A stretch of DNA of 64,000 nt from Methylobacterium sp. AMS5 (GTDB lineage: Bacteria; Pseudomonadota; Alphaproteobacteria; Rhizobiales; Beijerinckiaceae), in contig NZ_CP006992.1 in NCBI RefSeq assembly GCF_001542815.1, forward strand, positions 2,919,501-2,983,500. The letters are read 5' to 3'. Below the pieces are notes generated by a model. That model ran no database searches and was not told where the DNA came from. It saw nothing but the letters and a program-made list of their open reading frames with translations. Positions 1 to 64,000 of this stretch are shown one piece after another; position 1 is the stretch's first letter; each line of letters starts with the position of its first letter. The position numbers and the translations under genes are program-made.

Positions 1-168
1 TCCCTGCCACGCCCCCCCCGCTTCTTCGCCGTCGCGCCGGGTGCGGTGGGCCGGCAGCGTCGATTCCGTAGGGCTCGCAACGCGCGGCGCCACGGGGAAA
101 CCCGGGCACCCGGGCGGCGTTGAGGTTGCACACCCATACGAAGGCCGGCGCGAAAGCGGGAAACCACC

Positions 169-672
169 ATGACCATGATGCGCACGGTGTGGGTTGGCCT
201 TTTGGTCTCGGGGGTCGGCCTTGGCAGCGTGCCCGCTCTTGCCCAGACATCCGGCAGCGCAGGATTGCCCTCCGGCTTCACTGCACCCGGCCTTCCCTTC
301 GGCCCGACTTCGTCGGTCGCAACAGTGGCGGCGCCGAGTCCGACGATGGCCCTCGCCAATCCCGGCGGCTTGAGTTTCGGCGGCGCCTCCCGCGTCTCGG
401 GGCTCGGCGCCTCGACACCGTCCGGTGGCAATGCCGGAGGTTTGAGCTTCGGTGGCGCGGCCGCGACGGCCGTCGGCGGCTCCGGATTGCGTTCGACCGG
501 CGGCGGGACCAGTGCCGTCGGGCGCCGCCCCCTCGACGACGTGGCCGCCAGTCCCGGATCGGGCGGGGGAGGGGGTGCGCCTGCAGGCGCCGGCATCGCC
601 GGTAGCGCAGGCTTCTCCCGCAGACCGACCGATGCCTATTTCGATCCGCTCTCCGGCTCCGGTCTGCGCTGA
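169..672 (+). CDS. Gly/Ser-rich secreted protein, unknown function
   Basis: Function not recognised. The first 25 or so residues form a signal peptide (charged start, hydrophobic VGLLVSGVGLGSVPALA, cleavage after ALAQ), so the protein should be exported. The rest is low-complexity Gly/Ser/Ala with the phrase GGLSFGG occurring twice (about residues 65 and 90) in a wider GLS/GLG pattern, with no cysteine and no catalytic motif. It ends in SGSGLR. The start at 169 is preceded only by a weak purine stretch; the in-frame ATG at 175 or 178 is possible. It stands alone, with no operon partner upstream in the window. A structural envelope protein is conceivable but unproven. Confidence 0.6.
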   Translation: MTMMRTVWVGLLVSGVGLGSVPALAQTSGSAGLPSGFTAPGLPFGPTSSVATVAAPSPTMALANPGGLSFGGASRVSGLGASTPSGGNAGGLSFGGAAATAVGGSGLRSTGGGTSAVGRRPLDDVAASPGSGGGGGAPAGAGIAGSAGFSRRPTDAYFDPLSGSGLR

Positions 673-789
673 CGGCAAGGGAACGTGCACCGCGCCGGGC
701 TGTCCACAGTCTGAGTCAGCCTCGGTAAGCTCTCGCTCACCACTTCGATATGTTCTATCTTCGTTCTCATGCCGAGTCGGAGAAGGATG

Positions 790-1050
790 ATGCCTGAGCC
801 TCAGATTGCCGAGCGGAGCCGAAGCACGGTCTCATCCGCAGCAGATCTCGGGGAGGAGCGGGCCGCCTCCTGCCCCGTAGAGGAGCTTGCCCAGGCCTAT
901 CTCAGTAGCACGGGTGGCGATGCAGGCATCGCGCTGCGTTGCGCGATCACCGACGCCTTGTCCGACCTGATGGAGGCCGAGCGGCGAGACCGTGAGAACA
1001 GCCGTCTCATCTCGCGTGGCTTTGTCCGCAACACACGGCCACGTTGGTAG
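790..1050 (+). CDS. small hypothetical protein
   Basis: An 86-residue protein I do not recognise. It is hydrophilic, mostly predicted helical, with no signal peptide, membrane segment or cysteine cluster beyond single cysteines. The middle (AQAYLSSTGGDAGIALRCAI) and the charged segment DLMEAERRDREN suggest a small cytoplasmic helical protein. The start is chosen at the second of two adjacent ATGs because a GGAG at 779-782 then lies seven bases upstream; 787 is the alternative. It sits between two exported-protein genes on the same strand with 117 and 78 base gaps, so it need not be co-transcribed. It could be a spurious ORF, but the ribosome site argues for a real gene. Confidence 0.45.
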   Translation: MPEPQIAERSRSTVSSAADLGEERAASCPVEELAQAYLSSTGGDAGIALRCAITDALSDLMEAERRDRENSRLISRGFVRNTRPRW

Positions 1051-1128
1051 CGATTTGGGGCGTGGCGGTGAGACGCACCGCTTGAAGCGGGGGCGGTGGG
1101 GCGCATCTTCGAAGGGACGTTGTCCGGG

Positions 1129-1776
1129 ATGACCGATATGCGCCTGTCTTTCCTCACGATTCTTGCGGGGCTCGCCTTCGTCGCCGCGTCACCGGCGGCG
1201 CGGGCCGAACTTCTCATCGCCATCGACAAGGATGCGCAGCGGATGAGCGTGGTGGTCGATGGCTCACCGCGCTACGAGTGGCCGGTCTCGACCGGGGTCG
1301 CGGGTCACGATACGCCAAACGGCAGCCATCGCCCGTTCCGCATGGAGAAGACGCATTTCTCCCGCGAATGGGACAACGCGCCGATGCCGCACGCGATTTT
1401 CTTCACGCAGGTCGGCCACGCGATCCACGGCACTACGCACACCCGCCGTCTTGGCCGCGCCGCCTCGCATGGCTGCGTCCGCCTCTCGCAACGCAACGCC
1501 GCGACGCTCTTCACCCTGGTGAAGCAGCAGAAGATGGCCAACACCCGCGTTGTCATCGAGGGTAGTGTCGGCGATGCCCCGGTCGCCGATGCCCAGCGCC
1601 CCGGCCGAGCGCGCTCGACCGGGCGCGGCTATGACGGCGGCGAGGGTGTGGTCGCCGTGCGCTCCCGGGGAGGGGCCTGGGAGGATGAAACGTACGGCGC
1701 GCCCGTGCGCCGCCGCTACCCGGATGTGTTCGACGACGGCTATGGTTCGGGCGTCGGGTACGGCGATCTGTATTGA
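1129..1776 (+). CDS. L,D-transpeptidase (YkuD domain), secreted
   Basis: Predicted peptidoglycan L,D-transpeptidase, which would form 3-3 cross-links or attach proteins to the wall in the periplasm. A signal peptide covers residues 1-26 (LTILAGLAFVAASPAARA). The YkuD core follows at about 28-150, with the histidine of HAIHGT near residue 97-100 and the catalytic signature SHGCVRL (Cys116 from this start). The C-terminal 75 residues are Arg/Gly/Tyr-rich and low complexity. Start 1129 is preceded by GAAGGGA at 1111-1117; the nearby ATG at 1138 would also keep the signal peptide. YkuD domain assignment is secure, substrate is not. Confidence 0.88.
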   Translation: MTDMRLSFLTILAGLAFVAASPAARAELLIAIDKDAQRMSVVVDGSPRYEWPVSTGVAGHDTPNGSHRPFRMEKTHFSREWDNAPMPHAIFFTQVGHAIHGTTHTRRLGRAASHGCVRLSQRNAATLFTLVKQQKMANTRVVIEGSVGDAPVADAQRPGRARSTGRGYDGGEGVVAVRSRGGAWEDETYGAPVRRRYPDVFDDGYGSGVGYGDLY

Positions 1777-1944
1777 GCGTCAGGCAACATAGCCCCCGAC
1801 GGTCGAATGAGCCCGGCACCGGCTATTGCGTAAGGTCGGCGATCCTCGGCCAGTCGATGTTGCCCCAACCCCGCCTCGCGATGACGAGAGAATGAATCCC
1901 ATCCTCGTCGCGTGTCGGTCAGGCCGGAAAGTCCCGGCCATCGA

Positions 1945-3291
1945 TCAGTTCGACGCCGCCGCGCCGGTTACCCGCCACACCGCATTGCCGACATCGTCCG
2001 TCACGAGAAGCGCGCCGGCCTTGTCGATCGCGACGCCGACGGGCCGCCCCTGGGCCTTTTCATCGGCGTTGAGGAAGCCGGTCAGCACGTCAACCGGGGC
2101 ACCGGATGGCTGTCCATCCTTGAAGGGCACGTAGATCACCTTATAGCCGCTCTTCGGCCGACGGTTCCACGAACCGTGCTGAGCGACGAAGAGGCCGCTC
2201 TTCCAGGCATCCGGCAGGCTCGACCCCGTTGCGAAAGCGATGCCCAGCGAGGCCGTATGGGTCCCGACGGCGTAGTCGGGGGCGATCGCCTGCTTCACCT
2301 TTTCCGGCCGCGCCGGCTGCACCCGTTCGTCCACGTGCTGACCCCAGTAGCTCCACGGCCAGCCATAGAAGGCGCCCTCCTTCGCGCGGGTGATGTAGTC
2401 CGGCACGAGATCGCTGCCGATCTCGTCACGTTCGTTCACCGCGGTCCACAGGTCGCCGGTCACCGGCTCGAAGGCGAGACCGTTGGGGTTGCGCAGGCCG
2501 GTGGCGTATTCGCGCATCGCCTTGGTGGCGATCGTATATTGCCAGATCGCGGCCCGGCCCTTCTCGATGTCGAGGCCGTTCTCGCCGACATTGCTGTTCG
2601 AGCCCACGGTGATGAAGAGCTTTCGTCCGTCCGGGCTCGCGACCACGTTCTTGGTCCAGTGGTGGTTGATGCCGGCAGGCAGATCGACGACCTTTTCGGG
2701 GGTCGCCGTGATCTCGGTCTGCCCTTCCGCGTAGGGCACGCGGACCAGCGCGTCGGCGTTGGCCACGTAGAGGTCGGAGCCGACAAGCGCCATACCGAAG
2801 GGTGAGGTGAGCCCCTTGAGGAGGACGTGGCGCTCCTCGGCCACGCCGTCCCCGTCCCGATCGCGCAGGAGCACGATGCGGTCCGGACTCGCGCCGCCGG
2901 CTCCGGCGAGGCTTTTCACCCTGTCGGCCACCCAATCGGTGACGCTGGTCGAGTGGTCGCCGGATTTCGGTGCCTGGCTCTCGGCGACGAGCACGTCGCC
3001 GTTGGGCAGCACGACAGGCCAGCGCGGATGGTCGAGCCCGGTGGCGAAGGCGGCGACGCTCAGGCCCTCCGCAGCTTTCGGCTTGGCGCCCTCCGCCCAG
3101 CGCACCACGCGGGCAATGTTGACAGTCGGCATCAGCGTCGGGTTCGGCGCCGGCAGGGCCGGACTCGACCCGCTGCTCGCCGCCACGTCGAGCGAGGCGG
3201 ATTCCGGATAGACGACGAAACGCAGGAACGCCGCCCCACCGAGCAGCAGGACGGCGAGTGCGGCAAGGCCGACCTTCGCAGGGGTGCGCAT
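1945..3291 (-). CDS. sorbosone/glucose dehydrogenase-like PQQ beta-propeller protein
   Basis: A 448-residue protein of the soluble glucose/L-sorbosone dehydrogenase family, six-bladed propellers that usually bind PQQ and oxidise sugars or aldehydes in the periplasm. An N-terminal hydrophobic segment (residues 6-27) anchors or exports it. Family phrases include [20 protein letters not shown] near 83, [30 protein letters not shown] and the C-terminal [20 protein letters not shown] typical of sorbosone dehydrogenases. The start has GGAG ten bases upstream. It is convergent with the L,D-transpeptidase gene and followed on its own strand by no partner. Methylotrophs make PQQ, which fits. The actual substrate cannot be read from the sequence. 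Confidence 0.82.
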
Positions 3292-3312
3292 CGAAAACTC
3301 CGCGAGACCCGA

Positions 3313-3528
3313 TCAGGCGGTCGTGGCGACCCGTTGCACGGCCGCCCCGTCGGCACCCGGATGGCGGCGGCTCGTATAATAGAGCCCGATCGCGTTCCAG
3401 AATGCGTCGCGCTGCTCCTGTGGGAAGCGTTGGAGCGAGGCCTCCAACGCGGTACGCCCGGCCGCGGCCGCCTCCTCGCGCATGCGCTCTTCGAAAGCGG
3501 CGGGCGTTTCCGAACGCGTTTCCATCAT
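3313..3528 (-). CDS. small hypothetical protein upstream of the sorbosone dehydrogenase-like gene
   Basis: About 71 residues, hydrophilic and helical (TPAAFEERMREEAAAAGRTA, then ERFPQEQRDAFWNAIGLYYTSRRH-like), with no signal peptide. Function not recognised. It lies 21 bases upstream of the sorbosone dehydrogenase-like gene on the same strand, so the two are probably co-transcribed. A longer reading from 3642 is possible, but the double ATG at 3525/3528 has GAAGGG about a dozen bases upstream and begins the part with protein-like composition. Confidence 0.5.
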   Translation of the reverse strand: MMETRSETPAAFEERMREEAAAAGRTALEASLQRFPQEQRDAFWNAIGLYYTSRRHPGADGAAVQRVATTA

Positions 3529-3737
3529 GGCCCGGCCCTTCGCTGACGTTGCTCCAATGTCATCAACGTCCGTGCTCGCCACTCCGTTCAATGCCGGTCG
3601 CGGGTGTGCGGGAAGGTGAGCGTGTGCCAAAGGACACACCACCCCGGTTTCGATGCCCAGGCTTAACAGTTTCTTTGCACCTGTGGGCAGAATGGTCCAG
3701 CTTGGCTACCCAGCGTCGTTAGCCTTCAGGAGCCTGC

Positions 3738-4475
3738 ATGCGAGCCGACCGGACCCTCCGTCTCCTCTGCCTTTTTGGGCTAGCGCTGACCGGTTCGGGT
3801 CTTGGGGGATGCGGTCTGTTTCCGCATCAGGCTGAGCTGACCACCGGCTCGATCGCAATGAACGCCAAAGTCGTGCAGCCGCCGACCCCTGTCGACAAGG
3901 AATGCCTCGCCCGGGCGATGTACTTCGAATCGAACCGCAGCGACGAGGATGGACTGCTCGCCGTCGGCACGGTGGTGATGAACCGCCTGGACGCGCCGGC
4001 CTATCCCGGCCGGATCTGCGAAGTCGTCGGTCAGAAGCGGCAGTTCGCCAACGGCGTGCTGACGAAGCCCGTCCGTGACCAGGACCGGCCGCGGCTGGAG
4101 CGGGTCGCCGACGCACTGCTCTCGGGCAAGCGCCACGACGGGGTGGGGCCGGCGCTGCACTTCCACACCGCAGGCTACAAGTTCCCGTACAACAACATGC
4201 ACTACGTCGTCGCGGCCGGCGGCAACGTCTTCTACGAGAAGAGCGACCGCGAAGGTTATCTCCCGGCGGTCCAGCCCCGCGCCGTGGTGCAGACGGCCAC
4301 CGGCCGCCTGATGCCGCTCCAAGTCGCCGCCGCGAGTTCGGGCATGATCGGGCTTCCGCTCACCGGTCGCGTCCAGCCGACGTTGACCGCCGAGTACACC
4401 GCCCCGACGGCACCCGAGCTGCGCATCCCCGGTCCGGCCCGCTACGCCTCGGCCCCCGGCCGCGACAAGCAGTAG
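3738..4475 (+). CDS. SleB-type cell wall hydrolase, predicted lipoprotein
   Basis: A 245-residue cell wall hydrolase of the SleB/Hydrolase_2 family, expected to cleave glycan strands of peptidoglycan. The N-terminus is a lipoprotein signal ending in the lipobox GLGGC (Cys25), so it should be anchored to a membrane facing the periplasm. The hydrolase domain spans about 52-175: KECLARAMYFESNRSDEDG carries the conserved glutamate of the YFES motif, followed by VGTVVMNR, ICEVVGQKRQFANG and ALHFHTAGYKF. The last 70 residues are Pro/Ala/Thr-rich and probably flexible. The start has AGGAG nine bases upstream. Confidence 0.85.
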   Translation: MRADRTLRLLCLFGLALTGSGLGGCGLFPHQAELTTGSIAMNAKVVQPPTPVDKECLARAMYFESNRSDEDGLLAVGTVVMNRLDAPAYPGRICEVVGQKRQFANGVLTKPVRDQDRPRLERVADALLSGKRHDGVGPALHFHTAGYKFPYNNMHYVVAAGGNVFYEKSDREGYLPAVQPRAVVQTATGRLMPLQVAAASSGMIGLPLTGRVQPTLTAEYTAPTAPELRIPGPARYASAPGRDKQ

Positions 4476-4611
4476 GGGAGCCGTCCAGCGACGGGGTTAC
4501 GGCCGGGGCGGGTTGTCGCCCCCGCCCTAGGCGCAGCCACCGCAAGGCCTTAAGTCAGAGATGCGGCCGGGTTGCCCGGTCCGGCTCCCGTGAGGCTCAC
4601 CCCGCATCGCC

Positions 4612-5631
4612 ATGGCCGTTGTCCTCGATCTCCTGAACAAAGACACCCGGCCCAAGCTGGATGCGCCCGCGCGTCCGCGCCATCCCGAGAAGGCGCACCG
4701 GCCGGACACCGCCATCCAGCGCAAGCCGGACTGGATCCGGGTGAAGGCGCCGGGCTCCAAGCTCTGGGCCGAAACCAAGGACATCGTCCGCGCCAACAAC
4801 CTCGTCACGGTCTGCGAGGAGGCGGGCTGCCCCAATATCGGCGAGTGCTGGGAAAAGCGGCACGCCACCTTCATGATCATGGGGGACACCTGCACCCGCG
4901 CCTGCTCGTTCTGCAACGTGCGTACGGGCCTGCCGGCGGCGCTTGACGAGGCCGAGCCGGAGAAGGTCGCCGAGGCGGTGGCCAAGCTCGGACTGCACCA
5001 TGTCGTCGTCACCTCGGTCGATCGTGACGACCTCAAGGATGGCGGCGCCGAGCATTTCTCGCGCACGATCGCCGCGATCCGCCGGGCAAGCCCCGGTACC
5101 ACCGTCGAGATCCTGACGCCCGACTTCCTGCGCAAGCCCGGCGCCCTCGAAGTGGTGGTCGCGGCCAAGCCCGACGTGTTCAACCACAATATGGAGACCG
5201 TGCCCGGCAAGTACGTCACCGTGCGGCCCGGTGCCCGCTACTTCCACTCGGTGCGCCTGCTCCAGCGGGTGAAGGAACTCGATCCGACGATCTTCACCAA
5301 GTCCGGCATCATGGTCGGCCTCGGCGAGGAGCGGAACGAAGTCGTGCAACTCATGGACGATCTGCGTTCGGCAGAGGTCGACTTCCTCACCATCGGCCAA
5401 TATCTGCAACCGACCCGCAAGCACCATGAGGTCGTGCGCTTCGTGCCGCCGGACGAGTTCAAAGCCTACGAGACCACGGCCTATGCCAAGGGCTTCCTGC
5501 TGGTCTCGGCGACGCCGCTCACGCGCTCGTCGCATCACGCCGGCGAGGATTTCGCCCGGCTGAAGGCGGCTCGTCTGGCCAAGCTCGGGCCCGTACCGGT
5601 GGCTGCCAGCATCCGCGCCGTCAACGCCTGA
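4612..5631 (+). CDS. lipA: lipoyl synthase
   Basis: Radical SAM enzyme that inserts two sulfur atoms into protein-bound octanoate to form lipoyl groups on 2-oxoacid dehydrogenases and the glycine cleavage H protein. Both cluster motifs are visible: the auxiliary cluster CX4CX5C (Cys68, Cys73, Cys79, within [13 protein letters not shown]) and the radical SAM CX3CX2C (Cys94, Cys98, Cys101, [11 protein letters not shown]). The glycine-rich and lipA-typical phrases [23 protein letters not shown] and the C-terminal [13 protein letters not shown] are present. Length of 339 residues fits alphaproteobacterial LipA. The RatA-like gene follows after six bases, a common alphaproteobacterial arrangement. 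Confidence 0.97.
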
Positions 5632-5637
5632 GCCCGA

Positions 5638-6096
5638 ATGCCATCCTTCCGCATCACGAGGAAAGTGCGTCACACGGCGACGCAGATGTATGACCTCGTC
5701 GCCGATATCGAGCGCTATCCCGAGTTCCTGCCGCTCTGCGAATCGCTGCGGGTGCTGCGCGACGCGGAGGGGCCGAACGGCTCGACGGTGCGGGTCGCGG
5801 AGATGGGTGTCGGCTACAAGGCGATCCGCGAGCGGTTCACCACCCGCGTGAGTCTCGACCGCGAGAACCGCAAGATCGTCGCCGAATATATCGACGGTCC
5901 ATTCAGGCATCTGGAGAACCGCTGGTCCTTCCGCGATGCCGAGGGCGGTGGCTGCGAGGTCGATTTCTTCATCACCTACGAGTTCAAGAGCCGGACCCTC
6001 GGCCTCCTTATGGGCACGATGTTCGACCGCGCCTTCCGCAAATTCACCGATGCGTTCGAGGCCCGCGCCAACGCGATCTACGGCGTGCCGGCTTAG
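5638..6096 (+). CDS. RatA/Coq10-like START-domain protein
   Basis: A 152-residue SRPBCC/polyketide-cyclase fold protein of the RatA/Coq10 family. Members bind ubiquinone or hydrophobic ligands; the E. coli homologue RatA was described as blocking 70S ribosome association, while eukaryotic Coq10 supports quinone function. Seen here: MYDLVADIERYPEFLPLCES at about 17-35, NRKIVAEYIDGPFRHLENRW, and the C-terminal helix LMGTMFDRAFRKFTDAFEARA. It starts six bases after lipA and is surely co-transcribed. No antitoxin gene neighbours it, so the 'toxin' label often given to this family should not be read as a toxin-antitoxin module. Confidence 0.88.
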   Translation: MPSFRITRKVRHTATQMYDLVADIERYPEFLPLCESLRVLRDAEGPNGSTVRVAEMGVGYKAIRERFTTRVSLDRENRKIVAEYIDGPFRHLENRWSFRDAEGGGCEVDFFITYEFKSRTLGLLMGTMFDRAFRKFTDAFEARANAIYGVPA

Positions 6097-6262
6097 AGTG
6101 ACTGACAAAACTCCCGGTCCCTGACCGTTCTCGCTCTGGCGATGACAGCGCGGCAGGCGTTGTGTGTGAGACACGCAGGCGCCACGGACGGAATTCCCTC
6201 CGCGCCTTCGTCGCCGGGCCGAGAACGATGCGTGAACGGGCACTTCAATCTGTGCCCCCGGC

Positions 6263-6688
6263 TCATCCACCCTTCCGGGCCGCGAGCAGGATACTGGTCT
6301 CGGAATTGGCGATCCCGTCGAACTGACGGATCGTGCGCAGGAGCGCGTCGAAATCGCCGAGCGTCGGCACCTCGATCTCGGCGACGATATCCCAGCGGCC
6401 ATTGGTGGTGTGAAGCGCCCGGATCTCCGGCAGGCCGGACAGGCGGCGGATCACGCTCTCCGCATGGCGCCCATCCACCTCGATCAGCGTCACCGCCCGC
6501 AAGCCCCCGGGCTCCGGGTTCCGCACCGTGATGGTGAAGCCGGTGATGATTCCGGACATCACAAGACGGTCGAGCCGGGCCCGCACCGTCGCCCGCGTGA
6601 CGCCGAGCGCCGCGGCGAGCTTGGCCACCGGCATCCGCGCCTCGGTTCGCAGCAGGGCGATGAGCTGACGATCGGTCGCGTCGAGCAT
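6263..6688 (-). CDS. Lrp/AsnC family transcriptional regulator
   Basis: A 141-residue Lrp/AsnC regulator. The N-terminal winged helix (residues 1-60) begins MLDATDRQLIALLRTEARMP and contains the helix-turn-helix VAKLAAALGVTRATVRARLD. The C-terminal RAM/ligand domain (65-138) carries GRWDIVAEIEVPTLGDFDAL. It is divergent from the ornithine cyclodeaminase gene across 97 bases, so the most likely target is that promoter and the effector is probably an amino acid such as ornithine or arginine. That link is inference from position. Confidence 0.92.
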   Translation of the reverse strand: MLDATDRQLIALLRTEARMPVAKLAAALGVTRATVRARLDRLVMSGIITGFTITVRNPEPGGLRAVTLIEVDGRHAESVIRRLSGLPEIRALHTTNGRWDIVAEIEVPTLGDFDALLRTIRQFDGIANSETSILLAARKGG

Positions 6689-6785
6689 GGTCTTTCCACT
6701 TTGAGCAGTTCAGCTTAGCAGATCGGACGATTGTCTGTCCCGATCGAGCAATTCTCCCGCTGTCGATTATCCGCTTGTCTCAGCC
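6689..6785. promoter_or_regulatory. divergent promoter region, Lrp regulator / ornithine cyclodeaminase
   Basis: The 97 bases between the two divergent start codons must hold both promoters and probably the Lrp-type binding site. A weak dyad, ATCGG at 6722-6726 against CCCGAT at 6739-6744, is the only symmetry I notice. No clear -35/-10 pair can be assigned by eye. Confidence 0.4.
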
Positions 6786-7850
6786 ATGCTTGCGCCACGG
6801 AAGATTCGGGAGACGGACGTGACGCGCTACATCGGCAGTGGTGAGATGGCGGCTCTGCTGCGCCGGGAGGGGCCGGAGCCGATCCTGCGTCGTCTCATCG
6901 ACGAACTCCGCGCCGATTTCCTGCGCTGGCCCGAATTCGATCTCGCCCCGCGCCTCGCGAGCCACTCGGCCGGCGGGGTGATCGAGCTGATGCCGATCGC
7001 GGATGCGCGGCTCTATACATTCAAGTTCGTCAACGGTCATCCCGGCAACACACGGCTGGGCAAGCAGACTGTCGTCGCCTTCGGCATGCTCGCGGACGTG
7101 GCGACGGGTTATCCGCTGCTGATCTGCGAGATGAGCGTGCTGACGGCCCTGCGCACGGCGGCGACCTCGGCGCTCGCGGCGTCCGTTCTCGCACGGCCCG
7201 AGAGCCGCTCCATGGCGCTGATCGGCACCGGCGCGCAGGCCGAGTTCCAGGCCCTCGCTTTCAAAATGGCACTCGGCATCAGCGAGATTCGGCTGTTCGA
7301 CGTCGATCCCGCGGCGATGGCGAAGGCGCGGGCCAACCTCGACGGCCATGGGTTGCGGCTCGTCTGCGCCCGCTCCATCGGTGAGGCGGTGGCGGGTGCC
7401 GACATCGTGACTACGGCGACCGCCGATAAGACCCGCGCCACGATCCTCACCCCCGGCCTCGTGGAGCCGGGCCAGCATCTCAACGCCATCGGCGGCGACT
7501 GCCCCGGCAAGACCGAGTTGCACCCGGACATCGTGGCCCGGGCCCGCACGATCGTGGAATACGAACCGCAATCGCGCATCGAGGGCGAGATCCAGCAGAT
7601 GCCTGCGGACTATCCCGTCACCGAATTGTGGCGCGTGCTGCGCGGCGACGCGCCGGGCCGCGTCGGCTGCGACGAGATCACCCTGTTCGACTCGGTCGGC
7701 TTTGCGCTGGAGGACTTTTCGGCCTTGCGCTGCCTGAAGGACATCGCCGGCCCCGGCCCGGGGCTCGATCTCATCCCCGAGCCGAAGGACCCGAAGGATC
7801 TGTTCGGGTCGGTCTTTTCACCGGGCATCGGGTACGAGCAAGCGGCGTAA
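6786..7850 (+). CDS. ocd: ornithine cyclodeaminase
   Basis: NAD-dependent enzyme of the OCD/mu-crystallin family that converts L-ornithine to L-proline and ammonia. The length of 354 residues matches the bacterial OCD type of Agrobacterium. Seen: the substrate-binding part with IELMPIADARLYTFKFVNGH, MSVLTALRTAATSALAA, the Rossmann motif MALIGTGAQAEFQALAF near 140 and FDVDPAA at the end of the second strand, then IGGDCPGKTELHP. Related alanine dehydrogenases and ketimine reductases share the fold, but the C-terminal GRVGCDEITLFDSVGFALEDF fits OCD best. It is probably controlled by the divergent Lrp-family regulator. Confidence 0.88.
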   Translation: MLAPRKIRETDVTRYIGSGEMAALLRREGPEPILRRLIDELRADFLRWPEFDLAPRLASHSAGGVIELMPIADARLYTFKFVNGHPGNTRLGKQTVVAFGMLADVATGYPLLICEMSVLTALRTAATSALAASVLARPESRSMALIGTGAQAEFQALAFKMALGISEIRLFDVDPAAMAKARANLDGHGLRLVCARSIGEAVAGADIVTTATADKTRATILTPGLVEPGQHLNAIGGDCPGKTELHPDIVARARTIVEYEPQSRIEGEIQQMPADYPVTELWRVLRGDAPGRVGCDEITLFDSVGFALEDFSALRCLKDIAGPGPGLDLIPEPKDPKDLFGSVFSPGIGYEQAA

Positions 7851-8083
7851 CTGGCTCGTACAGAGAGTCGGTGGCCCGTGCGACGCGTTCTTCGAAACCG
7901 AGGCCGCATCACCATCAGTCTCCGGGAGAAACCAGGGGCCCAGGTTGTGAAAGGCGAATACCCACGCACAAGCTCGGCACAAGCCACGTGGTTCTGTATG
8001 ATGCCTCCAGAGAATAAGACGCCATGATGCCGACAGGCCAAAGATTCTCGGAATGAGGACTGTGCACTTTTTGTCGTAGGCCG

Positions 8084-9124
8084 ATGATTTCTGCCATTCA
8101 ATCCGAAGGCCGGACCGTCGGCGCGCGTATCGCCGCGATCGCGACGCATCTCCCCGAGCGTGTCCTCACGAACGAACATCTCGCCGAACTCTATCCAGAT
8201 TGGTCCTCCGAGAAGATTCTCGACAAGACCGGCATCCGCGAACGTCGTGTGGCTGCAGAGTACGAGACGGCAGGCGACCTGGCCTTTCATGCCGCCGAGA
8301 AGTTATTTGCGGCAGGCGATTGCGCGCGCGAGGATATCGATTTCCTCATTTTCTGCACCCAGGCGCCCGACTATCTGCTGCCAACCACGGCCTGCCTCCT
8401 CCAAGACCGGCTCGGCTTGGGTCGGCATGTCGGCGCGCTCGACGTGAATCTCGGGTGCTCCGGCTTCGTCTACGGTCTCGCTTTGGCAACCGGGCTGATC
8501 GCGGCGGGCGCAGCGCGCAACGTGCTTCTCCTGACGGCCGACACCTATTCCAAGTTCATCCATGAAGGCGACAAGAGCGTCCGCACGTTGTTCGGTGACG
8601 GTTCCGCAGCAACACTGATCACGGCGAGCAGCAAGTCCGTAATCGGCCCTTTTGTGTTCGGCACCGATGGCGCGGGCGGCAAGGATCTGATCGTCGAAGC
8701 GGGTGGCTTTCGCACTCCTCGGGGGCCGGAGACTGGTCTGGCAGGAGAGGATTCACACGGCAATGTTCGTTCGCCCGAACACCTATACATGAATGGTGCC
8801 AATGTGATGAGCTTTTCCTTGCGGGAGGTGCCGCGCACCTTTGCGCGCCTGCTGGAGGCAAGCGGCCTAACCCAAGCGGACGTGGATCACGTCGTCCTTC
8901 ATCAAGCGAACAAGCTTATGTTGAACGCGCTGCAGCGCAAGATGGGCCTCCCCGCCGAAAAGGTGCCCCACCACTACGAGGACATCGGTAACACCGTGTC
9001 GTCGACCATCCCCTTCGTTCTGGCAAACCTGCGGGATAAGGGGCAAATGGCACTCGGTCGCCGCCTCGTCGTGATCGGGTTCGGCGTCGGACTCTCGTGG
9101 GCCGGGGCTTCGATCGTCTGCTGA
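8084..9124 (+). CDS. ketoacyl-ACP synthase III (KAS III, FabH-like), first copy
   Basis: A 346-residue thiolase-fold condensing enzyme. The catalytic triad is intact: Cys125 in NLGCSGFVYGLA, His273 in LHQANK and Asn303 in DIGNTVSSTIP. Family phrases GIRERRVAA, CTQAPDYLLPTTAC and LFGDGSAATLI are present. KAS III enzymes condense an acyl-CoA with malonyl-ACP, or esterify or amidate acyl groups in accessory pathways. It opens a compact operon with a dedicated ACP, a second KAS III and an SDR, so a role outside primary fatty acid synthesis is likely; plsX, the usual fabH neighbour, is absent. The gene looks less GC-rich by eye than its surroundings, which may point to horizontal transfer. Confidence 0.9.
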   Translation: MISAIQSEGRTVGARIAAIATHLPERVLTNEHLAELYPDWSSEKILDKTGIRERRVAAEYETAGDLAFHAAEKLFAAGDCAREDIDFLIFCTQAPDYLLPTTACLLQDRLGLGRHVGALDVNLGCSGFVYGLALATGLIAAGAARNVLLLTADTYSKFIHEGDKSVRTLFGDGSAATLITASSKSVIGPFVFGTDGAGGKDLIVEAGGFRTPRGPETGLAGEDSHGNVRSPEHLYMNGANVMSFSLREVPRTFARLLEASGLTQADVDHVVLHQANKLMLNALQRKMGLPAEKVPHHYEDIGNTVSSTIPFVLANLRDKGQMALGRRLVVIGFGVGLSWAGASIVC

Positions 9125-9143
9125 GCTTCATGAAGGGATGACA

Positions 9144-9377
9144 ATGAGCGGCTTTTACGAAGAACTCGCTGAAATCCTTGAGGTCGAGCCGGACCAAATG
9201 ACGGCCGACCTGCGCCTGGAAAATACGTCGTGGGACTCGCTGGCTGTGGTCTCCACCATTGCCCTGATCGATGAGCAGTATGACAGGGCTGTCAACGCCA
9301 CGGCCCTCGCTGCGTGCGAGACAGTCGGCGACATCGAGCGCTTGATTGCAGCACGCCCGACCGAGAGCGAGGCGTAG
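9144..9377 (+). CDS. acyl carrier protein, accessory pathway
   Basis: A 77-residue acidic, helical carrier protein. The phosphopantetheine attachment site is SWDSLAVVS, with Ser32 in the DSL motif. This is more divergent than the housekeeping AcpP (usual context GADSLDTVEL). The start is set at 9144 because GAAGGG at 9132-9137 touches the upstream ATG at 9138 but lies six bases from this one. It sits 19 bases after the first KAS III, and the second KAS III ATG follows its stop codon directly. It is presumably the carrier on which the operon's acyl chain is built; a holo-ACP synthase would have to come from elsewhere. Confidence 0.85.
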   Translation: MSGFYEELAEILEVEPDQMTADLRLENTSWDSLAVVSTIALIDEQYDRAVNATALAACETVGDIERLIAARPTESEA

Positions 9378-10424
9378 ATGGCCTCGAGCGGGCAGACCGC
9401 GCGCACGTCGGGATCCCGAATCGCCGGGGTCGTCTCCTGTCTGCCCTCACGTCGAATCGAGAACGAGGACTTCCTCGATCGTTTCGGCGACAAGGTCCAC
9501 GAGGTGGTCAAGATGACCGGCGTCAGGACCCGCTATTGGGTCGAGGACGGCACCACGACCTCCGACTTGTGCGCCGCCGCTGCCGAATGCTTGCTTGACC
9601 GTCTCGGCTGGGAACGCGGGAGCGTCGACGGCATCATCTTCGTCTCGCAGACGCCGGATTACCGGCTGCCGGCGACATCCTGCGTGCTGCAGCATCGGCT
9701 CGGCCTACGCACGGGCATTCTCGCCTTCGACGTGTCGCTGGGCTGCTCGGGTTATCCCTACGGCCTCTGGATGGCGATGATGATGGTCCAGACCGGCGCG
9801 GCCAAGCGGATCCTCCTCGCCGTCGGCGACACCAGCAGTATCATGAACGATCCCGACGATCGCGGCACCGCCCTTCTGTTCGGCGATGCCGGAACCGTGA
9901 CCGCGATCGAAGCGACCGTTCCCGACGCCGATCCTGCTTGGTTCATTCTCGGTACCGACGGCCAGGGGGCCGACAACCTCATCGTCCCCCAGGGTGCCTT
10001 CCGCAAACGCGAGGCCACCGGCCGATTGGAGGGCCATCCCCTCGACAAGCTGTTCATGGATGGCGGTGAGGTGTTCAACTTCACGCTCAAGGCCGTGCCG
10101 TCGCTGATCAGGGACACCATGGCCGCGGCGGGCGAGGAGTTCGAGGATTACGACATGTTCCTCCTCCATCAGGCGAACGCGTTCATGATCCGACACCTCG
10201 CCAAGAAAGCGAAGCTGCCGCCGGAGAAGGTGCCGATCAACATCGACCGCTACGGCAACACCAGCAGCGCGACCTTGCCGCTGCTCATGACCACCGACCG
10301 GGCGGATGCGCTGATGACAGGCGATTGCCAGGTGGCCCTGTTCGGCTTCGGGGTCGGCTACTCGTGGGCAGCGGCCTCGATGCGGATCGGCCCGCTCCGC
10401 TGCTGCGAGACGATTTCGCTGTGA
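9378..10424 (+). CDS. ketoacyl-ACP synthase III (KAS III), second copy
   Basis: A 348-residue KAS III with an intact triad: Cys123 in SLGCSGYPYGL, His264 in LLHQANAF, Asn294 in RYGNTSSATLP. It is clearly homologous to the first copy but diverged (VRTRYWVEDG, QTPDYRLPATSCVLQ), so the two enzymes probably have different acyl substrates or act in sequence rather than being a recent duplication. It begins immediately after the ACP stop and its TGA overlaps the GTG of the SDR gene, which implies translational coupling. The final residues (SMRIGPLRCCETISL) run past the family's usual end. Confidence 0.9.
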   Translation: MASSGQTARTSGSRIAGVVSCLPSRRIENEDFLDRFGDKVHEVVKMTGVRTRYWVEDGTTTSDLCAAAAECLLDRLGWERGSVDGIIFVSQTPDYRLPATSCVLQHRLGLRTGILAFDVSLGCSGYPYGLWMAMMMVQTGAAKRILLAVGDTSSIMNDPDDRGTALLFGDAGTVTAIEATVPDADPAWFILGTDGQGADNLIVPQGAFRKREATGRLEGHPLDKLFMDGGEVFNFTLKAVPSLIRDTMAAAGEEFEDYDMFLLHQANAFMIRHLAKKAKLPPEKVPINIDRYGNTSSATLPLLMTTDRADALMTGDCQVALFGFGVGYSWAAASMRIGPLRCCETISL

Positions 10425-11182
10425 TCTTCTCCCGCGAAGCCTTCGAGGGACGTCACTTCCTGATCACCGGAGCCTCATCGGGAATAGGTCAGCATACGGC
10501 GGTGCGGCTGGCAGAGGCCGGAGCGCGGGTGGCCCTGATCGGCCGCAACACCGAACGCCTTGCCGCGATCGCTGCCTTGCTCGCTGGCAACGGCCATTCC
10601 AGCCATTCCGCCGATCTGAGCGACGCCGAGGTAACCGCGGACCTCGTTCAGGGGATCGCCAAGCAGCACGGTCGTTTCTGCGGCATTTTCCATTCTGCGG
10701 GCACGGCACTGATCCTTCCGGCGCGGGCCACCAAGAACCGCCATCTCGACGATGTCTTCGCGGCGGGCGTCCGCGGCGCGTTCGGAGTCGCTCGGGCGGC
10801 TGCGAAGAAGGACGTCGTGATGGATGGCGGATCTCTGGTGTTCATGTCGTCGGTGTCGTCGATGCGCGGGCGCCCCGGCATGAGCGCCTATTCGGCTGCC
10901 AAGGCTGCGGTGGACGGCATGGTGCGCGTACTGGCGTCGGAAATGGCCGACCGTCGCATCCGGGTGAATTCAATCGTTGCAGGCGGGATCGAGACGGCGA
11001 TGCACCGTGATTTCACGGAATCCGTCGGCAGCGAAATGGTGCGGAACTACGAGGCGCTGCACATGCTCGGTTTTGGCCGACCCGACGATGTCGCCCATGC
11101 TGCGATGTTTCTACTCAGCGATGCTTCGCGCTGGATCACAGGCAGCAATATGGTCGTCGACGGGGGGTATACCGCCAAGTGA
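10421..11182 (+). CDS. short-chain dehydrogenase/reductase (3-oxoacyl-ACP reductase-like)
   Basis: A 253-residue classical SDR. The NAD(P) motif TGASSGIG is at residues 16-23, the catalytic tyrosine and lysine are in SAYSAAKAAVDG, and the C-terminus WITGSNMVVDGGYTAK is typical of FabG-like enzymes. The usual NNAG is changed to HSAG. Start is GTG at 10421, overlapping the TGA of the second KAS III; a longer ORF upstream simply reads through that gene in another frame. In context it would reduce the 3-oxoacyl-ACP formed by the KAS III enzymes to a 3-hydroxyacyl-ACP. The last 72 bases are overlapped by the convergent Rieske gene. Confidence 0.88.
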   Translation: MIFSREAFEGRHFLITGASSGIGQHTAVRLAEAGARVALIGRNTERLAAIAALLAGNGHSSHSADLSDAEVTADLVQGIAKQHGRFCGIFHSAGTALILPARATKNRHLDDVFAAGVRGAFGVARAAAKKDVVMDGGSLVFMSSVSSMRGRPGMSAYSAAKAAVDGMVRVLASEMADRRIRVNSIVAGGIETAMHRDFTESVGSEMVRNYEALHMLGFGRPDDVAHAAMFLLSDASRWITGSNMVVDGGYTAK

Positions 11183-12259
11183 GCCGCCACCGATGAGGTG
11201 TGTGTAGGCGCGCATGAACGCGGCGATCCGGATCTCGTCGCGACCGATCACGCCGGGCTTCTCCGACAGTTCGACGCCCCGCTGAACATTCTCTAGGATC
11301 GCGCGGTCCTCGTCGATCACCGCGCGACCCAGCGCTTTGCCCGACTGATTGATCATATCCTGTGCCGCTCGCTGCGCGCGGGTCAGGTCGAGCTTCGGTT
11401 CGAAAAGCCGAAAGCGCAGTCCGGTTTCCGTTGCCGACAGAGGCAAAGCGTGGCCGACATAGAAAGACAGACCCTGCGTCGATGAGATGAACAGGTTGGG
11501 AAAGATGTGAATGTGAAAAAAGGAGTCGTGGGTGAACGCGCGCGTATCGAGGTAGGCGAGCGCCTTCTGTCGCCGGGCCTCTCCGGCCGTCGCGGTGCGC
11601 GGGAAGTGGCTACTGGAATGCGGTCCGTCGAACCGTTCCTGCTCGATGCCTGCCCTGCCAATCCCGAGCGTTTTCACAAAGGTGTCCTGATGGACGACGG
11701 AGCAATGGTAGCATTCGAGAACGTTCTCGACGAGCAGCTTCCAATTTGCTGCATGGATGAGCGTTCCGGTATCGATCTCCGGCCCGAAACAGGAACCGAT
11801 CTGCTCGAGCAGTGGATAGAATGCACCCAGATACTCGCGCAGAGACGGCCCGCCGCTCCGCTTACGAAAAAATACGAAAATCCCACACGTCTCAATTTCG
11901 TAACGGGTCAGGCATAACCGCTCGCGATCATCGAGCGCGAATCCGTCGCGGCGCGGCATGCCATGCGGGAAACCGGTGCTGTCGAAGCTCCAGCCATGAT
12001 AGGCACACATCAGCGGCCGGTTGCCGCGCTCGCCCGGCTGGATGCGGTTGAACCGATGGCTGCACACATTGGCGAATGCCCGGATCTCGCCGCGGAAGTT
12101 CTGCAGGACGGTCGCCGTGTTCTTGTAATCGACGCAGACGAAATCGCGATCCGCGGCGAGTTCTCCTGCCAGCGCTCCGAATTGCCAAAGTGGATCGAAC
12201 AGAGTGTTCAGTTCGTCGCCGAGGATCTCGGGACGGTAGTAATTTGCGCAAGGCAGCAT
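11111..12259 (-). CDS. Rieske non-heme iron oxygenase, alpha subunit type
   Basis: A 382-residue aromatic-ring-hydroxylating-type oxygenase. The Rieske [2Fe-2S] ligands are Cys66/His68 (CSH) and Cys85/His88 (CAYHGW). The mononuclear iron motif is ENVLECYHCSVVH with His185 and His190, followed by a START-like catalytic domain. This subgroup also includes choline/glycine-betaine monooxygenases and natural-product hydroxylases. No reductase, ferredoxin or beta subunit is adjacent, so electron delivery must come from elsewhere. It faces the KAS III operon and its 3' end overlaps the SDR gene by 72 bases. A role in hydroxylating the operon's product, or a linked metabolite, is inference from position. 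Confidence 0.87.
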   Translation of the reverse strand: MLPCANYYRPEILGDELNTLFDPLWQFGALAGELAADRDFVCVDYKNTATVLQNFRGEIRAFANVCSHRFNRIQPGERGNRPLMCAYHGWSFDSTGFPHGMPRRDGFALDDRERLCLTRYEIETCGIFVFFRKRSGGPSLREYLGAFYPLLEQIGSCFGPEIDTGTLIHAANWKLLVENVLECYHCSVVHQDTFVKTLGIGRAGIEQERFDGPHSSSHFPRTATAGEARRQKALAYLDTRAFTHDSFFHIHIFPNLFISSTQGLSFYVGHALPLSATETGLRFRLFEPKLDLTRAQRAAQDMINQSGKALGRAVIDEDRAILENVQRGVELSEKPGVIGRDEIRIAAFMRAYTHLIGGGSLGGIPPVDDHIAACDPARSIAE

Positions 12260-12577
12260 TGGCGTTTCGTTCTCGAACCAGCCTTCTCACAACTCTCTCG
12301 ACATTCTCGCCTCTCTTTCGAGGTCACGCGGCGACCATGCCGAAGGAGTTTTCCCCGCACCACTCAAGTTCGTGGCGGCGAAGGAGGAGCGAAACAGGAT
12401 TATGATGACCATCAGTTGATGTAAAGTAGCGCACTAGGTCGCCCTATGTCGACGACCCGAGGCAAGGCCCGTCCGTACGGTGAAATGCAATGCCAACCTA
12501 ACAAAATAGCTTAGCATGCGAATGTTTACACCTCGAATATCGGGGAAAACACATAGAGTCAAAGAAGGGTCGGCAAA
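12260..12577. other. AT-richer intergenic region between divergent Rieske and NeuD-type genes
   Basis: This 318-base gap separates two divergent genes and is visibly AT-richer than the genome around it, especially 12419-12570. It should hold promoters in both directions. I see no convincing ORF, RNA or repeat in it. Confidence 0.45.
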
Positions 12578-13228
12578 ATGGCAGCGCGGGAACGCCTTAT
12601 TCTGGTCGGCGCCGGCGGATTCGGGCGGGAAGTGTACTTCTGGGCAGGAGACTGCCACGCGGCAGGGACGTTGCCTCCCCTCGCCGGGTACATCGATGAC
12701 GTGGTCCAACAATTGCCCGGCTATGACCTACCCCGAATTTCAAGCCTGCAGGACTACACGCCGACACCGGGCGATCTGTTCGTGGTCGCGTTGGGCGCGC
12801 CTGCCAAGAAGCGCCGCGTGGTCGAGTTGCTTCAGTCGCGTGGCGCCCGTTTCGCGACGTTGCGCCATCCGACCGCGACCGTCGTGCGCACGGCGTCGAT
12901 TGCTGAGGGCGTCATCATGTGCCCCTATACCATGGCGCTGCCCGACACCCGTATCGAGCGCTTCGTGACGCTGAACAATTATTCGGGCTTTGGCCATGAC
13001 AGCGTGTGCGGCGAGTTCACGACGCTGAGTTCGATGGTCGATGTCACGGGCTATGTGCGGATTGGCAGGGATGTCCTGATCGGTTCGGGGGCACGTCTCT
13101 TGCCGAAGGTGACAATCGGCGACGGTGCGACGATCGGGGCAGGTTCGATCGTGGTCCGCTCGGTTAAACCGAACATGACGGTGTTCGCCGCTCCTGCCAA
13201 GCAGCTCTCGATGAAGCCAAAAAGCTGA
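12578..13228 (+). CDS. NeuD/PglD-type sugar O/N-acyltransferase
   Basis: A 216-residue enzyme of the sialic acid O-acetyltransferase NeuD / PglD family. The N-terminal Rossmann-like part (LILVGAGGFGREVYFWAGD, residues 7-25) is followed by a left-handed beta helix built of hexapeptide repeats (about 100-205, including VRIGRDVLIGSGARLLPKVT and IGDGATIGAGS). The catalytic histidine is expected at His140 in FGHDSVCGEFTTL, matching the GHDC/GHDS signature. PglD acetylates a UDP-4-amino sugar; NeuD modifies sialic acid. Here the acyl donor could be acetyl-CoA or the 3-hydroxyacyl group from the nearby KAS III/ACP operon, which is a hypothesis only. No sugar aminotransferase or nucleotidyltransferase is adjacent. 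Confidence 0.85.
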   Translation: MAARERLILVGAGGFGREVYFWAGDCHAAGTLPPLAGYIDDVVQQLPGYDLPRISSLQDYTPTPGDLFVVALGAPAKKRRVVELLQSRGARFATLRHPTATVVRTASIAEGVIMCPYTMALPDTRIERFVTLNNYSGFGHDSVCGEFTTLSSMVDVTGYVRIGRDVLIGSGARLLPKVTIGDGATIGAGSIVVRSVKPNMTVFAAPAKQLSMKPKS

Positions 13229-13417
13229 GCGGCAGCGGGAATTCGAAATCCGAAAATTTCGGACAGAGCGATTTCTGATCGAATCAATTCTTGCGCTGAC
13301 AATTCTTCGCTTCTCAACGCCGTGCGCTGAATGGGATTTTTGCCCGCCTTCTAATGCCCCGGCTCAAGCGCTGGTTAACAAAATTATTCACGCAAAGGGA
13401 TCAAGACCGCACCCGGC

Positions 13418-15571
13418 TCACGCGGAGCGGTGCGTCTCGAGCCAACCTTTCCACATGGAGCGGAAAGCGTCGCCCATGTCCCGCGCGAAGCGCGCATGGT
13501 CCATGACCGGACCATCGAACATGCGCTCGCGCAGGTTCGTGCGGATGGCGCGGAGGCGATCCGGATTATGTGCGAGTTCCAGCGCGCGGGTCGCATAACC
13601 GTCGGGCGTGTCGCCTACGAGTTCTTCCAGTCCAATCGCCTCCAGCAGCGATGAACCGACCCGCGAGACCGCTTGGCTGCCCCGCAGCGCGATGAAGGGG
13701 ACGCCCATGCAGAGCGTGTCGCAACTCGTCGTCCCACCGTTGTAGGGAAACGAATCGAGGGCGATGTCGAACTCGTGGTAGAGGTCGAAATATGTCGTCG
13801 TGACGCGCGGACGCAGCCGCAGACGGTCGAGCGGTATCCCGGCCATCGACAGACGTGCACTGACCTGTTCCCGAATGACGGCCGTCTCGACATCGGCCAC
13901 GACCACGAACAGACGCGCGTCGGGAAGCGCCTGCAGGATGGCGGCCCAGGTCTTCAAAGCGCCGTCGCTGATCTTCTCGAAGCGGTTCATGACACCGAAG
14001 GTGACGAAGCCGTTGTCTTCGAAGGGCGGTCGCTCCCGCACGGGCGGGATATCGTGATGCGCCTCGTAGGTGGCGGAGACGCCCGGCAGCCACCACACCG
14101 TCTCCGTGTGCAGGCTTTCCGTCTGGCCGGGCACGTCGAGACGGGCATCGGTCAGGCGGTAATCCATGGCGCGCAGCCCCGTGGTCGCCGGGTGGCCCAT
14201 CCACGTGACCTGAACCGGTGCCGGCTTCCGAGCGAAGACAAGCAAACGGTGGCCGGCGCTGTGGCCGGACAGATCGACGAGGATATCGATCTTCTCCGAC
14301 TCGATGAGGTCTGCGGCCTCGTCGTCGTTGAGGCCGGCGATGTTGTGCCAACCATCGAACAGAGTCCGCAGGCGGGCCGAAACGGCGTCTTCCGCCGCCT
14401 GGGTCATGTAGGCGCGCGCCTCGAACTGCCTCCGATCCAAGTGGCGCAGGAACGGCTCGATGAAGCGGGCGACGGCGTGGGTGCAGAGGTCGCCCGAGAC
14501 GAATCCGATTCGCAGGCGGCGGTCGGGATCACGATCGTTGGCGAAGGGGCGCCTGCGCAGCAGCGGATCGGCGAAACGTGCGCCGAAGCTGCGCGCGTCG
14601 GCCGCGTAGTCGGTGTGCGGAACGCCCTCGGCATAGAGCTTGGTGAACAGCCGGTTGGAATGGGCGGTGATATGCCTGGGATCGGTCGCGAGCGCCCGGT
14701 CGAAACTTGCGAGCGCCTCGGGCAAGTGGCCGAGACTCTTCAGGCTGCAACCGAGATTGTTGTGCGCGTTGGAGAGGCCGGGATCGAGCGCGACGGCACG
14801 CCGCGCATGGGTCACGGCCGCGCTGTGATGACTGACGCGCTGATAGACACCGGACAGATTCGAATGCGCGATCGCGAGGTTGGGATTGAGGGAGACCGCC
14901 CGCTCCAAAGCCGAGATGGCGCCGGTGTAGTCGCCCAGCGTGATCAGGACCGCACCGAGGCTGCTGAAATAGCCGGCGTTGTCGGGGTCGCGGTAGATCG
15001 CGATGCTGAACAGGTCGAACGCCTGCTGGTGTCGGCCCTTCCCCGCGGCGATGGCGCCCGCGAGATGGGTCGCGTTGGCGTGGGTTTCGTCCAGGCCAAT
15101 GACGAGGTCGGCCAGGGTCTCCGCAGCGGCGAGGTCGCCCGCGATGTAGCGCTCCTGTCCCCGCGCGAAGGCATGGTCGGCGAAATCCTTGAGGATCGCG
15201 CGTGATGCATCGTCGGCGATGTCCCGATTCCGGAATTGCTCCATCAGGGCACGCGCCTCGTCGAGCCGGTTCAGCACGAGGAGCGTCACGGCCAGAGCCA
15301 GCCAATGGCGTGGCTGCTCGGGCTCAGCCCTCAGGGCGGCGACGAAATGCGGGACCGCCGGTCCGGGTCCGTCCGCTTTGCTGGTCAGGAGGCCGAGTTC
15401 GTGGTGCGTGCCCGCGTGATGCGGCACCGCGTCCAGCACGCGCTGAAGGTTGCGGCGGGCTTTCTCGTAACGTCCGGCGGTGCGGTGGGCGATGGCCTTG
15501 GCGAGGGTGCGCTCGACCGAATCCGCGGCGTGAGCGTGCTCGATCGTCCGCGATTTTCGATGTTCGCGCAT
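13418..15571 (-). CDS. TPR protein with GT41 O-GlcNAc-transferase-like glycosyltransferase domain
   Basis: A 717-residue cytosolic protein. The N-terminal half (about 15-330) is a run of tetratricopeptide repeats (for example LGDYTGAISALERAVSLNPN and LGHLPEALASFDRALATDPR). The C-terminal half is a SPINDLY/OGT-type glycosyltransferase: RIGFVSGDLCTHAVARFIEP, DILVDLSGHSAGHRL, PVQVTWMGHPATTGL and the nucleotide-binding DIALDSFPYNGGTTSCDTL. This architecture resembles Caulobacter FlmG, which glycosylates flagellins, so a protein O-glycosyltransferase is likely. The start is moved to 15571 because AAGGAG lies eight bases upstream. It converges on the NeuD-type gene, which suggests a shared glycan pathway. 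The acceptor protein is unknown. Confidence 0.87.
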   Translation of the reverse strand: MREHRKSRTIEHAHAADSVERTLAKAIAHRTAGRYEKARRNLQRVLDAVPHHAGTHHELGLLTSKADGPGPAVPHFVAALRAEPEQPRHWLALAVTLLVLNRLDEARALMEQFRNRDIADDASRAILKDFADHAFARGQERYIAGDLAAAETLADLVIGLDETHANATHLAGAIAAGKGRHQQAFDLFSIAIYRDPDNAGYFSSLGAVLITLGDYTGAISALERAVSLNPNLAIAHSNLSGVYQRVSHHSAAVTHARRAVALDPGLSNAHNNLGCSLKSLGHLPEALASFDRALATDPRHITAHSNRLFTKLYAEGVPHTDYAADARSFGARFADPLLRRRPFANDRDPDRRLRIGFVSGDLCTHAVARFIEPFLRHLDRRQFEARAYMTQAAEDAVSARLRTLFDGWHNIAGLNDDEAADLIESEKIDILVDLSGHSAGHRLLVFARKPAPVQVTWMGHPATTGLRAMDYRLTDARLDVPGQTESLHTETVWWLPGVSATYEAHHDIPPVRERPPFEDNGFVTFGVMNRFEKISDGALKTWAAILQALPDARLFVVVADVETAVIREQVSARLSMAGIPLDRLRLRPRVTTTYFDLYHEFDIALDSFPYNGGTTSCDTLCMGVPFIALRGSQAVSRVGSSLLEAIGLEELVGDTPDGYATRALELAHNPDRLRAIRTNLRERMFDGPVMDHARFARDMGDAFRSMWKGWLETHRSA

Positions 15572-15846
15572 GCCCGACGCTCCTTGAGAAGGCAGCACGG
15601 TAAGGACTCTATGCTCAACAAATTATTAATATCGGCTCTCATTCAGGCTGGCGCGAGACCGATCCAAGCCCTGGGAAACTGCCCCGTTCAAGGATGATCC
15701 GCCTCTCACCGTGCTGCGCTGCGGCGGCTGCAGGGCAGCTCACATGAGGGCGGGATCAAACACCGGGCGTGCTTCACACAAAACTTCCGGTGGTGAGTGT
15801 TCGCGCTCCGGCGACGAAAGCGCGGCGCGGGTTCTGTGGGCGAAGC

Positions 15847-16185
15847 TCAACCGGGCTTGCATCCGGGCGGCAGGAACCGCCCCGCCCGCGCTTCGAGCAG
15901 GCGCACCAGCGCCGGCTCCATGAAGGCGTCGTCATCGCGCACATCGAGGCAGACGATCCGGGCGTGCCGGAGCGCCGGCCGGAAGCGGCGCATCAGCTTG
16001 CGCCGATGCGCGCGCTCCATCACCACGATGATCTCCGCCCAGGCGAGGTGATCGGCCTCCACGGGCTTGTCCGCGTCGTCCGAGACACCCGCCGAAGCCG
16101 TCTCCAGGCCGGGCCACAGCGAAAACACCTGCTCCGCGGTCGGGCTGCGGGCGCGCGCCCGGCCGCAGACGAACAGGATCCTCAC
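15847..16185 (-). CDS. low-molecular-weight protein tyrosine phosphatase-like protein
   Basis: A short (112-residue) member of the LMW phosphatase fold. The P-loop sits at the N-terminus: ILFVCGRARARSPTAE gives CX5RS, the signature of the catalytic cysteine loop, but without the usual GN of CXGNXCRS. Phrases AWAEIIVVMERAHRRKL and CLDVRDDDAFMEP correspond to the family's middle and acid-loop regions, though a clean DP loop is not visible, so activity is uncertain. It starts with GTG overlapping the TGA of the ABC exporter gene and is therefore translationally coupled to it. Being 40 residues shorter than canonical LMW-PTPs is usual for this subgroup. Confidence 0.75.
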   Translation of the reverse strand: MRILFVCGRARARSPTAEQVFSLWPGLETASAGVSDDADKPVEADHLAWAEIIVVMERAHRRKLMRRFRPALRHARIVCLDVRDDDAFMEPALVRLLEARAGRFLPPGCKPG

Positions 16186-17969
16186 GCGTTCTCCGCCAGT
16201 TCCGATTGCCGCTCGAACAGGGCGCGGTAGGCCCCGTTCGGGCGCCGCATCAGCGCGGCGTGCGCCCCGTCCTCGACGATGCGGCCCCGGTCGAACACGA
16301 GGATGCGGTCGAGGGCGCGCACCGTCGAGAGACGGTGAGCGATCACGATCGCGGTGCGCCCGCGCATCAGCCGCTCCATCGCCTCCTGCACCAGCGCTTC
16401 CGATTCCGAATCGAGACTGGACGTCGCCTCGTCCAGGATCAGGATCGGCGCATCCGCGAGGAAGGCGCGGGCCAGCGCCACCCGCTGCCGCTCGCCGCCG
16501 GACAGCTTGACGCCGCGCTCGCCCACCAGCGTGGCATAGCCCTTCGGCAGCCGCGCGATGAAGTCGTGCGCGTTGGCGAGCCGCGCCGCCCGCTCGATCT
16601 CTTCGAGCGAGGCGCCGGGCCGGGCATAGGCGATGTTCTCGGCAAGCGAGCGGTGGAACAGCACCGGCTCCTGCGGGACGATGGCGACCTGCGCCCGCAG
16701 GCTCGCCTGCGTCGCGCCCGCCACGTCCTGCCCATCGATGCGCACGTGCCCGCCGCTCACGTCGTAGAGCCGCTGGATCAGCTTGACGAAGGTCGTCTTG
16801 CCCGACCCGGAGCGCCCGACGAGGCCGACGCGCTGGCCGGCGGGAATCGTCACCGACAGCCCGTCGTAGAGTGGCGTGCCGTGGGTGCCGTAGTGGAAGC
16901 GCACCGCGTCGAATCGGATCGCGCCGCCACTCACAGCGAGCGGCACCGCGCCCGGACGGTCGGCGACGCCCAAGGACTCGGCTTCGAGGGCGACCAGTTC
17001 CTCCATCTCGTTGACCGAGCGTTGCAGGTGGTTGATGTGCCCGCCGATGTCGCGGAGATAGCCATGCACCACGAAGTAGGTGGTGAGCACGTAGGCGACT
17101 TCGCCGGGGCTCGCTTGGCCCTGCCACCACAGCCATAGGGCCGTGGCGACGATGGCGCTGCGGAAGGCCAGCAGCAGCCCGAGCTGAATGGTGCCGCTCC
17201 ACGTCACGATCATCCAGGTGCGCCGGGTGCGCCGCCGCCACTTCGACAGGACGCGCGCGAGCCGCTCGTCCTCCCGCGCCTCGGCGCCGAACGCCTTCAC
17301 CACCGCGTTGTTGCCGATCGTGTCGCTGAGCGCGCCGCCGAGCCAAGTGTCGAGGGCGTTCGAGAGCGTCGCCGCAGGGGCGATCACCCGCGTCGCCAGG
17401 AACACGGCGGTGCCGACATAGGCGAGCGTGCCGAACCCGATCACCGCGCCCATCGCCGGCCAATGCAGGCCGAGCACCACGGTCGTGCCCATGAGCACGA
17501 CGACGGAGGGCAGGATCGAGAGCAGGAGGACGTCGTTGAGCCCGTCGAGCGCCCACATCCCCCGCGAGATCTTGCGCACGGTGGAGCCGGAGAAGGTGTT
17601 GGCGTGCCACTCGGTCGAGAAGCGCTGGACGCGTGCGAAGCTCTGGCTCGCGACGTCGGACATCGTGCCGAGCGTCAGCGGCACCACGAGGCTCCAGGCG
17701 ACATGGCGCAATAGCACCGTCGCGAGGCTCAGCGCGGTCATGATGGCGAAAGCCGGCAACGCAGCCTCAAGGGCGGCGTGTCGCTCGGCACCGGCGAGCG
17801 CATCGACGAGGCGCCCGGCATAGAGTGGCAGCATCACGTCGGCCAGCGTGGCGAGCGTGATCGCGGCCACGAGGGCGGAGACGAGGCCGAGGCGCCGGCG
17901 CCAGCCACGGACGACGAAGGCAAGGACGCGGCGGACAACATCCGCGCGCCGGGGAGAAGACAGGGACAT
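16182..17969 (-). CDS. ABC exporter, fused membrane and ATPase domains
   Basis: A 595-residue half-transporter. Six transmembrane helices occupy about 20-310 (LGLVSALVAAITLATLADVM is the first), and the ATPase follows at about 335-585: Walker A LVGRSGSGKTTFVKL, Q-loop VAIVPQEP, signature KLSGGERQRVALARAF, Walker B ILILDEATSSLDSE and H-loop VIAHRLSTV. It should work as a homodimer or with a partner, exporting lipid, peptide or drug; the substrate cannot be read. The neighbouring coupled gene encodes an LMW-PTP-like protein, an odd pairing that suggests the two act together. The start at 17969 is preceded by few purines. Confidence 0.9.
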   Translation of the reverse strand: MSLSSPRRADVVRRVLAFVVRGWRRRLGLVSALVAAITLATLADVMLPLYAGRLVDALAGAERHAALEAALPAFAIMTALSLATVLLRHVAWSLVVPLTLGTMSDVASQSFARVQRFSTEWHANTFSGSTVRKISRGMWALDGLNDVLLLSILPSVVVLMGTTVVLGLHWPAMGAVIGFGTLAYVGTAVFLATRVIAPAATLSNALDTWLGGALSDTIGNNAVVKAFGAEAREDERLARVLSKWRRRTRRTWMIVTWSGTIQLGLLLAFRSAIVATALWLWWQGQASPGEVAYVLTTYFVVHGYLRDIGGHINHLQRSVNEMEELVALEAESLGVADRPGAVPLAVSGGAIRFDAVRFHYGTHGTPLYDGLSVTIPAGQRVGLVGRSGSGKTTFVKLIQRLYDVSGGHVRIDGQDVAGATQASLRAQVAIVPQEPVLFHRSLAENIAYARPGASLEEIERAARLANAHDFIARLPKGYATLVGERGVKLSGGERQRVALARAFLADAPILILDEATSSLDSESEALVQEAMERLMRGRTAIVIAHRLSTVRALDRILVFDRGRIVEDGAHAALMRRPNGAYRALFERQSELAENA

Positions 17970-18497
17970 GGCAGTGCCCGACGACGAAGCGTCGGCTCCG
18001 AAAGACGCGGGCGCCGCGGATTGGAACGCGCGGTCCGGCGAGGTCAGATCGGGGAGGGTGCGCGAGCCGCGCGGGCCTTCAGGCCGGGCGGCGGGGGAAT
18101 GCGCCTAGGCGATTCCGGCAGGCGCTACAGCGATTCCTGCACGACGGAAGACGATGCCGACAACCATGCTGCGTCTCCCTGTTCGAACGCGACCGGCTCG
18201 ATCGATAACGATCGGGGTTTCGATTCGCAACGTCCAATACCGCTCCGCCCGACCGTCCACTTGTCGGAGGGCGGCACCGGCGAAGTCCAGGAAGGCACGC
18301 ATCGCTCGTTCGTTATGCAACATCTTCGCGCTTTGCGACTTCCCGTGTCGCGCCGTACTTGCCTGGCATGACAGAGCCGACGCCGTCTCGGCCAAAGGCA
18401 GGACGAAGACAGCGCTCAGCAAGCAGGCAAACAGCAGTGCAGAAGGCGATACGTCATGATCGAGGTCACTGCCTCGCCATGACGAGATGGAGTGCCG
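17970..18497. other. intergenic region without a confident gene
   Basis: These 528 bases separate the divergent ABC exporter and APS kinase genes and should contain both promoters. A minus-strand ORF at 18105-18422 (105 residues, TTG start, with a short hydrophobic N-terminus) is the only candidate; it has no ribosome site and no recognisable domain, so I do not call it. No repeat or RNA structure stands out. Confidence 0.4.
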
Positions 18498-19124
18498 ATG
18501 ACGCTACCCGCAGGTCCCCCGTCGAACCTGACCTGGCAGGTGCTGCAACCGCGTGAGAGACGTTGGGCGCAGATGGGACAGCGCCCGGCCATCGCATGGC
18601 TGACGGGTCTGTCCGGTGCCGGCAAATCGACCATTGCCGATGCGGTCGATCGCGCGCTGACGGAGGCGGGCCGTTGCACGATGGTGCTCGATGGCGACAA
18701 CCTGCGTCAGGGCCTCAATCGCGGCCTCGGCTTCACCGCGGACGACCGGATCGAGAACATCCGCCGCGCCGCCGAGGCCGCCCGCCTCATGGCAGAGGCC
18801 GGCCTCGTGGTGATCGTCTCCCTGATCTCGCCGTTTCGCGCGGAACGCGCGGCGGCCCGGGCGATTGCGGGCGACATCCCCTTCCTCGAAGTGTTCATCG
18901 ACACGCCGCTCTCGGTCTGTGAAGCCCGCGATCCCAAGGGCCTCTACGATCGGGCGAGGGCGGGCAAGATTCCCAACTTCACCGGGATTTCGGCTCCGTA
19001 CGAGGCACCGACCGAACCGGACCTCGCGCTCCAGACCCGTGACCACGCCGTCGCAGACTCCGCCCAGCCGCTCATCGCCGCGCTGCTACGCCTGAGTGTC
19101 CATGCGCCGGGCGGACCGGCCTAG
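18498..19124 (+). CDS. cysC: adenylylsulfate (APS) kinase
   Basis: A 208-residue kinase that phosphorylates adenosine 5'-phosphosulfate to PAPS in sulfate activation. P-loop GLSGAGKSTIADAVDRAL is near residue 35, followed by the APS-binding stretch VLDGDNLRQGLNRGLGFT, DRIENIRRAAEAARLM, SLISPFRAER and the lid DPKGLYDRARAGKIPNFTGI with APYEAP. All conserved positions appear intact. It stands alone, without cysD/cysN or a PAPS reductase next to it, so PAPS may serve sulfation as well as assimilation. The ATG at 18498 is preferred over an upstream GTG at 18492. Confidence 0.93.
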   Translation: MTLPAGPPSNLTWQVLQPRERRWAQMGQRPAIAWLTGLSGAGKSTIADAVDRALTEAGRCTMVLDGDNLRQGLNRGLGFTADDRIENIRRAAEAARLMAEAGLVVIVSLISPFRAERAAARAIAGDIPFLEVFIDTPLSVCEARDPKGLYDRARAGKIPNFTGISAPYEAPTEPDLALQTRDHAVADSAQPLIAALLRLSVHAPGGPA

Positions 19125-19293
19125 GGCGCTCGTTGCTGCGGCGCGCGCCCAGGAAGGGGGGTGGCATCGGGGTTGAAGGCGGGCATGGAAGGTGGACGTG
19201 ACGGTCGGTTCCGTCGCATCCCCTGGTCGCGCGCAGCGGCCGGGCTAATTGAAACGCTTCCAGACAGGATGCGAGCCTGGGAGCCGTCTCCGC

Positions 19294-19791
19294 ATGACGT
19301 TTCGTCTGACGCTGACCGTCAACGGTGAACCGCGCGCGATCGAACTCGACGATCCGCGCGTCACCCTCCTCGATCTCCTTCGTGAACGGCTCGGCCTCAC
19401 CGGCTCGAAGAAGGGCTGCGATCGGGGCCAATGCGGCGCCTGCACCGTTCTGCTGAACGGGCGGCGGATCAATTCCTGCCTCGCGCTCGCCGTGAGCCTG
19501 GACGGGGCCGAGGTTCTGACCATCGAGGGTCTGGCGGTCGGCGAGCAGCTTCACCCGGTCCAGGCCGCCTTCATCGAGCATGACGGCTTCCAGTGCGGCT
19601 TCTGCACCCCGGGACAGATCATGAGCGCCGTCGGACTGATCCGCGAGGGCCGTGCGGGCGATGATCCCGAGCGGGTGCGCGAGAGCATGAGCGGCAATCT
19701 CTGCCGTTGCGGCGCCTATATCGGCATCACCGAGGCCGTGCTCGACGCCCAGGCCCGCAGCGCCGGCGTCGATCAGGGAGACGCCGCGTGA
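19294..19791 (+). CDS. [2Fe-2S] subunit of a PaoABC-like molybdo-flavoenzyme
   Basis: The small subunit of a three-subunit xanthine-oxidase-family enzyme, carrying electrons from the molybdenum site to FAD. The plant-ferredoxin-type cluster ligands are Cys42, Cys47, Cys50 (GCDRGQCGAC) and Cys62; the second cluster is held by QCGFCTPGQ and NLCRCG in the helical domain. E. coli PaoA carries a Tat signal, but here the protein begins MTFRLTLTVNGEPR with no signal, so the complex should stay in the cytoplasm. The start is chosen at 19294, where GGGAG lies upstream and homology begins. Its TGA overlaps the GTG of the FAD subunit gene. Confidence 0.9.
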   Translation: MTFRLTLTVNGEPRAIELDDPRVTLLDLLRERLGLTGSKKGCDRGQCGACTVLLNGRRINSCLALAVSLDGAEVLTIEGLAVGEQLHPVQAAFIEHDGFQCGFCTPGQIMSAVGLIREGRAGDDPERVRESMSGNLCRCGAYIGITEAVLDAQARSAGVDQGDAA

Positions 19792-20837
19792 ACCGCTTCG
19801 ACTATATCCGCGCCGGCAGCATTGCCGAAGCCGTCGCCGCGGCCGCCGAGCCGGGCGCGACCTATCTCGCTGCCGGCACCAACCTGCTCGACCTGATGAA
19901 GGGCGGCATCACCCGCCCCGGCCGCCTTGTGGATGTCACGCATCTTCCCGGCCTCGACCGGATCGAGCACTTGCCGGATGGAGGCATCCGTATCGGTGCG
20001 CTCGTGCGCAACAGCGACCTCGCCTACGATCCGCACGTCTCGAAAGCGCATCCCGCCGTGGCCGAAGCCCTGCTATCGGGGGCCTCGGCGCAACTGCGCA
20101 ACGCGGCGACGGTGGCTGGCAACCTGCTGCAGCGGACCCGCTGCCCCTACTTCTACGACCCGGCCAGCGCCTGCAACAAACGCGATCCCGGCGCCGGCTG
20201 CGAGGCGCGCGGCGGAGAGACGCGGCTCCACGCCGTGCTCGGCTGGAGCGAGCACTGCATCGCCACCCACCCCTCCGACTTCTGCGTGCCCCTGGTTTCA
20301 CTCGACGCCACCGTCGAGATCGAGGGCCGAGCCGGCGCCCGCGAGGTGCCGCTCGACGCACTCTACCGCCTGCCGGAAGAGCGGCCGGACCGGGAGACCG
20401 TGCTGGAACCCGGCGACCTCATCGTCGCCCTGCGCCTGCCGGCGGAAGCTGCGGGCTTTGCCGGGAATTCCCGCTACCTCAAGGTCCGCGACCGCACCTC
20501 CTATGCCTTCGCCGTAGTTTCGGCCGCGGCCTCGCTGCGCTTCGATGGGGGGCGGGTCGGCGAGGCGCGGATCGCTCTGGGCGGCGTCGCGCTGAAGCCT
20601 TGGCGCGCCCGCGCGGCCGAGGCGGCGCTGGCCGGCGCGGAACTGAGCGAGCGGAGTTTTCGGGAGGCGGCCGATGCGGCCCTGGCCGAGGCTGGGCCTT
20701 CCGGCGACAACGCCTACAAGATCGAGCTGGCCCGCCGCCTGATCGTGCGGGCGCTGACCCTTGCCGCCGCCGGCACCCCGGAGCGCATGCCGGCGCTTCC
20801 GGCCTCCGCCTTCTCGGGAGACGCGCTCCATGCCTGA
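19788..20837 (+). CDS. FAD/[4Fe-4S] subunit of a PaoABC-like molybdo-flavoenzyme
   Basis: A 349-residue FAD-binding subunit of the CO dehydrogenase/xanthine dehydrogenase medium-chain family. FAD-contact motifs YLAAGTNLLDLMKGG near 26-40 and NAATVAGNLLQRTRCPYFYD near 105-124 are present. The stretch from RCPYFYD to GAGCEARGG supplies extra cysteines like those that bind the additional [4Fe-4S] cluster in E. coli PaoB, placing this enzyme in the PaoABC aldehyde oxidoreductase branch rather than xanthine dehydrogenase. It starts with GTG inside the previous gene's stop and its last eight bases overlap the large subunit's ATG. Confidence 0.9.
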   Translation: MNRFDYIRAGSIAEAVAAAAEPGATYLAAGTNLLDLMKGGITRPGRLVDVTHLPGLDRIEHLPDGGIRIGALVRNSDLAYDPHVSKAHPAVAEALLSGASAQLRNAATVAGNLLQRTRCPYFYDPASACNKRDPGAGCEARGGETRLHAVLGWSEHCIATHPSDFCVPLVSLDATVEIEGRAGAREVPLDALYRLPEERPDRETVLEPGDLIVALRLPAEAAGFAGNSRYLKVRDRTSYAFAVVSAAASLRFDGGRVGEARIALGGVALKPWRARAAEAALAGAELSERSFREAADAALAEAGPSGDNAYKIELARRLIVRALTLAAAGTPERMPALPASAFSGDALHA

Positions 20838-23073
20838 CATTGCCTACGAGCAGGCCCGGCACGGGTCGAGCATCGGCCAGCCGCTCACCCGCCGCGACGG
20901 CCTCCTGAAGGTCACCGGGCAGGCGACCTACGCCGCCGACAACCGGCCGGAGAGCTTGCTTCACGCGGTGGTGGCGGTGAGCCGGATCGCCCGCGGCCGG
21001 GTCGCCGGCCTCGACGTTGCGGCGGCCAAGGCCCATCCCGGCGTGGTCGAGGTGATGACGGGCGCCAACGCGCCGCGGCTCGCCCAGGACCCGGACGCGA
21101 AGGACAACCCCTTCATGTTCCGGCTCGATCTGTTGCAGAACGACCGCGTCCGCTACGCACACCAGCCGATCGCGGTGGTGATCGCCGAGACCCTGGAGGC
21201 CGCGACCGAGGGCGCCGCGTTGCTAGCCCCGCGTTACGAGGTGGATTCGCCGCGTATCGGGCTCGATGCCGAGGCGCCGCAGGAGCCCGAGGGCGTCGGT
21301 GCCGGCGACAAGGCGATCGTGTCGCGCGGCGATGTCGAGGCCGGGCTGGGACAGGCGCAGCGCCGGGTCGAGGCGACCTACGAAACACCGGCGCAGTATC
21401 ACAACGCGCTCGAACCCCACGCCATCGTGGCGCAGTGGGACGGCGACCGGCTCGTCGTCGACACGCCGAGCCAGGGGCTCGCCATGGCCAAGATGCGGCT
21501 TGCCGGCCTGTTCGGGCTCAACCCGAAGAACATTCTCGTCCGCTCCCCCTTTCTCGGCGGCGGCTTCGGCTCGAAGGGCTTCCTGTCCGGGCCGCAGGTT
21601 CTCGGCGTGATGGCAGCCAAACTCGTCGGCCGTCCGGTGAAGCTCGTGCTGCGTCGGGAGCAGATGTTCGGCCCCGTCGGCCACCGCGCCGAGACGCGGC
21701 AGACGCTGCGGCTCGGCACCGATGCGTCGGGCGCACTCACCGCCCTCGACCACCACACACTGACGGCGACGAGCCGCTTCGACGAATTCTACGAGCCGGC
21801 CAGCGCCATCTCCCGCTACCTCTACGCCGCGCCCGCGGTCTCGACGCGCCATTCCGGCGTGCGGGTCGATACCGGCACGCCGCTCTTCATGCGTGCGCCC
21901 GGCGAGGCTTCGGGCAGCGTCGCCCTGGAGGGCGCGATCGACGAGATGGCGGAAGCCTGCGGCCTCGATCCGCTCGAATTCCGCCTGAGGAACTATGCCG
22001 AGGTCGAGCCGATCTCCGGCCGGCCCTTCTCCTCCAAGGCCCTGCGTGCGTGCTACGCCCAAGGCGCCGCCCGCTTCGGCTGGGACCGACGTGCCCCGGT
22101 GCCCCGATCGATGCGCGATTCGGCCGGGCACCTCGTCGGCTATGGCATGGGCACGGCCCTGTTCCCGGCTCTGATGATGCAGGCGGAGGCGCGGGCCGAG
22201 ATTCGCGCCGACGGCACCGGCACCGTCGCGCTCGGCGCCCATGATATGGGGCAAGGCGCGTGGACCGCGCTGGCGCAGATCGCCGCCGACGGTCTCGGGA
22301 TTGGCCTTGCGCAACTCGATTTCCAGAGCGGCACGTCGGACCTGCCGAATGCCGGCATCGCCGGCGGCTCGGCCCACACCGCCACCGCCGGCACGGCGAT
22401 CCATTCCGCCGCTGCCGCGGTGCTGGCGCAACTCGCCGACCTCGCGACCAACGACGAACGATCGGCCCTGTATGGCGCCGGTAATGCCGGCGTCTACGCA
22501 AGCGGCGGTCGACTGATCCGACGGGACGACGAGGGACGCAGCGAGTCGTTCACCGAGATCCTGAACCGGGCCGGCCGCGCATCGGTCTCGGCGCAAGGGC
22601 AGGGCGCCCCCGATCCGGCGGCACGCGAGGCCTACGCGATGCACGCCCACGGCGCGGTCTTCGCCGAGGTCACCGTCGATCCCGATCTCGGCCAGATCCG
22701 CGTCACCCGGCTCGTCGGTGCTTTCGCCGCCGGCCGGATCGTCAACCCGCGCCTCGTCACGAGCCAGTACTACGGCGGGATGATCTGGGGCGTGTCCTTC
22801 GCGCTCCACGAAAACGCCGCGGTCGATCCCCGCTCGGGCCGGGTGATGAACGCCAATCTCGGCGAGTACCATGTGCCCGTGAACGCCGACGTGCCGTCGA
22901 TCGAGGCGATCCTCGTCGACGAGCACGACCCGCACGTGAACCCGCTCGGCATCAAGGGCGTCGGCGAGATCGGTATCACCGGTACAGCGGGCGCCATCGC
23001 CAACGCGGTGTATCACGCGACGGGGATCAGGGTGCGCAAGACGCCGATCACGCTGGACCGATTGCTGGGTTGA
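20830..23073 (+). CDS. molybdopterin-binding catalytic subunit, PaoC-like aldehyde oxidoreductase
   Basis: A 747-residue catalytic subunit of the xanthine oxidase family, binding the molybdenum cofactor and oxidising an aldehyde or N-heterocycle by hydroxylation. The N-terminal a/b hammerhead (DGLLKVTGQATYAADN, residues 21-36) is followed by Moco-contact motifs FLGGGFGSKG, RAPGEASGSVALEGAIDEMA and HDMGQGAWTALAQIAADGL, and by the catalytic glutamate in GIKGVGEIGITGTAGAIANA near the C-terminus. Start 20830 overlaps the FAD subunit end. The substrate is unknown. No XdhC/PaoD-type maturation gene follows, so insertion of sulfurated Moco must rely on a factor encoded elsewhere. Confidence 0.92.
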   Translation: MPDIAYEQARHGSSIGQPLTRRDGLLKVTGQATYAADNRPESLLHAVVAVSRIARGRVAGLDVAAAKAHPGVVEVMTGANAPRLAQDPDAKDNPFMFRLDLLQNDRVRYAHQPIAVVIAETLEAATEGAALLAPRYEVDSPRIGLDAEAPQEPEGVGAGDKAIVSRGDVEAGLGQAQRRVEATYETPAQYHNALEPHAIVAQWDGDRLVVDTPSQGLAMAKMRLAGLFGLNPKNILVRSPFLGGGFGSKGFLSGPQVLGVMAAKLVGRPVKLVLRREQMFGPVGHRAETRQTLRLGTDASGALTALDHHTLTATSRFDEFYEPASAISRYLYAAPAVSTRHSGVRVDTGTPLFMRAPGEASGSVALEGAIDEMAEACGLDPLEFRLRNYAEVEPISGRPFSSKALRACYAQGAARFGWDRRAPVPRSMRDSAGHLVGYGMGTALFPALMMQAEARAEIRADGTGTVALGAHDMGQGAWTALAQIAADGLGIGLAQLDFQSGTSDLPNAGIAGGSAHTATAGTAIHSAAAAVLAQLADLATNDERSALYGAGNAGVYASGGRLIRRDDEGRSESFTEILNRAGRASVSAQGQGAPDPAAREAYAMHAHGAVFAEVTVDPDLGQIRVTRLVGAFAAGRIVNPRLVTSQYYGGMIWGVSFALHENAAVDPRSGRVMNANLGEYHVPVNADVPSIEAILVDEHDPHVNPLGIKGVGEIGITGTAGAIANAVYHATGIRVRKTPITLDRLLG

Positions 23074-23094
23074 TCGGCGCTTCCAAGACACCGC

Positions 23095-23199
23095 CCTCAT
23101 CCTGAGGTGCCGCGAAGCGGCCTCGAAGGATCCTCCAGATCCCGCGCGATCCCTGGAAGATCCTTCGAGGCCCGCTGACGCGGGCACCTCAGGATGAGG
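23095..23199. repeat. long imperfect palindrome (CCTCATCCTGAGGTGC type)
   Basis: Left arm 23095-23135 (CCTCATCCTGAGGTGCCGCG, then CCTCGAAGGATCCTCCA) pairs with right arm 23153-23199 (TGGAAGATCCTTCGAGGCCC, then GGGCACCTCAGGATGAGG), leaving a short loop. It lies between the converging molybdoenzyme and cinA genes. Such mosaic palindromes are common intergenic repeats in methylobacteria and relatives. It could serve as a bidirectional terminator, although no T-tract follows. Confidence 0.85.
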
Positions 23200-23220
23200 A
23201 TCAGGATGGGAGAAGTGGGG

Positions 23221-23751
23221 TCAGATGGTTTCGCCTGACGGCGAGCCGGGGCGATGCAAATCGACGGCTTCCTCCAGAAGCGTCAGTGCCTCCGCCACCG
23301 ACAACCGCCGGATCTCGGCCCGGCCCGGATCGCCGAAACGCCGCTCGACGTGGCGGGTGGAGCCGCCCTTCACGGCGAGCCCGAAATGCACGAGGCCGAC
23401 CGGCTTGGCGTCACTGCCGCCGCCCGGCCCGGCGATGCCGGTCACCGAGACCGCCACGTCCGCGTGTGACGCGGCGAGCGCGCCTTCCGCCATGGCGCGG
23501 GCGACCGGCTCGCTCACCGCGCCGTGCGCCGCGATGAGGTCCATCGGCACGCCGATCGATTCGGCCTTCGCCTCGTTGGAATAGGTGACGAAGCCGCGCT
23601 CCACCACCGCCGAGGAACCGGGCACTGCCGTGAGCAGCCCGGCCACGAGACCGCCGGTGCAGGACTCGGCGGTCGCGATGCGTTGGCCCGCTGCCGCGTA
23701 GGCCCGCACCAGCGCCTCGGCGCGGGCCAGCAAAGCGGCGTCTTCGATCAC
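23221..23751 (-). CDS. CinA-family nicotinamide-nucleotide amidohydrolase (PncC-like)
   Basis: A 176-residue protein corresponding to the C-terminal domain of CinA, which deamidates nicotinamide mononucleotide in pyridine nucleotide salvage. Seen: [20 protein letters not shown] with the catalytic serine region, [35 protein letters not shown] and [17 protein letters not shown]. No N-terminal COG1058 domain is present. It begins with GTG at 23751, overlapping the TGA of ispDF, so the two are coupled; this pairing is usual in alphaproteobacteria. A longer ORF from 24072 only reads through ispDF out of frame. Confidence 0.9.
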
Positions 23752-25082
23752 GAACGGCGCTCGTTGGTCTCCGCCTCGGTCTCCAGCTCCGCGCAGACCT
23801 CCGGCAGCCGCACCGTCGCGGCGGCTTGGGCGGCGAGGCCCTCGGCGCGCCCGACGAAGCCGAGCTTTTCCGTGGTGGTCGCCTTGATCGAAACAGAGGA
23901 GAGCGGCACGCCTGCGATCTCGGCGATGCGGGCGCGGATGGCCTCGCGGTGCTGGCCGATGCGGGGGGCTTCCGCGAGCACCGTGATGTCGAGATGGTCG
24001 ATCTTGCCGCCGCGCGCGCGCACCAATTCGCAGGCATGGGCCAGGAACTGATCGGAGGCCGCCCCGCGCCACTTCTCGTCGGAGGGCGGGAAATGCGTGC
24101 CGATGTCGCCGTCGGCGATGGCGCCGAGCAGCGCGTCGGTGAGCGCGTGCAGAGCCACGTCGCCGTCGGAATGGGCGAGCACGCCCCGGTCGGCGGGGAT
24201 CTTCACGCCACCGAGCCAGACATGGTCGCCCTCCGTGAAGGCGTGGACGTCGAAGCCGGTGCCGAGGCGGGTCACGTAGGTGGTCATGGGGTCATCCGAT
24301 ATCGCGGGCGCAGGTTCAGAGAAAGACCGTCCGGAGAATGCCCGATCGGCCTCGATCAGGTCCGCGGCCTGGGTGATCTTGCGGTTTCGCGCGTCGCCCT
24401 CGAACACCACGACCGGCAGCCCGGCCCATTCGGCGAGCGCCCCGTCATCGGTGAAGCCATCGCGGCCCTCGGCGACGGCTCGGCGATGCGCATCGAGAAG
24501 CAGACCGAAGCGGAAGCTCTGCGGGGTCTGCACGGCGCGAAGATTTTCGCGAGCCGGGGTTTCGTGGACGCGGCCGATGCCCGGCGCGATCTCCGCCACG
24601 AGCTTGATCGTGTCGGAGACCGCGATGCCCGGCACCGATGCGCCGTGCTCGGAGCCGGCTGCGACCGCGCGGGCGATCAACGCCTCGTCCACGAAGGGCC
24701 GCGCCGCGTCGTGGACGAGCACGAGATCGGGCGCGCCTAAGCGGGCGAGCCCTTCGAGCCCGGCCGCCACCGATTGCTGGCGCGTCGCCCCGCCCGGCAC
24801 CGGCTCGGCGAGTTTTTCACGCTGCGCCGGCTCGAGATCGGCAAGGCATTCGCGATAGAAGTCCTGCGCATCCGGCGCGATCACCGGCTGGATGCGGGTG
24901 ATGCGGGGCGATTGCGCCAGCGCCGCAAGCGTCCGCGTCAGGACGGCTCGGCCGCCGACGCGGCGATATTGCTTGGGTAAATCGCCGCCGACGCGCAGGC
25001 CCTTGCCGGCCGCCACCACGACCGCCGCCACCGATTTACGCCCCGATCCCTGCCCAGGCGGCCGCGCGGCTTGGTCGGACAT
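23748..25082 (-). CDS. ispDF: bifunctional IspD/IspF isoprenoid biosynthesis enzyme
   Basis: A 444-residue fusion acting in the MEP pathway. The N-terminal IspD domain (about 15-245) is 2-C-methyl-D-erythritol 4-phosphate cytidylyltransferase: [20 protein letters not shown] is the nucleotide-binding loop, with [17 protein letters not shown]. The C-terminal IspF domain (about 270-430) is 2-C-methyl-D-erythritol 2,4-cyclodiphosphate synthase: [19 protein letters not shown] with metal-binding Asp and His, [20 protein letters not shown], and [11 protein letters not shown]. The fusion is typical of alphaproteobacteria. It is divergent from dusB over 127 bases and coupled to the cinA-like gene. Confidence 0.96.
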
Positions 25083-25209
25083 GCTGGGCCTCGAATGGAA
25101 ATCATCTGGGGATGGATGGGGATCACCGCGTCCTTATGCGTCAAGATGCGCGAAGGCAAACGCAGCAGGCGCTTGCGTCCGCCCGCCATTTGGCTACTTA
25201 TTGAGCACA

Positions 25210-26238
25210 ATGACACGTGACCATTATTTGAGCGCACTGCGTGGGGCTGACGATCCGGGGGCGAAGAGCCCGCCGGTCCTGCTGGCACCGCTGTCGGGCG
25301 TCACCGACCTCCATATGCGCCGTCTCGCCCAGCGGCTCGGTGCCAGCGCGGTGGTCTCCGAGATGGTCGCGGCGGCCGAACTGGCGAAGGGTGACGCCGA
25401 ATCGCAGGTCCGGGCCGAGGGCGCGGGGGTGGACCCGCATGTGGTGCAGCTCGCCGGCTGCGCGCCCGAACCGATGGCCGAGGCCGCCCGCATCGCCGTG
25501 GCGAACGGCGCGGACGCCATCGACATCAACATGGGCTGCCCGGCCAAGACCGTGACGGGCGGCGAATCGGGTTCGGCCCTGATGCGCGACCTCGACCACG
25601 CCGCGCGCCTCCTCGCGGCGGTGCGCGGCGCGGTCGACGTGCCCGTCACCGTGAAGATGCGGCTCGGCTGGGATCACGCGAGCCTCAACGCCGCCGAACT
25701 GGCACGGCGCGCCGAAGCGCTCGGGCTCGACGGCGTGACGGTTCACGGCCGCACCCGGCAGCAATTCTACAAGGGCCGGGCCGATTGGTCGGAGATCCGT
25801 TCCGTGGTCGAGGCGGTGCGCATCCCCGTCATCGCCAACGGCGACATCACCGGCCTGGAGGAGGCCCGCGCCTGCCTCAGCCAATCCGGTGCGGCGGGCG
25901 TGATGGTCGGGCGCGCGGCGGTCGGGCGCCCCTGGCTCGTCGGCGAGATCGCCGCCGGCCTCGCCGGGCGCGTGGCGCCGCCGCTCTCGGCCGAGCAGCG
26001 GGCGGCGGTCGCGGCCGAGCATTACCAGGGTTTGATCGCGCTCTACGGCGCGGCGATGGGCGTGCGCCACGCCCGCAAGCATCTCGCGGCCTATGCCGAT
26101 GCGGCCGGCGGACTGACCCCGGACGACCGGCGCCGTCTCGTCACCACGCACGATCCGGCGGAGGCGCTCCGCCTCTTGCAACGCGCGTTCCTCGAACCGG
26201 CCGGGGTGGCGACCACGCCCCTCGGCGAGGCGGCCTGA
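25210..26238 (+). CDS. dusB: tRNA-dihydrouridine synthase DusB (NifR3)
   Basis: FMN enzyme of 342 residues that reduces uridine in tRNA. Motifs: [20 protein letters not shown] at the N-terminus, [20 protein letters not shown] with the catalytic cysteine in the NMGCP motif, [24 protein letters not shown] and IPVIANGDI. The C-terminal helical domain follows from about 255. The start is [10 protein letters not shown] at 25210, even though the frame stays open upstream. Its TGA overlaps the ATG of ntrB (TGATG), the classical nifR3-ntrB-ntrC arrangement of alphaproteobacteria. Confidence 0.95.
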
Positions 26239-27371
26239 TGCCCTTTTCCGACGAGCCCAATCCTGAATCCCTGCCGCCGGCCGAGGCGGTGCTGAACTCG
26301 CTGCCGCTGCCGGTCCTCACCATCGGGCCGGACGAGCGGATCCTGCGGGTCAACCACGCCGCCGAACTGTTCTTCGACGCCTCGGCCCGGCTGATGCTGC
26401 GGGGGCGGCTGCGCGACATCATCCCGTTCTCCTCGCCGATCATCGCGCTGGTGACCGAGGTGCGCCGCCGCCGCTCCTCCGTGTCGGAATACCGGGTCGA
26501 GCTGGTCCAGCCGCGCTCGGGGACCGAGCGCAGCGTCGACGTCTTCGCCACGCCCCTGCGGGACGAGGACGATTCGGTGGTGCTGATGCTGCAAGAGCGC
26601 ACCATCGCCGACAAGATGAACCGGCAGCTTACCCATCGCGGCGCCGCGCGCTCGATGGTGGCGCTCGGCGCGATGCTCGCTCACGAGATCAAGAACCCGC
26701 TCGCCGGCATCCGCGGCGCGGCGCAGCTTCTCGAACAGGAGAGCGACGAAGAGGACCGGCTACTGACCCGCCTGATCTGCGACGAGTCGGACCGGATCGT
26801 GCGCATCGTCGAGCGGATGGAGTTGTTCGGCGACGAGCGGCCGGTGGAGCGCGGCCCCGTCAACGTCCATGGCGTGCTCGATCAGGTGAAGCGCTCGGCC
26901 CAGTCCGGCTTTGCCCGTCACATCCGTTTCGTCGAGAACTACGATCCCTCGCTGCCGCCCGTCCTCGGCAACAGGGACCAGTTGATCCAGGTGATCCTGA
27001 ACCTCGTGAAGAACGCGGCCGAGGCGATCGGCACGGACACGGTCGAGGGCGAGATCACCCTCTCGACCGCCTTCCGCACCGGCCTGCGCCTCCAGATCCC
27101 CGGATCGCGCGAGCGCGTCAGCCTGCCGATCGAAGTCGCGGTGCGCGACAACGGGCCGGGTATCCCGACCGACATGCTGTCGGACCTGTTCGACCCCTTC
27201 GTCACCACCAAGGTGCAGGGCTCCGGCCTCGGACTTGCATTGGTGGCCAAGATCGTCGGCGACCATGGGGGCATCGTCGAATGCGATCCCGTACCCCGCC
27301 GCACCGCCTTCCGGATCCTCCTTCCCATGTCGAGCGCCCGCGACGGGCGTGAATCGGCCGCGGAGCGCTGA
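26238..27371 (+). CDS. ntrB: nitrogen regulation sensor kinase NtrB
   Basis: A 377-residue cytoplasmic histidine kinase that, with PII protein, controls NtrC phosphorylation according to nitrogen status. An N-terminal PAS domain (about 15-120, [20 protein letters not shown]) is followed by the HisKA motif [20 protein letters not shown] (phosphorylated His in AHEIKNP) and a HATPase domain with [20 protein letters not shown] and GSGLGLALV. No membrane segment. It is coupled to dusB upstream and followed by ntrC after ten bases, so the three share an operon. Confidence 0.95.
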
Positions 27372-27381
27372 GTCGAGAGCT

Positions 27382-28854
<1,473 letters not shown>

Positions 28855-29487
28855 GGCGTCCGCGTTCGGTTGCGTATCCGGGTCAGACGCAACGGCGGCC
28901 CTGAGACGTGATCCGATCTTTCAGGATCGGTCACGTCTCTCGATGGCAACGGTCTCGCCATCCGCCAAGCGTCCCGTCGAGGCAGGTCCAACTCCACACC
29001 GAGATCGAACGTATGATTTTCCAATATATCTATAAATCTCTCTCTGACATTCTTATTTCCATCCATACATCCTCTCCCAAGCAGAAGCCAATCGATAGAT
29101 ATATCGAGGCACTCGGCTAGCCGGCAGATGTTTTCGATGCTGATATTCTTGCCAGATTTCCATCGCGTCAAAGCGCTTTTATTCACACCGATTTCATCGG
29201 CGAAAGCGTACAACTTGCGGATACCTCGTGCCGCTAGAGCTTGTTGTAGTCGCTCCGGGAACGATTCTGACATTTCAGCAGAGAACGGGTCCGAAGCGAG
29301 CTGACCACCACCCTACATGAAATCCACCTGCCGAGACTATTACCCTAGGTTGTTCATAGGCATAGTGCGCCGACTCCCGGACGCTGCGGGCGGTTTGCGG
29401 CGCGGCGACGCGGATCGCCATGGCCCCTTGCATCGCGACCGGCAGCGGCTCCTGTTCCAGGCTCGCCAACTCCGCTAAAGGCGCGCC

Positions 29488-31125
29488 ATGCTGCGCCTTC
29501 GCGAGTACCAGCGCGCCGCCCTCGACGCGCTCGATTGTCATTGGGACCAGGGCGGCGGGCCCGGCCTCGTCGTGCTGCCGACCGGCGCCGGCAAGGCGCT
29601 CGTCATCGCCGCGCTGATCCGCGAATGGCTGGATCGGGCGCCGGAGGCGCGGATCTGCGTTCTCACCCATGTCCGCGAACTCGTCGTGCAGAACCACGGC
29701 GAGTTATTGGCCTACTGGCCCGAGGCGCCCGCCGGCATCGTCTCCGCCGGCATCGGCCGGCGGGATGTTCACGCGCAGGTCACCTTCTGCTCGATCCAAT
29801 CCGTGCGTGACCGGGCCGCGTTGTTCGGCGCCATCGACCTCATCGTGATCGACGAGGCCCATCTCGTGCCGCGTGCGAGCGAGACGGGATACGGCCGCTT
29901 CCTCGCCGCAGCGCGGGCCGGCAACCCGGATCTCAAGGTCGCGGGCTTCACCGCCACGCCTTACCGGCTCGATTCCGGCCGGCTCGACGAGGGCGAGGGC
30001 CGCGTGTTCGAGCGGATCGTTTACGAATCGCTGGTCGGCGACCTGATCCATCAGGGCTTTCTGGCGCCCCTGGTCTGCAAGGCGACCGCGCTCGCCCTCG
30101 ACGTGTCGGGGGTGCCGAAGCGCGGCGGCGACTACATCCCCTCGGCGCTGGAGGCGGCGGTCAACCGCGAATGGATCACCCGCGCGGCGGTCGAGGAGAT
30201 GGTAGGCTATGGCCGCGAGCGGCGGGCCTGGCTCGCCTTCTGCGCCGGGCTCGCACACGCCGCCTCCGTGCGCGATGCGATCCGGGCGGAAGGAATCTCC
30301 TGTGAGACCGTCACCGGCGAGATGGGAAAGCGCGAGCGTGACCGCATCGTGCGCGACTTCCGCGCCGGAAAGATCCGCTGCCTCGTCTCGGTCGGCGTGC
30401 TCTCCACCGGCTTCAACGTGCCGGAAGTCGATCTCATCGCCCTGCTGCGCCCGACCCAATCGGCCGGGCTCTACGTGCAGCAGGTTGGCCGGGCCTTGCG
30501 CCGGGCGCCGGGCAAGTCGGATGCGATCGTGCTCGATTATGCCGGACTGGTGCGGATGCACGGCCCCGTGGACGCGGTGACCGCCCGCAGCGTCGCGCTC
30601 GGCCCGGCGGCGTTGGGAATGGCGCGGGCCAAACCCTGCCCCGGCTGTGGCGCGCTGATCGCGCTCAACGCCAGCACCTGCGAAGCCTGCTGGGTGGAGC
30701 CCGAACCGGAGGACGAGGAGGCACCTCACGCCGCGACCGCGGAGGACGCCATGCCGATCCTGTCCGAATCGATCTGCCCCTGGCGCGAGGTGACCGGCTG
30801 GTGCCTCGACCGCGGTCCCAGCGGCTCCGGCCCGGACCGGCTCGTCGTCGCCCTGCGCTGGCGAGGCGGCGGCTGCCGGGTCGAGGTCTGCCTGGAGCAT
30901 TCCGGCCATGCCCGCGAGAAGGCGGTGCAATGGTGGCGCGCGTTCGGCGGCGCCGATCCGGTGCCGATGTCGGTCGCCGCAGCGCTGCAACGGACGGACG
31001 AGTTGGAGCGGCCGGAGACCCTCCGGGTGGAGGCCGCCGGCCGGCTTTCCGAGAGCGTGACGGTGCGTTTTTCCGACGGGCGGCGGTTCCGCGACCTGCG
31101 CCGCTGGGGCACCCTGGCCGCCTGA
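29488..31125 (+). CDS. DEAD/DEAH-box superfamily 2 helicase with C-terminal zinc-ribbon-like motif
   Basis: A 545-residue SF2 helicase. Motifs in order: RLREYQRAALDAL (Q-like region), Walker A LPTGAGKALVIAALI, LTHVRELVVQN, DEAH box LIVIDEAHLVPR, FTATPYRLD, then the second RecA domain with LVSVGVLSTGFNVPEVDLI and QQVGRALRRAPGK. After about residue 375 it has CPGCGALIALNASTCEACW, a CX2C-X(n)-CX2C zinc-ribbon-like element, and a roughly 120-residue C-terminal part with an unassigned mixed fold. This layout resembles phage-type or repair-related RadD/YejH helicases. It lies between ntrBC and ntrYX, where it breaks the expected gene order. Confidence 0.85.
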   Translation: MLRLREYQRAALDALDCHWDQGGGPGLVVLPTGAGKALVIAALIREWLDRAPEARICVLTHVRELVVQNHGELLAYWPEAPAGIVSAGIGRRDVHAQVTFCSIQSVRDRAALFGAIDLIVIDEAHLVPRASETGYGRFLAAARAGNPDLKVAGFTATPYRLDSGRLDEGEGRVFERIVYESLVGDLIHQGFLAPLVCKATALALDVSGVPKRGGDYIPSALEAAVNREWITRAAVEEMVGYGRERRAWLAFCAGLAHAASVRDAIRAEGISCETVTGEMGKRERDRIVRDFRAGKIRCLVSVGVLSTGFNVPEVDLIALLRPTQSAGLYVQQVGRALRRAPGKSDAIVLDYAGLVRMHGPVDAVTARSVALGPAALGMARAKPCPGCGALIALNASTCEACWVEPEPEDEEAPHAATAEDAMPILSESICPWREVTGWCLDRGPSGSGPDRLVVALRWRGGGCRVEVCLEHSGHAREKAVQWWRAFGGADPVPMSVAAALQRTDELERPETLRVEAAGRLSESVTVRFSDGRRFRDLRRWGTLAA

Positions 31126-31188
31126 TCGGATCCTCGTAGGTGCCGATTCGTATTAATTTCGCCACACTGATGTGGCCCCGCATCAGTG

Positions 31189-33588
31189 ATGCCGCTTCTG
31201 TCGCGACGTTCTGAAAACGTGCCGTCCGATGCCCCGTCCCCCGAGGACGGCGCCGAGGCGGTCGCGCGCCGGTTCGACTCGCCCCCGCGCGGGCCAGGCT
31301 GGATCGGGGCGGCGGTGGTGCTCACGGCGCTGATTTCCGCCTCGGTCACTTTCCTCATCCTCGCCGGCATCATCCAGATCACGCGGACGCCGACGACCGG
31401 CGTGGCCTTGCTCTCGGTCAACGCCGCGCTGGTTCTCGCGCTGGTCGTCGTGATCGCCTGGGAGGCGCGGGTCTTCCTGCATGCCCGGCGCACCCACGCC
31501 TCGGTGGCGCGGCTGCACACCCGCATCGTCGGCCTGTTCAGCCTGATCGCGATCCTGCCGACGATCCTGCTCGCCATCGTCGCCTCGGTGACGATCGATG
31601 TCGGCTTGTCGCTCGGCTTCACCGACCGCGTCCGTGACGTGGTGCTCAAATCGGTGCAGGTCGCCGACGCCTATCAGGAGAATCACTGCCAGTCGCTCGC
31701 CCGCGAAATCCGCATCTTCGCCGACGACCTGACGCGGGCGCGGCCGAATTTCGATGTGAACCGCGAGTGGTTCGAGGGCTTCATGACTACCCGCGCCCAG
31801 GCGCTCGGCCTGCCGATCGTCAAGATCATGCGCGGGCCGAACGAGGTGGTGGCACGTGCCAATATCGACGTGCTCAAGCAGACGCGCCTGCCCTCGGCCG
31901 CCGCCTTCGAGGATGCGGCGAAGTCGAGCGACCCGATCTGCCTGCTGCCGAACGAGGGCCGGGTCTTCGCCGCCCTGATGCGGATGCCGGCCTACGACAA
32001 CGCCGTGCTGCTGGTGCAGCGCGAGGTAAGCCAGCTCGCGATCGACTTTCCCGGTGTCGCCCGCGCCGCGGCGGCCGAGTACCTGACCTTCGACGAACTG
32101 CGCCGTTACGTGCAGATCGCCTTCGCCTCGGTCTTCATCCTGATCGCCCTGATCACGCTGCTCTCGGCGGTGTGGTTCGGGCTGAACTTCGCCAACCGTT
32201 TCGTCGCCCCGATCCGCCGGCTCATCAACGCCGCCGACGAAGTCGCCGCGGGCAATTTCTACGCCCGCGTTCCGGCGCGCAAATCCGACGGCGACCTCGC
32301 CCATCTCGGCGAGAGCTTCAACACGATGACGCAGGAGCTGCGCCGCCAGCACGATGGCCTGCGCGCCGCCAACGACCTGATCGACCGCCGCCGCCGCTTC
32401 ACCGAGGCCGTGTTGTCGGGCGTCTCGCCCGGCGTGCTCGGCGTCGATGCCGACGGCGTCATCACCATCGCCAATCCCGGCGCGGAACGGACGCTGGGCC
32501 TCACGGCCAAGGAACTCGTCGGGCAGCCGTTGACGAATGTCGTGCCGGAGATCGCCGCTCTGTTCCCGGAGGCGGAGGGACGCCACCGCGCCCTGCAGCA
32601 GCAGATCCAGCTCGTGCGCGGCGGCCGCGAGCGCACGATCGCGGTCCGCGTCACCAGCGAGCAGGCGCAGGGCGAGGCGCGGGGCTACGTCGTCACGCTG
32701 GACGACATCACCGATCTCGTCACGGCGCAGCGCACCTCGGCCTGGGCGGATGTGGCCCGCCGCATCGCCCACGAGATCAAGAACCCGCTGACCCCGATCC
32801 AGCTCTCGGCCGAGCGCATTCGGCGCAAATACGGAAAAGTGATCACGACCGACAAGGACGTGTTCGAGCAGTGCACCGCCACGATCGTGCGGCAGGTGGA
32901 CGAGATCAAGCGGATGGTGGACGAGTTCTCCTCGTTTGCCCGGATGCCGAAGCCGGCGATCACGCAGCAGGATCTGGCCGAGATCGCGCGCCAGAATCTG
33001 TTCATGCTGCGCATGGCGCATCCCGACCTCGATTTCCCCTTCGAAACGGTCGGTGCCGACGAGAAGGGCCGCGTCGTCGCCGCCTTCGACGTGCGGCTGT
33101 TCTCCCAGGCGCTCACCAACATCCTCAAGAACGCCGTCGAGGCGGTTCAGGCGGTGCCGGAGGACGTGCTGACGGCCGATGGCGGCAAGGGTCGGGTCGC
33201 CCTGACGCTGGTCGTCGAAGAGGCATTCGTGGTGATCGAGGTCACCGATAACGGAAAAGGCTTTCCGGCAGAGGGGCGCCAGCGCTTGCTCGAACCCTAT
33301 ATGACGACCCGCGAGGGCGGGACCGGCCTCGGACTCGCGATCGTTTCCAAGGTGCTCGAAGAGCATGGCGGGGGGATCGAGCTGAACGACAACCCGGAGG
33401 GGCGCGGCGGACAGGTCCGCATGCGGCTGCCGCGGGAAGTCGGGCGGCCGGACGAACGGAATTCCGGGACCGGTGCGGGACAGGAGCGGGAGCGCTCCGC
33501 CACACCGGACACGCGTGACAGGACAACGATGGATAAGAATACGGAGGACGCCATGGAAGCGCGACGCGTCGCGGAGGTGCAGCCATGA
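31189..33588 (+). CDS. ntrY: nitrogen/redox sensor kinase NtrY
   Basis: A 799-residue transmembrane histidine kinase. N-terminal membrane segments lie at about 30-120 (three hydrophobic stretches such as VVLTALISASVTFLILAGII), then a periplasmic sensor region, a further membrane helix (SVFILIALITLLSAVWFGLN at about 310), HAMP, a PAS domain (VLGVDADGVITIANPGAE), HisKA with [19 protein letters not shown] and a HATPase domain ending GTGLGLAIV. NtrY is known to work with NtrX in nitrogen and redox control. The GTG at 31186 or ATG at 31189 can start it. Its end overlaps ntrX (ATGA), so they are coupled. Confidence 0.95.
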   Translation: MPLLSRRSENVPSDAPSPEDGAEAVARRFDSPPRGPGWIGAAVVLTALISASVTFLILAGIIQITRTPTTGVALLSVNAALVLALVVVIAWEARVFLHARRTHASVARLHTRIVGLFSLIAILPTILLAIVASVTIDVGLSLGFTDRVRDVVLKSVQVADAYQENHCQSLAREIRIFADDLTRARPNFDVNREWFEGFMTTRAQALGLPIVKIMRGPNEVVARANIDVLKQTRLPSAAAFEDAAKSSDPICLLPNEGRVFAALMRMPAYDNAVLLVQREVSQLAIDFPGVARAAAAEYLTFDELRRYVQIAFASVFILIALITLLSAVWFGLNFANRFVAPIRRLINAADEVAAGNFYARVPARKSDGDLAHLGESFNTMTQELRRQHDGLRAANDLIDRRRRFTEAVLSGVSPGVLGVDADGVITIANPGAERTLGLTAKELVGQPLTNVVPEIAALFPEAEGRHRALQQQIQLVRGGRERTIAVRVTSEQAQGEARGYVVTLDDITDLVTAQRTSAWADVARRIAHEIKNPLTPIQLSAERIRRKYGKVITTDKDVFEQCTATIVRQVDEIKRMVDEFSSFARMPKPAITQQDLAEIARQNLFMLRMAHPDLDFPFETVGADEKGRVVAAFDVRLFSQALTNILKNAVEAVQAVPEDVLTADGGKGRVALTLVVEEAFVVIEVTDNGKGFPAEGRQRLLEPYMTTREGGTGLGLAIVSKVLEEHGGGIELNDNPEGRGGQVRMRLPREVGRPDERNSGTGAGQERERSATPDTRDRTTMDKNTEDAMEARRVAEVQP

Positions 33589-34955
33589 GCGCCGATATCC
33601 TGATCGTCGACGACGAGGCCGACATCCGCGATCTGGTCGCGGGCATCCTGGACGACGAGGGGCACCGCACCCGAACCGCCGCCGGGTCCGACGAGGCGCT
33701 GGCGGCGATCGAATCACGCCGGCCCCACCTCGTTTTCCTCGATATCTGGCTCCAGGGCTCGCGCCTCGACGGGTTGCAGGTGCTCGACCTGATCAAGGCG
33801 GGCCACCCGGATCTGCCGGTGGTGATGATCTCGGGCCACGGCAATATCGAGACCGCGGTGGCGGCGATCAAATCCGGCGCCTACGACTTCATCGAGAAGC
33901 CGTTCAAGGCCGACCGCCTGATCCTCGTCGCCGAGCGGGCGCTCGAAGCCTCGCGCCTCAAGCGCGAGGTGCGCGACCTCAAGGTCCGCTCGGGCCAAGC
34001 CAGCCGCATCGTCGGCGGCTCGGTCGCGGTCAACCAGCTCCGCCAGACCATCGAACGCGTGGCGCCGACCAACGCGCGAGTGATGATCTCGGGGGCGCCG
34101 GGCGCCGGCAAGGAGCTCTCGGCGCGCACGCTGCACGCCGCCTCCTCGCGGGCGAGCGGGCCCTTCGTCGTCATCAACGCCGCGACGATCACGCCGGACA
34201 CGATGGAAGCCGAGTTGTTCGGCGTCGAGGGCGGCGAGGGGCGGGTGCGGCGCGTCGGTGCGCTGGAGGAGGCGCATGGCGGCTCGCTCTACATCGACGA
34301 AGTCGCTGACATGCCGAAGGAAACGCAGAGCCGGATTCTACGCGTCCTCGTCGATCAGAATTTCCAGCGCGTCGGCGGCACGGCCCGCGTCCATGTCGAT
34401 GTGCGCATCATCTCCTCCTCGTCCCGCGACCTGACGGAGGAGATCGCCGCCGGGCGCTTCCGCGAGGATCTCTTCCACCGCCTCTCGGTGGTGCCGATCC
34501 GCATTCCCTCGCTGGCCGAACGGCGTGAGGACGTGCCGGAGCTCATCACCTTCTTCATGGAGCAGATCTCGGCCGCCACCGGCCTGCCGCGGCGGCGCAT
34601 CGCCGAGGACGCGATGGCGGTGCTCCAGTCGCACGACTGGCCCGGCAACGTCCGCCAGTTGCGCAACAACGTCGAGCGGCTGATGATCCTGACCCAGAGC
34701 GATCCGGAGCAGGACGTCACCTCCGAGATGCTGCCGACCGAGATCGGCGCGCTGGTGCCGACGACGCCGACGGGTGCCGGCGGCGAGAAGCTGATGAGCC
34801 TGGCCCTGCGCGAGGCCCGCGAGATCTTCGAGCGGGAATACCTCATCGCGCAGATCGCCCGCTTCTCCGGCAACATCTCCCGCACGGCCGAATTCATCGG
34901 CATGGAGCGCTCGGCCCTCCACCGGAAGCTGAAGTCGCTCGGCATCGGCCCGTAG
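33585..34955 (+). CDS. ntrX: response regulator NtrX
   Basis: A 456-residue NtrC-family regulator: receiver (residues 1-125, DDEAD acidic patch, phosphoacceptor in LVFLDIWLQGSRLDG), AAA+ domain (about 145-375, Walker A SGAPGAGKELSARTLH, GSLYIDEVADMPKE) and a Fis-type HTH (ISRTAEFIGMERSALHRKLK). The sigma-54-contacting GAFTGA loop is missing: the position reads VEGGEGRVRRVGALEEA. That is usual for alphaproteobacterial NtrX, which therefore should not activate sigma-54 promoters directly. It is translationally coupled to ntrY and followed by hfq after 263 bases. Confidence 0.95.
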   Translation: MSADILIVDDEADIRDLVAGILDDEGHRTRTAAGSDEALAAIESRRPHLVFLDIWLQGSRLDGLQVLDLIKAGHPDLPVVMISGHGNIETAVAAIKSGAYDFIEKPFKADRLILVAERALEASRLKREVRDLKVRSGQASRIVGGSVAVNQLRQTIERVAPTNARVMISGAPGAGKELSARTLHAASSRASGPFVVINAATITPDTMEAELFGVEGGEGRVRRVGALEEAHGGSLYIDEVADMPKETQSRILRVLVDQNFQRVGGTARVHVDVRIISSSSRDLTEEIAAGRFREDLFHRLSVVPIRIPSLAERREDVPELITFFMEQISAATGLPRRRIAEDAMAVLQSHDWPGNVRQLRNNVERLMILTQSDPEQDVTSEMLPTEIGALVPTTPTGAGGEKLMSLALREAREIFEREYLIAQIARFSGNISRTAEFIGMERSALHRKLKSLGIGP

Positions 34956-35218
34956 GACGTCCCTCGCGAAACGCCCGCTCGCCGATCGTCTGCCCTCCGG
35001 GCACGGCGGCTCGGCGGGCGAATCGGCGGCGCGAGCGGTTGCAAGGGGTGGATATTGACGCTTTGCGCTGTGGGGGGCCTCTTGCATCGCGGCAAGCTTC
35101 GCCCTGTAATAGAAATGGCCCGGCAGAGCGGTCCCAACACGTGAGAGCGCCGCCCCGCGCTTCAGCCACGGGACCCTGCTGATCCGTGGCGCGAGTCTCG
35201 AACTAAGGATAAAAAGAA

Positions 35219-35473
35219 ATGGCGGGCGAGCGCGCTCAGAACCTCCAGGACACGTTCCTGAATCATGTCCGTAAGAACAAGATCCCGCTGACGATCTTCC
35301 TCGTCAATGGGGTCAAGCTTCAAGGTGTCGTGACCTGGTTCGACAACTTCTGCGTCCTGCTCCGTCGGGACGGGCACTCGCAGCTCGTCTACAAGCACGC
35401 GATCTCGACGATCATGCCGGGTCATCCGGTGCAGCTGTTCGAGCCGGACGAAACGGCGCCTGAAAAGGCCTGA
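35219..35473 (+). CDS. hfq: RNA chaperone Hfq
   Basis: An 84-residue Sm-like protein forming hexameric rings that pair small RNAs with mRNAs. The Sm1 motif is [23 protein letters not shown] (split here across residues 8-31) and the Sm2 motif is [10 protein letters not shown] (about residues 59-68). Length and composition match alphaproteobacterial Hfq. AAGGATAAAAAGAA lies just upstream of the ATG. The 263 bases before it, after ntrX, are gene-free and should carry the hfq promoter. hflX follows, the conserved hfq-hflX order. Confidence 0.96.
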
Positions 35474-35529
35474 GCGCGCGAAGCGGGCCGGCTCCCCTTA
35501 TTTGCGGCAGCCAGCGGATGTAAAATGGC

Positions 35530-35559
35530 GTCATCGTTCCGACATAAGGGAACGATGAC
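35530..35559. repeat. 11-bp perfect inverted repeat in the hflX leader
   Basis: GTCATCGTTCC at 35530-35540 is the exact inverse of GGAACGATGAC at 35549-35559, with eight bases between. It ends a few bases before the GGAG ribosome site of hflX. It could be an RNA hairpin modulating translation or an operator. Confidence 0.7.
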
Positions 35560-35570
35560 ACGGAGACGCC

Positions 35571-36986
35571 ATGACTGAAATCCTTCCGCCCGGCGAAGCG
35601 CGCCTGCAGGCGAAGGCCGCCCCCGAGGGCGAGATTGCCGCCGCGACCCGCACGCTGGTTCTCGGCCCCTATCTCACACGCGCCGCTCAGCGGCTCGCCC
35701 CCGGACAGACGGAAACCGTGCGCTCAGACGAGGCGCGGCTCGACGAAGCGGTCGGATTGGCGGCCGCCATCGAGCTCGACGTCACCCAGGCGATCTCGGT
35801 GCATCTCCAGCGCCCGCGTCCCTCGACCTATCTCGGCAAGGGCCGGGTCGAGGAGATCGCCGGGCTCATCAAGGCCGAGGAGATCGGCCTCGTGGTGATG
35901 GATTGCGCGCTCTCGCCGGTGCAGCAGCGCAATCTCGAAAAGGCTTGGGGCGCCAAGGTCATCGACCGCACCGGCTTGATCCTCGAGATTTTCGGCCGGC
36001 GCGCCTCGACCCGCGAGGGCACGCTTCAGGTCGAGCACGCCCATCTCGCCTATCAGAAGTCCCGTCTCGTGCGGTCGTGGACTCACTTGGAGCGGCAGCG
36101 CGGCGGCTTCGGCTTCCTCGGCGGCCCCGGTGAGACCCAGATCGAGGCTGATCGGCGGATGATTCAGGAGCGGATGACCCGGATCGAGCGCGATCTCGAA
36201 GCCGTCACCCGTACCCGCGGTCTCCACCGCAAGAGCCGGGCGCGGGTGCCTTATCCGATCGTGGCGCTGGTCGGTTACACCAATGCCGGCAAGTCGACGC
36301 TGTTCAATGCCCTGACCAAGGCCGAGGTGCGGGCGCAGGACATGTTGTTCGCCACCCTCGATCCAACCGCGCGGGCGACCAAGCTGCCGCACGGCGAGAC
36401 GGTGATTCTCTCCGACACGGTGGGCTTCATCTCCGACCTTCCGACCTCCCTGATCGCCGCCTTCCGCGCCACACTGGAAGACGTGATCGAGGCGGACATC
36501 CTGCTGCACGTGCGCGACGTCTCGCATGGCGATACCCAGGCCCAGGCCGAGGATGTCGAGGGCGTGCTGCGCGAACTCGGAATCGAGGCGGATGCGGAGC
36601 GGATCATCGAGGTGTGGAACAAGGCCGACCTCCTCGACGAGGGCGAGCGCACCCGTCTGCTCAATCTCAGCGCCGCGCATCGCGGTGCCGGGCCGGCCCC
36701 GATTCTCATCTCAGCCCTGACGGGGGAAGGTCTTCCGGAACTCACCGAGCGGATCGAGGGGCAGGTGGCGCGGGCGCGCTCGACCTTCGCGGTGACGCTT
36801 CCGCCCGAGGACGGCGCCGCTCTCAACTGGCTCTACGAGAACGCCGAGGTCCTCGATCGCCAATCCGAGACCGGCGGCGCGATCGCCCTGACGATCCGCA
36901 TCGCGCCGGAGAAGGAACCCCGCTTTCTCAACCGGTTCGAGGCGGCCCAGCGCGTCGGCGGTCCGCAGAGTTCTCCGGCCGCGTAG
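35571..36986 (+). CDS. hflX: ribosome-associated GTPase HflX
   Basis: A 471-residue GTPase that binds the 50S subunit and helps split stalled or stressed ribosomes. The N-terminal HflX domain (about 70-230) includes [18 protein letters not shown] and [28 protein letters not shown] phrases; [13 protein letters not shown] leads into the G domain, with G1 [15 protein letters not shown]3 DTVGFI and G4 NKADLL. The start ATG is preceded by GGAG five bases away. It follows hfq by 97 bases with an inverted repeat in the leader. Confidence 0.95.
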
Positions 36987-37039
36987 GGCCTCGTCCGCTT
37001 GCGGGTGGCAATTCGGCGCAGAGAAGATTCCAGCAAACG

Positions 37040-37076
37040 AAAAGGCCGGTGCCGCCCATCGCGGCACCGGCCTTTT
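37040..37076. terminator. bidirectional rho-independent terminator between hflX and the SulP transporter
   Basis: A perfect 15-bp stem, AAAAGGCCGGTGCCG (37040-37054) with CGGCACCGGCCTTTT (37062-37076), and a seven-base loop. The A-tract before and T-tract after the GC core make it functional in both directions, as expected between the converging hflX and SulP genes. Confidence 0.9.
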
Positions 37077-37094
37077 CCTGTTCCGGAGCTTCGT

Positions 37095-37121
37095 CCCGAA
37101 AGCCGGTCGCCGGCTTTCGGG
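37095..37121. repeat. palindrome CCCGAAAGCCGG/CCGGCTTTCGGG
   Basis: A 12-bp perfect stem with a three-base loop just downstream of the SulP gene stop. It belongs to the same repeat family as the two elements near 44922 and 44984. It may strengthen termination for the SulP transcript. Confidence 0.8.
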
Positions 37122-37141
37122 TCGCGTCTCTGCGCTTGCCG

Positions 37142-38710
37142 TCAGTCCTTCGGCGCAGCGTGGGCGACCATCGCGAGGCTGTGGTGCAGGCCGCTCGCGC
37201 CGCCGCCGACGACCTCGACCCTGGACCCGGTCTTCGCCCGCCGCGTCGCCCATTCCCGGATCATCTCCAGGCAGGTGTGATCGACGTGGCGCAGATCCTG
37301 CGCTTCGAGCCGGACCGGCGAGCCTTCCGGCGTCCGCTCCAGCGCCGCAGTGAGGTGCGGCAGTTGGAGGAAGGTCGCCGAGCCCGAGAGCCGCAGTTCC
37401 GGCACCGCCTGAAGCGCTCCGCCCTGCATGGTCTGCGCCGCGCCACCCTCGATCTTGAGCGGACCACGCAGGTAGTGCGGGATCACCTGAACGAGGCTGA
37501 GCGCGAGGCCCGTGAGAACACCGGTCAACAGGTCGGTGGCGACGACCATCACCATGGTAGCCAACCAGATCGCGGCGGTCGGCAGGCCGTAACGCTCGTG
37601 CAGGTGGAAGGCGTGGGCGGGGCTCACGAGGCGCCAGCCCGTCACGACGAGGATGCCGGCGAGGGAGGCGGTCGGCACGACCTTCAGCACCATCGGCAGG
37701 ACCAGCAGGAAGGCGAGGATCCAGCTCCCGTGCAGGATGGTGGAGGCTCGCGTCGCCGCGCCCGCCTGGACGTTGGCCGAGGAGCGGACGATCACGCCGG
37801 TCATCGGCAGGCCGCCCGCGAGGCCGCAGAGGATGTTGCCGATACCCTGCGCCCCGAGTTCGCGGTTGTACTGCGTGCGCGGGCCGTCATGCATCCGGTC
37901 CACCGCCGCCGCCGAGAGCAGGCTCTCCGCGCTGGCGATGACCGCAAGGGTGACCGCCATCAGGATCATCGCCGGCTCGGCCAGACGGCTCCAGTCGCCC
38001 ATCCCCGGCATGGTCACGGCGGAGAAGATGTTCTCCGGCACCTCGACGCGCTTGACATCCATGCTGCCGACGGCCGCGACGAGCGTGCCGGCCAGGACGC
38101 CCATCAGCGCACCGGGGATCAGCTTGAGCTTGGCCGGACGGACCTTCTCCCAACCGATCATCGCAACGATGGTGGCGAGGCCGACGATCACGGCGCCGGG
38201 GCGGTTGCCGTCCGGACCGGAGACGAAGTTGAAGAACGCGGCGGGGATGGCGACGAGGTTGTCGAGGCCGCTGGCCTTGGGTAGCGCGTCCGTCAACACG
38301 TGGATCTGGGCCAGCACGATCAGGATGCCGATGCCGGCGAGCATGCCGTGCACGACCGCCGGGGAGATCGCCCGGAACCAGCCGCCGACCCGGAGCGCCC
38401 CGGCAAGAAGCTGGATGGCGCCGGCCGCGACGAGGACCGGCCCGAGCGCGTCGATACCGTGCTCACGCACGAACTCGAAGACGATGACGGCAAGGCCCGC
38501 GGCCGGGCCGCTGACCTGAAGCGGCGAGCCGGCGAGGAAGCCGACGACGATGCCGCCGATCATGCCGGTGATGAGACCGCGCTCGGCTGGAACACCGGAG
38601 GCCATGGCAATGCCCATGCAGAGGGGCATCGCCACGAGGAAGACGACGAAGGAGGCCGGAAGATCCCGGCCGATGGTCGACGGCATCAGCCGGGCGAGGG
38701 AGGCGCGCAT
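37142..38710 (-). CDS. SulP family anion transporter (bicarbonate/sulfate) with STAS domain
   Basis: A 522-residue SulP (SLC26) permease with about twelve membrane segments from residue 15 to 400 (ASFVVFLVAMPLCMGIAMAS, MIGGIVVGFLAGSPLQVSGP and others) and a cytoplasmic STAS domain at the C-terminus (about 430-520, LRLSGSATFLQLPHL, RLEAQDLRHVDHTCLEMI). Members import sulfate or bicarbonate or exchange anions. Its start lies nine bases after the carbonic anhydrase stop on the same strand, which points to bicarbonate as substrate. The start at 38710 is chosen because the frame upstream runs through the carbonic anhydrase gene in another phase. Confidence 0.92.
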   Translation of the reverse strand: MRASLARLMPSTIGRDLPASFVVFLVAMPLCMGIAMASGVPAERGLITGMIGGIVVGFLAGSPLQVSGPAAGLAVIVFEFVREHGIDALGPVLVAAGAIQLLAGALRVGGWFRAISPAVVHGMLAGIGILIVLAQIHVLTDALPKASGLDNLVAIPAAFFNFVSGPDGNRPGAVIVGLATIVAMIGWEKVRPAKLKLIPGALMGVLAGTLVAAVGSMDVKRVEVPENIFSAVTMPGMGDWSRLAEPAMILMAVTLAVIASAESLLSAAAVDRMHDGPRTQYNRELGAQGIGNILCGLAGGLPMTGVIVRSSANVQAGAATRASTILHGSWILAFLLVLPMVLKVVPTASLAGILVVTGWRLVSPAHAFHLHERYGLPTAAIWLATMVMVVATDLLTGVLTGLALSLVQVIPHYLRGPLKIEGGAAQTMQGGALQAVPELRLSGSATFLQLPHLTAALERTPEGSPVRLEAQDLRHVDHTCLEMIREWATRRAKTGSRVEVVGGGASGLHHSLAMVAHAAPKD

Positions 38711-38718
38711 GGCGAGAT

Positions 38719-39438
38719 CTACTCCGCTGCGATGGCGTGGGGGACGGCTTCGGGGCCGGCGAATTCGGGGGTGGCGATCCGCGACGCCGAAGCCTGGGCG
38801 ACGGGGACCCCCGTGGCTTCGTCGATGGGGATGAAGCGGCTGCGCTCGCCGCAATAGGCGAGCACCTGGCCACTCTCGATTTCGAAGAACCAGCCGTGCA
38901 GTCTGAGCTTGCCGCGGGCCAAAGCTGTCGCCACGCTCGGGTGGGTGCGAAGATTGCTGAGCTGCACCACGACGTTTTCGAGGGCGACGGCGCGGTGGCG
39001 CTCCTTCGGGTCCATGCCCTCGGGATAGGCTTCGCAGACGATCTGTTTCGCCGCATGGCTGTGGCGCAGCCACGCCGCCACGTTGGGCATGTTGCTTAGC
39101 GCCTCGGGATTCATAAGTCCCTTCATGGCGCCGCAATCGGAATGACCGCAGATCACGATGTCGAGCACGCCGAGTGCGACGACCGCGTACTCGATCGCGG
39201 AGGACACGCCGCCGTTCTGCTGCGAGAAGGGCGGCACGATGTTGCCGGCGTTCCGGCATACGAACAGGTCGCCCGGACCGGCCTGCGTGATGTGCTCGGG
39301 CGAAACGCGGGAATCGGCGCAGGCGATGATGAGCGCCTGCGGCTGCTGGCCGTCGCGCACCAGCCGCTGATACATCTGCTGCTGGCCCGGAAAGACCGTT
39401 CCCCGGAAGTTCGAGAGGCCTTGGATGATGCCGTCCAC
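38719..39438 (-). CDS. beta-class carbonic anhydrase
   Basis: A 239-residue zinc enzyme interconverting CO2 and bicarbonate. Zinc ligands Cys40 (in ACADSRV, with the Asp42/Arg44 dyad), His99 and Cys102 (in CGHSDCG) are visible, and Cys61 sits in the CRNAGN loop. The C-terminal tail after about 205 is Ala/Pro-rich. No signal peptide, so cytoplasmic. It is the first gene of a two-gene unit with the SulP transporter and probably supplies bicarbonate for carboxylation reactions, plausible in a methylotroph that assimilates CO2 along with C1 units. Confidence 0.94.
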   Translation of the reverse strand: MDGIIQGLSNFRGTVFPGQQQMYQRLVRDGQQPQALIIACADSRVSPEHITQAGPGDLFVCRNAGNIVPPFSQQNGGVSSAIEYAVVALGVLDIVICGHSDCGAMKGLMNPEALSNMPNVAAWLRHSHAAKQIVCEAYPEGMDPKERHRAVALENVVVQLSNLRTHPSVATALARGKLRLHGWFFEIESGQVLAYCGERSRFIPIDEATGVPVAQASASRIATPEFAGPEAVPHAIAAE

Positions 39439-39737
39439 GTCAAACCCCGCTGTCCGTCACCACGCGTGAGCCGACACGCCGGGACGCATGAGATGTTGGC
39501 TGGATGACAGGCGCAGCCCGCCTGTCGCTCCGCGAAGTCCGATCAGGCGAGACGCGGTGATGCCGACGCCTCCGTCAGGCATAAGGCCGCCCGCGCCGCC
39601 GCAAGGATTGCGACGACGTGTGAGCCGGTACGGTGTCGTCCGGGATACCCGGTCGGCCCGAAGCGGGGCGGCCGGAGTCGGATGGCGGGGACGTGGCCGG
39701 CAGCGGGGGTTGAGCGCCGCCGGCGGACAAGCCTTGC
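39439..39737. other. gene-free interval upstream of the carbonic anhydrase gene
   Basis: About 300 bases between the carbonic anhydrase start and the stop of the next minus-strand gene. It should hold the carbonic anhydrase/SulP promoter. ORFs crossing it show no protein-like composition, and no repeat stands out. Confidence 0.4.
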
Positions 39738-40049
39738 TTAGCGCGCCCGGCGCGGAGCGGTGCCGGCGGACCAGCGCGACTCGACCGAGCCCATGCGTGC
39801 GGCGGGGCGAATGTCGCCGCCCTTGGCGCCGGCGTTCTCGCTGAGCATCGGCGCGCCGAGGATCTGGCCCGAGCCCGAACGCTGCGAGTGAAGCGAGCGG
39901 GGGTCGTGGTAGGGATCGTCCACGTAGCTACTCATGAAGCCGCCGCCCGCCTGCTGGCGGCTGCCATTTCCACCGTCCTGAGCCTGCGCCGTGAGCGGCA
40001 AAGCAACGGCCGCAGCCGCCAGGAAACCGAGTGTCACAATGCGCTTCAT
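39738..40049 (-). CDS. small secreted protein of unknown function
   Basis: A 103-residue exported protein. The signal peptide is MKRIVTLGFLAAAAVALPLTAQA, cleaved before QDGGNGS. The mature part is Gly/Ser/Arg-rich and polar (MSSYVDDPYHDPRSLHSQ near the middle), without cysteine or an identifiable domain. The start at 40049 is chosen because GAGAGG lies nine bases upstream and the signal peptide begins there; a longer frame runs to 40112. The upstream DNA is distinctly AT-rich. No partner gene is close. Confidence 0.65.
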   Translation of the reverse strand: MKRIVTLGFLAAAAVALPLTAQAQDGGNGSRQQAGGGFMSSYVDDPYHDPRSLHSQRSGSGQILGAPMLSENAGAKGGDIRPAARMGSVESRWSAGTAPRRAR

Positions 40050-40898
40050 ATCGAACATCCTCTCGTAATCCCTGAGTTGCGAATTATTTTTCGTCTTCTT
40101 CAGGTGTCGCAATGAGACAGTAATTCCACGAATTATATTTGGAAAGTGCGTTTTATCACCGGAATATACTCATGATTTAATCCTGGCAGATTGTTTGCCC
40201 GGTGCGCAACGGCACATTTCAACGATAAACTAGACGTGATCGAGGGATGAAAATTGATTGCGATTGGTCAGGATTAAATCCGACGGCACTTCGCTGAACT
40301 ACCTAATCATAGATCGACGATAAGAGCAGCGGTCGATCATCAAGGTCGCCCACCCCGCGAGACAGCGCAGCGCCTGAACCAGGGCGGCGGCCTCCATCGC
40401 GAACCGATCAAGCCGTCGCCAGACGGCCGGATCGGAGCGGCGGACTTGGAACGACTGACGTTTCGTCGGAGCAGAGCGGTGAGCTGCAAAGAGCAGCCGC
40501 GCCGGCGAGGGGCATTTTCAAAGAGCGGACGAGGATATCAGCAGCGACGCTTGATCGATCGTCCGTCGATCGAAATGTCTTCAAGCCGAGCGGACACCTT
40601 CAGAGCGGAGTGATCTCCGTCGATTTTCAATCCGCGCCGTTGCTTGGCCTCGATATGATCGAAAAAAAATACAGTCGTCGAAGCACGGCGCGCGCTCCGA
40701 CGATCGTTGCGCCACGATCACTCAGTGCTTTCGCTTGCTCTCGCCGTGAGGTCCCGCGCGAAAGCTCGGCCTCGAAGCATCCCGCAGGGTCGATCCCGTG
40801 GCATCGCTTCTGCGGGGACGCGCTGCGCCGTGCTTCGAAGCTCAGCGATTCAACCGGCAGAACTGTCATGGTCCCCGGAGGAGAGCGGCAACGGCCTC
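40050..40898. other. 850-base intergenic region, AT-rich on its left side
   Basis: No gene can be supported here. The first 250 bases are unusually AT-rich for this genome and carry the promoter of the small secreted protein, plus a 12-bp inverted repeat, GATTTAATCCTG at 40174-40185 and CAGGATTAAATC at 40269-40280. The remainder has short ORFs on both strands that show no domain and no ribosome site; they may be decayed coding sequence. Confidence 0.45.
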
Positions 40899-41285
40899 TC
40901 AGCGGTGCCTGGCCGCTTGCTTGCGCTTGAGGAAGGCTTCCATCTGCGCGATTTCCGTATCCTGCGCCTTCACGATGTCTTCGGCGAGCTTGCGGATCTC
41001 GGGATCCCTCGAGTGTTCGAGGGCGATCTTCGCCATCTCGATCGCACCGCGATGATGCGGGATCATCCCGCGCACGAAATCGAGATCGATGTCGTTGGTG
41101 TAGCGGATGTCCATCTCGCGGTGCATGCGGGCGTCGGCCTCGCGAAACGCCTTGGTCGCCGCGCTGTCCTGCACCGCGGCCTTCGGGTCCGGTTGACCGT
41201 GCCCGTGATGGTGGTGCGGGTCCTGAGCGAGGGCTGTGCCGGCCAAAATACTGGCGACGAGAACCGCGAGGATTGTTTTCGACAT
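40899..41285 (-). CDS. DUF305 family secreted protein
   Basis: A 128-residue periplasmic protein. A signal peptide (MSKTILAVLVASILAGTALA) precedes a His-rich segment DPHHHHGHGQPD and the DUF305 ferritin-like helical domain (about 45-125): MHREMDIRYTND, FVRGMIPHHRGAIEMAKI and DIVKAQDTEIAQMEAFLK. Members are frequently found with copper resistance genes, and the M-x-P-H-H motif probably binds metal. It is the last gene of a minus-strand series with a small secreted protein, an RND pump and its adaptor, which supports a role in periplasmic metal handling. Confidence 0.85.
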   Translation of the reverse strand: MSKTILAVLVASILAGTALAQDPHHHHGHGQPDPKAAVQDSAATKAFREADARMHREMDIRYTNDIDLDFVRGMIPHHRGAIEMAKIALEHSRDPEIRKLAEDIVKAQDTEIAQMEAFLKRKQAARHR

Positions 41286-41316
41286 CGAGAATGCTCCTGG
41301 TATCGCGGATGGGAAA

Positions 41317-41694
41317 TCAGTCGAAGCGGGCGCTGGCTGTGACGCCGCCCGGCCCGGTGATGCGCACCGCGCCGCCGGGACGGTCCCCCAGGGCGGCCTC
41401 GGCCGTTCCGGCGAGCCGATTGCCCGCTGGACTGAGGAGTATGCGGGCCGTCTTGGCTCCGGATTTGAGGATGGCGACCGCCTTGAACCCCTCGGCCGGC
41501 AGGGGCTTGCCGTCACCGTCGCTGAGATAGACCGAGACGGTCTCGGCCCGTGTCACGAGTTCGGCGTGCCACGCGCCCGCATCCTCGACGCGACCGCCAT
41601 TGGGGCCGGGCGGATGGTCATGGGCGTGCTGGCCGCTCGCGGGTGCGGCCAGCAGAAGCAAAGCCAGCACGGCGCAGGACATCGCGCGGTTCAT
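41317..41694 (-). CDS. small secreted His-rich protein linked to metal efflux
   Basis: A 125-residue protein with a signal peptide (MNRAMSCAVLALLLLAAPASG) followed by QHAHDHPPGPNGG, a likely metal-binding N-terminus on the mature chain, and a compact beta-rich domain (HAELVTRAETVSVYLSDGDG, GAVRITGPGGVTASARFD). AGGAG lies seven bases before the ATG. It sits 26 bases downstream of the RND pump on the same strand and 31 bases upstream of the DUF305 gene. I do not recognise the family by name; it is presumably a periplasmic accessory factor of the efflux system. Confidence 0.7.
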   Translation of the reverse strand: MNRAMSCAVLALLLLAAPASGQHAHDHPPGPNGGRVEDAGAWHAELVTRAETVSVYLSDGDGKPLPAEGFKAVAILKSGAKTARILLSPAGNRLAGTAEAALGDRPGGAVRITGPGGVTASARFD

Positions 41695-41720
41695 CGATCG
41701 TCTCCTGGAATGCGGTTGGA

Positions 41721-44700
41721 TCAAAAGGCTTCACGCACGGGTGCGTGCAGCGCGTCGGCTCCGGCCGGAGCATGAAGCCGAGCAAAGGCACCTCGCCCGA
41801 ACAACAGGACGAGAACGGGAGTGAGCACGGCGTCGAGCAGGGTCGCGCTCATCAAGCCGCCGAAGATCGTCACGGCAACGGGGTGCAGGATCTCCTTGCC
41901 CGGCGCCGTGCCATCGATCAGCAGCGGCACCAGGGCGATGCCGGCCGACAAAGCCGTCATCAGCACCGGCGTCATCCGCTCCAGGCTTGCCCGGGTCACC
42001 AGGGCAGGGCCAAGGGTCAGCCCTTCGTCGCGGGCGAGGTTCAGCATGTGGCTGATCTTGAGGATGCCGTTGCGGGCAACGATGCCGGTGAGCGTGACGA
42101 ACCCGATCATCGAGGCGACCGACAGCGGCAGGTCGGCCATCCAGAGTGCCAGAACGCTGCCGATCAAGGCCAGCGGCACGTTGCCCATGACGATCAGGGC
42201 CAGCGGCACCGAGCGGTAGCGCCCGTGCAGCAGGGCGAAGACGAGGGCGAGCGACACGAGGCTGAGCCCGCCGATGGTGCGCGCAGCCTCCCCTTGCGCC
42301 TCGTAGCTGCCCTCCAGCCGCGCACTCACCCCCTCGGGCAGGGGCGTCTCGGCCAGCACGCGGCGGATACCGGCGACGATGGCCGCCATATCGGTGCGGC
42401 CGTCGGAATTGGCCTGCACCACGATTCGCCGCCGCCCGTTCTCGCGCAGGATCTGGTTCGGCCCGTCGGTCTCGCGGATGTCGGCGATCTCGCGGGCCGG
42501 CACCCAGCCCGACGGCGTCTCGATCAGGAGGTCGCCCAGCGCCTGCGGGCTGCGCCGGGCCTCGGGCAGGCGCAGGGTGACGTCGAAGCGGCGCGGTCCG
42601 TCGGCGATGGTCGAAAGCGTTCGTCCGTTGGCGAGCCGGGCGATAGTCTCGACCACAGTCGAGGGCGAGACGCCGTAGAGCGCGGCGCGGCCGTAATCGA
42701 TCCGGATGTCGAGTTGCGGGATGCGCACCTGCCGCTCGACCTGAAGGTCGGTGACGCCGGGCACCGCTGCCGCGATCCGCTCGCGGATGCCTTCGGCCGC
42801 GGCGCGCAGGCTATCGAGGTCGTCGCCGAACAGTTTCAGGGCGATCTCGGCGCGCACGCCCGAGAGCATATGGTCGAGCCGGTGCGAGATCGGCTGGCCG
42901 ACATTGACCGTCACCGGCAGAACCGCGAGGCGCTCGCGGATCTCGGCGATCACCGTTTCGCGGGGGCGGCCGGCTTTCAGCCGCACTTCGAGATCGGAGG
43001 AGTGGACACCTTCCGCATGCTCGTCGAGTTCGGCGCGGCCGGTTCGGCGCCCGACGGTGGCGACTTCCGGCACGTCGAGCACCAGCCGTTCGGCGATGGC
43101 GCCGACGCGGCTGCTCTCGGCGAGGGAGATGCCGGGGCGGAAGGTGGCGTTGATGGTGAGCGAGCCCTCGTTGAAGGCCGGCAGGAAGGCGCGCGGCAGA
43201 TGCGCCGCAGCGATTCCCGCCGCGACGACGCAGAGGGCGATGCCGGAAATCAGCACCCGCGGATGGGCCAGCGCGAGCTTGAGCAGCGCCGCATTGCCGG
43301 CCTTGAGCCGCCGCACCAAGAGCGGTTCGCGCTCGGCCAGGGTCTTCATCCCCGGCAGCAGCCAGGAGGCGAGGACCGGCGTCAGGGTGACGGAGACCAG
43401 CAGGCTCGCCAGAATCGCGACGATATAGGCTTGGCCGAGCGGGGCGAAGAGCCGGCCCTCAATGCCGGAGAGCGCAAACAGCGGCACGAAGACGAGCACG
43501 ATGATTGCGGTCGCGTAAACGATGCCGGATCGCACCTCGCTGGAGGCGGCCACCACCACGTCGAACACGCTGCGGGGCGAGCCCTCGGCCCGGTTCTCGC
43601 GCAGCCGGCGGAAGATGTTCTCGACATCGACCACCGCGTCATCGACCAATTCGCCGATGGCGATGGCGAGCCCGCCGAGCGTCATGGTGTTGATCGAGAA
43701 GCCCAAGAGCCAGAACACCAGGGCCGTGGTCAGGATCGAGACCGGAATCGCGGTGAGCGAGATCAGCGTCGTGCGCGCGTTCATCAGGAAGGCGAACAGC
43801 ACCACGGCCACCACCGCGACCGCCTCCATCAGCACCCGCTCGACATTGGCGAGCGACGTCTCGATGAAGTCCGCCTGCCGGAACAGGATTTTCTGGGCGT
43901 CCATGCCCTTCGGTAGAGTGGGTGCGATCTCCTTCAGCGCCGCCTCGACGGCCTGCGTCAGGCGCACGGTATCGACGCCGGGCAGCTTCTCGACCGAGAG
44001 AATCACCGCCGGCTCGCCGCGATAGCCGCCATCGCCGCGCTTGGGCCGCGCCGCGAACGCGACCTCGGCGATCTGGCGCAGATAGACGCGGCCCTCGATC
44101 GCCGGGTTGCCGGTGCCGGGCAGGTCGGCCGCCGCCGTCGCACCCTGCGGGCCCGTCGGGATCACGAGGTTGCGCAAGTCTTCCAGGCTCAGGGTGCGGC
44201 CGATGTTGCGGATCAGGATCTCGCGGGCGTTGGCGTCGGCAAACCCGCCGCCGGCATTGGTGCCGAAGCCGGACAAAGCGGTGACGAGCGCGTCGTTGCT
44301 GACGCCGAGCGCCCGCATCGCCGCCGGATTGGGGCTGACGCGGAACTGGCGCACCTCGCCGCCGATCGGGATCACCTGTGCGACGCCGGGAATCGACAGC
44401 AGGCGCGGGCGCAGGATGAAGTCGGCCGTCTCGCGGACCTGCATCGGGCTCGACGTCTCGCTCGTGACGGCAACGAGCAGGATGCCGCCCATGATCGAGG
44501 CGACCGGGCCCATCTGTGGGACGATGCCCGCCGGCAGCTCGGATCGCACCAGGGCGAGGCGTTCGGCCACGAACTGGCGGTCGCGGTAGAGGTCGGTCTC
44601 CCAGCCGAATTCGACGGTGACGATGGAGAGCCCGGCACTCGACACCGAGCGGACACGGGTGACGCCGGGCAGGCCGTTCATCCGCGTCTCGATGGGATAG

Positions 44701-44897
44701 GTGACGAGCTGCTCCACCTCCGGCGGGGCATAGCCCTCGGCCTCCGTCATCACCGTGACGGTGGGGCGGTTGAGATCGGGCAGCACATCGACGGGCAGGC
44801 GCGTGAGCGCGAGGCCGCCGGCCAGCACCAGGCCGAGACAGAGCGCCAGGACCAGCACCCGGTTGAGCAGGGCGCCGCGGACGAGAAGGGCGAACAT
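41721..44897 (-). CDS. heavy-metal efflux RND transporter, inner membrane pump (CusA/CzcA family)
   Basis: A roughly 1058-residue RND pump that drives metal ions out with the proton gradient. It has the N-terminal helix [20 protein letters not shown], two large periplasmic loops and two blocks of membrane helices. The CzcA-type helix-4 signature reads [20 protein letters not shown], with consecutive aspartates for proton relay, and [21 protein letters not shown] is typical of this heavy-metal subfamily. The start is uncertain: ATGATG at 44918-44921 lies inside a palindromic repeat, so I prefer the ATG at 44897. The adaptor gene lies upstream, but no outer membrane channel gene is present. The metal (copper, zinc, cobalt or nickel) cannot be told. 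Confidence 0.9.
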
Positions 44898-44921
44898 AGC
44901 GAGGCGTCCCCAGAGCATCAT

Positions 44922-45078
44922 CCCGAAAGGTGGCCTTCGGCTTTCGGAAAAAGAGGATGCGAAACAACAGGCTAGAGCATCATCCCGAAAGGTGGCTGCC
45001 GGCTTTCGGAAAAAAGATGATGCGAAAGCAAGAGGCTAGAGCATCGTACCGGATCCGATATCCGGGACGATGCTCTAG
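44922..45078. repeat. cluster of three palindromic elements between adaptor and RND pump genes
   Basis: Two direct copies of an element (AGAGCATCATCCCGAAAGG plus GGCTTTCGG) have their palindromic cores at 44922-44947 and 44984-45009. A third palindrome follows: CTAGAGCATCGT (45036-45047) pairs with ACGATGCTCTAG (45067-45078), with an inner CCGGAT/ATCCGG stem. The last arm includes the stop codon of the adaptor gene (45075-45077). Such hairpins inside an operon usually alter mRNA stability or relative expression of the flanking genes. Confidence 0.85.
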
Positions 45079-46805
45079 CGGACCTGATCGAGCAGTTCGG
45101 CGCCCTGCACCACGACGCGCCGGCCGGCGCCGAGGCCGCCGGCGACGATCACCTGCTCGGCATCCAGCGGCTCGACCCGCACGGGCCGCGGCTCGAACCG
45201 CTCGGCGGAGACGTGCTCGTAGACCACCGCGCCACTCTCGGTTCGGACGATCCCCGCCCGGGGCACGGCCAATCCGCCGATGGTTTCGCCGGTCGGCGCC
45301 ATCACCGTCACGAACTGACCGAGCCGGACACCCTCGGTGCTTCCGGTGATCGCGAATTGGACCGGCACCGCTTGATTGCGGTCGGCGAGGCCGGCGCCGC
45401 GGGATGCCAGCGCCAGCGTGCGCCCATCGGGCAGCCGTGCGGTGGCAGTGGCGCCGGGCTCCAGGCCGACGAAGCTGAGCGCCTCGACGTAGAGCTTGTC
45501 CGGATCGACGATGCGGAACACCATCGTGCCCGCCGCCGCCATCTGGCCCGCCACCGCCGCCCGCTCGGCGACGACGCCGTCCACCGGGGCGATCAGCTCT
45601 TCGGGCGCGCGGCGAATCGTGTCGAGGGCGGCGCGGCGGTCCTTCAGGCCGGCGAGTTCGGCGCGGGCGTCCTCCAAGGCGGTCTGCGCCACCGCGCCGG
45701 TCGCGGCGAGGCGCTCGTAGCGGGCGACCTTGCGGCCGGTGATGGCGATCTGCTGGTCGAGATCGCCCTGGGTCTGGCGCATGTCGGAGAGATCGACCGC
45801 CTGGACCGGCGGCGTGACGGTGGCGAGCACCTCACCCTTGCGGACCCGTGTGCCGAGATTCGGGAAACCGCCGGGCGGGGGGGCGAGGCGGCCGCCGACC
45901 GATGATTGCACCACGCCGCTGGCATTCGGATCGGCGATGACACGCCCCGGCAATTCGACGGTGCGGCGATGGTCGGCGATGCCGGTGAGGCCGGTGCGCA
46001 AAGCGAGCAGGCGCTGCGTCGATTTCGGGACGAACACCGCGCCGCCCGGCAGGCGCCGGGCGCGCTCGACGGGCACGGCCATGGGCGCGGTGAGAGCCAC
46101 GCCCTCAACCGCTGCGGCCCCCCCTTCGCCGGGCCGATCTGTCTCATGAGCATGTCCCTCATGGGCAAGGGCGGCCGTGCCGAGGAGAAGCGTGAGGGTC
46201 AGAGCGAGGACCGCGAAGGCGGGGAGCGCCCGGCGCGCGCGCACGAGCATGATGACGGCGAGCCCGAGCAGAAACCCGCCGGCGGCCGCACCGATCGGAC
46301 CCTGATGGGTGAGATGACGGCGGAGATGGGCGAGCCAGGCCGACGCCTCGGCCTGGACCGGCATCGCTGCCGCCTCCGGCTCGGGCAGGTGCAGATCGAG
46401 GGCCAGCACGTCCGTCATACCGTCGGCCGTCACGGTCGCGAGCAGGTCGTATCGTCGACCACCGGCGAGCCAGGGGGCCGCGATCTCGTAGACGCCGTCG
46501 CCGACGGCCCGCGTCTCGGCCGGGCCGTCCGGCGTCTCGATCTCGATCTCGGCGCCGTTCACGGGCTCGTTGCTGCTGAACCGATCGAGATAGAATCGTA
46601 TCCGGTTGCCGGACGCCACCGCCACGAGTTCGAAGGTGGCCGAGGCCGCTTCGGCCCGAGGGGTGGTCTGTGCAGGCAGAGCCGGCACCTCGTCACCATG
46701 GCTGTGACCCTCATGGGCCAGGGCGGCACTGCCCGCTGCCGATGCGGCGGCGAGCACGAGCGAGACAGCCAGCGCCCGAAGCGCCGCCGCAAGACGGATG
46801 GACAT
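45075..46805 (-). CDS. RND efflux periplasmic adaptor with N-terminal extra domain
   Basis: A 576-residue membrane fusion protein, longer than the usual 350-450. A signal peptide ends at residue 30 and is followed by HEGHSHGDE, then a beta-rich domain (about 55-142, GNRIRFYLDRFSSNEPVNGA), a membrane helix (171-189), a second hydrophobic stretch resembling a signal peptide (194-214) and a second His motif HEGHAHE (215-221). From about 232 comes the HlyD/CusB-type adaptor: barrel-sandwich VGGRLAPPPGGFPNLGTRVR, a short hairpin (QGDLDQQIAITGRKVARYER) and PVDGVVAERAAVAGQMAA. It looks like a fusion of two exported proteins. It precedes the RND pump. Confidence 0.88.
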   Translation of the reverse strand: MSIRLAAALRALAVSLVLAAASAAGSAALAHEGHSHGDEVPALPAQTTPRAEAASATFELVAVASGNRIRFYLDRFSSNEPVNGAEIEIETPDGPAETRAVGDGVYEIAAPWLAGGRRYDLLATVTADGMTDVLALDLHLPEPEAAAMPVQAEASAWLAHLRRHLTHQGPIGAAAGGFLLGLAVIMLVRARRALPAFAVLALTLTLLLGTAALAHEGHAHETDRPGEGGAAAVEGVALTAPMAVPVERARRLPGGAVFVPKSTQRLLALRTGLTGIADHRRTVELPGRVIADPNASGVVQSSVGGRLAPPPGGFPNLGTRVRKGEVLATVTPPVQAVDLSDMRQTQGDLDQQIAITGRKVARYERLAATGAVAQTALEDARAELAGLKDRRAALDTIRRAPEELIAPVDGVVAERAAVAGQMAAAGTMVFRIVDPDKLYVEALSFVGLEPGATATARLPDGRTLALASRGAGLADRNQAVPVQFAITGSTEGVRLGQFVTVMAPTGETIGGLAVPRAGIVRTESGAVVYEHVSAERFEPRPVRVEPLDAEQVIVAGGLGAGRRVVVQGAELLDQVR

Positions 46806-46876
46806 GGGGAACGAATCCTTCGCCGGATGAGCAACGACATCACCCGGCACGGAGCGTACCGGATGGGGATCGGGCG

Positions 46877-47311
46877 TCAGGCGAGGGTTCGGGGCGGCTC
46901 GATCTGCGCCTCGGGCACGATGCCCGACAGACGCGGTCCGTCGCGCGCAGGGGCACAGGCCTGCGCGGCGGCCGGCGGAAGGGCCGGAACCGGTGACGGG
47001 GCGAGCCCGGTGGCGCAGCAGGACGACGGCGCATGGCCGCAAACACCGCCGGCCGCGCAAGCCGGGCAGGCGCAGTCCATCCGGGATTGCCCGATCACCG
47101 GTATCGCATCCGCTCGAACGACCGACATCAGAGCGGCGCGCCGGACGTCCGATCCGGCAATCGCGAGGTCAGGCGCCGAGGCCGCGACCGGCTGCGCCTG
47201 AGCGACGTGCTCGTGCACGCCGTGCGCGCGGGCGCCGGACGGCATCAGCACGGCGGCGATCGTGAGGATCACCGCCACCAGCCAAAGCGCTATGAGACGA
47301 ACGGACTTCAT
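46877..47311 (-). CDS. secreted Cys/His-rich small protein upstream of the metal efflux genes
   Basis: A 144-residue protein with an N-terminal hydrophobic segment (VRLIALWLVAVILTIAAVLM) and processing near GARAHG. The mature part has HGVHEHVAQ, then a cysteine cluster MDCACPACAAGGVCGHAPSS followed by CC, likely to bind metal or form disulfides. The C-terminus is Pro/Ala-rich. Family not recognised. It lies 71 bases upstream of the adaptor gene on the same strand and probably starts the metal-efflux unit. The start at 47311 coincides with the signal sequence; longer frames upstream have no ribosome site. Confidence 0.65.
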   Translation of the reverse strand: MKSVRLIALWLVAVILTIAAVLMPSGARAHGVHEHVAQAQPVAASAPDLAIAGSDVRRAALMSVVRADAIPVIGQSRMDCACPACAAGGVCGHAPSSCCATGLAPSPVPALPPAAAQACAPARDGPRLSGIVPEAQIEPPRTLA

Positions 47312-47891
47312 TGTGCGTGACCCGTAGCATGGACACGTCGCCGTCAACAGAGGCCGGCGGGCGATGAGAGCCGCGACGGCCGCGTTCACAAGAACGGCAT
47401 ACCCCGCCCGAAACCGCCACCTTCGATGGACTTGGAGACACAAATCGAGGCTTGATGACGGCGCGACGGATCGTCTCGCATAGGTTGTATAGCGTAGAAT
47501 ATGGGTGCTTAAGAGGCCGACACGTCGCACGTTTCCCGTCCAGCGCCTCGCGGGTCGACCGAAGGGCAGGCACGATGCGTGCATCCTCCTTCCGCGCCGC
47601 TGCGCCAAGTGCGGACGCCGCGCTGAAACTCTCGATCCGTCCGTCGCTTATAGGACGTTCCGGATGCCGTAACGCTCCGGCTTGGCGTCGAAAAAGTTAA
47701 GCTATGACACATCAATGGACCGTGCGATCACGTGTTCCATTTAACGTTCTACGCTTCAACGGCGACGCTGGACTTGAGTGTGCCATCCTCAATACCCACA
47801 AGCCTGGCGTAGTTTTTTGAATTCTTCTCTTGCATCGGTGCGCATCACGTATGATTTTGGCGCCCGGGGGCCTACGGAACGGACAAGCAGA
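47312..47891. other. intergenic region between metal-efflux locus and mucR
   Basis: These 580 bases lie between divergent genes. The stretch 47700-47830 is AT-richer than average and should contain the mucR promoter; MucR proteins generally bind AT-rich DNA and repress themselves, so an operator here is likely. Short ORFs inside lack ribosome sites and domains. No RNA gene is recognised. Confidence 0.4.
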
Positions 47892-48380
47892 ATGACAGAA
47901 GAAAACCAGAAATCGTTCAACGATTTCGTCGAACTGGCGAGCGACATCGTCTCGTCTTATGTGTCGAACAACTCAGTCCCCGCTTCCGAGCTTCCGGGCC
48001 TGATCATCAGCGTGCATACGGCGCTGACCACCCTCAGCAGCCCCGAGGCTGTGGCCGCTCCCGCCGAGGAAGTGATCGAGAAGCCATCCGCCGGGCAGGT
48101 CCGCAAGTCGGTGACGCCGGACGCGATCATCAGCTTCATCGACGGCAAGCCGTACAAGACGCTCAAGCGCCATCTCGGCACCCACGGCCTCGATCCCTAT
48201 TCGTATCGCCAGCGCTACGGTCTGCCGAACGACTATCCGATGGTCGCGCCGAACTACGCCGCGCAGCGCTCCGCCCTCGCGAAGTCGATCGGCCTCGGCC
48301 GGCCGGGCGGTCGTATCGAGGAAGAGGCCCCCGCGCCCGAGCCGGCAACGAAGTCGCGGTCGCGCCAGAAGGTCGCCTGA
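47892..48380 (+). CDS. Ros/MucR family transcriptional regulator
   Basis: A 162-residue regulator of the Ros/MucR family, which controls exopolysaccharide, motility and cell-cycle genes in alphaproteobacteria. N-terminal oligomerisation region NDFVELASDIVSSYVSNNSV is followed by the Ros DNA-binding domain: DGKPYKTLKRHLGTHGLDP and YSYRQRYGLPNDYPMVAPNYAAQRS. The two zinc-binding cysteines of Ros (CX2C) are replaced in ISFIDG, while the HX4H part remains, so this is a zinc-independent variant. The start at 47892 (MTEENQ) matches the family N-terminus. Placement before the chemosensory operon may be coincidental. Confidence 0.9.
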   Translation: MTEENQKSFNDFVELASDIVSSYVSNNSVPASELPGLIISVHTALTTLSSPEAVAAPAEEVIEKPSAGQVRKSVTPDAIISFIDGKPYKTLKRHLGTHGLDPYSYRQRYGLPNDYPMVAPNYAAQRSALAKSIGLGRPGGRIEEEAPAPEPATKSRSRQKVA

Positions 48381-48518
48381 TACGGCGCTCGCCGCAGGAA
48401 CGGACGGCCGGACCGGGCGTTCGTGAAACCTTTGCGTTCGGCGAGCGTCAACCGCATGATCGAGGTGACGAGCGGTCCCGTCGTCCGCTCCCGCGGCGAA
48501 CCGCCCCAAGGACATGCG

Positions 48519-49019
48519 ATGGCGCGTTTGCCCACCCTACTTCTCGACATCGCCGGGACGACCTGCGCCTTGCCGCAGGCCGAGATCCGCGAGATTCTCC
48601 CGCTGCCGCGCCTGCACACGCCGCCGGCCGCGGGCGGTCCGCTCGCGGGCCTTCTCAATCTGGCCGGCGAGCCGGTGCCCGTCATCGATCTCGCCGCCCT
48701 GTTCGCGCTTCGCGACGCGGGCGGCGATCGCGATCCCTACCGGCACGTCGTGCTGGCCCGCGGGGGCGGCATCGCCTTTCTCGTCGATCGTGCGCTCGAC
48801 TTCGTTCAAGTCGAGGAAGAGTCCCTGCGGCCGGTCGAATCCGCCCGCAGCCTCAACGGCTGCGTCGTCGGCGAATTCGCAATGGGTGACCAACTCGTGC
48901 ACCTCCTCTCCCTCGACCGCATCTTGACTCTCGACGAGCGGACCCGGCTCGAAGCGCTGACCCGGCAGGCGACGACGCGGCTTGCCCGGTTCGAGCCCGC
49001 TGGGACGCGAGCCGTCTGA
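48519..49019 (+). CDS. CheW-like coupling protein, first copy (WspB/WspD-like)
   Basis: A 166-residue CheW-fold protein that would link the receptor to CheA. Seen: LLDIAGTTCALPQAEIREIL, then LAGLLNLAGEPVPVIDLAALFAL, the CheW signature around the conserved NLxGxxxPVIDL motif, and IAFLVDRALDFVQVEEESL. The start is at 48519 because AAGGA lies six bases upstream. It is the first gene of a chemosensory operon; the CheR gene begins 11 bases after its stop. Length is normal for CheW. Confidence 0.88.
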   Translation: MARLPTLLLDIAGTTCALPQAEIREILPLPRLHTPPAAGGPLAGLLNLAGEPVPVIDLAALFALRDAGGDRDPYRHVVLARGGGIAFLVDRALDFVQVEEESLRPVESARSLNGCVVGEFAMGDQLVHLLSLDRILTLDERTRLEALTRQATTRLARFEPAGTRAV

Positions 49020-49030
49020 GGACACCGGTC

Positions 49031-50476
49031 GTGACGGCCCCGGTCGAGCGATCCCGACGCGTCGCCAGCGCGACGGTGGATCCCGGATTTCCGGCTCTGA
49101 AGGATCGGGTGATCGCCCGGACCGGACACAACTATTACGAAGACAAGGACGACCTGCTCTACGATCGCCTGCGCAAGCGCATGCGAAGTTGTGGGGTCGC
49201 CGACTGCGCCGCCTATTCATCCCTGCTCGACGGCGCGGCCGGCCGGGAAGAATGGGCCGCACTCGAGGCCGAGATCACCATCGGCGAGACCTTCTTCTTT
49301 CGCTACGCCGAGCAATTCGCCGCCCTGCGCCGGACGATTCTTCCGGAAGTGATCGAGGCACGCCGCGAGATCCGCCGTCTGCGGATCTGGAGTGCCGGCT
49401 GCTCTACCGGGGCCGAGCCGTATTCCCTCGCCATCCTCGTGCACGATCTTCTCGGCGAAGCCCTTGCCGACTGGTCCGTGACGATCCTCGGCACCGATCT
49501 CAGCGCCGCCGCGCTCGCCGTCGCGCGCGAGGCGGAGTTCGGCCCCTGGGCCCTGCGGACCCTGGACACCGAGGAGCGCGCGCGCTGGTTTCGCCGCACC
49601 CCCGCCCGACCGGGCTTGCCGCATGGCGGCTACGCCCTGCGGCCGGCGTTTCGCCGCATGGTGCGCTTCGAACGGCAGAACCTCCTGACCCTGATCGACG
49701 GGAGCGACCGGATGCAGGGGGGCTTCGACCTGATCCTGTGCCGCAACGTCCTGATCTATTTCAGCGCCGACCATGTCACCCGTATCGTGCGGGCGCTCGG
49801 CGAGCGGCTGAACCCGCAGGGCTGGCTCCTGATCGGGCATGCCGAGCCCAATCCCACCTTCTCGCAGTGGCTGCAGCCCGTGGCCCTGCCGGGAACGGTC
49901 GCCTACCGCCCGATCGACACGCCAGCGCCCCAGCCGCCGCCTGTCCTCGTGCCCGCGCTTCCGGAACCGGCGCCGATCCTGTTCGCGCTGCCGGAATCCG
50001 CGCCTGACCCGGTGCGTGCCCTGCCGTTGCCGATCCCGGCACCGGCCGCGATCGCGCATCCGCTGTCGCCGGGTGATCTCTTGGCTGAGATCCGCGTGCT
50101 GGCCGATGCGGGCGAGACCGCGCGGGCGTGGCGCCGATTGCACGAAGAGATCGACGGCTACGCCACCGATTCGCCTCTGCGCTACTATGAGGGTCTGCTC
50201 GCCCTCGATCTCGGGCGGGAGCGGGAGGCCGAACGGGCCTTGCGGGGGGCGCTGTTCCTCGACCGCGGCTTCGTGATGGCCCATTTTCAGCTCGGGTTGC
50301 TGCTCGCCCGCGTCGGACGCCGGAGCGAGGCCGCCCGCGCCCTCGACAACGCCCTGCGCCTCGCGCAAGGACTGCCGCCCGAAACGATCCTGCCGGAGGG
50401 AGACGGAGTGAGCGCCGCACGCTTGGCCGAGAGCGCACGCCGTGCCCTGGCCGGAATCACGGGCCGAGACGCATGA
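49031..50476 (+). CDS. CheR methyltransferase with C-terminal TPR region (WspC-like)
   Basis: A 481-residue SAM-dependent methyltransferase that methylates glutamates of chemoreceptors. The catalytic part (about 20-285) has GETFFFRYAEQFAALR, WSAGCSTGAEPYSLAI (SAM-binding motif I), ILGTDLSAAALAVAREAEFG and FDLILCRNVLIYF. After a Pro-rich linker (about 298-340) comes a tetratricopeptide region (about 365-450, ALDLGREREAERALRGALFL). The CheR-TPR architecture is that of WspC. GTG start at 49031. The last four bases overlap the second CheW gene (ATGA). Confidence 0.92.
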   Translation: MTAPVERSRRVASATVDPGFPALKDRVIARTGHNYYEDKDDLLYDRLRKRMRSCGVADCAAYSSLLDGAAGREEWAALEAEITIGETFFFRYAEQFAALRRTILPEVIEARREIRRLRIWSAGCSTGAEPYSLAILVHDLLGEALADWSVTILGTDLSAAALAVAREAEFGPWALRTLDTEERARWFRRTPARPGLPHGGYALRPAFRRMVRFERQNLLTLIDGSDRMQGGFDLILCRNVLIYFSADHVTRIVRALGERLNPQGWLLIGHAEPNPTFSQWLQPVALPGTVAYRPIDTPAPQPPPVLVPALPEPAPILFALPESAPDPVRALPLPIPAPAAIAHPLSPGDLLAEIRVLADAGETARAWRRLHEEIDGYATDSPLRYYEGLLALDLGREREAERALRGALFLDRGFVMAHFQLGLLLARVGRRSEAARALDNALRLAQGLPPETILPEGDGVSAARLAESARRALAGITGRDA

Positions 50477-51030
50477 AGATCGGCGTGACCGCCGGAGCGG
50501 ATGCCGAAGCGCGCACCGCCGCGCTGCTCGATGCCCGCGCCGCCGCACTCGCTGCCCGAACGGTGGGGCAGGAGCGGACGATCGAGACCGCACCCTATCT
50601 CGTCTGCGCCTGCGGGGCGGAGCGCTACGGCGTGCCGCTCACGGCGGTCGCGGGCGTCACGCCTGAGGGGGCCTGCACGGCGCTGCCGGGTGCACCGCCG
50701 GCGCTCCGAGGCATCACGGCGGTGTCGGGGGTGATCGTCAGTGTTCTCGACCTCGCCGCCTGCCTGGGACTGGACCGCGCGGAGACCGAAGAAGGCGGAC
50801 ACGTGGTGCGCCTGCGCGCGCAGGAGCCGCCGGTCGCGCTCGCCGTCGATCGCGTGCTCGGGATCGCGCAAATCGAAACCACGCTGGCCCGGCCAACGAC
50901 GGAGTCGGAAAGTCTGGGACGCGGACCGCTTTCGGGCTATGCACCGCCCGGCTCGGACAGAACGGGCGGGATCCCCGAGGACTTCTCCCTCATCGATATC
51001 CCGGCCCTGCTGGCCCGCTTCACGACGTGA
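50473..51030 (+). CDS. CheW-like coupling protein, second copy (WspD-like)
   Basis: A 185-residue CheW domain protein with an N-terminal extension of about 35 residues (Ala/Arg-rich helix). Seen: LVCACGAERYGVPLTAVAGV, APPALRGITAVSGVIVSVLDLAACLGL and EPPVALAVDRVLGIAQIE. A pair of CheW proteins flanking a CheR-TPR is characteristic of Wsp-type systems, where they couple receptor and kinase. It overlaps the end of cheR by four bases and is followed by the receptor gene after 133 bases. Confidence 0.88.
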   Translation: MKIGVTAGADAEARTAALLDARAAALAARTVGQERTIETAPYLVCACGAERYGVPLTAVAGVTPEGACTALPGAPPALRGITAVSGVIVSVLDLAACLGLDRAETEEGGHVVRLRAQEPPVALAVDRVLGIAQIETTLARPTTESESLGRGPLSGYAPPGSDRTGGIPEDFSLIDIPALLARFTT

Positions 51031-51163
51031 CCGTCGCGCGCGTTCTTACCCCGACCGGGAAGCCGGTTCGGTCGAACGCGCGTCAAAACAGAAGCTTGGA
51101 GCCGCCCGCGACGGAGGCGGCCCCGAGAACCCGAACCCTCTCCCCGCGCCGCCTGCCGGAGTC

Positions 51164-52858
51164 ATGTCGCCCGTGTCGATCTCGATCGGAAAACGCATCC
51201 TCCTCGGCTTCGTGGCGGCGAGCCTGATCGTCGCGGCTCTCGGCGCATACGCTCTGCGCCAGATCGGCAGCGTGCGCGACACGACCGACCTCATCGTGAC
51301 GCGCGACGTCGGCGTGCTGCGCCAGCTCGACGACCTCGGCAACGTCGCGCGAAACATGGGTCTGGTGCGCCGCAACGCCGTGATCTCCGTTCTGACCCAG
51401 GCGCAGGCAAACCCGGCGTCGAACTCGGGCCGCTCGGAAGATTTCCTGGGAAGCTGGCGCCAGAACGTGGCGGAGCTGGAACGGCTCCTCGCCACCATGA
51501 CCGGCGAGGTGAAGGAGTATCAATCCGCCGCACTCTCCGCAGAACGCGCTGTGGCCTGGGGCCGGCTCGGAGCCGTCTTGACCGAGACGAGCGAGGCGTT
51601 CCGCCAGGTCCGCAACGCCAGCGAGCAGCAGCTCCGCGCCGTGGATGCCCGCGACATCGCCACGGTCGAGGCCAGAAACGAGGACGTCAACCGGCTGCAT
51701 GATGGCTTGCTGCGCAGCATCGCCAACGCCCGTACCGCCCTCGACGGCGTCATCGGTGCCGGCCAGCGCAGCGTCAGCGACATCTATCGCAACAGCGTGA
51801 TCTCCGTTGCGATCACCGTCGCCGCCTCGATCCTGCTCTCCATCCTGGTGACGGCGCTGATCAGCCGCGCGGTGGTCCGCCCACTGGAGGACGTGATGCG
51901 CTTCGTCGCGCAGATCGGTGACGGCGACCTGACGGGGCGCCTGAACCGCTCCGGCACAGACGAGGTCGGTCGGCTCGGGGACACGTTGAACCGGATGGTG
52001 GCTGGATTGTCCGACCTTGCCCGGACCAACCGCGCCGCCACTGCCGACCTCAACGCCGCCGCGGCCGAGATCCGCGCTTCCGCCCAGGAACAGGCGGCCA
52101 GCGTCGAGGAGCAGTTCGCCGCCGTCCAGGAGACCGCGGCGACCGTGGACGAGATCACCCATTCGGGGGCGCAGATCTTGAAGCGCGCCACCGAAGTCAT
52201 CGCCACCGCCCAGGCCGCGGCGCAGACCGCGCGTTCGGGCCTGCGCGCGGCTACCGACACCGCCAAGGCGATGGATGCGATCCGCGAGCAGGGCGAGGCG
52301 GTTGCCGGCAACATCGTCGCTCTCAGCGAGAAGACACAAGCCATCGGCGAGATCATCGTCACGGTGAACGACATCTCGGAGCGCACCCATCTGCTCGCCC
52401 TCAATGCCGCCATCGAGGCGGCGGCGGCCGGCGAGAGCGGGCGCAGCTTCGCCATCGTCGCCTCCGAGATGAAGCTCCTTGCCGACCAAGCGAAGGGCGC
52501 GACCGCGCAGGTGCGCGGCATCCTTGGGGAGATCCAGCGCGGCATCAACGCCTCGGTCATGCTGACCGAGGAAGCGGTCAAGCGCGCCGCCGCCGGCAAG
52601 AACCGCACCGATTCGACCGTCCGCACCATCGAGGAGATGGCGGCGCGCGTGGAGGAGGGCGTGCAAACCTTCCAGCAGATCGTGGCCTCGACCAACCAGC
52701 AGCAGCTCGGCATCGAGCAGGTGATGGGAGCGTTGCAGAACATCCGGCAGGCGAGCCAGCAGACGGCCGCCGGCACCCGCGAGGTCGAAACCGCCTCGGC
52801 CAACCTGACCGAGCTGGCACAGGGGCTGATGGCTCTGGCCGAGCGCTACCGGCTTTAG
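51164..52858 (+). CDS. methyl-accepting chemotaxis protein (WspA-like receptor)
   Basis: A 564-residue transmembrane receptor. TM1 is at about 11-31 (ILLGFVAASLIVAALGAYAL), a helical periplasmic ligand domain of about 170 residues follows (4HB-type; SVRDTTDLIVTRDVGVLRQL), then TM2 at about 207-229, a HAMP domain (SRAVVRPLEDVMRFVAQIGD) and a long cytoplasmic coiled coil. The signalling tip is ERTHLLALNAAIEAAAAGES, slightly altered from the usual E-x-TNLLALNAAIEAARAGE (TN to TH, R to A). It is the only receptor in the operon and presumably its dedicated sensor. Its stop is 24 bases before cheA. Confidence 0.93.
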   Translation: MSPVSISIGKRILLGFVAASLIVAALGAYALRQIGSVRDTTDLIVTRDVGVLRQLDDLGNVARNMGLVRRNAVISVLTQAQANPASNSGRSEDFLGSWRQNVAELERLLATMTGEVKEYQSAALSAERAVAWGRLGAVLTETSEAFRQVRNASEQQLRAVDARDIATVEARNEDVNRLHDGLLRSIANARTALDGVIGAGQRSVSDIYRNSVISVAITVAASILLSILVTALISRAVVRPLEDVMRFVAQIGDGDLTGRLNRSGTDEVGRLGDTLNRMVAGLSDLARTNRAATADLNAAAAEIRASAQEQAASVEEQFAAVQETAATVDEITHSGAQILKRATEVIATAQAAAQTARSGLRAATDTAKAMDAIREQGEAVAGNIVALSEKTQAIGEIIVTVNDISERTHLLALNAAIEAAAAGESGRSFAIVASEMKLLADQAKGATAQVRGILGEIQRGINASVMLTEEAVKRAAAGKNRTDSTVRTIEEMAARVEEGVQTFQQIVASTNQQQLGIEQVMGALQNIRQASQQTAAGTREVETASANLTELAQGLMALAERYRL

Positions 52859-52882
52859 CGGTCCGGCCGAGCGTCCCGCCGC

Positions 52883-55129
52883 ATGGACATCCGCCAGCAG
52901 CTTCTCGCCGCCTTCGAGATCGAGCACCGCGAGCATCTCGACGCGATCCGCGCCGCCCTCGCGGCGGAGGGGCCGGTCGATTGGCACGACGTGTTCCGTC
53001 GCGCCCACAGCCTGAAGGGCGCGGCCCGCGCCGTCGACCTGCCTCCCGTGGAGGCGGTCTCGCACCAGCTCGAAGCGCTGTTCGAACGCATCAGTGCCGG
53101 CCAGCGCCCGCTCGACCGGGCGGCACGGGCCGCGACCCATCTCGCCCTCGATCGGATCGAGGCCTACGTCGCCGCGACCGCGACGGGGCAGGCGCGCATG
53201 CCCGAGGATGCGCTGGCCGCGCTGAATGCCTGCCTCGACCCCGAGGCCGCCGCTTCGGAACCGGCTCGGCCCGAGTCGGATTCGCCGCCGGTTGCCCCGA
53301 CCGCCGCGCCAACGGCCGCTCCGGCTGCCGCGACCGAACCGGCCGCGGAGCCTTCGCAAGCCATTCTTCGCGTGCCGGCCTCGGCCGTCGAAGCCCTGAC
53401 GCGGGCGAGCTACGGGCTCTGGGCCGCGCTGCCGGGGCAGGGGGCCGTCGCCGAGCGCATCACGCGTCTCTCGGCGAACGCGGGCGCCCTGCGCCGCCGC
53501 ACGGAGGCCGCCCGCCGCGTTCCGGATACCATCCCCGGCGGGGCCGAGGAAACGGAGGCCGCGGCTTTGCGCCGGGCGCTCGCCGAGATCGAATCGGGGC
53601 TCGCCGCCTTGTCGCGCGAAGCCTCCGACCTCGCGCAAGGGCACAAGACCGTCATCCTGTCCGTCGAGACCGCCGCGCGCCGCCTGCGCGAGGAAGCCGA
53701 GCGCCTCGCGCTGGTGCCGGCTGAGACGGTGTTCGGCGGCCTCGCCCGCGCGGTGCGCGATATGGCCCGCTCCGACGGACAGGACGTCGAGGTCGCGACG
53801 CGCGGGCTCGACCTGCCGGTCGACCGGGCGATGCTTCAGGCGCTCAAGGATCCGGTGCTGCACGCCCTGCGCAACGCGCTGAGCCACGGCGCGGAGAGTC
53901 CGGAAAGCCGGCAGCGCCAGGGCAAGCCCGCCTCTCTTACGATCGGGCTCACCGTCGAGGCACAGGGCGGGCGGCTCGTCCTCGGCATTCACGACGATGG
54001 CCGCGGGCCCGACCTCGCGGCGATCGAGACGACGGGTCGCGCTCGCGGGTTGATCGCGCCGGGCGAGAGCCTCCATCCGGATATGCTGCTCGCGCTGCCG
54101 TTCGAGCCGGGCTTCTCCACCGCCGGTTCGGTCGATGCCCTGTCGGGCCGCGGCATGGGCCTGTCGGTGGTGGCCGAGGTTGCCCGCTCCCTGCACGGAC
54201 AAGTGCAGCTCGTCCGCCGTCATCCGCACGGCACGTCGCTGATCCTCACCCTGCCGCTCTCGGCCGCGCGGCGGCCGGTCTTGATCGTCTCGGCTGGTGG
54301 CACCCGCTTCGCCCTGCCGAGCGGTGCCGCGGAAGCGCTCTCGCGGCTCGATGCCTCGGCCCTGTCCACGGTGGCGGGCCGACCGGTGGCGCAGGTGGCG
54401 GGGGAGGGCGGCGAGACCGTGACGCTGCCACTCGCCGAACTCGGCGATCTGCTCGGCCTCGGCAGCAGCCGCCCGGAGGGCGCGATGATCCCGATCGTGC
54501 GTCTGCGCGGCACGCGGGGGCGCTGCCTGCTCGCGGTCGATCGCCTGGAGGAGGTGCGCACGCTTCTCGTCCTGCCCGCACCGCCGATCGGCAGCGATCC
54601 TGCCCTCGTCACCGGCACGGTGATCCTCGGCACCGATACCCCCGCTCTCGTCCTCGATCCGGACGGACTCATCGACCGGATCGGCCGCGCCGGCCCGCGC
54701 GCCGGCCGGTCCCCGTCGAAAGGACTTGGGGACGGCAGCGGAACGATCCCGGAAACGCGACGTTCGACGATTCTTGTCGTGGACGACTCGATCACCACCC
54801 GCACCTTGGAGAAGAGCATCTTGGAAGCGGCGGGCTACCGCGTGATCGTCTGCGTCGACGGGCAGGAGGCGCTCGACCGTCTGCGCGCGCGCATCGAGCC
54901 GGTCGATCTCGTGGTCGCCGACGTCGAGATGCCGCGCCTCACCGGCTTTGGTCTCGTCGAGGCTTTGCGCGCCGAAGAGGATTTCGCGCGTCTCCCCATC
55001 GTGCTGATGACGTCGCGTGGCGACGAGGAAGACGTCGCCCGAGGATTGGAACTCGGCGCCGACGCCTACCTCACCAAGCAGAAATTCGATCAGCGCGAAC
55101 TCTTGGACACCATCGGTCAGTTGCTGTGA
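52883..55129 (+). CDS. CheA histidine kinase with fused receiver domain (WspE-like)
   Basis: A 748-residue hybrid CheA. Domains: Hpt (1-110, phosphorylated His42 in RRAHSLKGAARAV), an Ala/Pro-rich linker (125-160), dimerisation region, HATPase (about 310-460, VLHALRNALSHGAESPE, IHDDGRGPDLA, GRGMGLSVVAE), CheW-like domain (about 465-605) and a C-terminal receiver (about 625-748, ILVVDDSITTRTLEKSI, Asp680 in LVVADVEMPRLTG, LMTSRGDEED). A receiver fused to CheA is the WspE/FrzE layout. GTG/ATG choice is clear from MDIRQQLLAAFE. Its TGA overlaps the GTG of cheB. Confidence 0.93.
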   Translation: MDIRQQLLAAFEIEHREHLDAIRAALAAEGPVDWHDVFRRAHSLKGAARAVDLPPVEAVSHQLEALFERISAGQRPLDRAARAATHLALDRIEAYVAATATGQARMPEDALAALNACLDPEAAASEPARPESDSPPVAPTAAPTAAPAAATEPAAEPSQAILRVPASAVEALTRASYGLWAALPGQGAVAERITRLSANAGALRRRTEAARRVPDTIPGGAEETEAAALRRALAEIESGLAALSREASDLAQGHKTVILSVETAARRLREEAERLALVPAETVFGGLARAVRDMARSDGQDVEVATRGLDLPVDRAMLQALKDPVLHALRNALSHGAESPESRQRQGKPASLTIGLTVEAQGGRLVLGIHDDGRGPDLAAIETTGRARGLIAPGESLHPDMLLALPFEPGFSTAGSVDALSGRGMGLSVVAEVARSLHGQVQLVRRHPHGTSLILTLPLSAARRPVLIVSAGGTRFALPSGAAEALSRLDASALSTVAGRPVAQVAGEGGETVTLPLAELGDLLGLGSSRPEGAMIPIVRLRGTRGRCLLAVDRLEEVRTLLVLPAPPIGSDPALVTGTVILGTDTPALVLDPDGLIDRIGRAGPRAGRSPSKGLGDGSGTIPETRRSTILVVDDSITTRTLEKSILEAAGYRVIVCVDGQEALDRLRARIEPVDLVVADVEMPRLTGFGLVEALRAEEDFARLPIVLMTSRGDEEDVARGLELGADAYLTKQKFDQRELLDTIGQLL

Positions 55130-56207
55130 ACGGAGGGGCAGGGAATCCGCGCGTGCGCGTGCTGGTTGTCGAGGATTCGCTCGTGGTGCGCATCCTCCTC
55201 ACACACATCATCGCCCGTGATCCGCGGCTGGAACTGGCCGGCGCCGTGGAATCCGGCGAGGCGGCGCTCGCGGCGATCGAGACCGTGCGCCCGGACGTGA
55301 TCTCCATGGATATCCGCCTGCCCGGCATCGACGGACTGGAGACGACCCGCCGGATCATGGCGAGCCGGCCGACGCCGATCGTGGTGATCGCCGATTCGGT
55401 CGAGGATTCCTCGCTCAAGATCTCGATGAACGCGCTCAGGGCCGGCGCGCTTTCAGTGGTCGAGAAGCCGGTGGCCACGACCAATGATGGCTACGAGGCG
55501 GTCGCGGGCCAGATCTGTACGCAGCTGCGCATCATGGCCGCGGTCCCGGTCATCCGCCGCCGGCCGATCGGGGCGGAATGGAATGCGCGCAAGACCGCGC
55601 CCCCGCTCGACCTGCCGGCCTCCTTGGAAACGGAAGCCGCACCGAGCGTGCTGGCAGTCGCCGCCTCGACCGGCGGCCCGCCGGCACTCGCCAAGGTGAT
55701 CGGCGGTCTTTCGGCCGAGTTTCCGCTTCCGATCCTGCTGGTTCAGCATATGGGCGCCGCCTTCATGGACGGCTTTGCGAGTTGGCTCGACGGCGTGGTG
55801 CCGCTCCCCGTCGGGGTCGCGCGGGACGGGCAGACGATGCAGGCCGGCCATGTCTACGTCGCCCCCGGCGACCGTCATCTCGAACTCGGCGGGAACGGCA
55901 CGCTGCGGGTGAGTGACGGAGCCCCCGTCGGCGGACAGCGCCCGGCCGCGACCGTGCTGTTCCGCTCCGTCGCCCGGCAGGCCGGCGCGCAGGGCATCGG
56001 CGTGCTGCTCACCGGCATGGGCGAGGACGGGGCGCAGGGCCTTCTCGACATGCGCAAGGCCGGCGCCGCCACGGTGGCCGAGCACGAGAGCAGCGCCGTC
56101 GTCTACGGCATGCCCGCAGCGGCGGTGCGCCTCAGCGCGGCGTCCCGCGTTCTCCCCATCGATCAAGTGGCGCCCCATCTCGTGCGGCTCGCACAGAGGA
56201 AGCCGGC

Positions 56208-56211
<4 letters not shown>
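55126..56211 (+). CDS. CheB protein-glutamate methylesterase (WspF-like)
   Basis: A 361-residue response regulator that removes methyl groups from receptors. Receiver at about 10-130 with phosphoacceptor Asp62 (SMDIRLPGIDG). The methylesterase domain (about 170-355) has the catalytic serine in AVAASTGGPPAL, the histidine in LVQHMGAAFMDGF and the aspartate in LTGMGEDGAQGLLDM. GTG start overlaps the cheA stop, and its own end overlaps the next gene (ATGA). In Wsp systems, loss of this enzyme locks signalling on; the same feedback is expected here. Confidence 0.94.
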
Positions 56212-59806
<3,595 letters not shown>

Positions 59807-59994
59807 CCGGGCCTCGAGTCCATCGCAAGGGACGGTCCACCCCTCTCGCAAGCGCACATTACCGGACACATTCGTGCCACTTCCGGTGATCCTGCGCGCG
59901 CAAGGATTGCACTCCGCATCGGCCCGCAGGAAGATGTTTATGCGCCACGCTGCTTCGGGGCGCGGAAAGAATCGTCTCGAAAAGGATGACCCCG

Positions 59995-60168
59995 ATGGCG
60001 AGCGTCGATGTCGATATGGTGAAATGCGCCTGCCCGGACTGCGTGTGCGTGGTCTCGGTCACCAAGGCGGTGAAGCGCGACGAGAAGGCCTTCTGCTGCG
60101 ACGAGTGCGCCGAAGGTCATCCCGATCATGCCGGCTGCGACCACGCGGGCTGTAGCTGCCACGGCTGA
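59995..60168 (+). CDS. bacterial metallothionein
   Basis: A 57-residue cysteine-rich metal-binding protein of the SmtA/BmtA type. Ten cysteines (11, 13, 16, 18, 34, 35, 38, 48, 53, 55) occur in the typical pattern KCACPDCVCVVS, FCCDECAEGH and GCDHAGCSCHG, with histidines 42, 45, 50 and 56 as additional ligands for zinc, cadmium or copper. The start is set at 59995, with AAAGG nine bases upstream, rather than 59986. It stands alone between the chemosensory operon and a convergent gene. Confidence 0.93.
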   Translation: MASVDVDMVKCACPDCVCVVSVTKAVKRDEKAFCCDECAEGHPDHAGCDHAGCSCHG

Positions 60169-60195
60169 TTCGCCGAAGGCTCGACCGGGTGCGGC

Positions 60196-61491
60196 TCAGT
60201 TCGGCCCAGTCGGGTGTTTCTCCGTCGCCTTGGCGAGGAAGCGCATCAGCGCGTCGCGGTCCTCGGCGCTGTTGATGGTCTGCTCCGGCATCCGGGTGCC
60301 GGGGGTGAAGCGCGCCGGGCCGACTTCGAACAGGCGGGCGACCGTCTCCGGAGTCCAAACGATGTCCATACCCTTCAGTGCCTCCGAGTAGCGGTAGCCC
60401 GAAACCGCCGCGATGCGCCGGCCGAACAGGCCGGCGAGCGTCGGGCCGGCGCGCGGCGCGTCGTCGGGCGTCAAGGTGTGGCAGGCGACGCAGGCGCGGA
60501 ACACCTCCGCGCCCCGCTCACCGTGAAACGCGGCGAGCGCGTCTGCGGGCCGAGGCATCGCGAGGGGGCCGATCGGCTCGCCGGTCGCCGCGTTCCAGCG
60601 CCGCACGAGTCGGTCGCCGCCGCCGGTGACGAGTTCGCCCCCATCCGGCCGCCACGCCAGCGACCAGACCGGAAGGCCCGGCCCGACCAGCGTGAACAGG
60701 ATCTTTCCGCTGGCCCGCTCGATCATCGCGACGGTACCGCCCGCGCTCGCGGCGGCGATCCGGGTGCCGTCGGGCGCCGGCGCCAGCGCGATCACCGGGG
60801 CAGGACCGAGTTCGACCTCTGACCGCACATGCCCGTCGGGGGCGAGAAACCGCACCGTGGCATCTGCCCCTGCCGCGGCGATCTCGCCGTCCGCGGTCAC
60901 CGCCAACGCGCTGAGCGCGCTCGGCAGCGTCGCGGCCACGGCCGTCTCCCCCTGCGGCGTCCAGATCCGCACGCCGGCGTCGGCGCCGGCCGTGACGAGG
61001 CGGCCGTCGGGCAGGAAGGCGACCGCGCTGACGTTGCCCTTGTGTCCTTCGCGAATCCGCGCCGGTCCGCCCGCCAGCGGCCAGATCCGCGCGGTGCCGT
61101 CCCAGGCGGCGGAAGCCAGCATGGTTCCGTCGGGCGAGACGGCGAGCCCGGCGACGGGGCCGGCATGTCCTTCGAGCACGCGCTCCGGCTCGGCCTGTCC
61201 CAACCGCCACAGGGCGATGCGCCCATCCTCCGAGGCGCTGGCGAAGCGCCCGCCGGGAAGGGCCGCCACGGCGTTCACCGCGCCGTCGTGGAAGCGCAGG
61301 ACGCTCAGCGCCGCGCCGGTCTCGAGACCCCAGACGATCGCCGCCTGATCGAACCCGCCGGAGACCGCGAGGCGACCGTCGCCCGTCACGGCGAGCGCAC
61401 GAACCGGCCCGCCGTGGCCGCGCATCTGCGCCGACGCCGGCACGGCGAGCAGGAAGGCCGCGATCAGACCGAGAATCCGCGTCGCCCGCAT
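60196..61491 (-). CDS. WD40 propeller fused to a C-terminal cytochrome c domain, periplasmic
   Basis: A 431-residue exported protein. The signal peptide is ATRILGLIAAFLLAVPASAQ. Residues about 25-315 form WD40-like repeats (GHGGPVRALAVTGDGRLAVS, GHAGPVAGLAVSPDGTMLAS, GHKGNVSAVAFLPDGRLVTA), enough for a six- or seven-bladed propeller. The C-terminal cytochrome c domain (about 325-425) has the heme motif CVACH in FRACVACHTLTPDDAPRAGP and a probable axial methionine in PGTRMPEQTI. The start at 61491 has GGAG ten bases upstream; 61497 is possible. It is divergent from the MoeA-family genes. Electron transfer in a complex held by the propeller is a reasonable guess. Confidence 0.85.
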   Translation of the reverse strand: MRATRILGLIAAFLLAVPASAQMRGHGGPVRALAVTGDGRLAVSGGFDQAAIVWGLETGAALSVLRFHDGAVNAVAALPGGRFASASEDGRIALWRLGQAEPERVLEGHAGPVAGLAVSPDGTMLASAAWDGTARIWPLAGGPARIREGHKGNVSAVAFLPDGRLVTAGADAGVRIWTPQGETAVAATLPSALSALAVTADGEIAAAGADATVRFLAPDGHVRSEVELGPAPVIALAPAPDGTRIAAASAGGTVAMIERASGKILFTLVGPGLPVWSLAWRPDGGELVTGGGDRLVRRWNAATGEPIGPLAMPRPADALAAFHGERGAEVFRACVACHTLTPDDAPRAGPTLAGLFGRRIAAVSGYRYSEALKGMDIVWTPETVARLFEVGPARFTPGTRMPEQTINSAEDRDALMRFLAKATEKHPTGPN

Positions 61492-61715
61492 CGTCATCCA
61501 ACTCCGTTTTCCCGGCGGACCATACGCGACCGGTCGGGACGCCGTCCGCCCACGGAAGGTGAGGGTTTGTGTCTCAGGCGCCGGAGCGGTGGTCTGCCGA
61601 ACCTTGATCCGCGCCCGGCGATGGCGCATCGCTCGCGGTGATGAGACAGGACGGAGCCTCACGCATCCTCGCCGTTCGGCCCGCCGCCTTGCCGGCGCGC
61701 GCGGAGGCTTGAACG

Positions 61716-62801
61716 ATGCGCGCAGCCTCCGCCGCCCTGACACCGCTCGCCGACGCGCTCGCCCTGCTTTTGCGGCATGCAGCGCCGGTCGCGCCGCGAT
61801 CGGTGCCGCTGGCGCGATCGGCCGGGCACATCGCCGCGACCTCGCTCACGTTTCCCCAGGACATCCCGGCCGGGCTCACCGCCCTGCGCGACGGCTTCGC
61901 GGTGGAGGCCGCGCAGATCAGCGGTGCCTCGCCCTACGCGCCGGTGACGCTGCCCCATGCTCCCGCCTGGGTCGAAGCCGGCGAGCGCCTTCCGCCCGGC
62001 ACCGACGCGATACTGGCCGCCGAGGGGTTGGAGCACCGCAGCGCCGTCGCGGACGTCGGTCCGGGCGAAGGCACCCGCGCCGCGGGCGAGGATTTTTCCG
62101 AAGGTGACGCTCTTCTGACGGCGGGCGAGCGGATCGAGCCGCGCCACCTTCTCGGCCTCGCTGCCGCGGGTCTTTTCGAAGTTGCGATCCGCGAAGCCCG
62201 GATTCGCCTCGTGGTGACGGGGGCGCCGGACGTCCTGTCGCCGACGCTCAGTGCCATGATCGCGCGGGCGGGCGGGATTGCCGAGACGGTGACGGTGCCG
62301 GATGACGCCGAACGGATCGCCCACGCCATCTTGGCCGACGGGGCGGATGCGGTGTTCGTCCTCGGCGGCACGGGTTTCGGACGCAGCGACCGCAGCGCCG
62401 AAGGGCTGGCGCAAGCCGGCCGCGTGGTCGCTCACGGCCTCGCCCTGCGGCCCGGGGAGACGGCGGGGATCGGCGATGCCGGAGACCGCCCGGTCCTGCT
62501 CCTGCCCGGCCGGCCCGATGCAGCACTGGCGACCGTCCTGGCGCTCGGCCGGCCGCTGGTCGCAGCGCTGACCAGCGCCGTCGAAGCCGCGCCGAGGGCG
62601 GGGCGGACCGCGCGCAAGATCACCTCGACCGTCGGACTTGCCGAAATCGTCTTCGTTCGCGTCCAGGGGACGGACATCGAACCCCTCGGCGGAGCCGACC
62701 TTGCCCTACGCCGGTTGATCGAGGCGGACGGAATCGTGCTCGTCCCGCCGGAGCGGGAGGGCTATCCGGCCGGCAGCCTCGTCGAGGTAGTGCCGCTGTG
62801 A
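61716..62801 (+). CDS. MoeA-like molybdopterin-binding protein, first of a tandem pair
   Basis: A 361-residue divergent member of the MoeA/MogA MPT-binding family. The N-terminal part resembles MoeA domains I-II (SVPLARSAGHIAATSLTFPQ, LTALRDGFAVEA instead of the canonical R-D-G-Y-A). The MoCF fold follows with IRLVVTGAPDVL, AGGIAETVTVPDD and FVLGGTGFGRSD in place of LSGGxSxG, then LRPGETAGIG and LLLPGRPDAALAT. The glycine-rich loops are altered, so it may be a specialised or accessory version. Its TGA overlaps the GTG of the canonical moeA gene, so they are co-translated. Confidence 0.8.
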   Translation: MRAASAALTPLADALALLLRHAAPVAPRSVPLARSAGHIAATSLTFPQDIPAGLTALRDGFAVEAAQISGASPYAPVTLPHAPAWVEAGERLPPGTDAILAAEGLEHRSAVADVGPGEGTRAAGEDFSEGDALLTAGERIEPRHLLGLAAAGLFEVAIREARIRLVVTGAPDVLSPTLSAMIARAGGIAETVTVPDDAERIAHAILADGADAVFVLGGTGFGRSDRSAEGLAQAGRVVAHGLALRPGETAGIGDAGDRPVLLLPGRPDAALATVLALGRPLVAALTSAVEAAPRAGRTARKITSTVGLAEIVFVRVQGTDIEPLGGADLALRRLIEADGIVLVPPEREGYPAGSLVEVVPL

Positions 62802-64000
62802 GCGCGGATCGCGAGACGGATTTCACCCGGCGGCTCGCCGCGGCCGCCCGGCAGGAGCAGTTCCTGACGGTGATGAGCCGCGAGGACGCGCATGCGACCT
62901 TCCGCGCAGCGATCCCGCACGCGGCGCTCCCGCCGGAGACCGTGCCGCTGGCCCGGGCGCTCGGGCGGGTGCTCGCCGGCGACATCGCCTCGCCGATCGA
63001 CGTGCCGCCCTTCGACCGCGCCTTGGTCGACGGTTTTGCGCTTCGCGCCGCCGACACCGAGGGCGCCAACGCCGCGCGGCCCCGCCGGCTCGCTCTCAAC
63101 CGCGAGATCCTGGCCTGCGGCGTCGCCCCGACGCGTTCGGTGGCCACCGGCACCGCGACGCCGATCGCCACCGGCGGCATGATCCCGCGCGGGGCCGACG
63201 CCGTGGTGATGGTCGAGCAGACCGAATTCTTCGAAGACGCCCTTGCCATCGACGTGACGGGTCCGGTCCGGCCGGGGCAGTTCGTCGGCTATGCCGGCGC
63301 CGACATGGCCTCGGGCGAAACCGTCCTGCGCAAAGGGGCGGTGGTGACCGCCCGCGAGATCGGCATGCTCGCGGCCTGCGGGCTCGCCCAGATTGCCGTG
63401 GTGCGCCGCCCCCGCGTCGCCGTGCTCTCGACGGGCGACGAGCTGGTCGCACCGGGCGGCGAACTGCGCGCGGGCGCCATCTACGATTCGAACGGCGCTA
63501 TCGTCGCGGCCTCGGTCGCCGAGAACGGCGGCGAGCCCGTGCCGCTCGGCATCGTCCCTGACGACGAGGCGGCGCTCGACATCGCCCTGCGCAAGGCGCT
63601 GGCGCGGATCGATCTCGTCGTGCTCTCCGGGGGCACCTCGAAGGGCGCGGGCGATGTCTCGCACCGCATCCTGTCGCGGCTGGGTCCGCCCGGCATCCTC
63701 GTCCACGGCGTGGCGCTGAAACCCGGCAAGCCCCTCTGCCTCGCCGTCGCCGAGGGCAAGGCGGTGGTCGTGCTGCCGGGCTTCCCGACCTCCGCGATGT
63801 TCACCTTCCACGAATTCGTGGTGCCGCTGGTGCGCGCGCTCGCTGGCCTGCCGCAGCGGGAGGAGGAGGCGGTGTCGGCGCGCCTGCCGCAGCGGCTGAC
63901 CTCCGAACTCGGCCGCACCGAATTCGTGATGGCCTCGCTCGCTCAGGCGGCCGATGGCCTGGTCGCCCTGCCGCTGCCGAAAGGCTCCGGCTCCGTCACC
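62798..64000 (+). CDS. moeA: molybdopterin molybdenumtransferase MoeA (partial, runs off the window)
   Basis: At least 401 residues; the gene continues past the window end. MoeA inserts molybdate into adenylated molybdopterin. Canonical motifs are present: PLARALGRVLAGDIASPIDV, PPFDRALVDGFALRA, ATGGMIPRGADAVVMVEQTE, VAVLSTGDELVAPGG, YDSNGAIVAASVAENGGEP, VVLSGGTSKGAGDVSHRIL and GVALKPGKPLCLAV followed by VLPGFPTSAMFTF. The start is GTG at 62798, overlapping the stop of the MoeA-like gene; an in-frame ATG at about 62873 is also possible. In related genomes such genes may carry an extra periplasmic-binding-protein-like domain, but the end is not visible here. Confidence 0.92.
   Translation, partial: MSADRETDFTRRLAAAARQEQFLTVMSREDAHATFRAAIPHAALPPETVPLARALGRVLAGDIASPIDVPPFDRALVDGFALRAADTEGANAARPRRLALNREILACGVAPTRSVATGTATPIATGGMIPRGADAVVMVEQTEFFEDALAIDVTGPVRPGQFVGYAGADMASGETVLRKGAVVTAREIGMLAACGLAQIAVVRRPRVAVLSTGDELVAPGGELRAGAIYDSNGAIVAASVAENGGEPVPLGIVPDDEAALDIALRKALARIDLVVLSGGTSKGAGDVSHRILSRLGPPGILVHGVALKPGKPLCLAVAEGKAVVVLPGFPTSAMFTFHEFVVPLVRALAGLPQREEEAVSARLPQRLTSELGRTEFVMASLAQAADGLVALPLPKGSGSVT

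Follow-up and report, generated by a model that had tools for sequence, protein, structure and literature searches.

An acquired islet in the chromosome of Methylobacterium sp. AMS5 likely encodes a module for the modification of a flagellin glycan. Its products would build a hydroxy-acyl group, put it on an amino sugar and attach the sugar to flagellin, a chemistry that we predict in full from gene content. The islet is located in a 64-kb window, the whole stretch of DNA that was analysed, and has the following features (window coordinates).

7847..15874, no strand: acquired islet, supported by genome comparison and GC content
8084..9124, + strand: KAS1 (KAS III no. 1), 346 aa; closest PDB entry 3gwa, E 1.8e-130
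9138..9377, + strand: dedicated acyl carrier protein (ACP), 79 aa, with a WDSL site
9378..10424, + strand: KAS2 (KAS III no. 2), 348 aa; closest PDB entry 4efi, E 1.2e-126
10421..11182, + strand: SDR, 3-oxoacyl-ACP reductase-like, 253 aa; GTG start
11111..12259, - strand: Rieske non-haem iron oxygenase alpha subunit, 382 aa
12578..13228, + strand: NeuD/PglD/VioB-type hexapeptide N-acyltransferase, 216 aa; TIGR03570 over cut-off
13418..15571, - strand: TPR and GT41 protein O-glycosyltransferase, 717 aa; PF13844

The seven genes that the first-pass annotation had placed at 8084-15571 were all found there, and their families and motifs were confirmed. The genes face one another as it had described, with four on the + strand followed by one each on the -, + and - strands. 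The GTG start of the SDR gene, picked to agree with the copy in another genome (G038), overlaps the KAS2 gene, and the 3' end of the Rieske gene shares 72 bp with the SDR gene. The Cys-His-Asn triads are complete in both KAS1 and KAS2, again as annotated. KAS1 has a leucine at the position of the gating phenylalanine in FabH of the same genome, and the two proteins fall in different clades of a KAS tree. The motif check also found the ACP serine, the NeuD histidine and, in the Rieske protein, CxH/CxxH together with the His-His and acidic positions. The closest solved structure to the NeuD-type enzyme is 7txp, named VioB (E 4.9e-29). The GT41 protein scores 132.8 bits against PF13844 (cut-off 25) and consists of an N-terminal TPR domain and a C-terminal GT domain; its gene is the sole GT41 found in the AMS5 genome.

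The islet is an insertion at this site. It is missing at the equivalent place in four relatives (G014, G075, G040 and G107), and in G107 ~720 bp stand in place of window positions ~7847-15874. In G038 the block 7925-15648 (7.7 kb) is found at ~88% identity at a different chromosomal place. The acquisition and the AT-richness proposed earlier both hold: when the 64-kb window was scanned in 5.2-kb stretches with a step of 200 bases, the stretch with the lowest GC content started at 8201, within the islet (0.615, versus 0.685 for the window). The GC content of the GT41 gene is 0.665. A mobile-element boundary was considered and rejected; no direct or inverted repeat of at least 11 bases is shared between the islet ends (7701-8090 versus 15561-15960), and there is no tRNA in the window. 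KAS2 of ~70% identity or more was found in 3/111 genomes of the genus, in all three with an adjoining GT41. At E 1e-75, KAS2 was detected in one of 297 genomes of the order, AMS5 itself, in a sample that covers the genus only in part and in which G038 and G006 are not among the matches. The KAS tree, built on 29 loci hand-chosen from the 80 related loci described below, suggests that Methylobacterium gained the cassette twice from Sphingomonadales-like donors, each time next to a flagellin-type GT41.

The core of the islet recurs in distant genomes. From 128 relatives, 80 related loci were kept, of which 15, from three phyla, contain the full core KAS1-ACP-KAS2-SDR-NeuD (NeuD being part of the definition). 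The first-pass annotation had proposed that KAS III, ACP and SDR genes occurring consistently without NeuD, Rieske and GT41 genes would break the link among the seven. This pattern was seen in part. Some Rieske gene is present in 12 of the 15 full-core loci, with at least 30% identity in eight and 25-27% in four (Undibacterium), and is missing in three. In the one Undibacterium Rieske protein tested, VanA_C scores above the ring-hydroxylase domain, and its subfamily differs from that of the islet protein. GT41 is present in the fetched flanks of four full-core loci. Judging from the other 11, where none was seen in the flanks, and from the non-Undibacterium loci inspected, whose surroundings by eye resemble polysaccharide loci, the use of the acyl cassette is not confined to flagellin. 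In four Undibacterium genomes the order GT41, aminotransferase, KAS1, ACP, KAS2, SDR, NeuD and Rieske is contiguous, and Pfam showed TPRs in one of these GT41 proteins. The KAS1 and KAS2 labels of the related loci are best BLAST matches; in the KAS tree, the KAS1-labelled proteins of loci L147 and L130 group with KAS2, as does the second such protein of L142, and L147, one of the 15, may have no true KAS1.

Within the genus, many GT41 genes are located close to flagellin. In a survey of the best 49 of 57 GT41 places (the eight weakest, at 32-36% identity, were left out), flagellin was found within ~10 kb of GT41 in 22 loci and within 5 kb in 19. Eleven of the 49 have neither flagellin nor another query gene nearby, several of them being short contigs or divergent GT41s. 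GT41 was also matched in two of 14 control genomes, including Caulobacter vibrioides. In AMS5 the flagellins are located away from the islet, so the flagellin link is not seen at the islet's own locus. It is seen in M. brachiatum B0021 (G006), with the order DegT aminotransferase, GT41, NeuD, Rieske, SDR, KAS2, ACP, integrase-type transposase genes, flagellin and FlbT. No KAS1 remnant was detected in G006 by tblastn except a match to KAS2. The two KAS III enzymes may thus not both be needed; alternatively, the adjoining transposase genes may mean that the G006 locus is decayed. In another genome (G044) a GT41 of 80% identity lies next to a different acyl cassette composed of an AMP ligase, GNAT, KAS III, ACP, two SDRs and NeuD. 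The functional link proposed among the seven genes is supported by the recurrence of the cassette next to TPR-GT41 in Methylobacterium and Undibacterium and by the many GT41 relatives that adjoin flagellin, while the catalytic steps assigned to it are predictions.

The likely sugar donor is an N-acyl 4-amino-4,6-dideoxyhexose rather than a nonulosonate, because AMS5 has no NeuB match, but has RmlB (over cut-off, outside the islet) and a DesI/VioA-like sugar aminotransferase at G000:C1:3735707-3737014 (G000 is the AMS5 genome), ~0.8 Mb from the islet. The best NCBIfam match of the latter is DesI, under its cut-off. A close aminotransferase occurs in 19 genomes, 19/19 of which are also on the GT41 list, and is located no more than 2.1 kb from GT41 in 15/49 loci. 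The gene set of the first-pass annotation did not include this aminotransferase.

In our proposed pathway, RmlB and the aminotransferase would supply dTDP-4-amino-4,6-dideoxyhexose. KAS1 would begin a chain on the dedicated ACP from acetyl-CoA and malonyl units, to be reduced by the SDR. KAS2 would add a second unit, and renewed reduction by the SDR would yield a 3,5-dihydroxyhexanoyl-type group; this product is suggested because the same kinds of genes occur in Flavobacterium psychrophilum. The VioB/NeuD enzyme would move the acyl group onto the 4-amine. The Rieske oxygenase may put oxygen on the acyl chain or the sugar, which is the weakest step. Finally, the TPR-GT41 enzyme would act in the cytoplasm and O-link the sugar with its acyl group to flagellin.

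By gene content, the islet core matches wfpC-wfpG of F. psychrophilum, the basis of the predicted acyl structure, and parallels the viosamine island of Pseudomonas; the Rieske step is likewise a prediction. The wfpC-wfpG genes are O-polysaccharide R-group genes; they are predicted to be responsible for a 3,5-dihydroxyhexanoyl amide, which itself was seen by NMR (PMC6519341). Like the islet, they encode two different 3-ketoacyl-ACP synthases, a dedicated ACP, a 3-ketoacyl-ACP reductase and a PglD-type acyltransferase, and the acyl group sits on a 4-amino sugar, as we propose here. They differ in serving an LPS O-antigen (UDP-Qui2NAc4N), and the available part of that report mentions no Rieske or GT41 protein (PMC6519341). 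The viosamine island of P. syringae pv. tabaci 6605 and the glycosylation island of P. aeruginosa PAK do act on a flagellin glycan, and share with the islet, by family, KAS III (vioS/orfC), ACP (acp/orfB), a reductase (vioR/orfD) and VioB (vioB/orfE) (PMC3927599). Their VioA aminotransferase (vioA/orfA) is in the island (PMC3927599), whereas in AMS5 the homologue is elsewhere; in G006 and Undibacterium a VioA-like aminotransferase adjoins the cassette. Unlike the islet, the P. syringae island has one KAS III, vioS (PMC3927599). The modified viosamine of P. syringae carries 3-hydroxybutyryl. The seven ORFs of the P. syringae island include a methyltransferase and no Rieske protein, and VioT (1173 aa) extends a rhamnose chain with the sugar (PMC3927599); neither VioT nor the methyltransferase VioM is among the islet's seven genes, which have GT41 instead. 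The described layout of the islet GT41 resembles that of FlmG of Caulobacter crescentus, a soluble flagellin O-glycosyltransferase with an N-terminal TPR flagellin-binding domain and a C-terminal GT domain (PMC7591256). The flagellin islands of Aeromonas group II and Enterobacteriaceae also contain fatty-acid-type genes (ACP, ketoacyl-ACP reductase), but differ in having LuxE, LuxC and a CoA/AMP ligase, and in Aeromonas pseudaminic-acid genes; the word Rieske is absent from the main texts of both reports (PMC7874193, PMC4875605).

FlmG uses pseudaminic acid, for which NeuB is needed (PMC7591256), and GT41s of 46-50% identity are found near NeuB and flagellin in five Methylobacterium genomes. 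The nonulosonic-sugar option of the first-pass annotation, in which NeuD would acylate a pseudaminic-type donor for GT41, nevertheless seems very improbable in AMS5: NeuB had no match in AMS5, G038, G006 or G044, in a search that was positive in 9/110 genus genomes and 9/14 control genomes. KAS III, ACP, SDR and Rieske genes are known from secondary metabolism too, which could make the block a stand-alone natural-product cluster with the Rieske protein as a tailoring enzyme. We give this idea scant credence given the VioB-type transferase and GT41 within the block, the aminotransferase that joins the cassette in G006 and Undibacterium, and the absence of export and regulatory genes from the set of seven.

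A decoration of LPS or exopolysaccharide, with the adjoining GT41 as a passenger, is unlikely but deserves more weight. In loci of Sphingomonas, Legionellaceae and Acidobacteriaceae the cassette has polysaccharide-like neighbours as judged by eye, with Pfam confirming one sugar transferase, and the F. psychrophilum counterpart belongs to an O-polysaccharide locus (PMC6519341). However, none of the islet's seven genes is a Wzx/Wzy or priming transferase gene, GT41 adjoins the cassette in Undibacterium as well, and it accompanies KAS2 in 3/3 Methylobacterium genomes that seem to represent two entries. A real possibility, if not the favoured one, is a variant that overlaps with the flagellin-glycan proposal: the product is 3-hydroxybutyryl or another short chain made in a single round, and KAS1 and KAS2 are alternatives rather than successive enzymes. 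G006 retains KAS2, ACP, SDR, Rieske and NeuD without KAS1, although it is possibly decayed, and P. syringae manages with vioS alone (PMC3927599). On the other hand, the KAS1 and KAS2 clades seem to branch largely alike, as expected for a co-inherited pair with two roles, and two different ketoacyl-ACP synthases are present in the 3,5-dihydroxyhexanoyl locus of F. psychrophilum (PMC6519341).

Our flagellin-glycan proposal may extend to a switching system in Methylobacterium, an idea that we put forward tentatively and at somewhat less than even odds. A resident TPR-GT41 flagellin transferase would work with interchangeable decoration cassettes in its neighbourhood (WbqC/PhyH/methyltransferase; WbqC/GH130-like; ligase-KAS; double-KAS/Rieske). 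The double-KAS/Rieske cassette, presumably acquired at least twice from Sphingomonadales, would make a Rieske-oxidised polyhydroxyacyl amide sugar so far undescribed on any flagellin. A literature search by title and abstract start found no study of a flagellin glycan in Methylobacterium and, among the matches listed, no study that places a Rieske oxygenase in flagellin glycosylation. If true, an oxygenase step on the acyl sugar would, as far as this limited search shows, be new to flagellin glycans. The recurring double-KAS/ACP/SDR/VioB module, found in three phyla, is given a likely product. Our data suggest that cassettes for acyl decoration replace one another next to a flagellin transferase, and that transfer has occurred between Sphingomonadales and Methylobacterium. 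The proposal predicts a glycan on the flagellin of a common group of plant-associated bacteria. Flagellin is one of the main signals perceived by plant immunity and may serve as a phage receptor, and a swappable flagellar decoration may matter for how plant-associated Methylobacterium are recognized.

All seven genes listed in the first-pass annotation are present in the islet, with matching protein families:

8084-9124, first KAS III (KAS1), Cys-His-Asn intact
9138-9377, ACP between the two KAS III genes, WDSL motif
9378-10424, second KAS III (KAS2), Cys-His-Asn intact
10421-11182, SDR
11111-12259, minus strand, Rieske oxygenase with CxH, CxxH and two His ligands
12578-13228, NeuD/PglD/VioB-type hexapeptide enzyme (177.1 bits with TIGR03570, above its cut-off of 160.8)
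13418-15571, minus strand, TPR-GT41 protein of 717 amino acids

The catalytic triads that it had described as intact are seen in both KAS III proteins. In the alignment, KAS1 and KAS2 both have Leu at the site where the FabH of the same genome (G000) has Phe, the position of E. coli Phe87. The Rieske oxygenase shows similarity to naphthalene dioxygenase, and most of its length also resembles a carnitine monooxygenase subunit; at one position Glu is found in 42 of 54 aligned Rieske proteins, including the window's, and Asp in 10. The closest solved structure to the NeuD-type protein carries the name VioB.

On sequence grounds, the islet brings known parts together in a new variant: an acyl cassette with two KAS III, a predicted VioB-type step and predicted flagellin transfer by TPR-GT41, to which a Rieske oxygenase is added. 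A close precedent is described in F. psychrophilum, whose O-polysaccharide contains a 4-amino sugar bearing 3,5-dihydroxyhexanoyl; the locus includes the ketoacyl-ACP synthases wfpC and wfpE, the ACP wfpD, the reductase wfpF and the PglD homologue wfpG, and the assignment of these genes to the acyl group is a prediction there as well (PMC6519341). The two KAS III of the islet would suit a route of two rounds, each a condensation followed by a reduction. The N-(3-hydroxy-1-oxobutyl) viosamine of P. syringae flagellin is reported to go with vioS, acp, vioR, vioB and vioA, and all seven ORFs of this island have counterparts in PAK (PMC3927599), confirming the first-pass statement that KAS III, ACP and SDR genes occur in P. 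aeruginosa flagellin islands. FlmG provides the model for a TPR flagellin transferase (PMC7591256).

The proposed acyl-sugar-protein modification locus is supported, and comparison of sequences supports narrowing the sugar to an amino-deoxyhexose. NeuB had no match in G000 or in the Methylobacterium genomes G038, G006 (M. brachiatum B0021) and G044, and is present in 9 of 110 genus genomes. RmlB is found in G000 above cut-off, together with a DegT aminotransferase (chromosome contig C1:3735707-3737014). The top NCBIfam match of the latter is DesI, an assignment that serves as a lead only because its 315.7 bits fall below the cut-off of 650. A relative of this aminotransferase shares a cluster with the cassette in G006 and four Undibacterium genomes. 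Nineteen genomes of the genus carry a close homologue, and each of these also has a GT41 match. A giant flagellin-like ORF of ~1560 residues is present in G000 (a 1567-residue open frame) and G038 (loci L076:15958-19899 into L077; L079:2346-7034); its distance to the sugar aminotransferase is ~21 kb in the former and ~9 kb in the latter.

Searching the genus with the last 360 GT41 residues (E 1e-40) gave matches at 57 places in 51 of 110 genomes. We studied 49 of these neighbourhoods, several of which end at contig ends. Flagellin lies within ~10 kb of GT41 in 22 loci, one of which (genome G037) is a weak case 10.3 kb off; in 19 it is no farther than 5 kb. A close aminotransferase lies within 2.1 kb in 15, and NeuB within 11 kb in five, all five with flagellin. 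Eleven loci have no query gene beside GT41. The islet in the window has no flagellin and no aminotransferase gene within 10 kb of it; G000 has a single GT41 gene. In G006 the islet adjoins flagellin and FlbT (Pfam). This genome has two GT41 genes (L045, L063), each near a flagellin, the two being 97% alike, with the acyl cassette at one only. In five Methylobacterium genomes (L208, L209, L211, L213, L216) a more distant GT41 protein (46-50%) is encoded at most 3.3 kb from flagellin and 5-11 kb from NeuB; the GT41 enzymes of the genus therefore seem to pair with two donor kinds.

Outside the genus, KAS1-like, KAS2-like, ACP, SDR and NeuD genes occur together in 15 loci, found in the flanks of the best 80 of 128 KAS2 relatives: Sphingomonadales (5), Undibacterium (4), Acidobacteriota (3), Amylibacter, a Methylotenera MAG and a Gemmatimonadaceae MAG. 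Eight of these 15, from the same best 80, contain a Rieske gene with at least 30% identity. The four Undibacterium loci have one with 25-27%, and the one tested looks like a member of another Rieske subfamily than the window's. In Undibacterium (L102:5544-13469; also L103-L105), TPR-GT41, aminotransferase, KAS1, ACP, KAS2, SDR, NeuD and a VanA-type Rieske gene form one row, with no flagellin match in the examined flanks. Two Sphingomonas cassettes have an alpha/beta hydrolase gene directly upstream of KAS1 (L097:7838-8698, Pfam; L099:7790-8614, by eye), perhaps the pathway thioesterase, which is missing from the window's islet. Azospirillum and Asticcacaulis loci (L109, L117 and others) have KAS2-like genes near Rieske and SDR genes, partly with ACP and mostly without detected NeuD; these possibly make a different product by the same chemistry.

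The islet is acquired, as had been proposed from its AT-richer appearance. The lowest GC among 5.2-kb stretches of the window starts at 8201 (0.615 vs 0.685 for the window); the GT41 gene, at 0.665, is nearer the host value. Four Methylobacterium relatives lack the islet at the same place: G107, which keeps the flanking genes with ~720 bp between the equivalents of 7846 and 15875; G014, where those of 6092 and 15872 are ~50 bp apart; and G075 and G040. A fifth, G065, aligned on the ABC side only. G038 has the counterpart of window 7925-15648 at ~88% identity amid other genes. Of 111 genus genomes, three carry KAS2 at ~70% identity or above, the window's own included. The stretch 6093-15871, between lipA/coq10-like genes and an ABC transporter, is a variable place, where asnC-like and ornithine cyclodeaminase genes are also missing in G014, G075 and G040.

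KAS proteins from 29 selected loci plus Methylobacterium, 58 in all, were placed in a maximum-likelihood tree. KAS2 and its kin form one branch (support 99/98) and most KAS1 a separate one (84/90), but three proteins that BLAST had assigned to KAS1 group with the KAS2 side. The window's pair falls among Sphingomonadales sequences in both halves. KAS2 of the window and G038 groups with MAG L095 (100/99) and that of G006 with Sphingomonas sp. 8AM (100/98), which suggests that the cassette entered Methylobacterium twice. L095 could be misbinned, and transfer may have run in reverse, out of Methylobacterium.

A second acyl cassette (FkbH-like, ACP, KAS III, ACP, SDR, NeuD; small ACPs not called in every locus) occurs in ten loci of other Methylobacterium (L046, L047, L049-L052, L090-L093; e.g. 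L051:7873-13672), with no GT41 in the examined flanks. A DegT aminotransferase follows it in five of the ten, and one of the 46-50% class lies beside it in six of the seven genomes having that class.

The neighbours of GT41 vary among Methylobacterium genomes. They include the islet cassette, a ligase-GNAT-KAS-ACP-SDR-SDR-NeuD set in G044, WbqC with PhyH and a methyltransferase, and pairs of a WbqC and a GH130-like gene that score under the Pfam cut-off. We read these differing neighbours as exchangeable decorations on one flagellin glycan.
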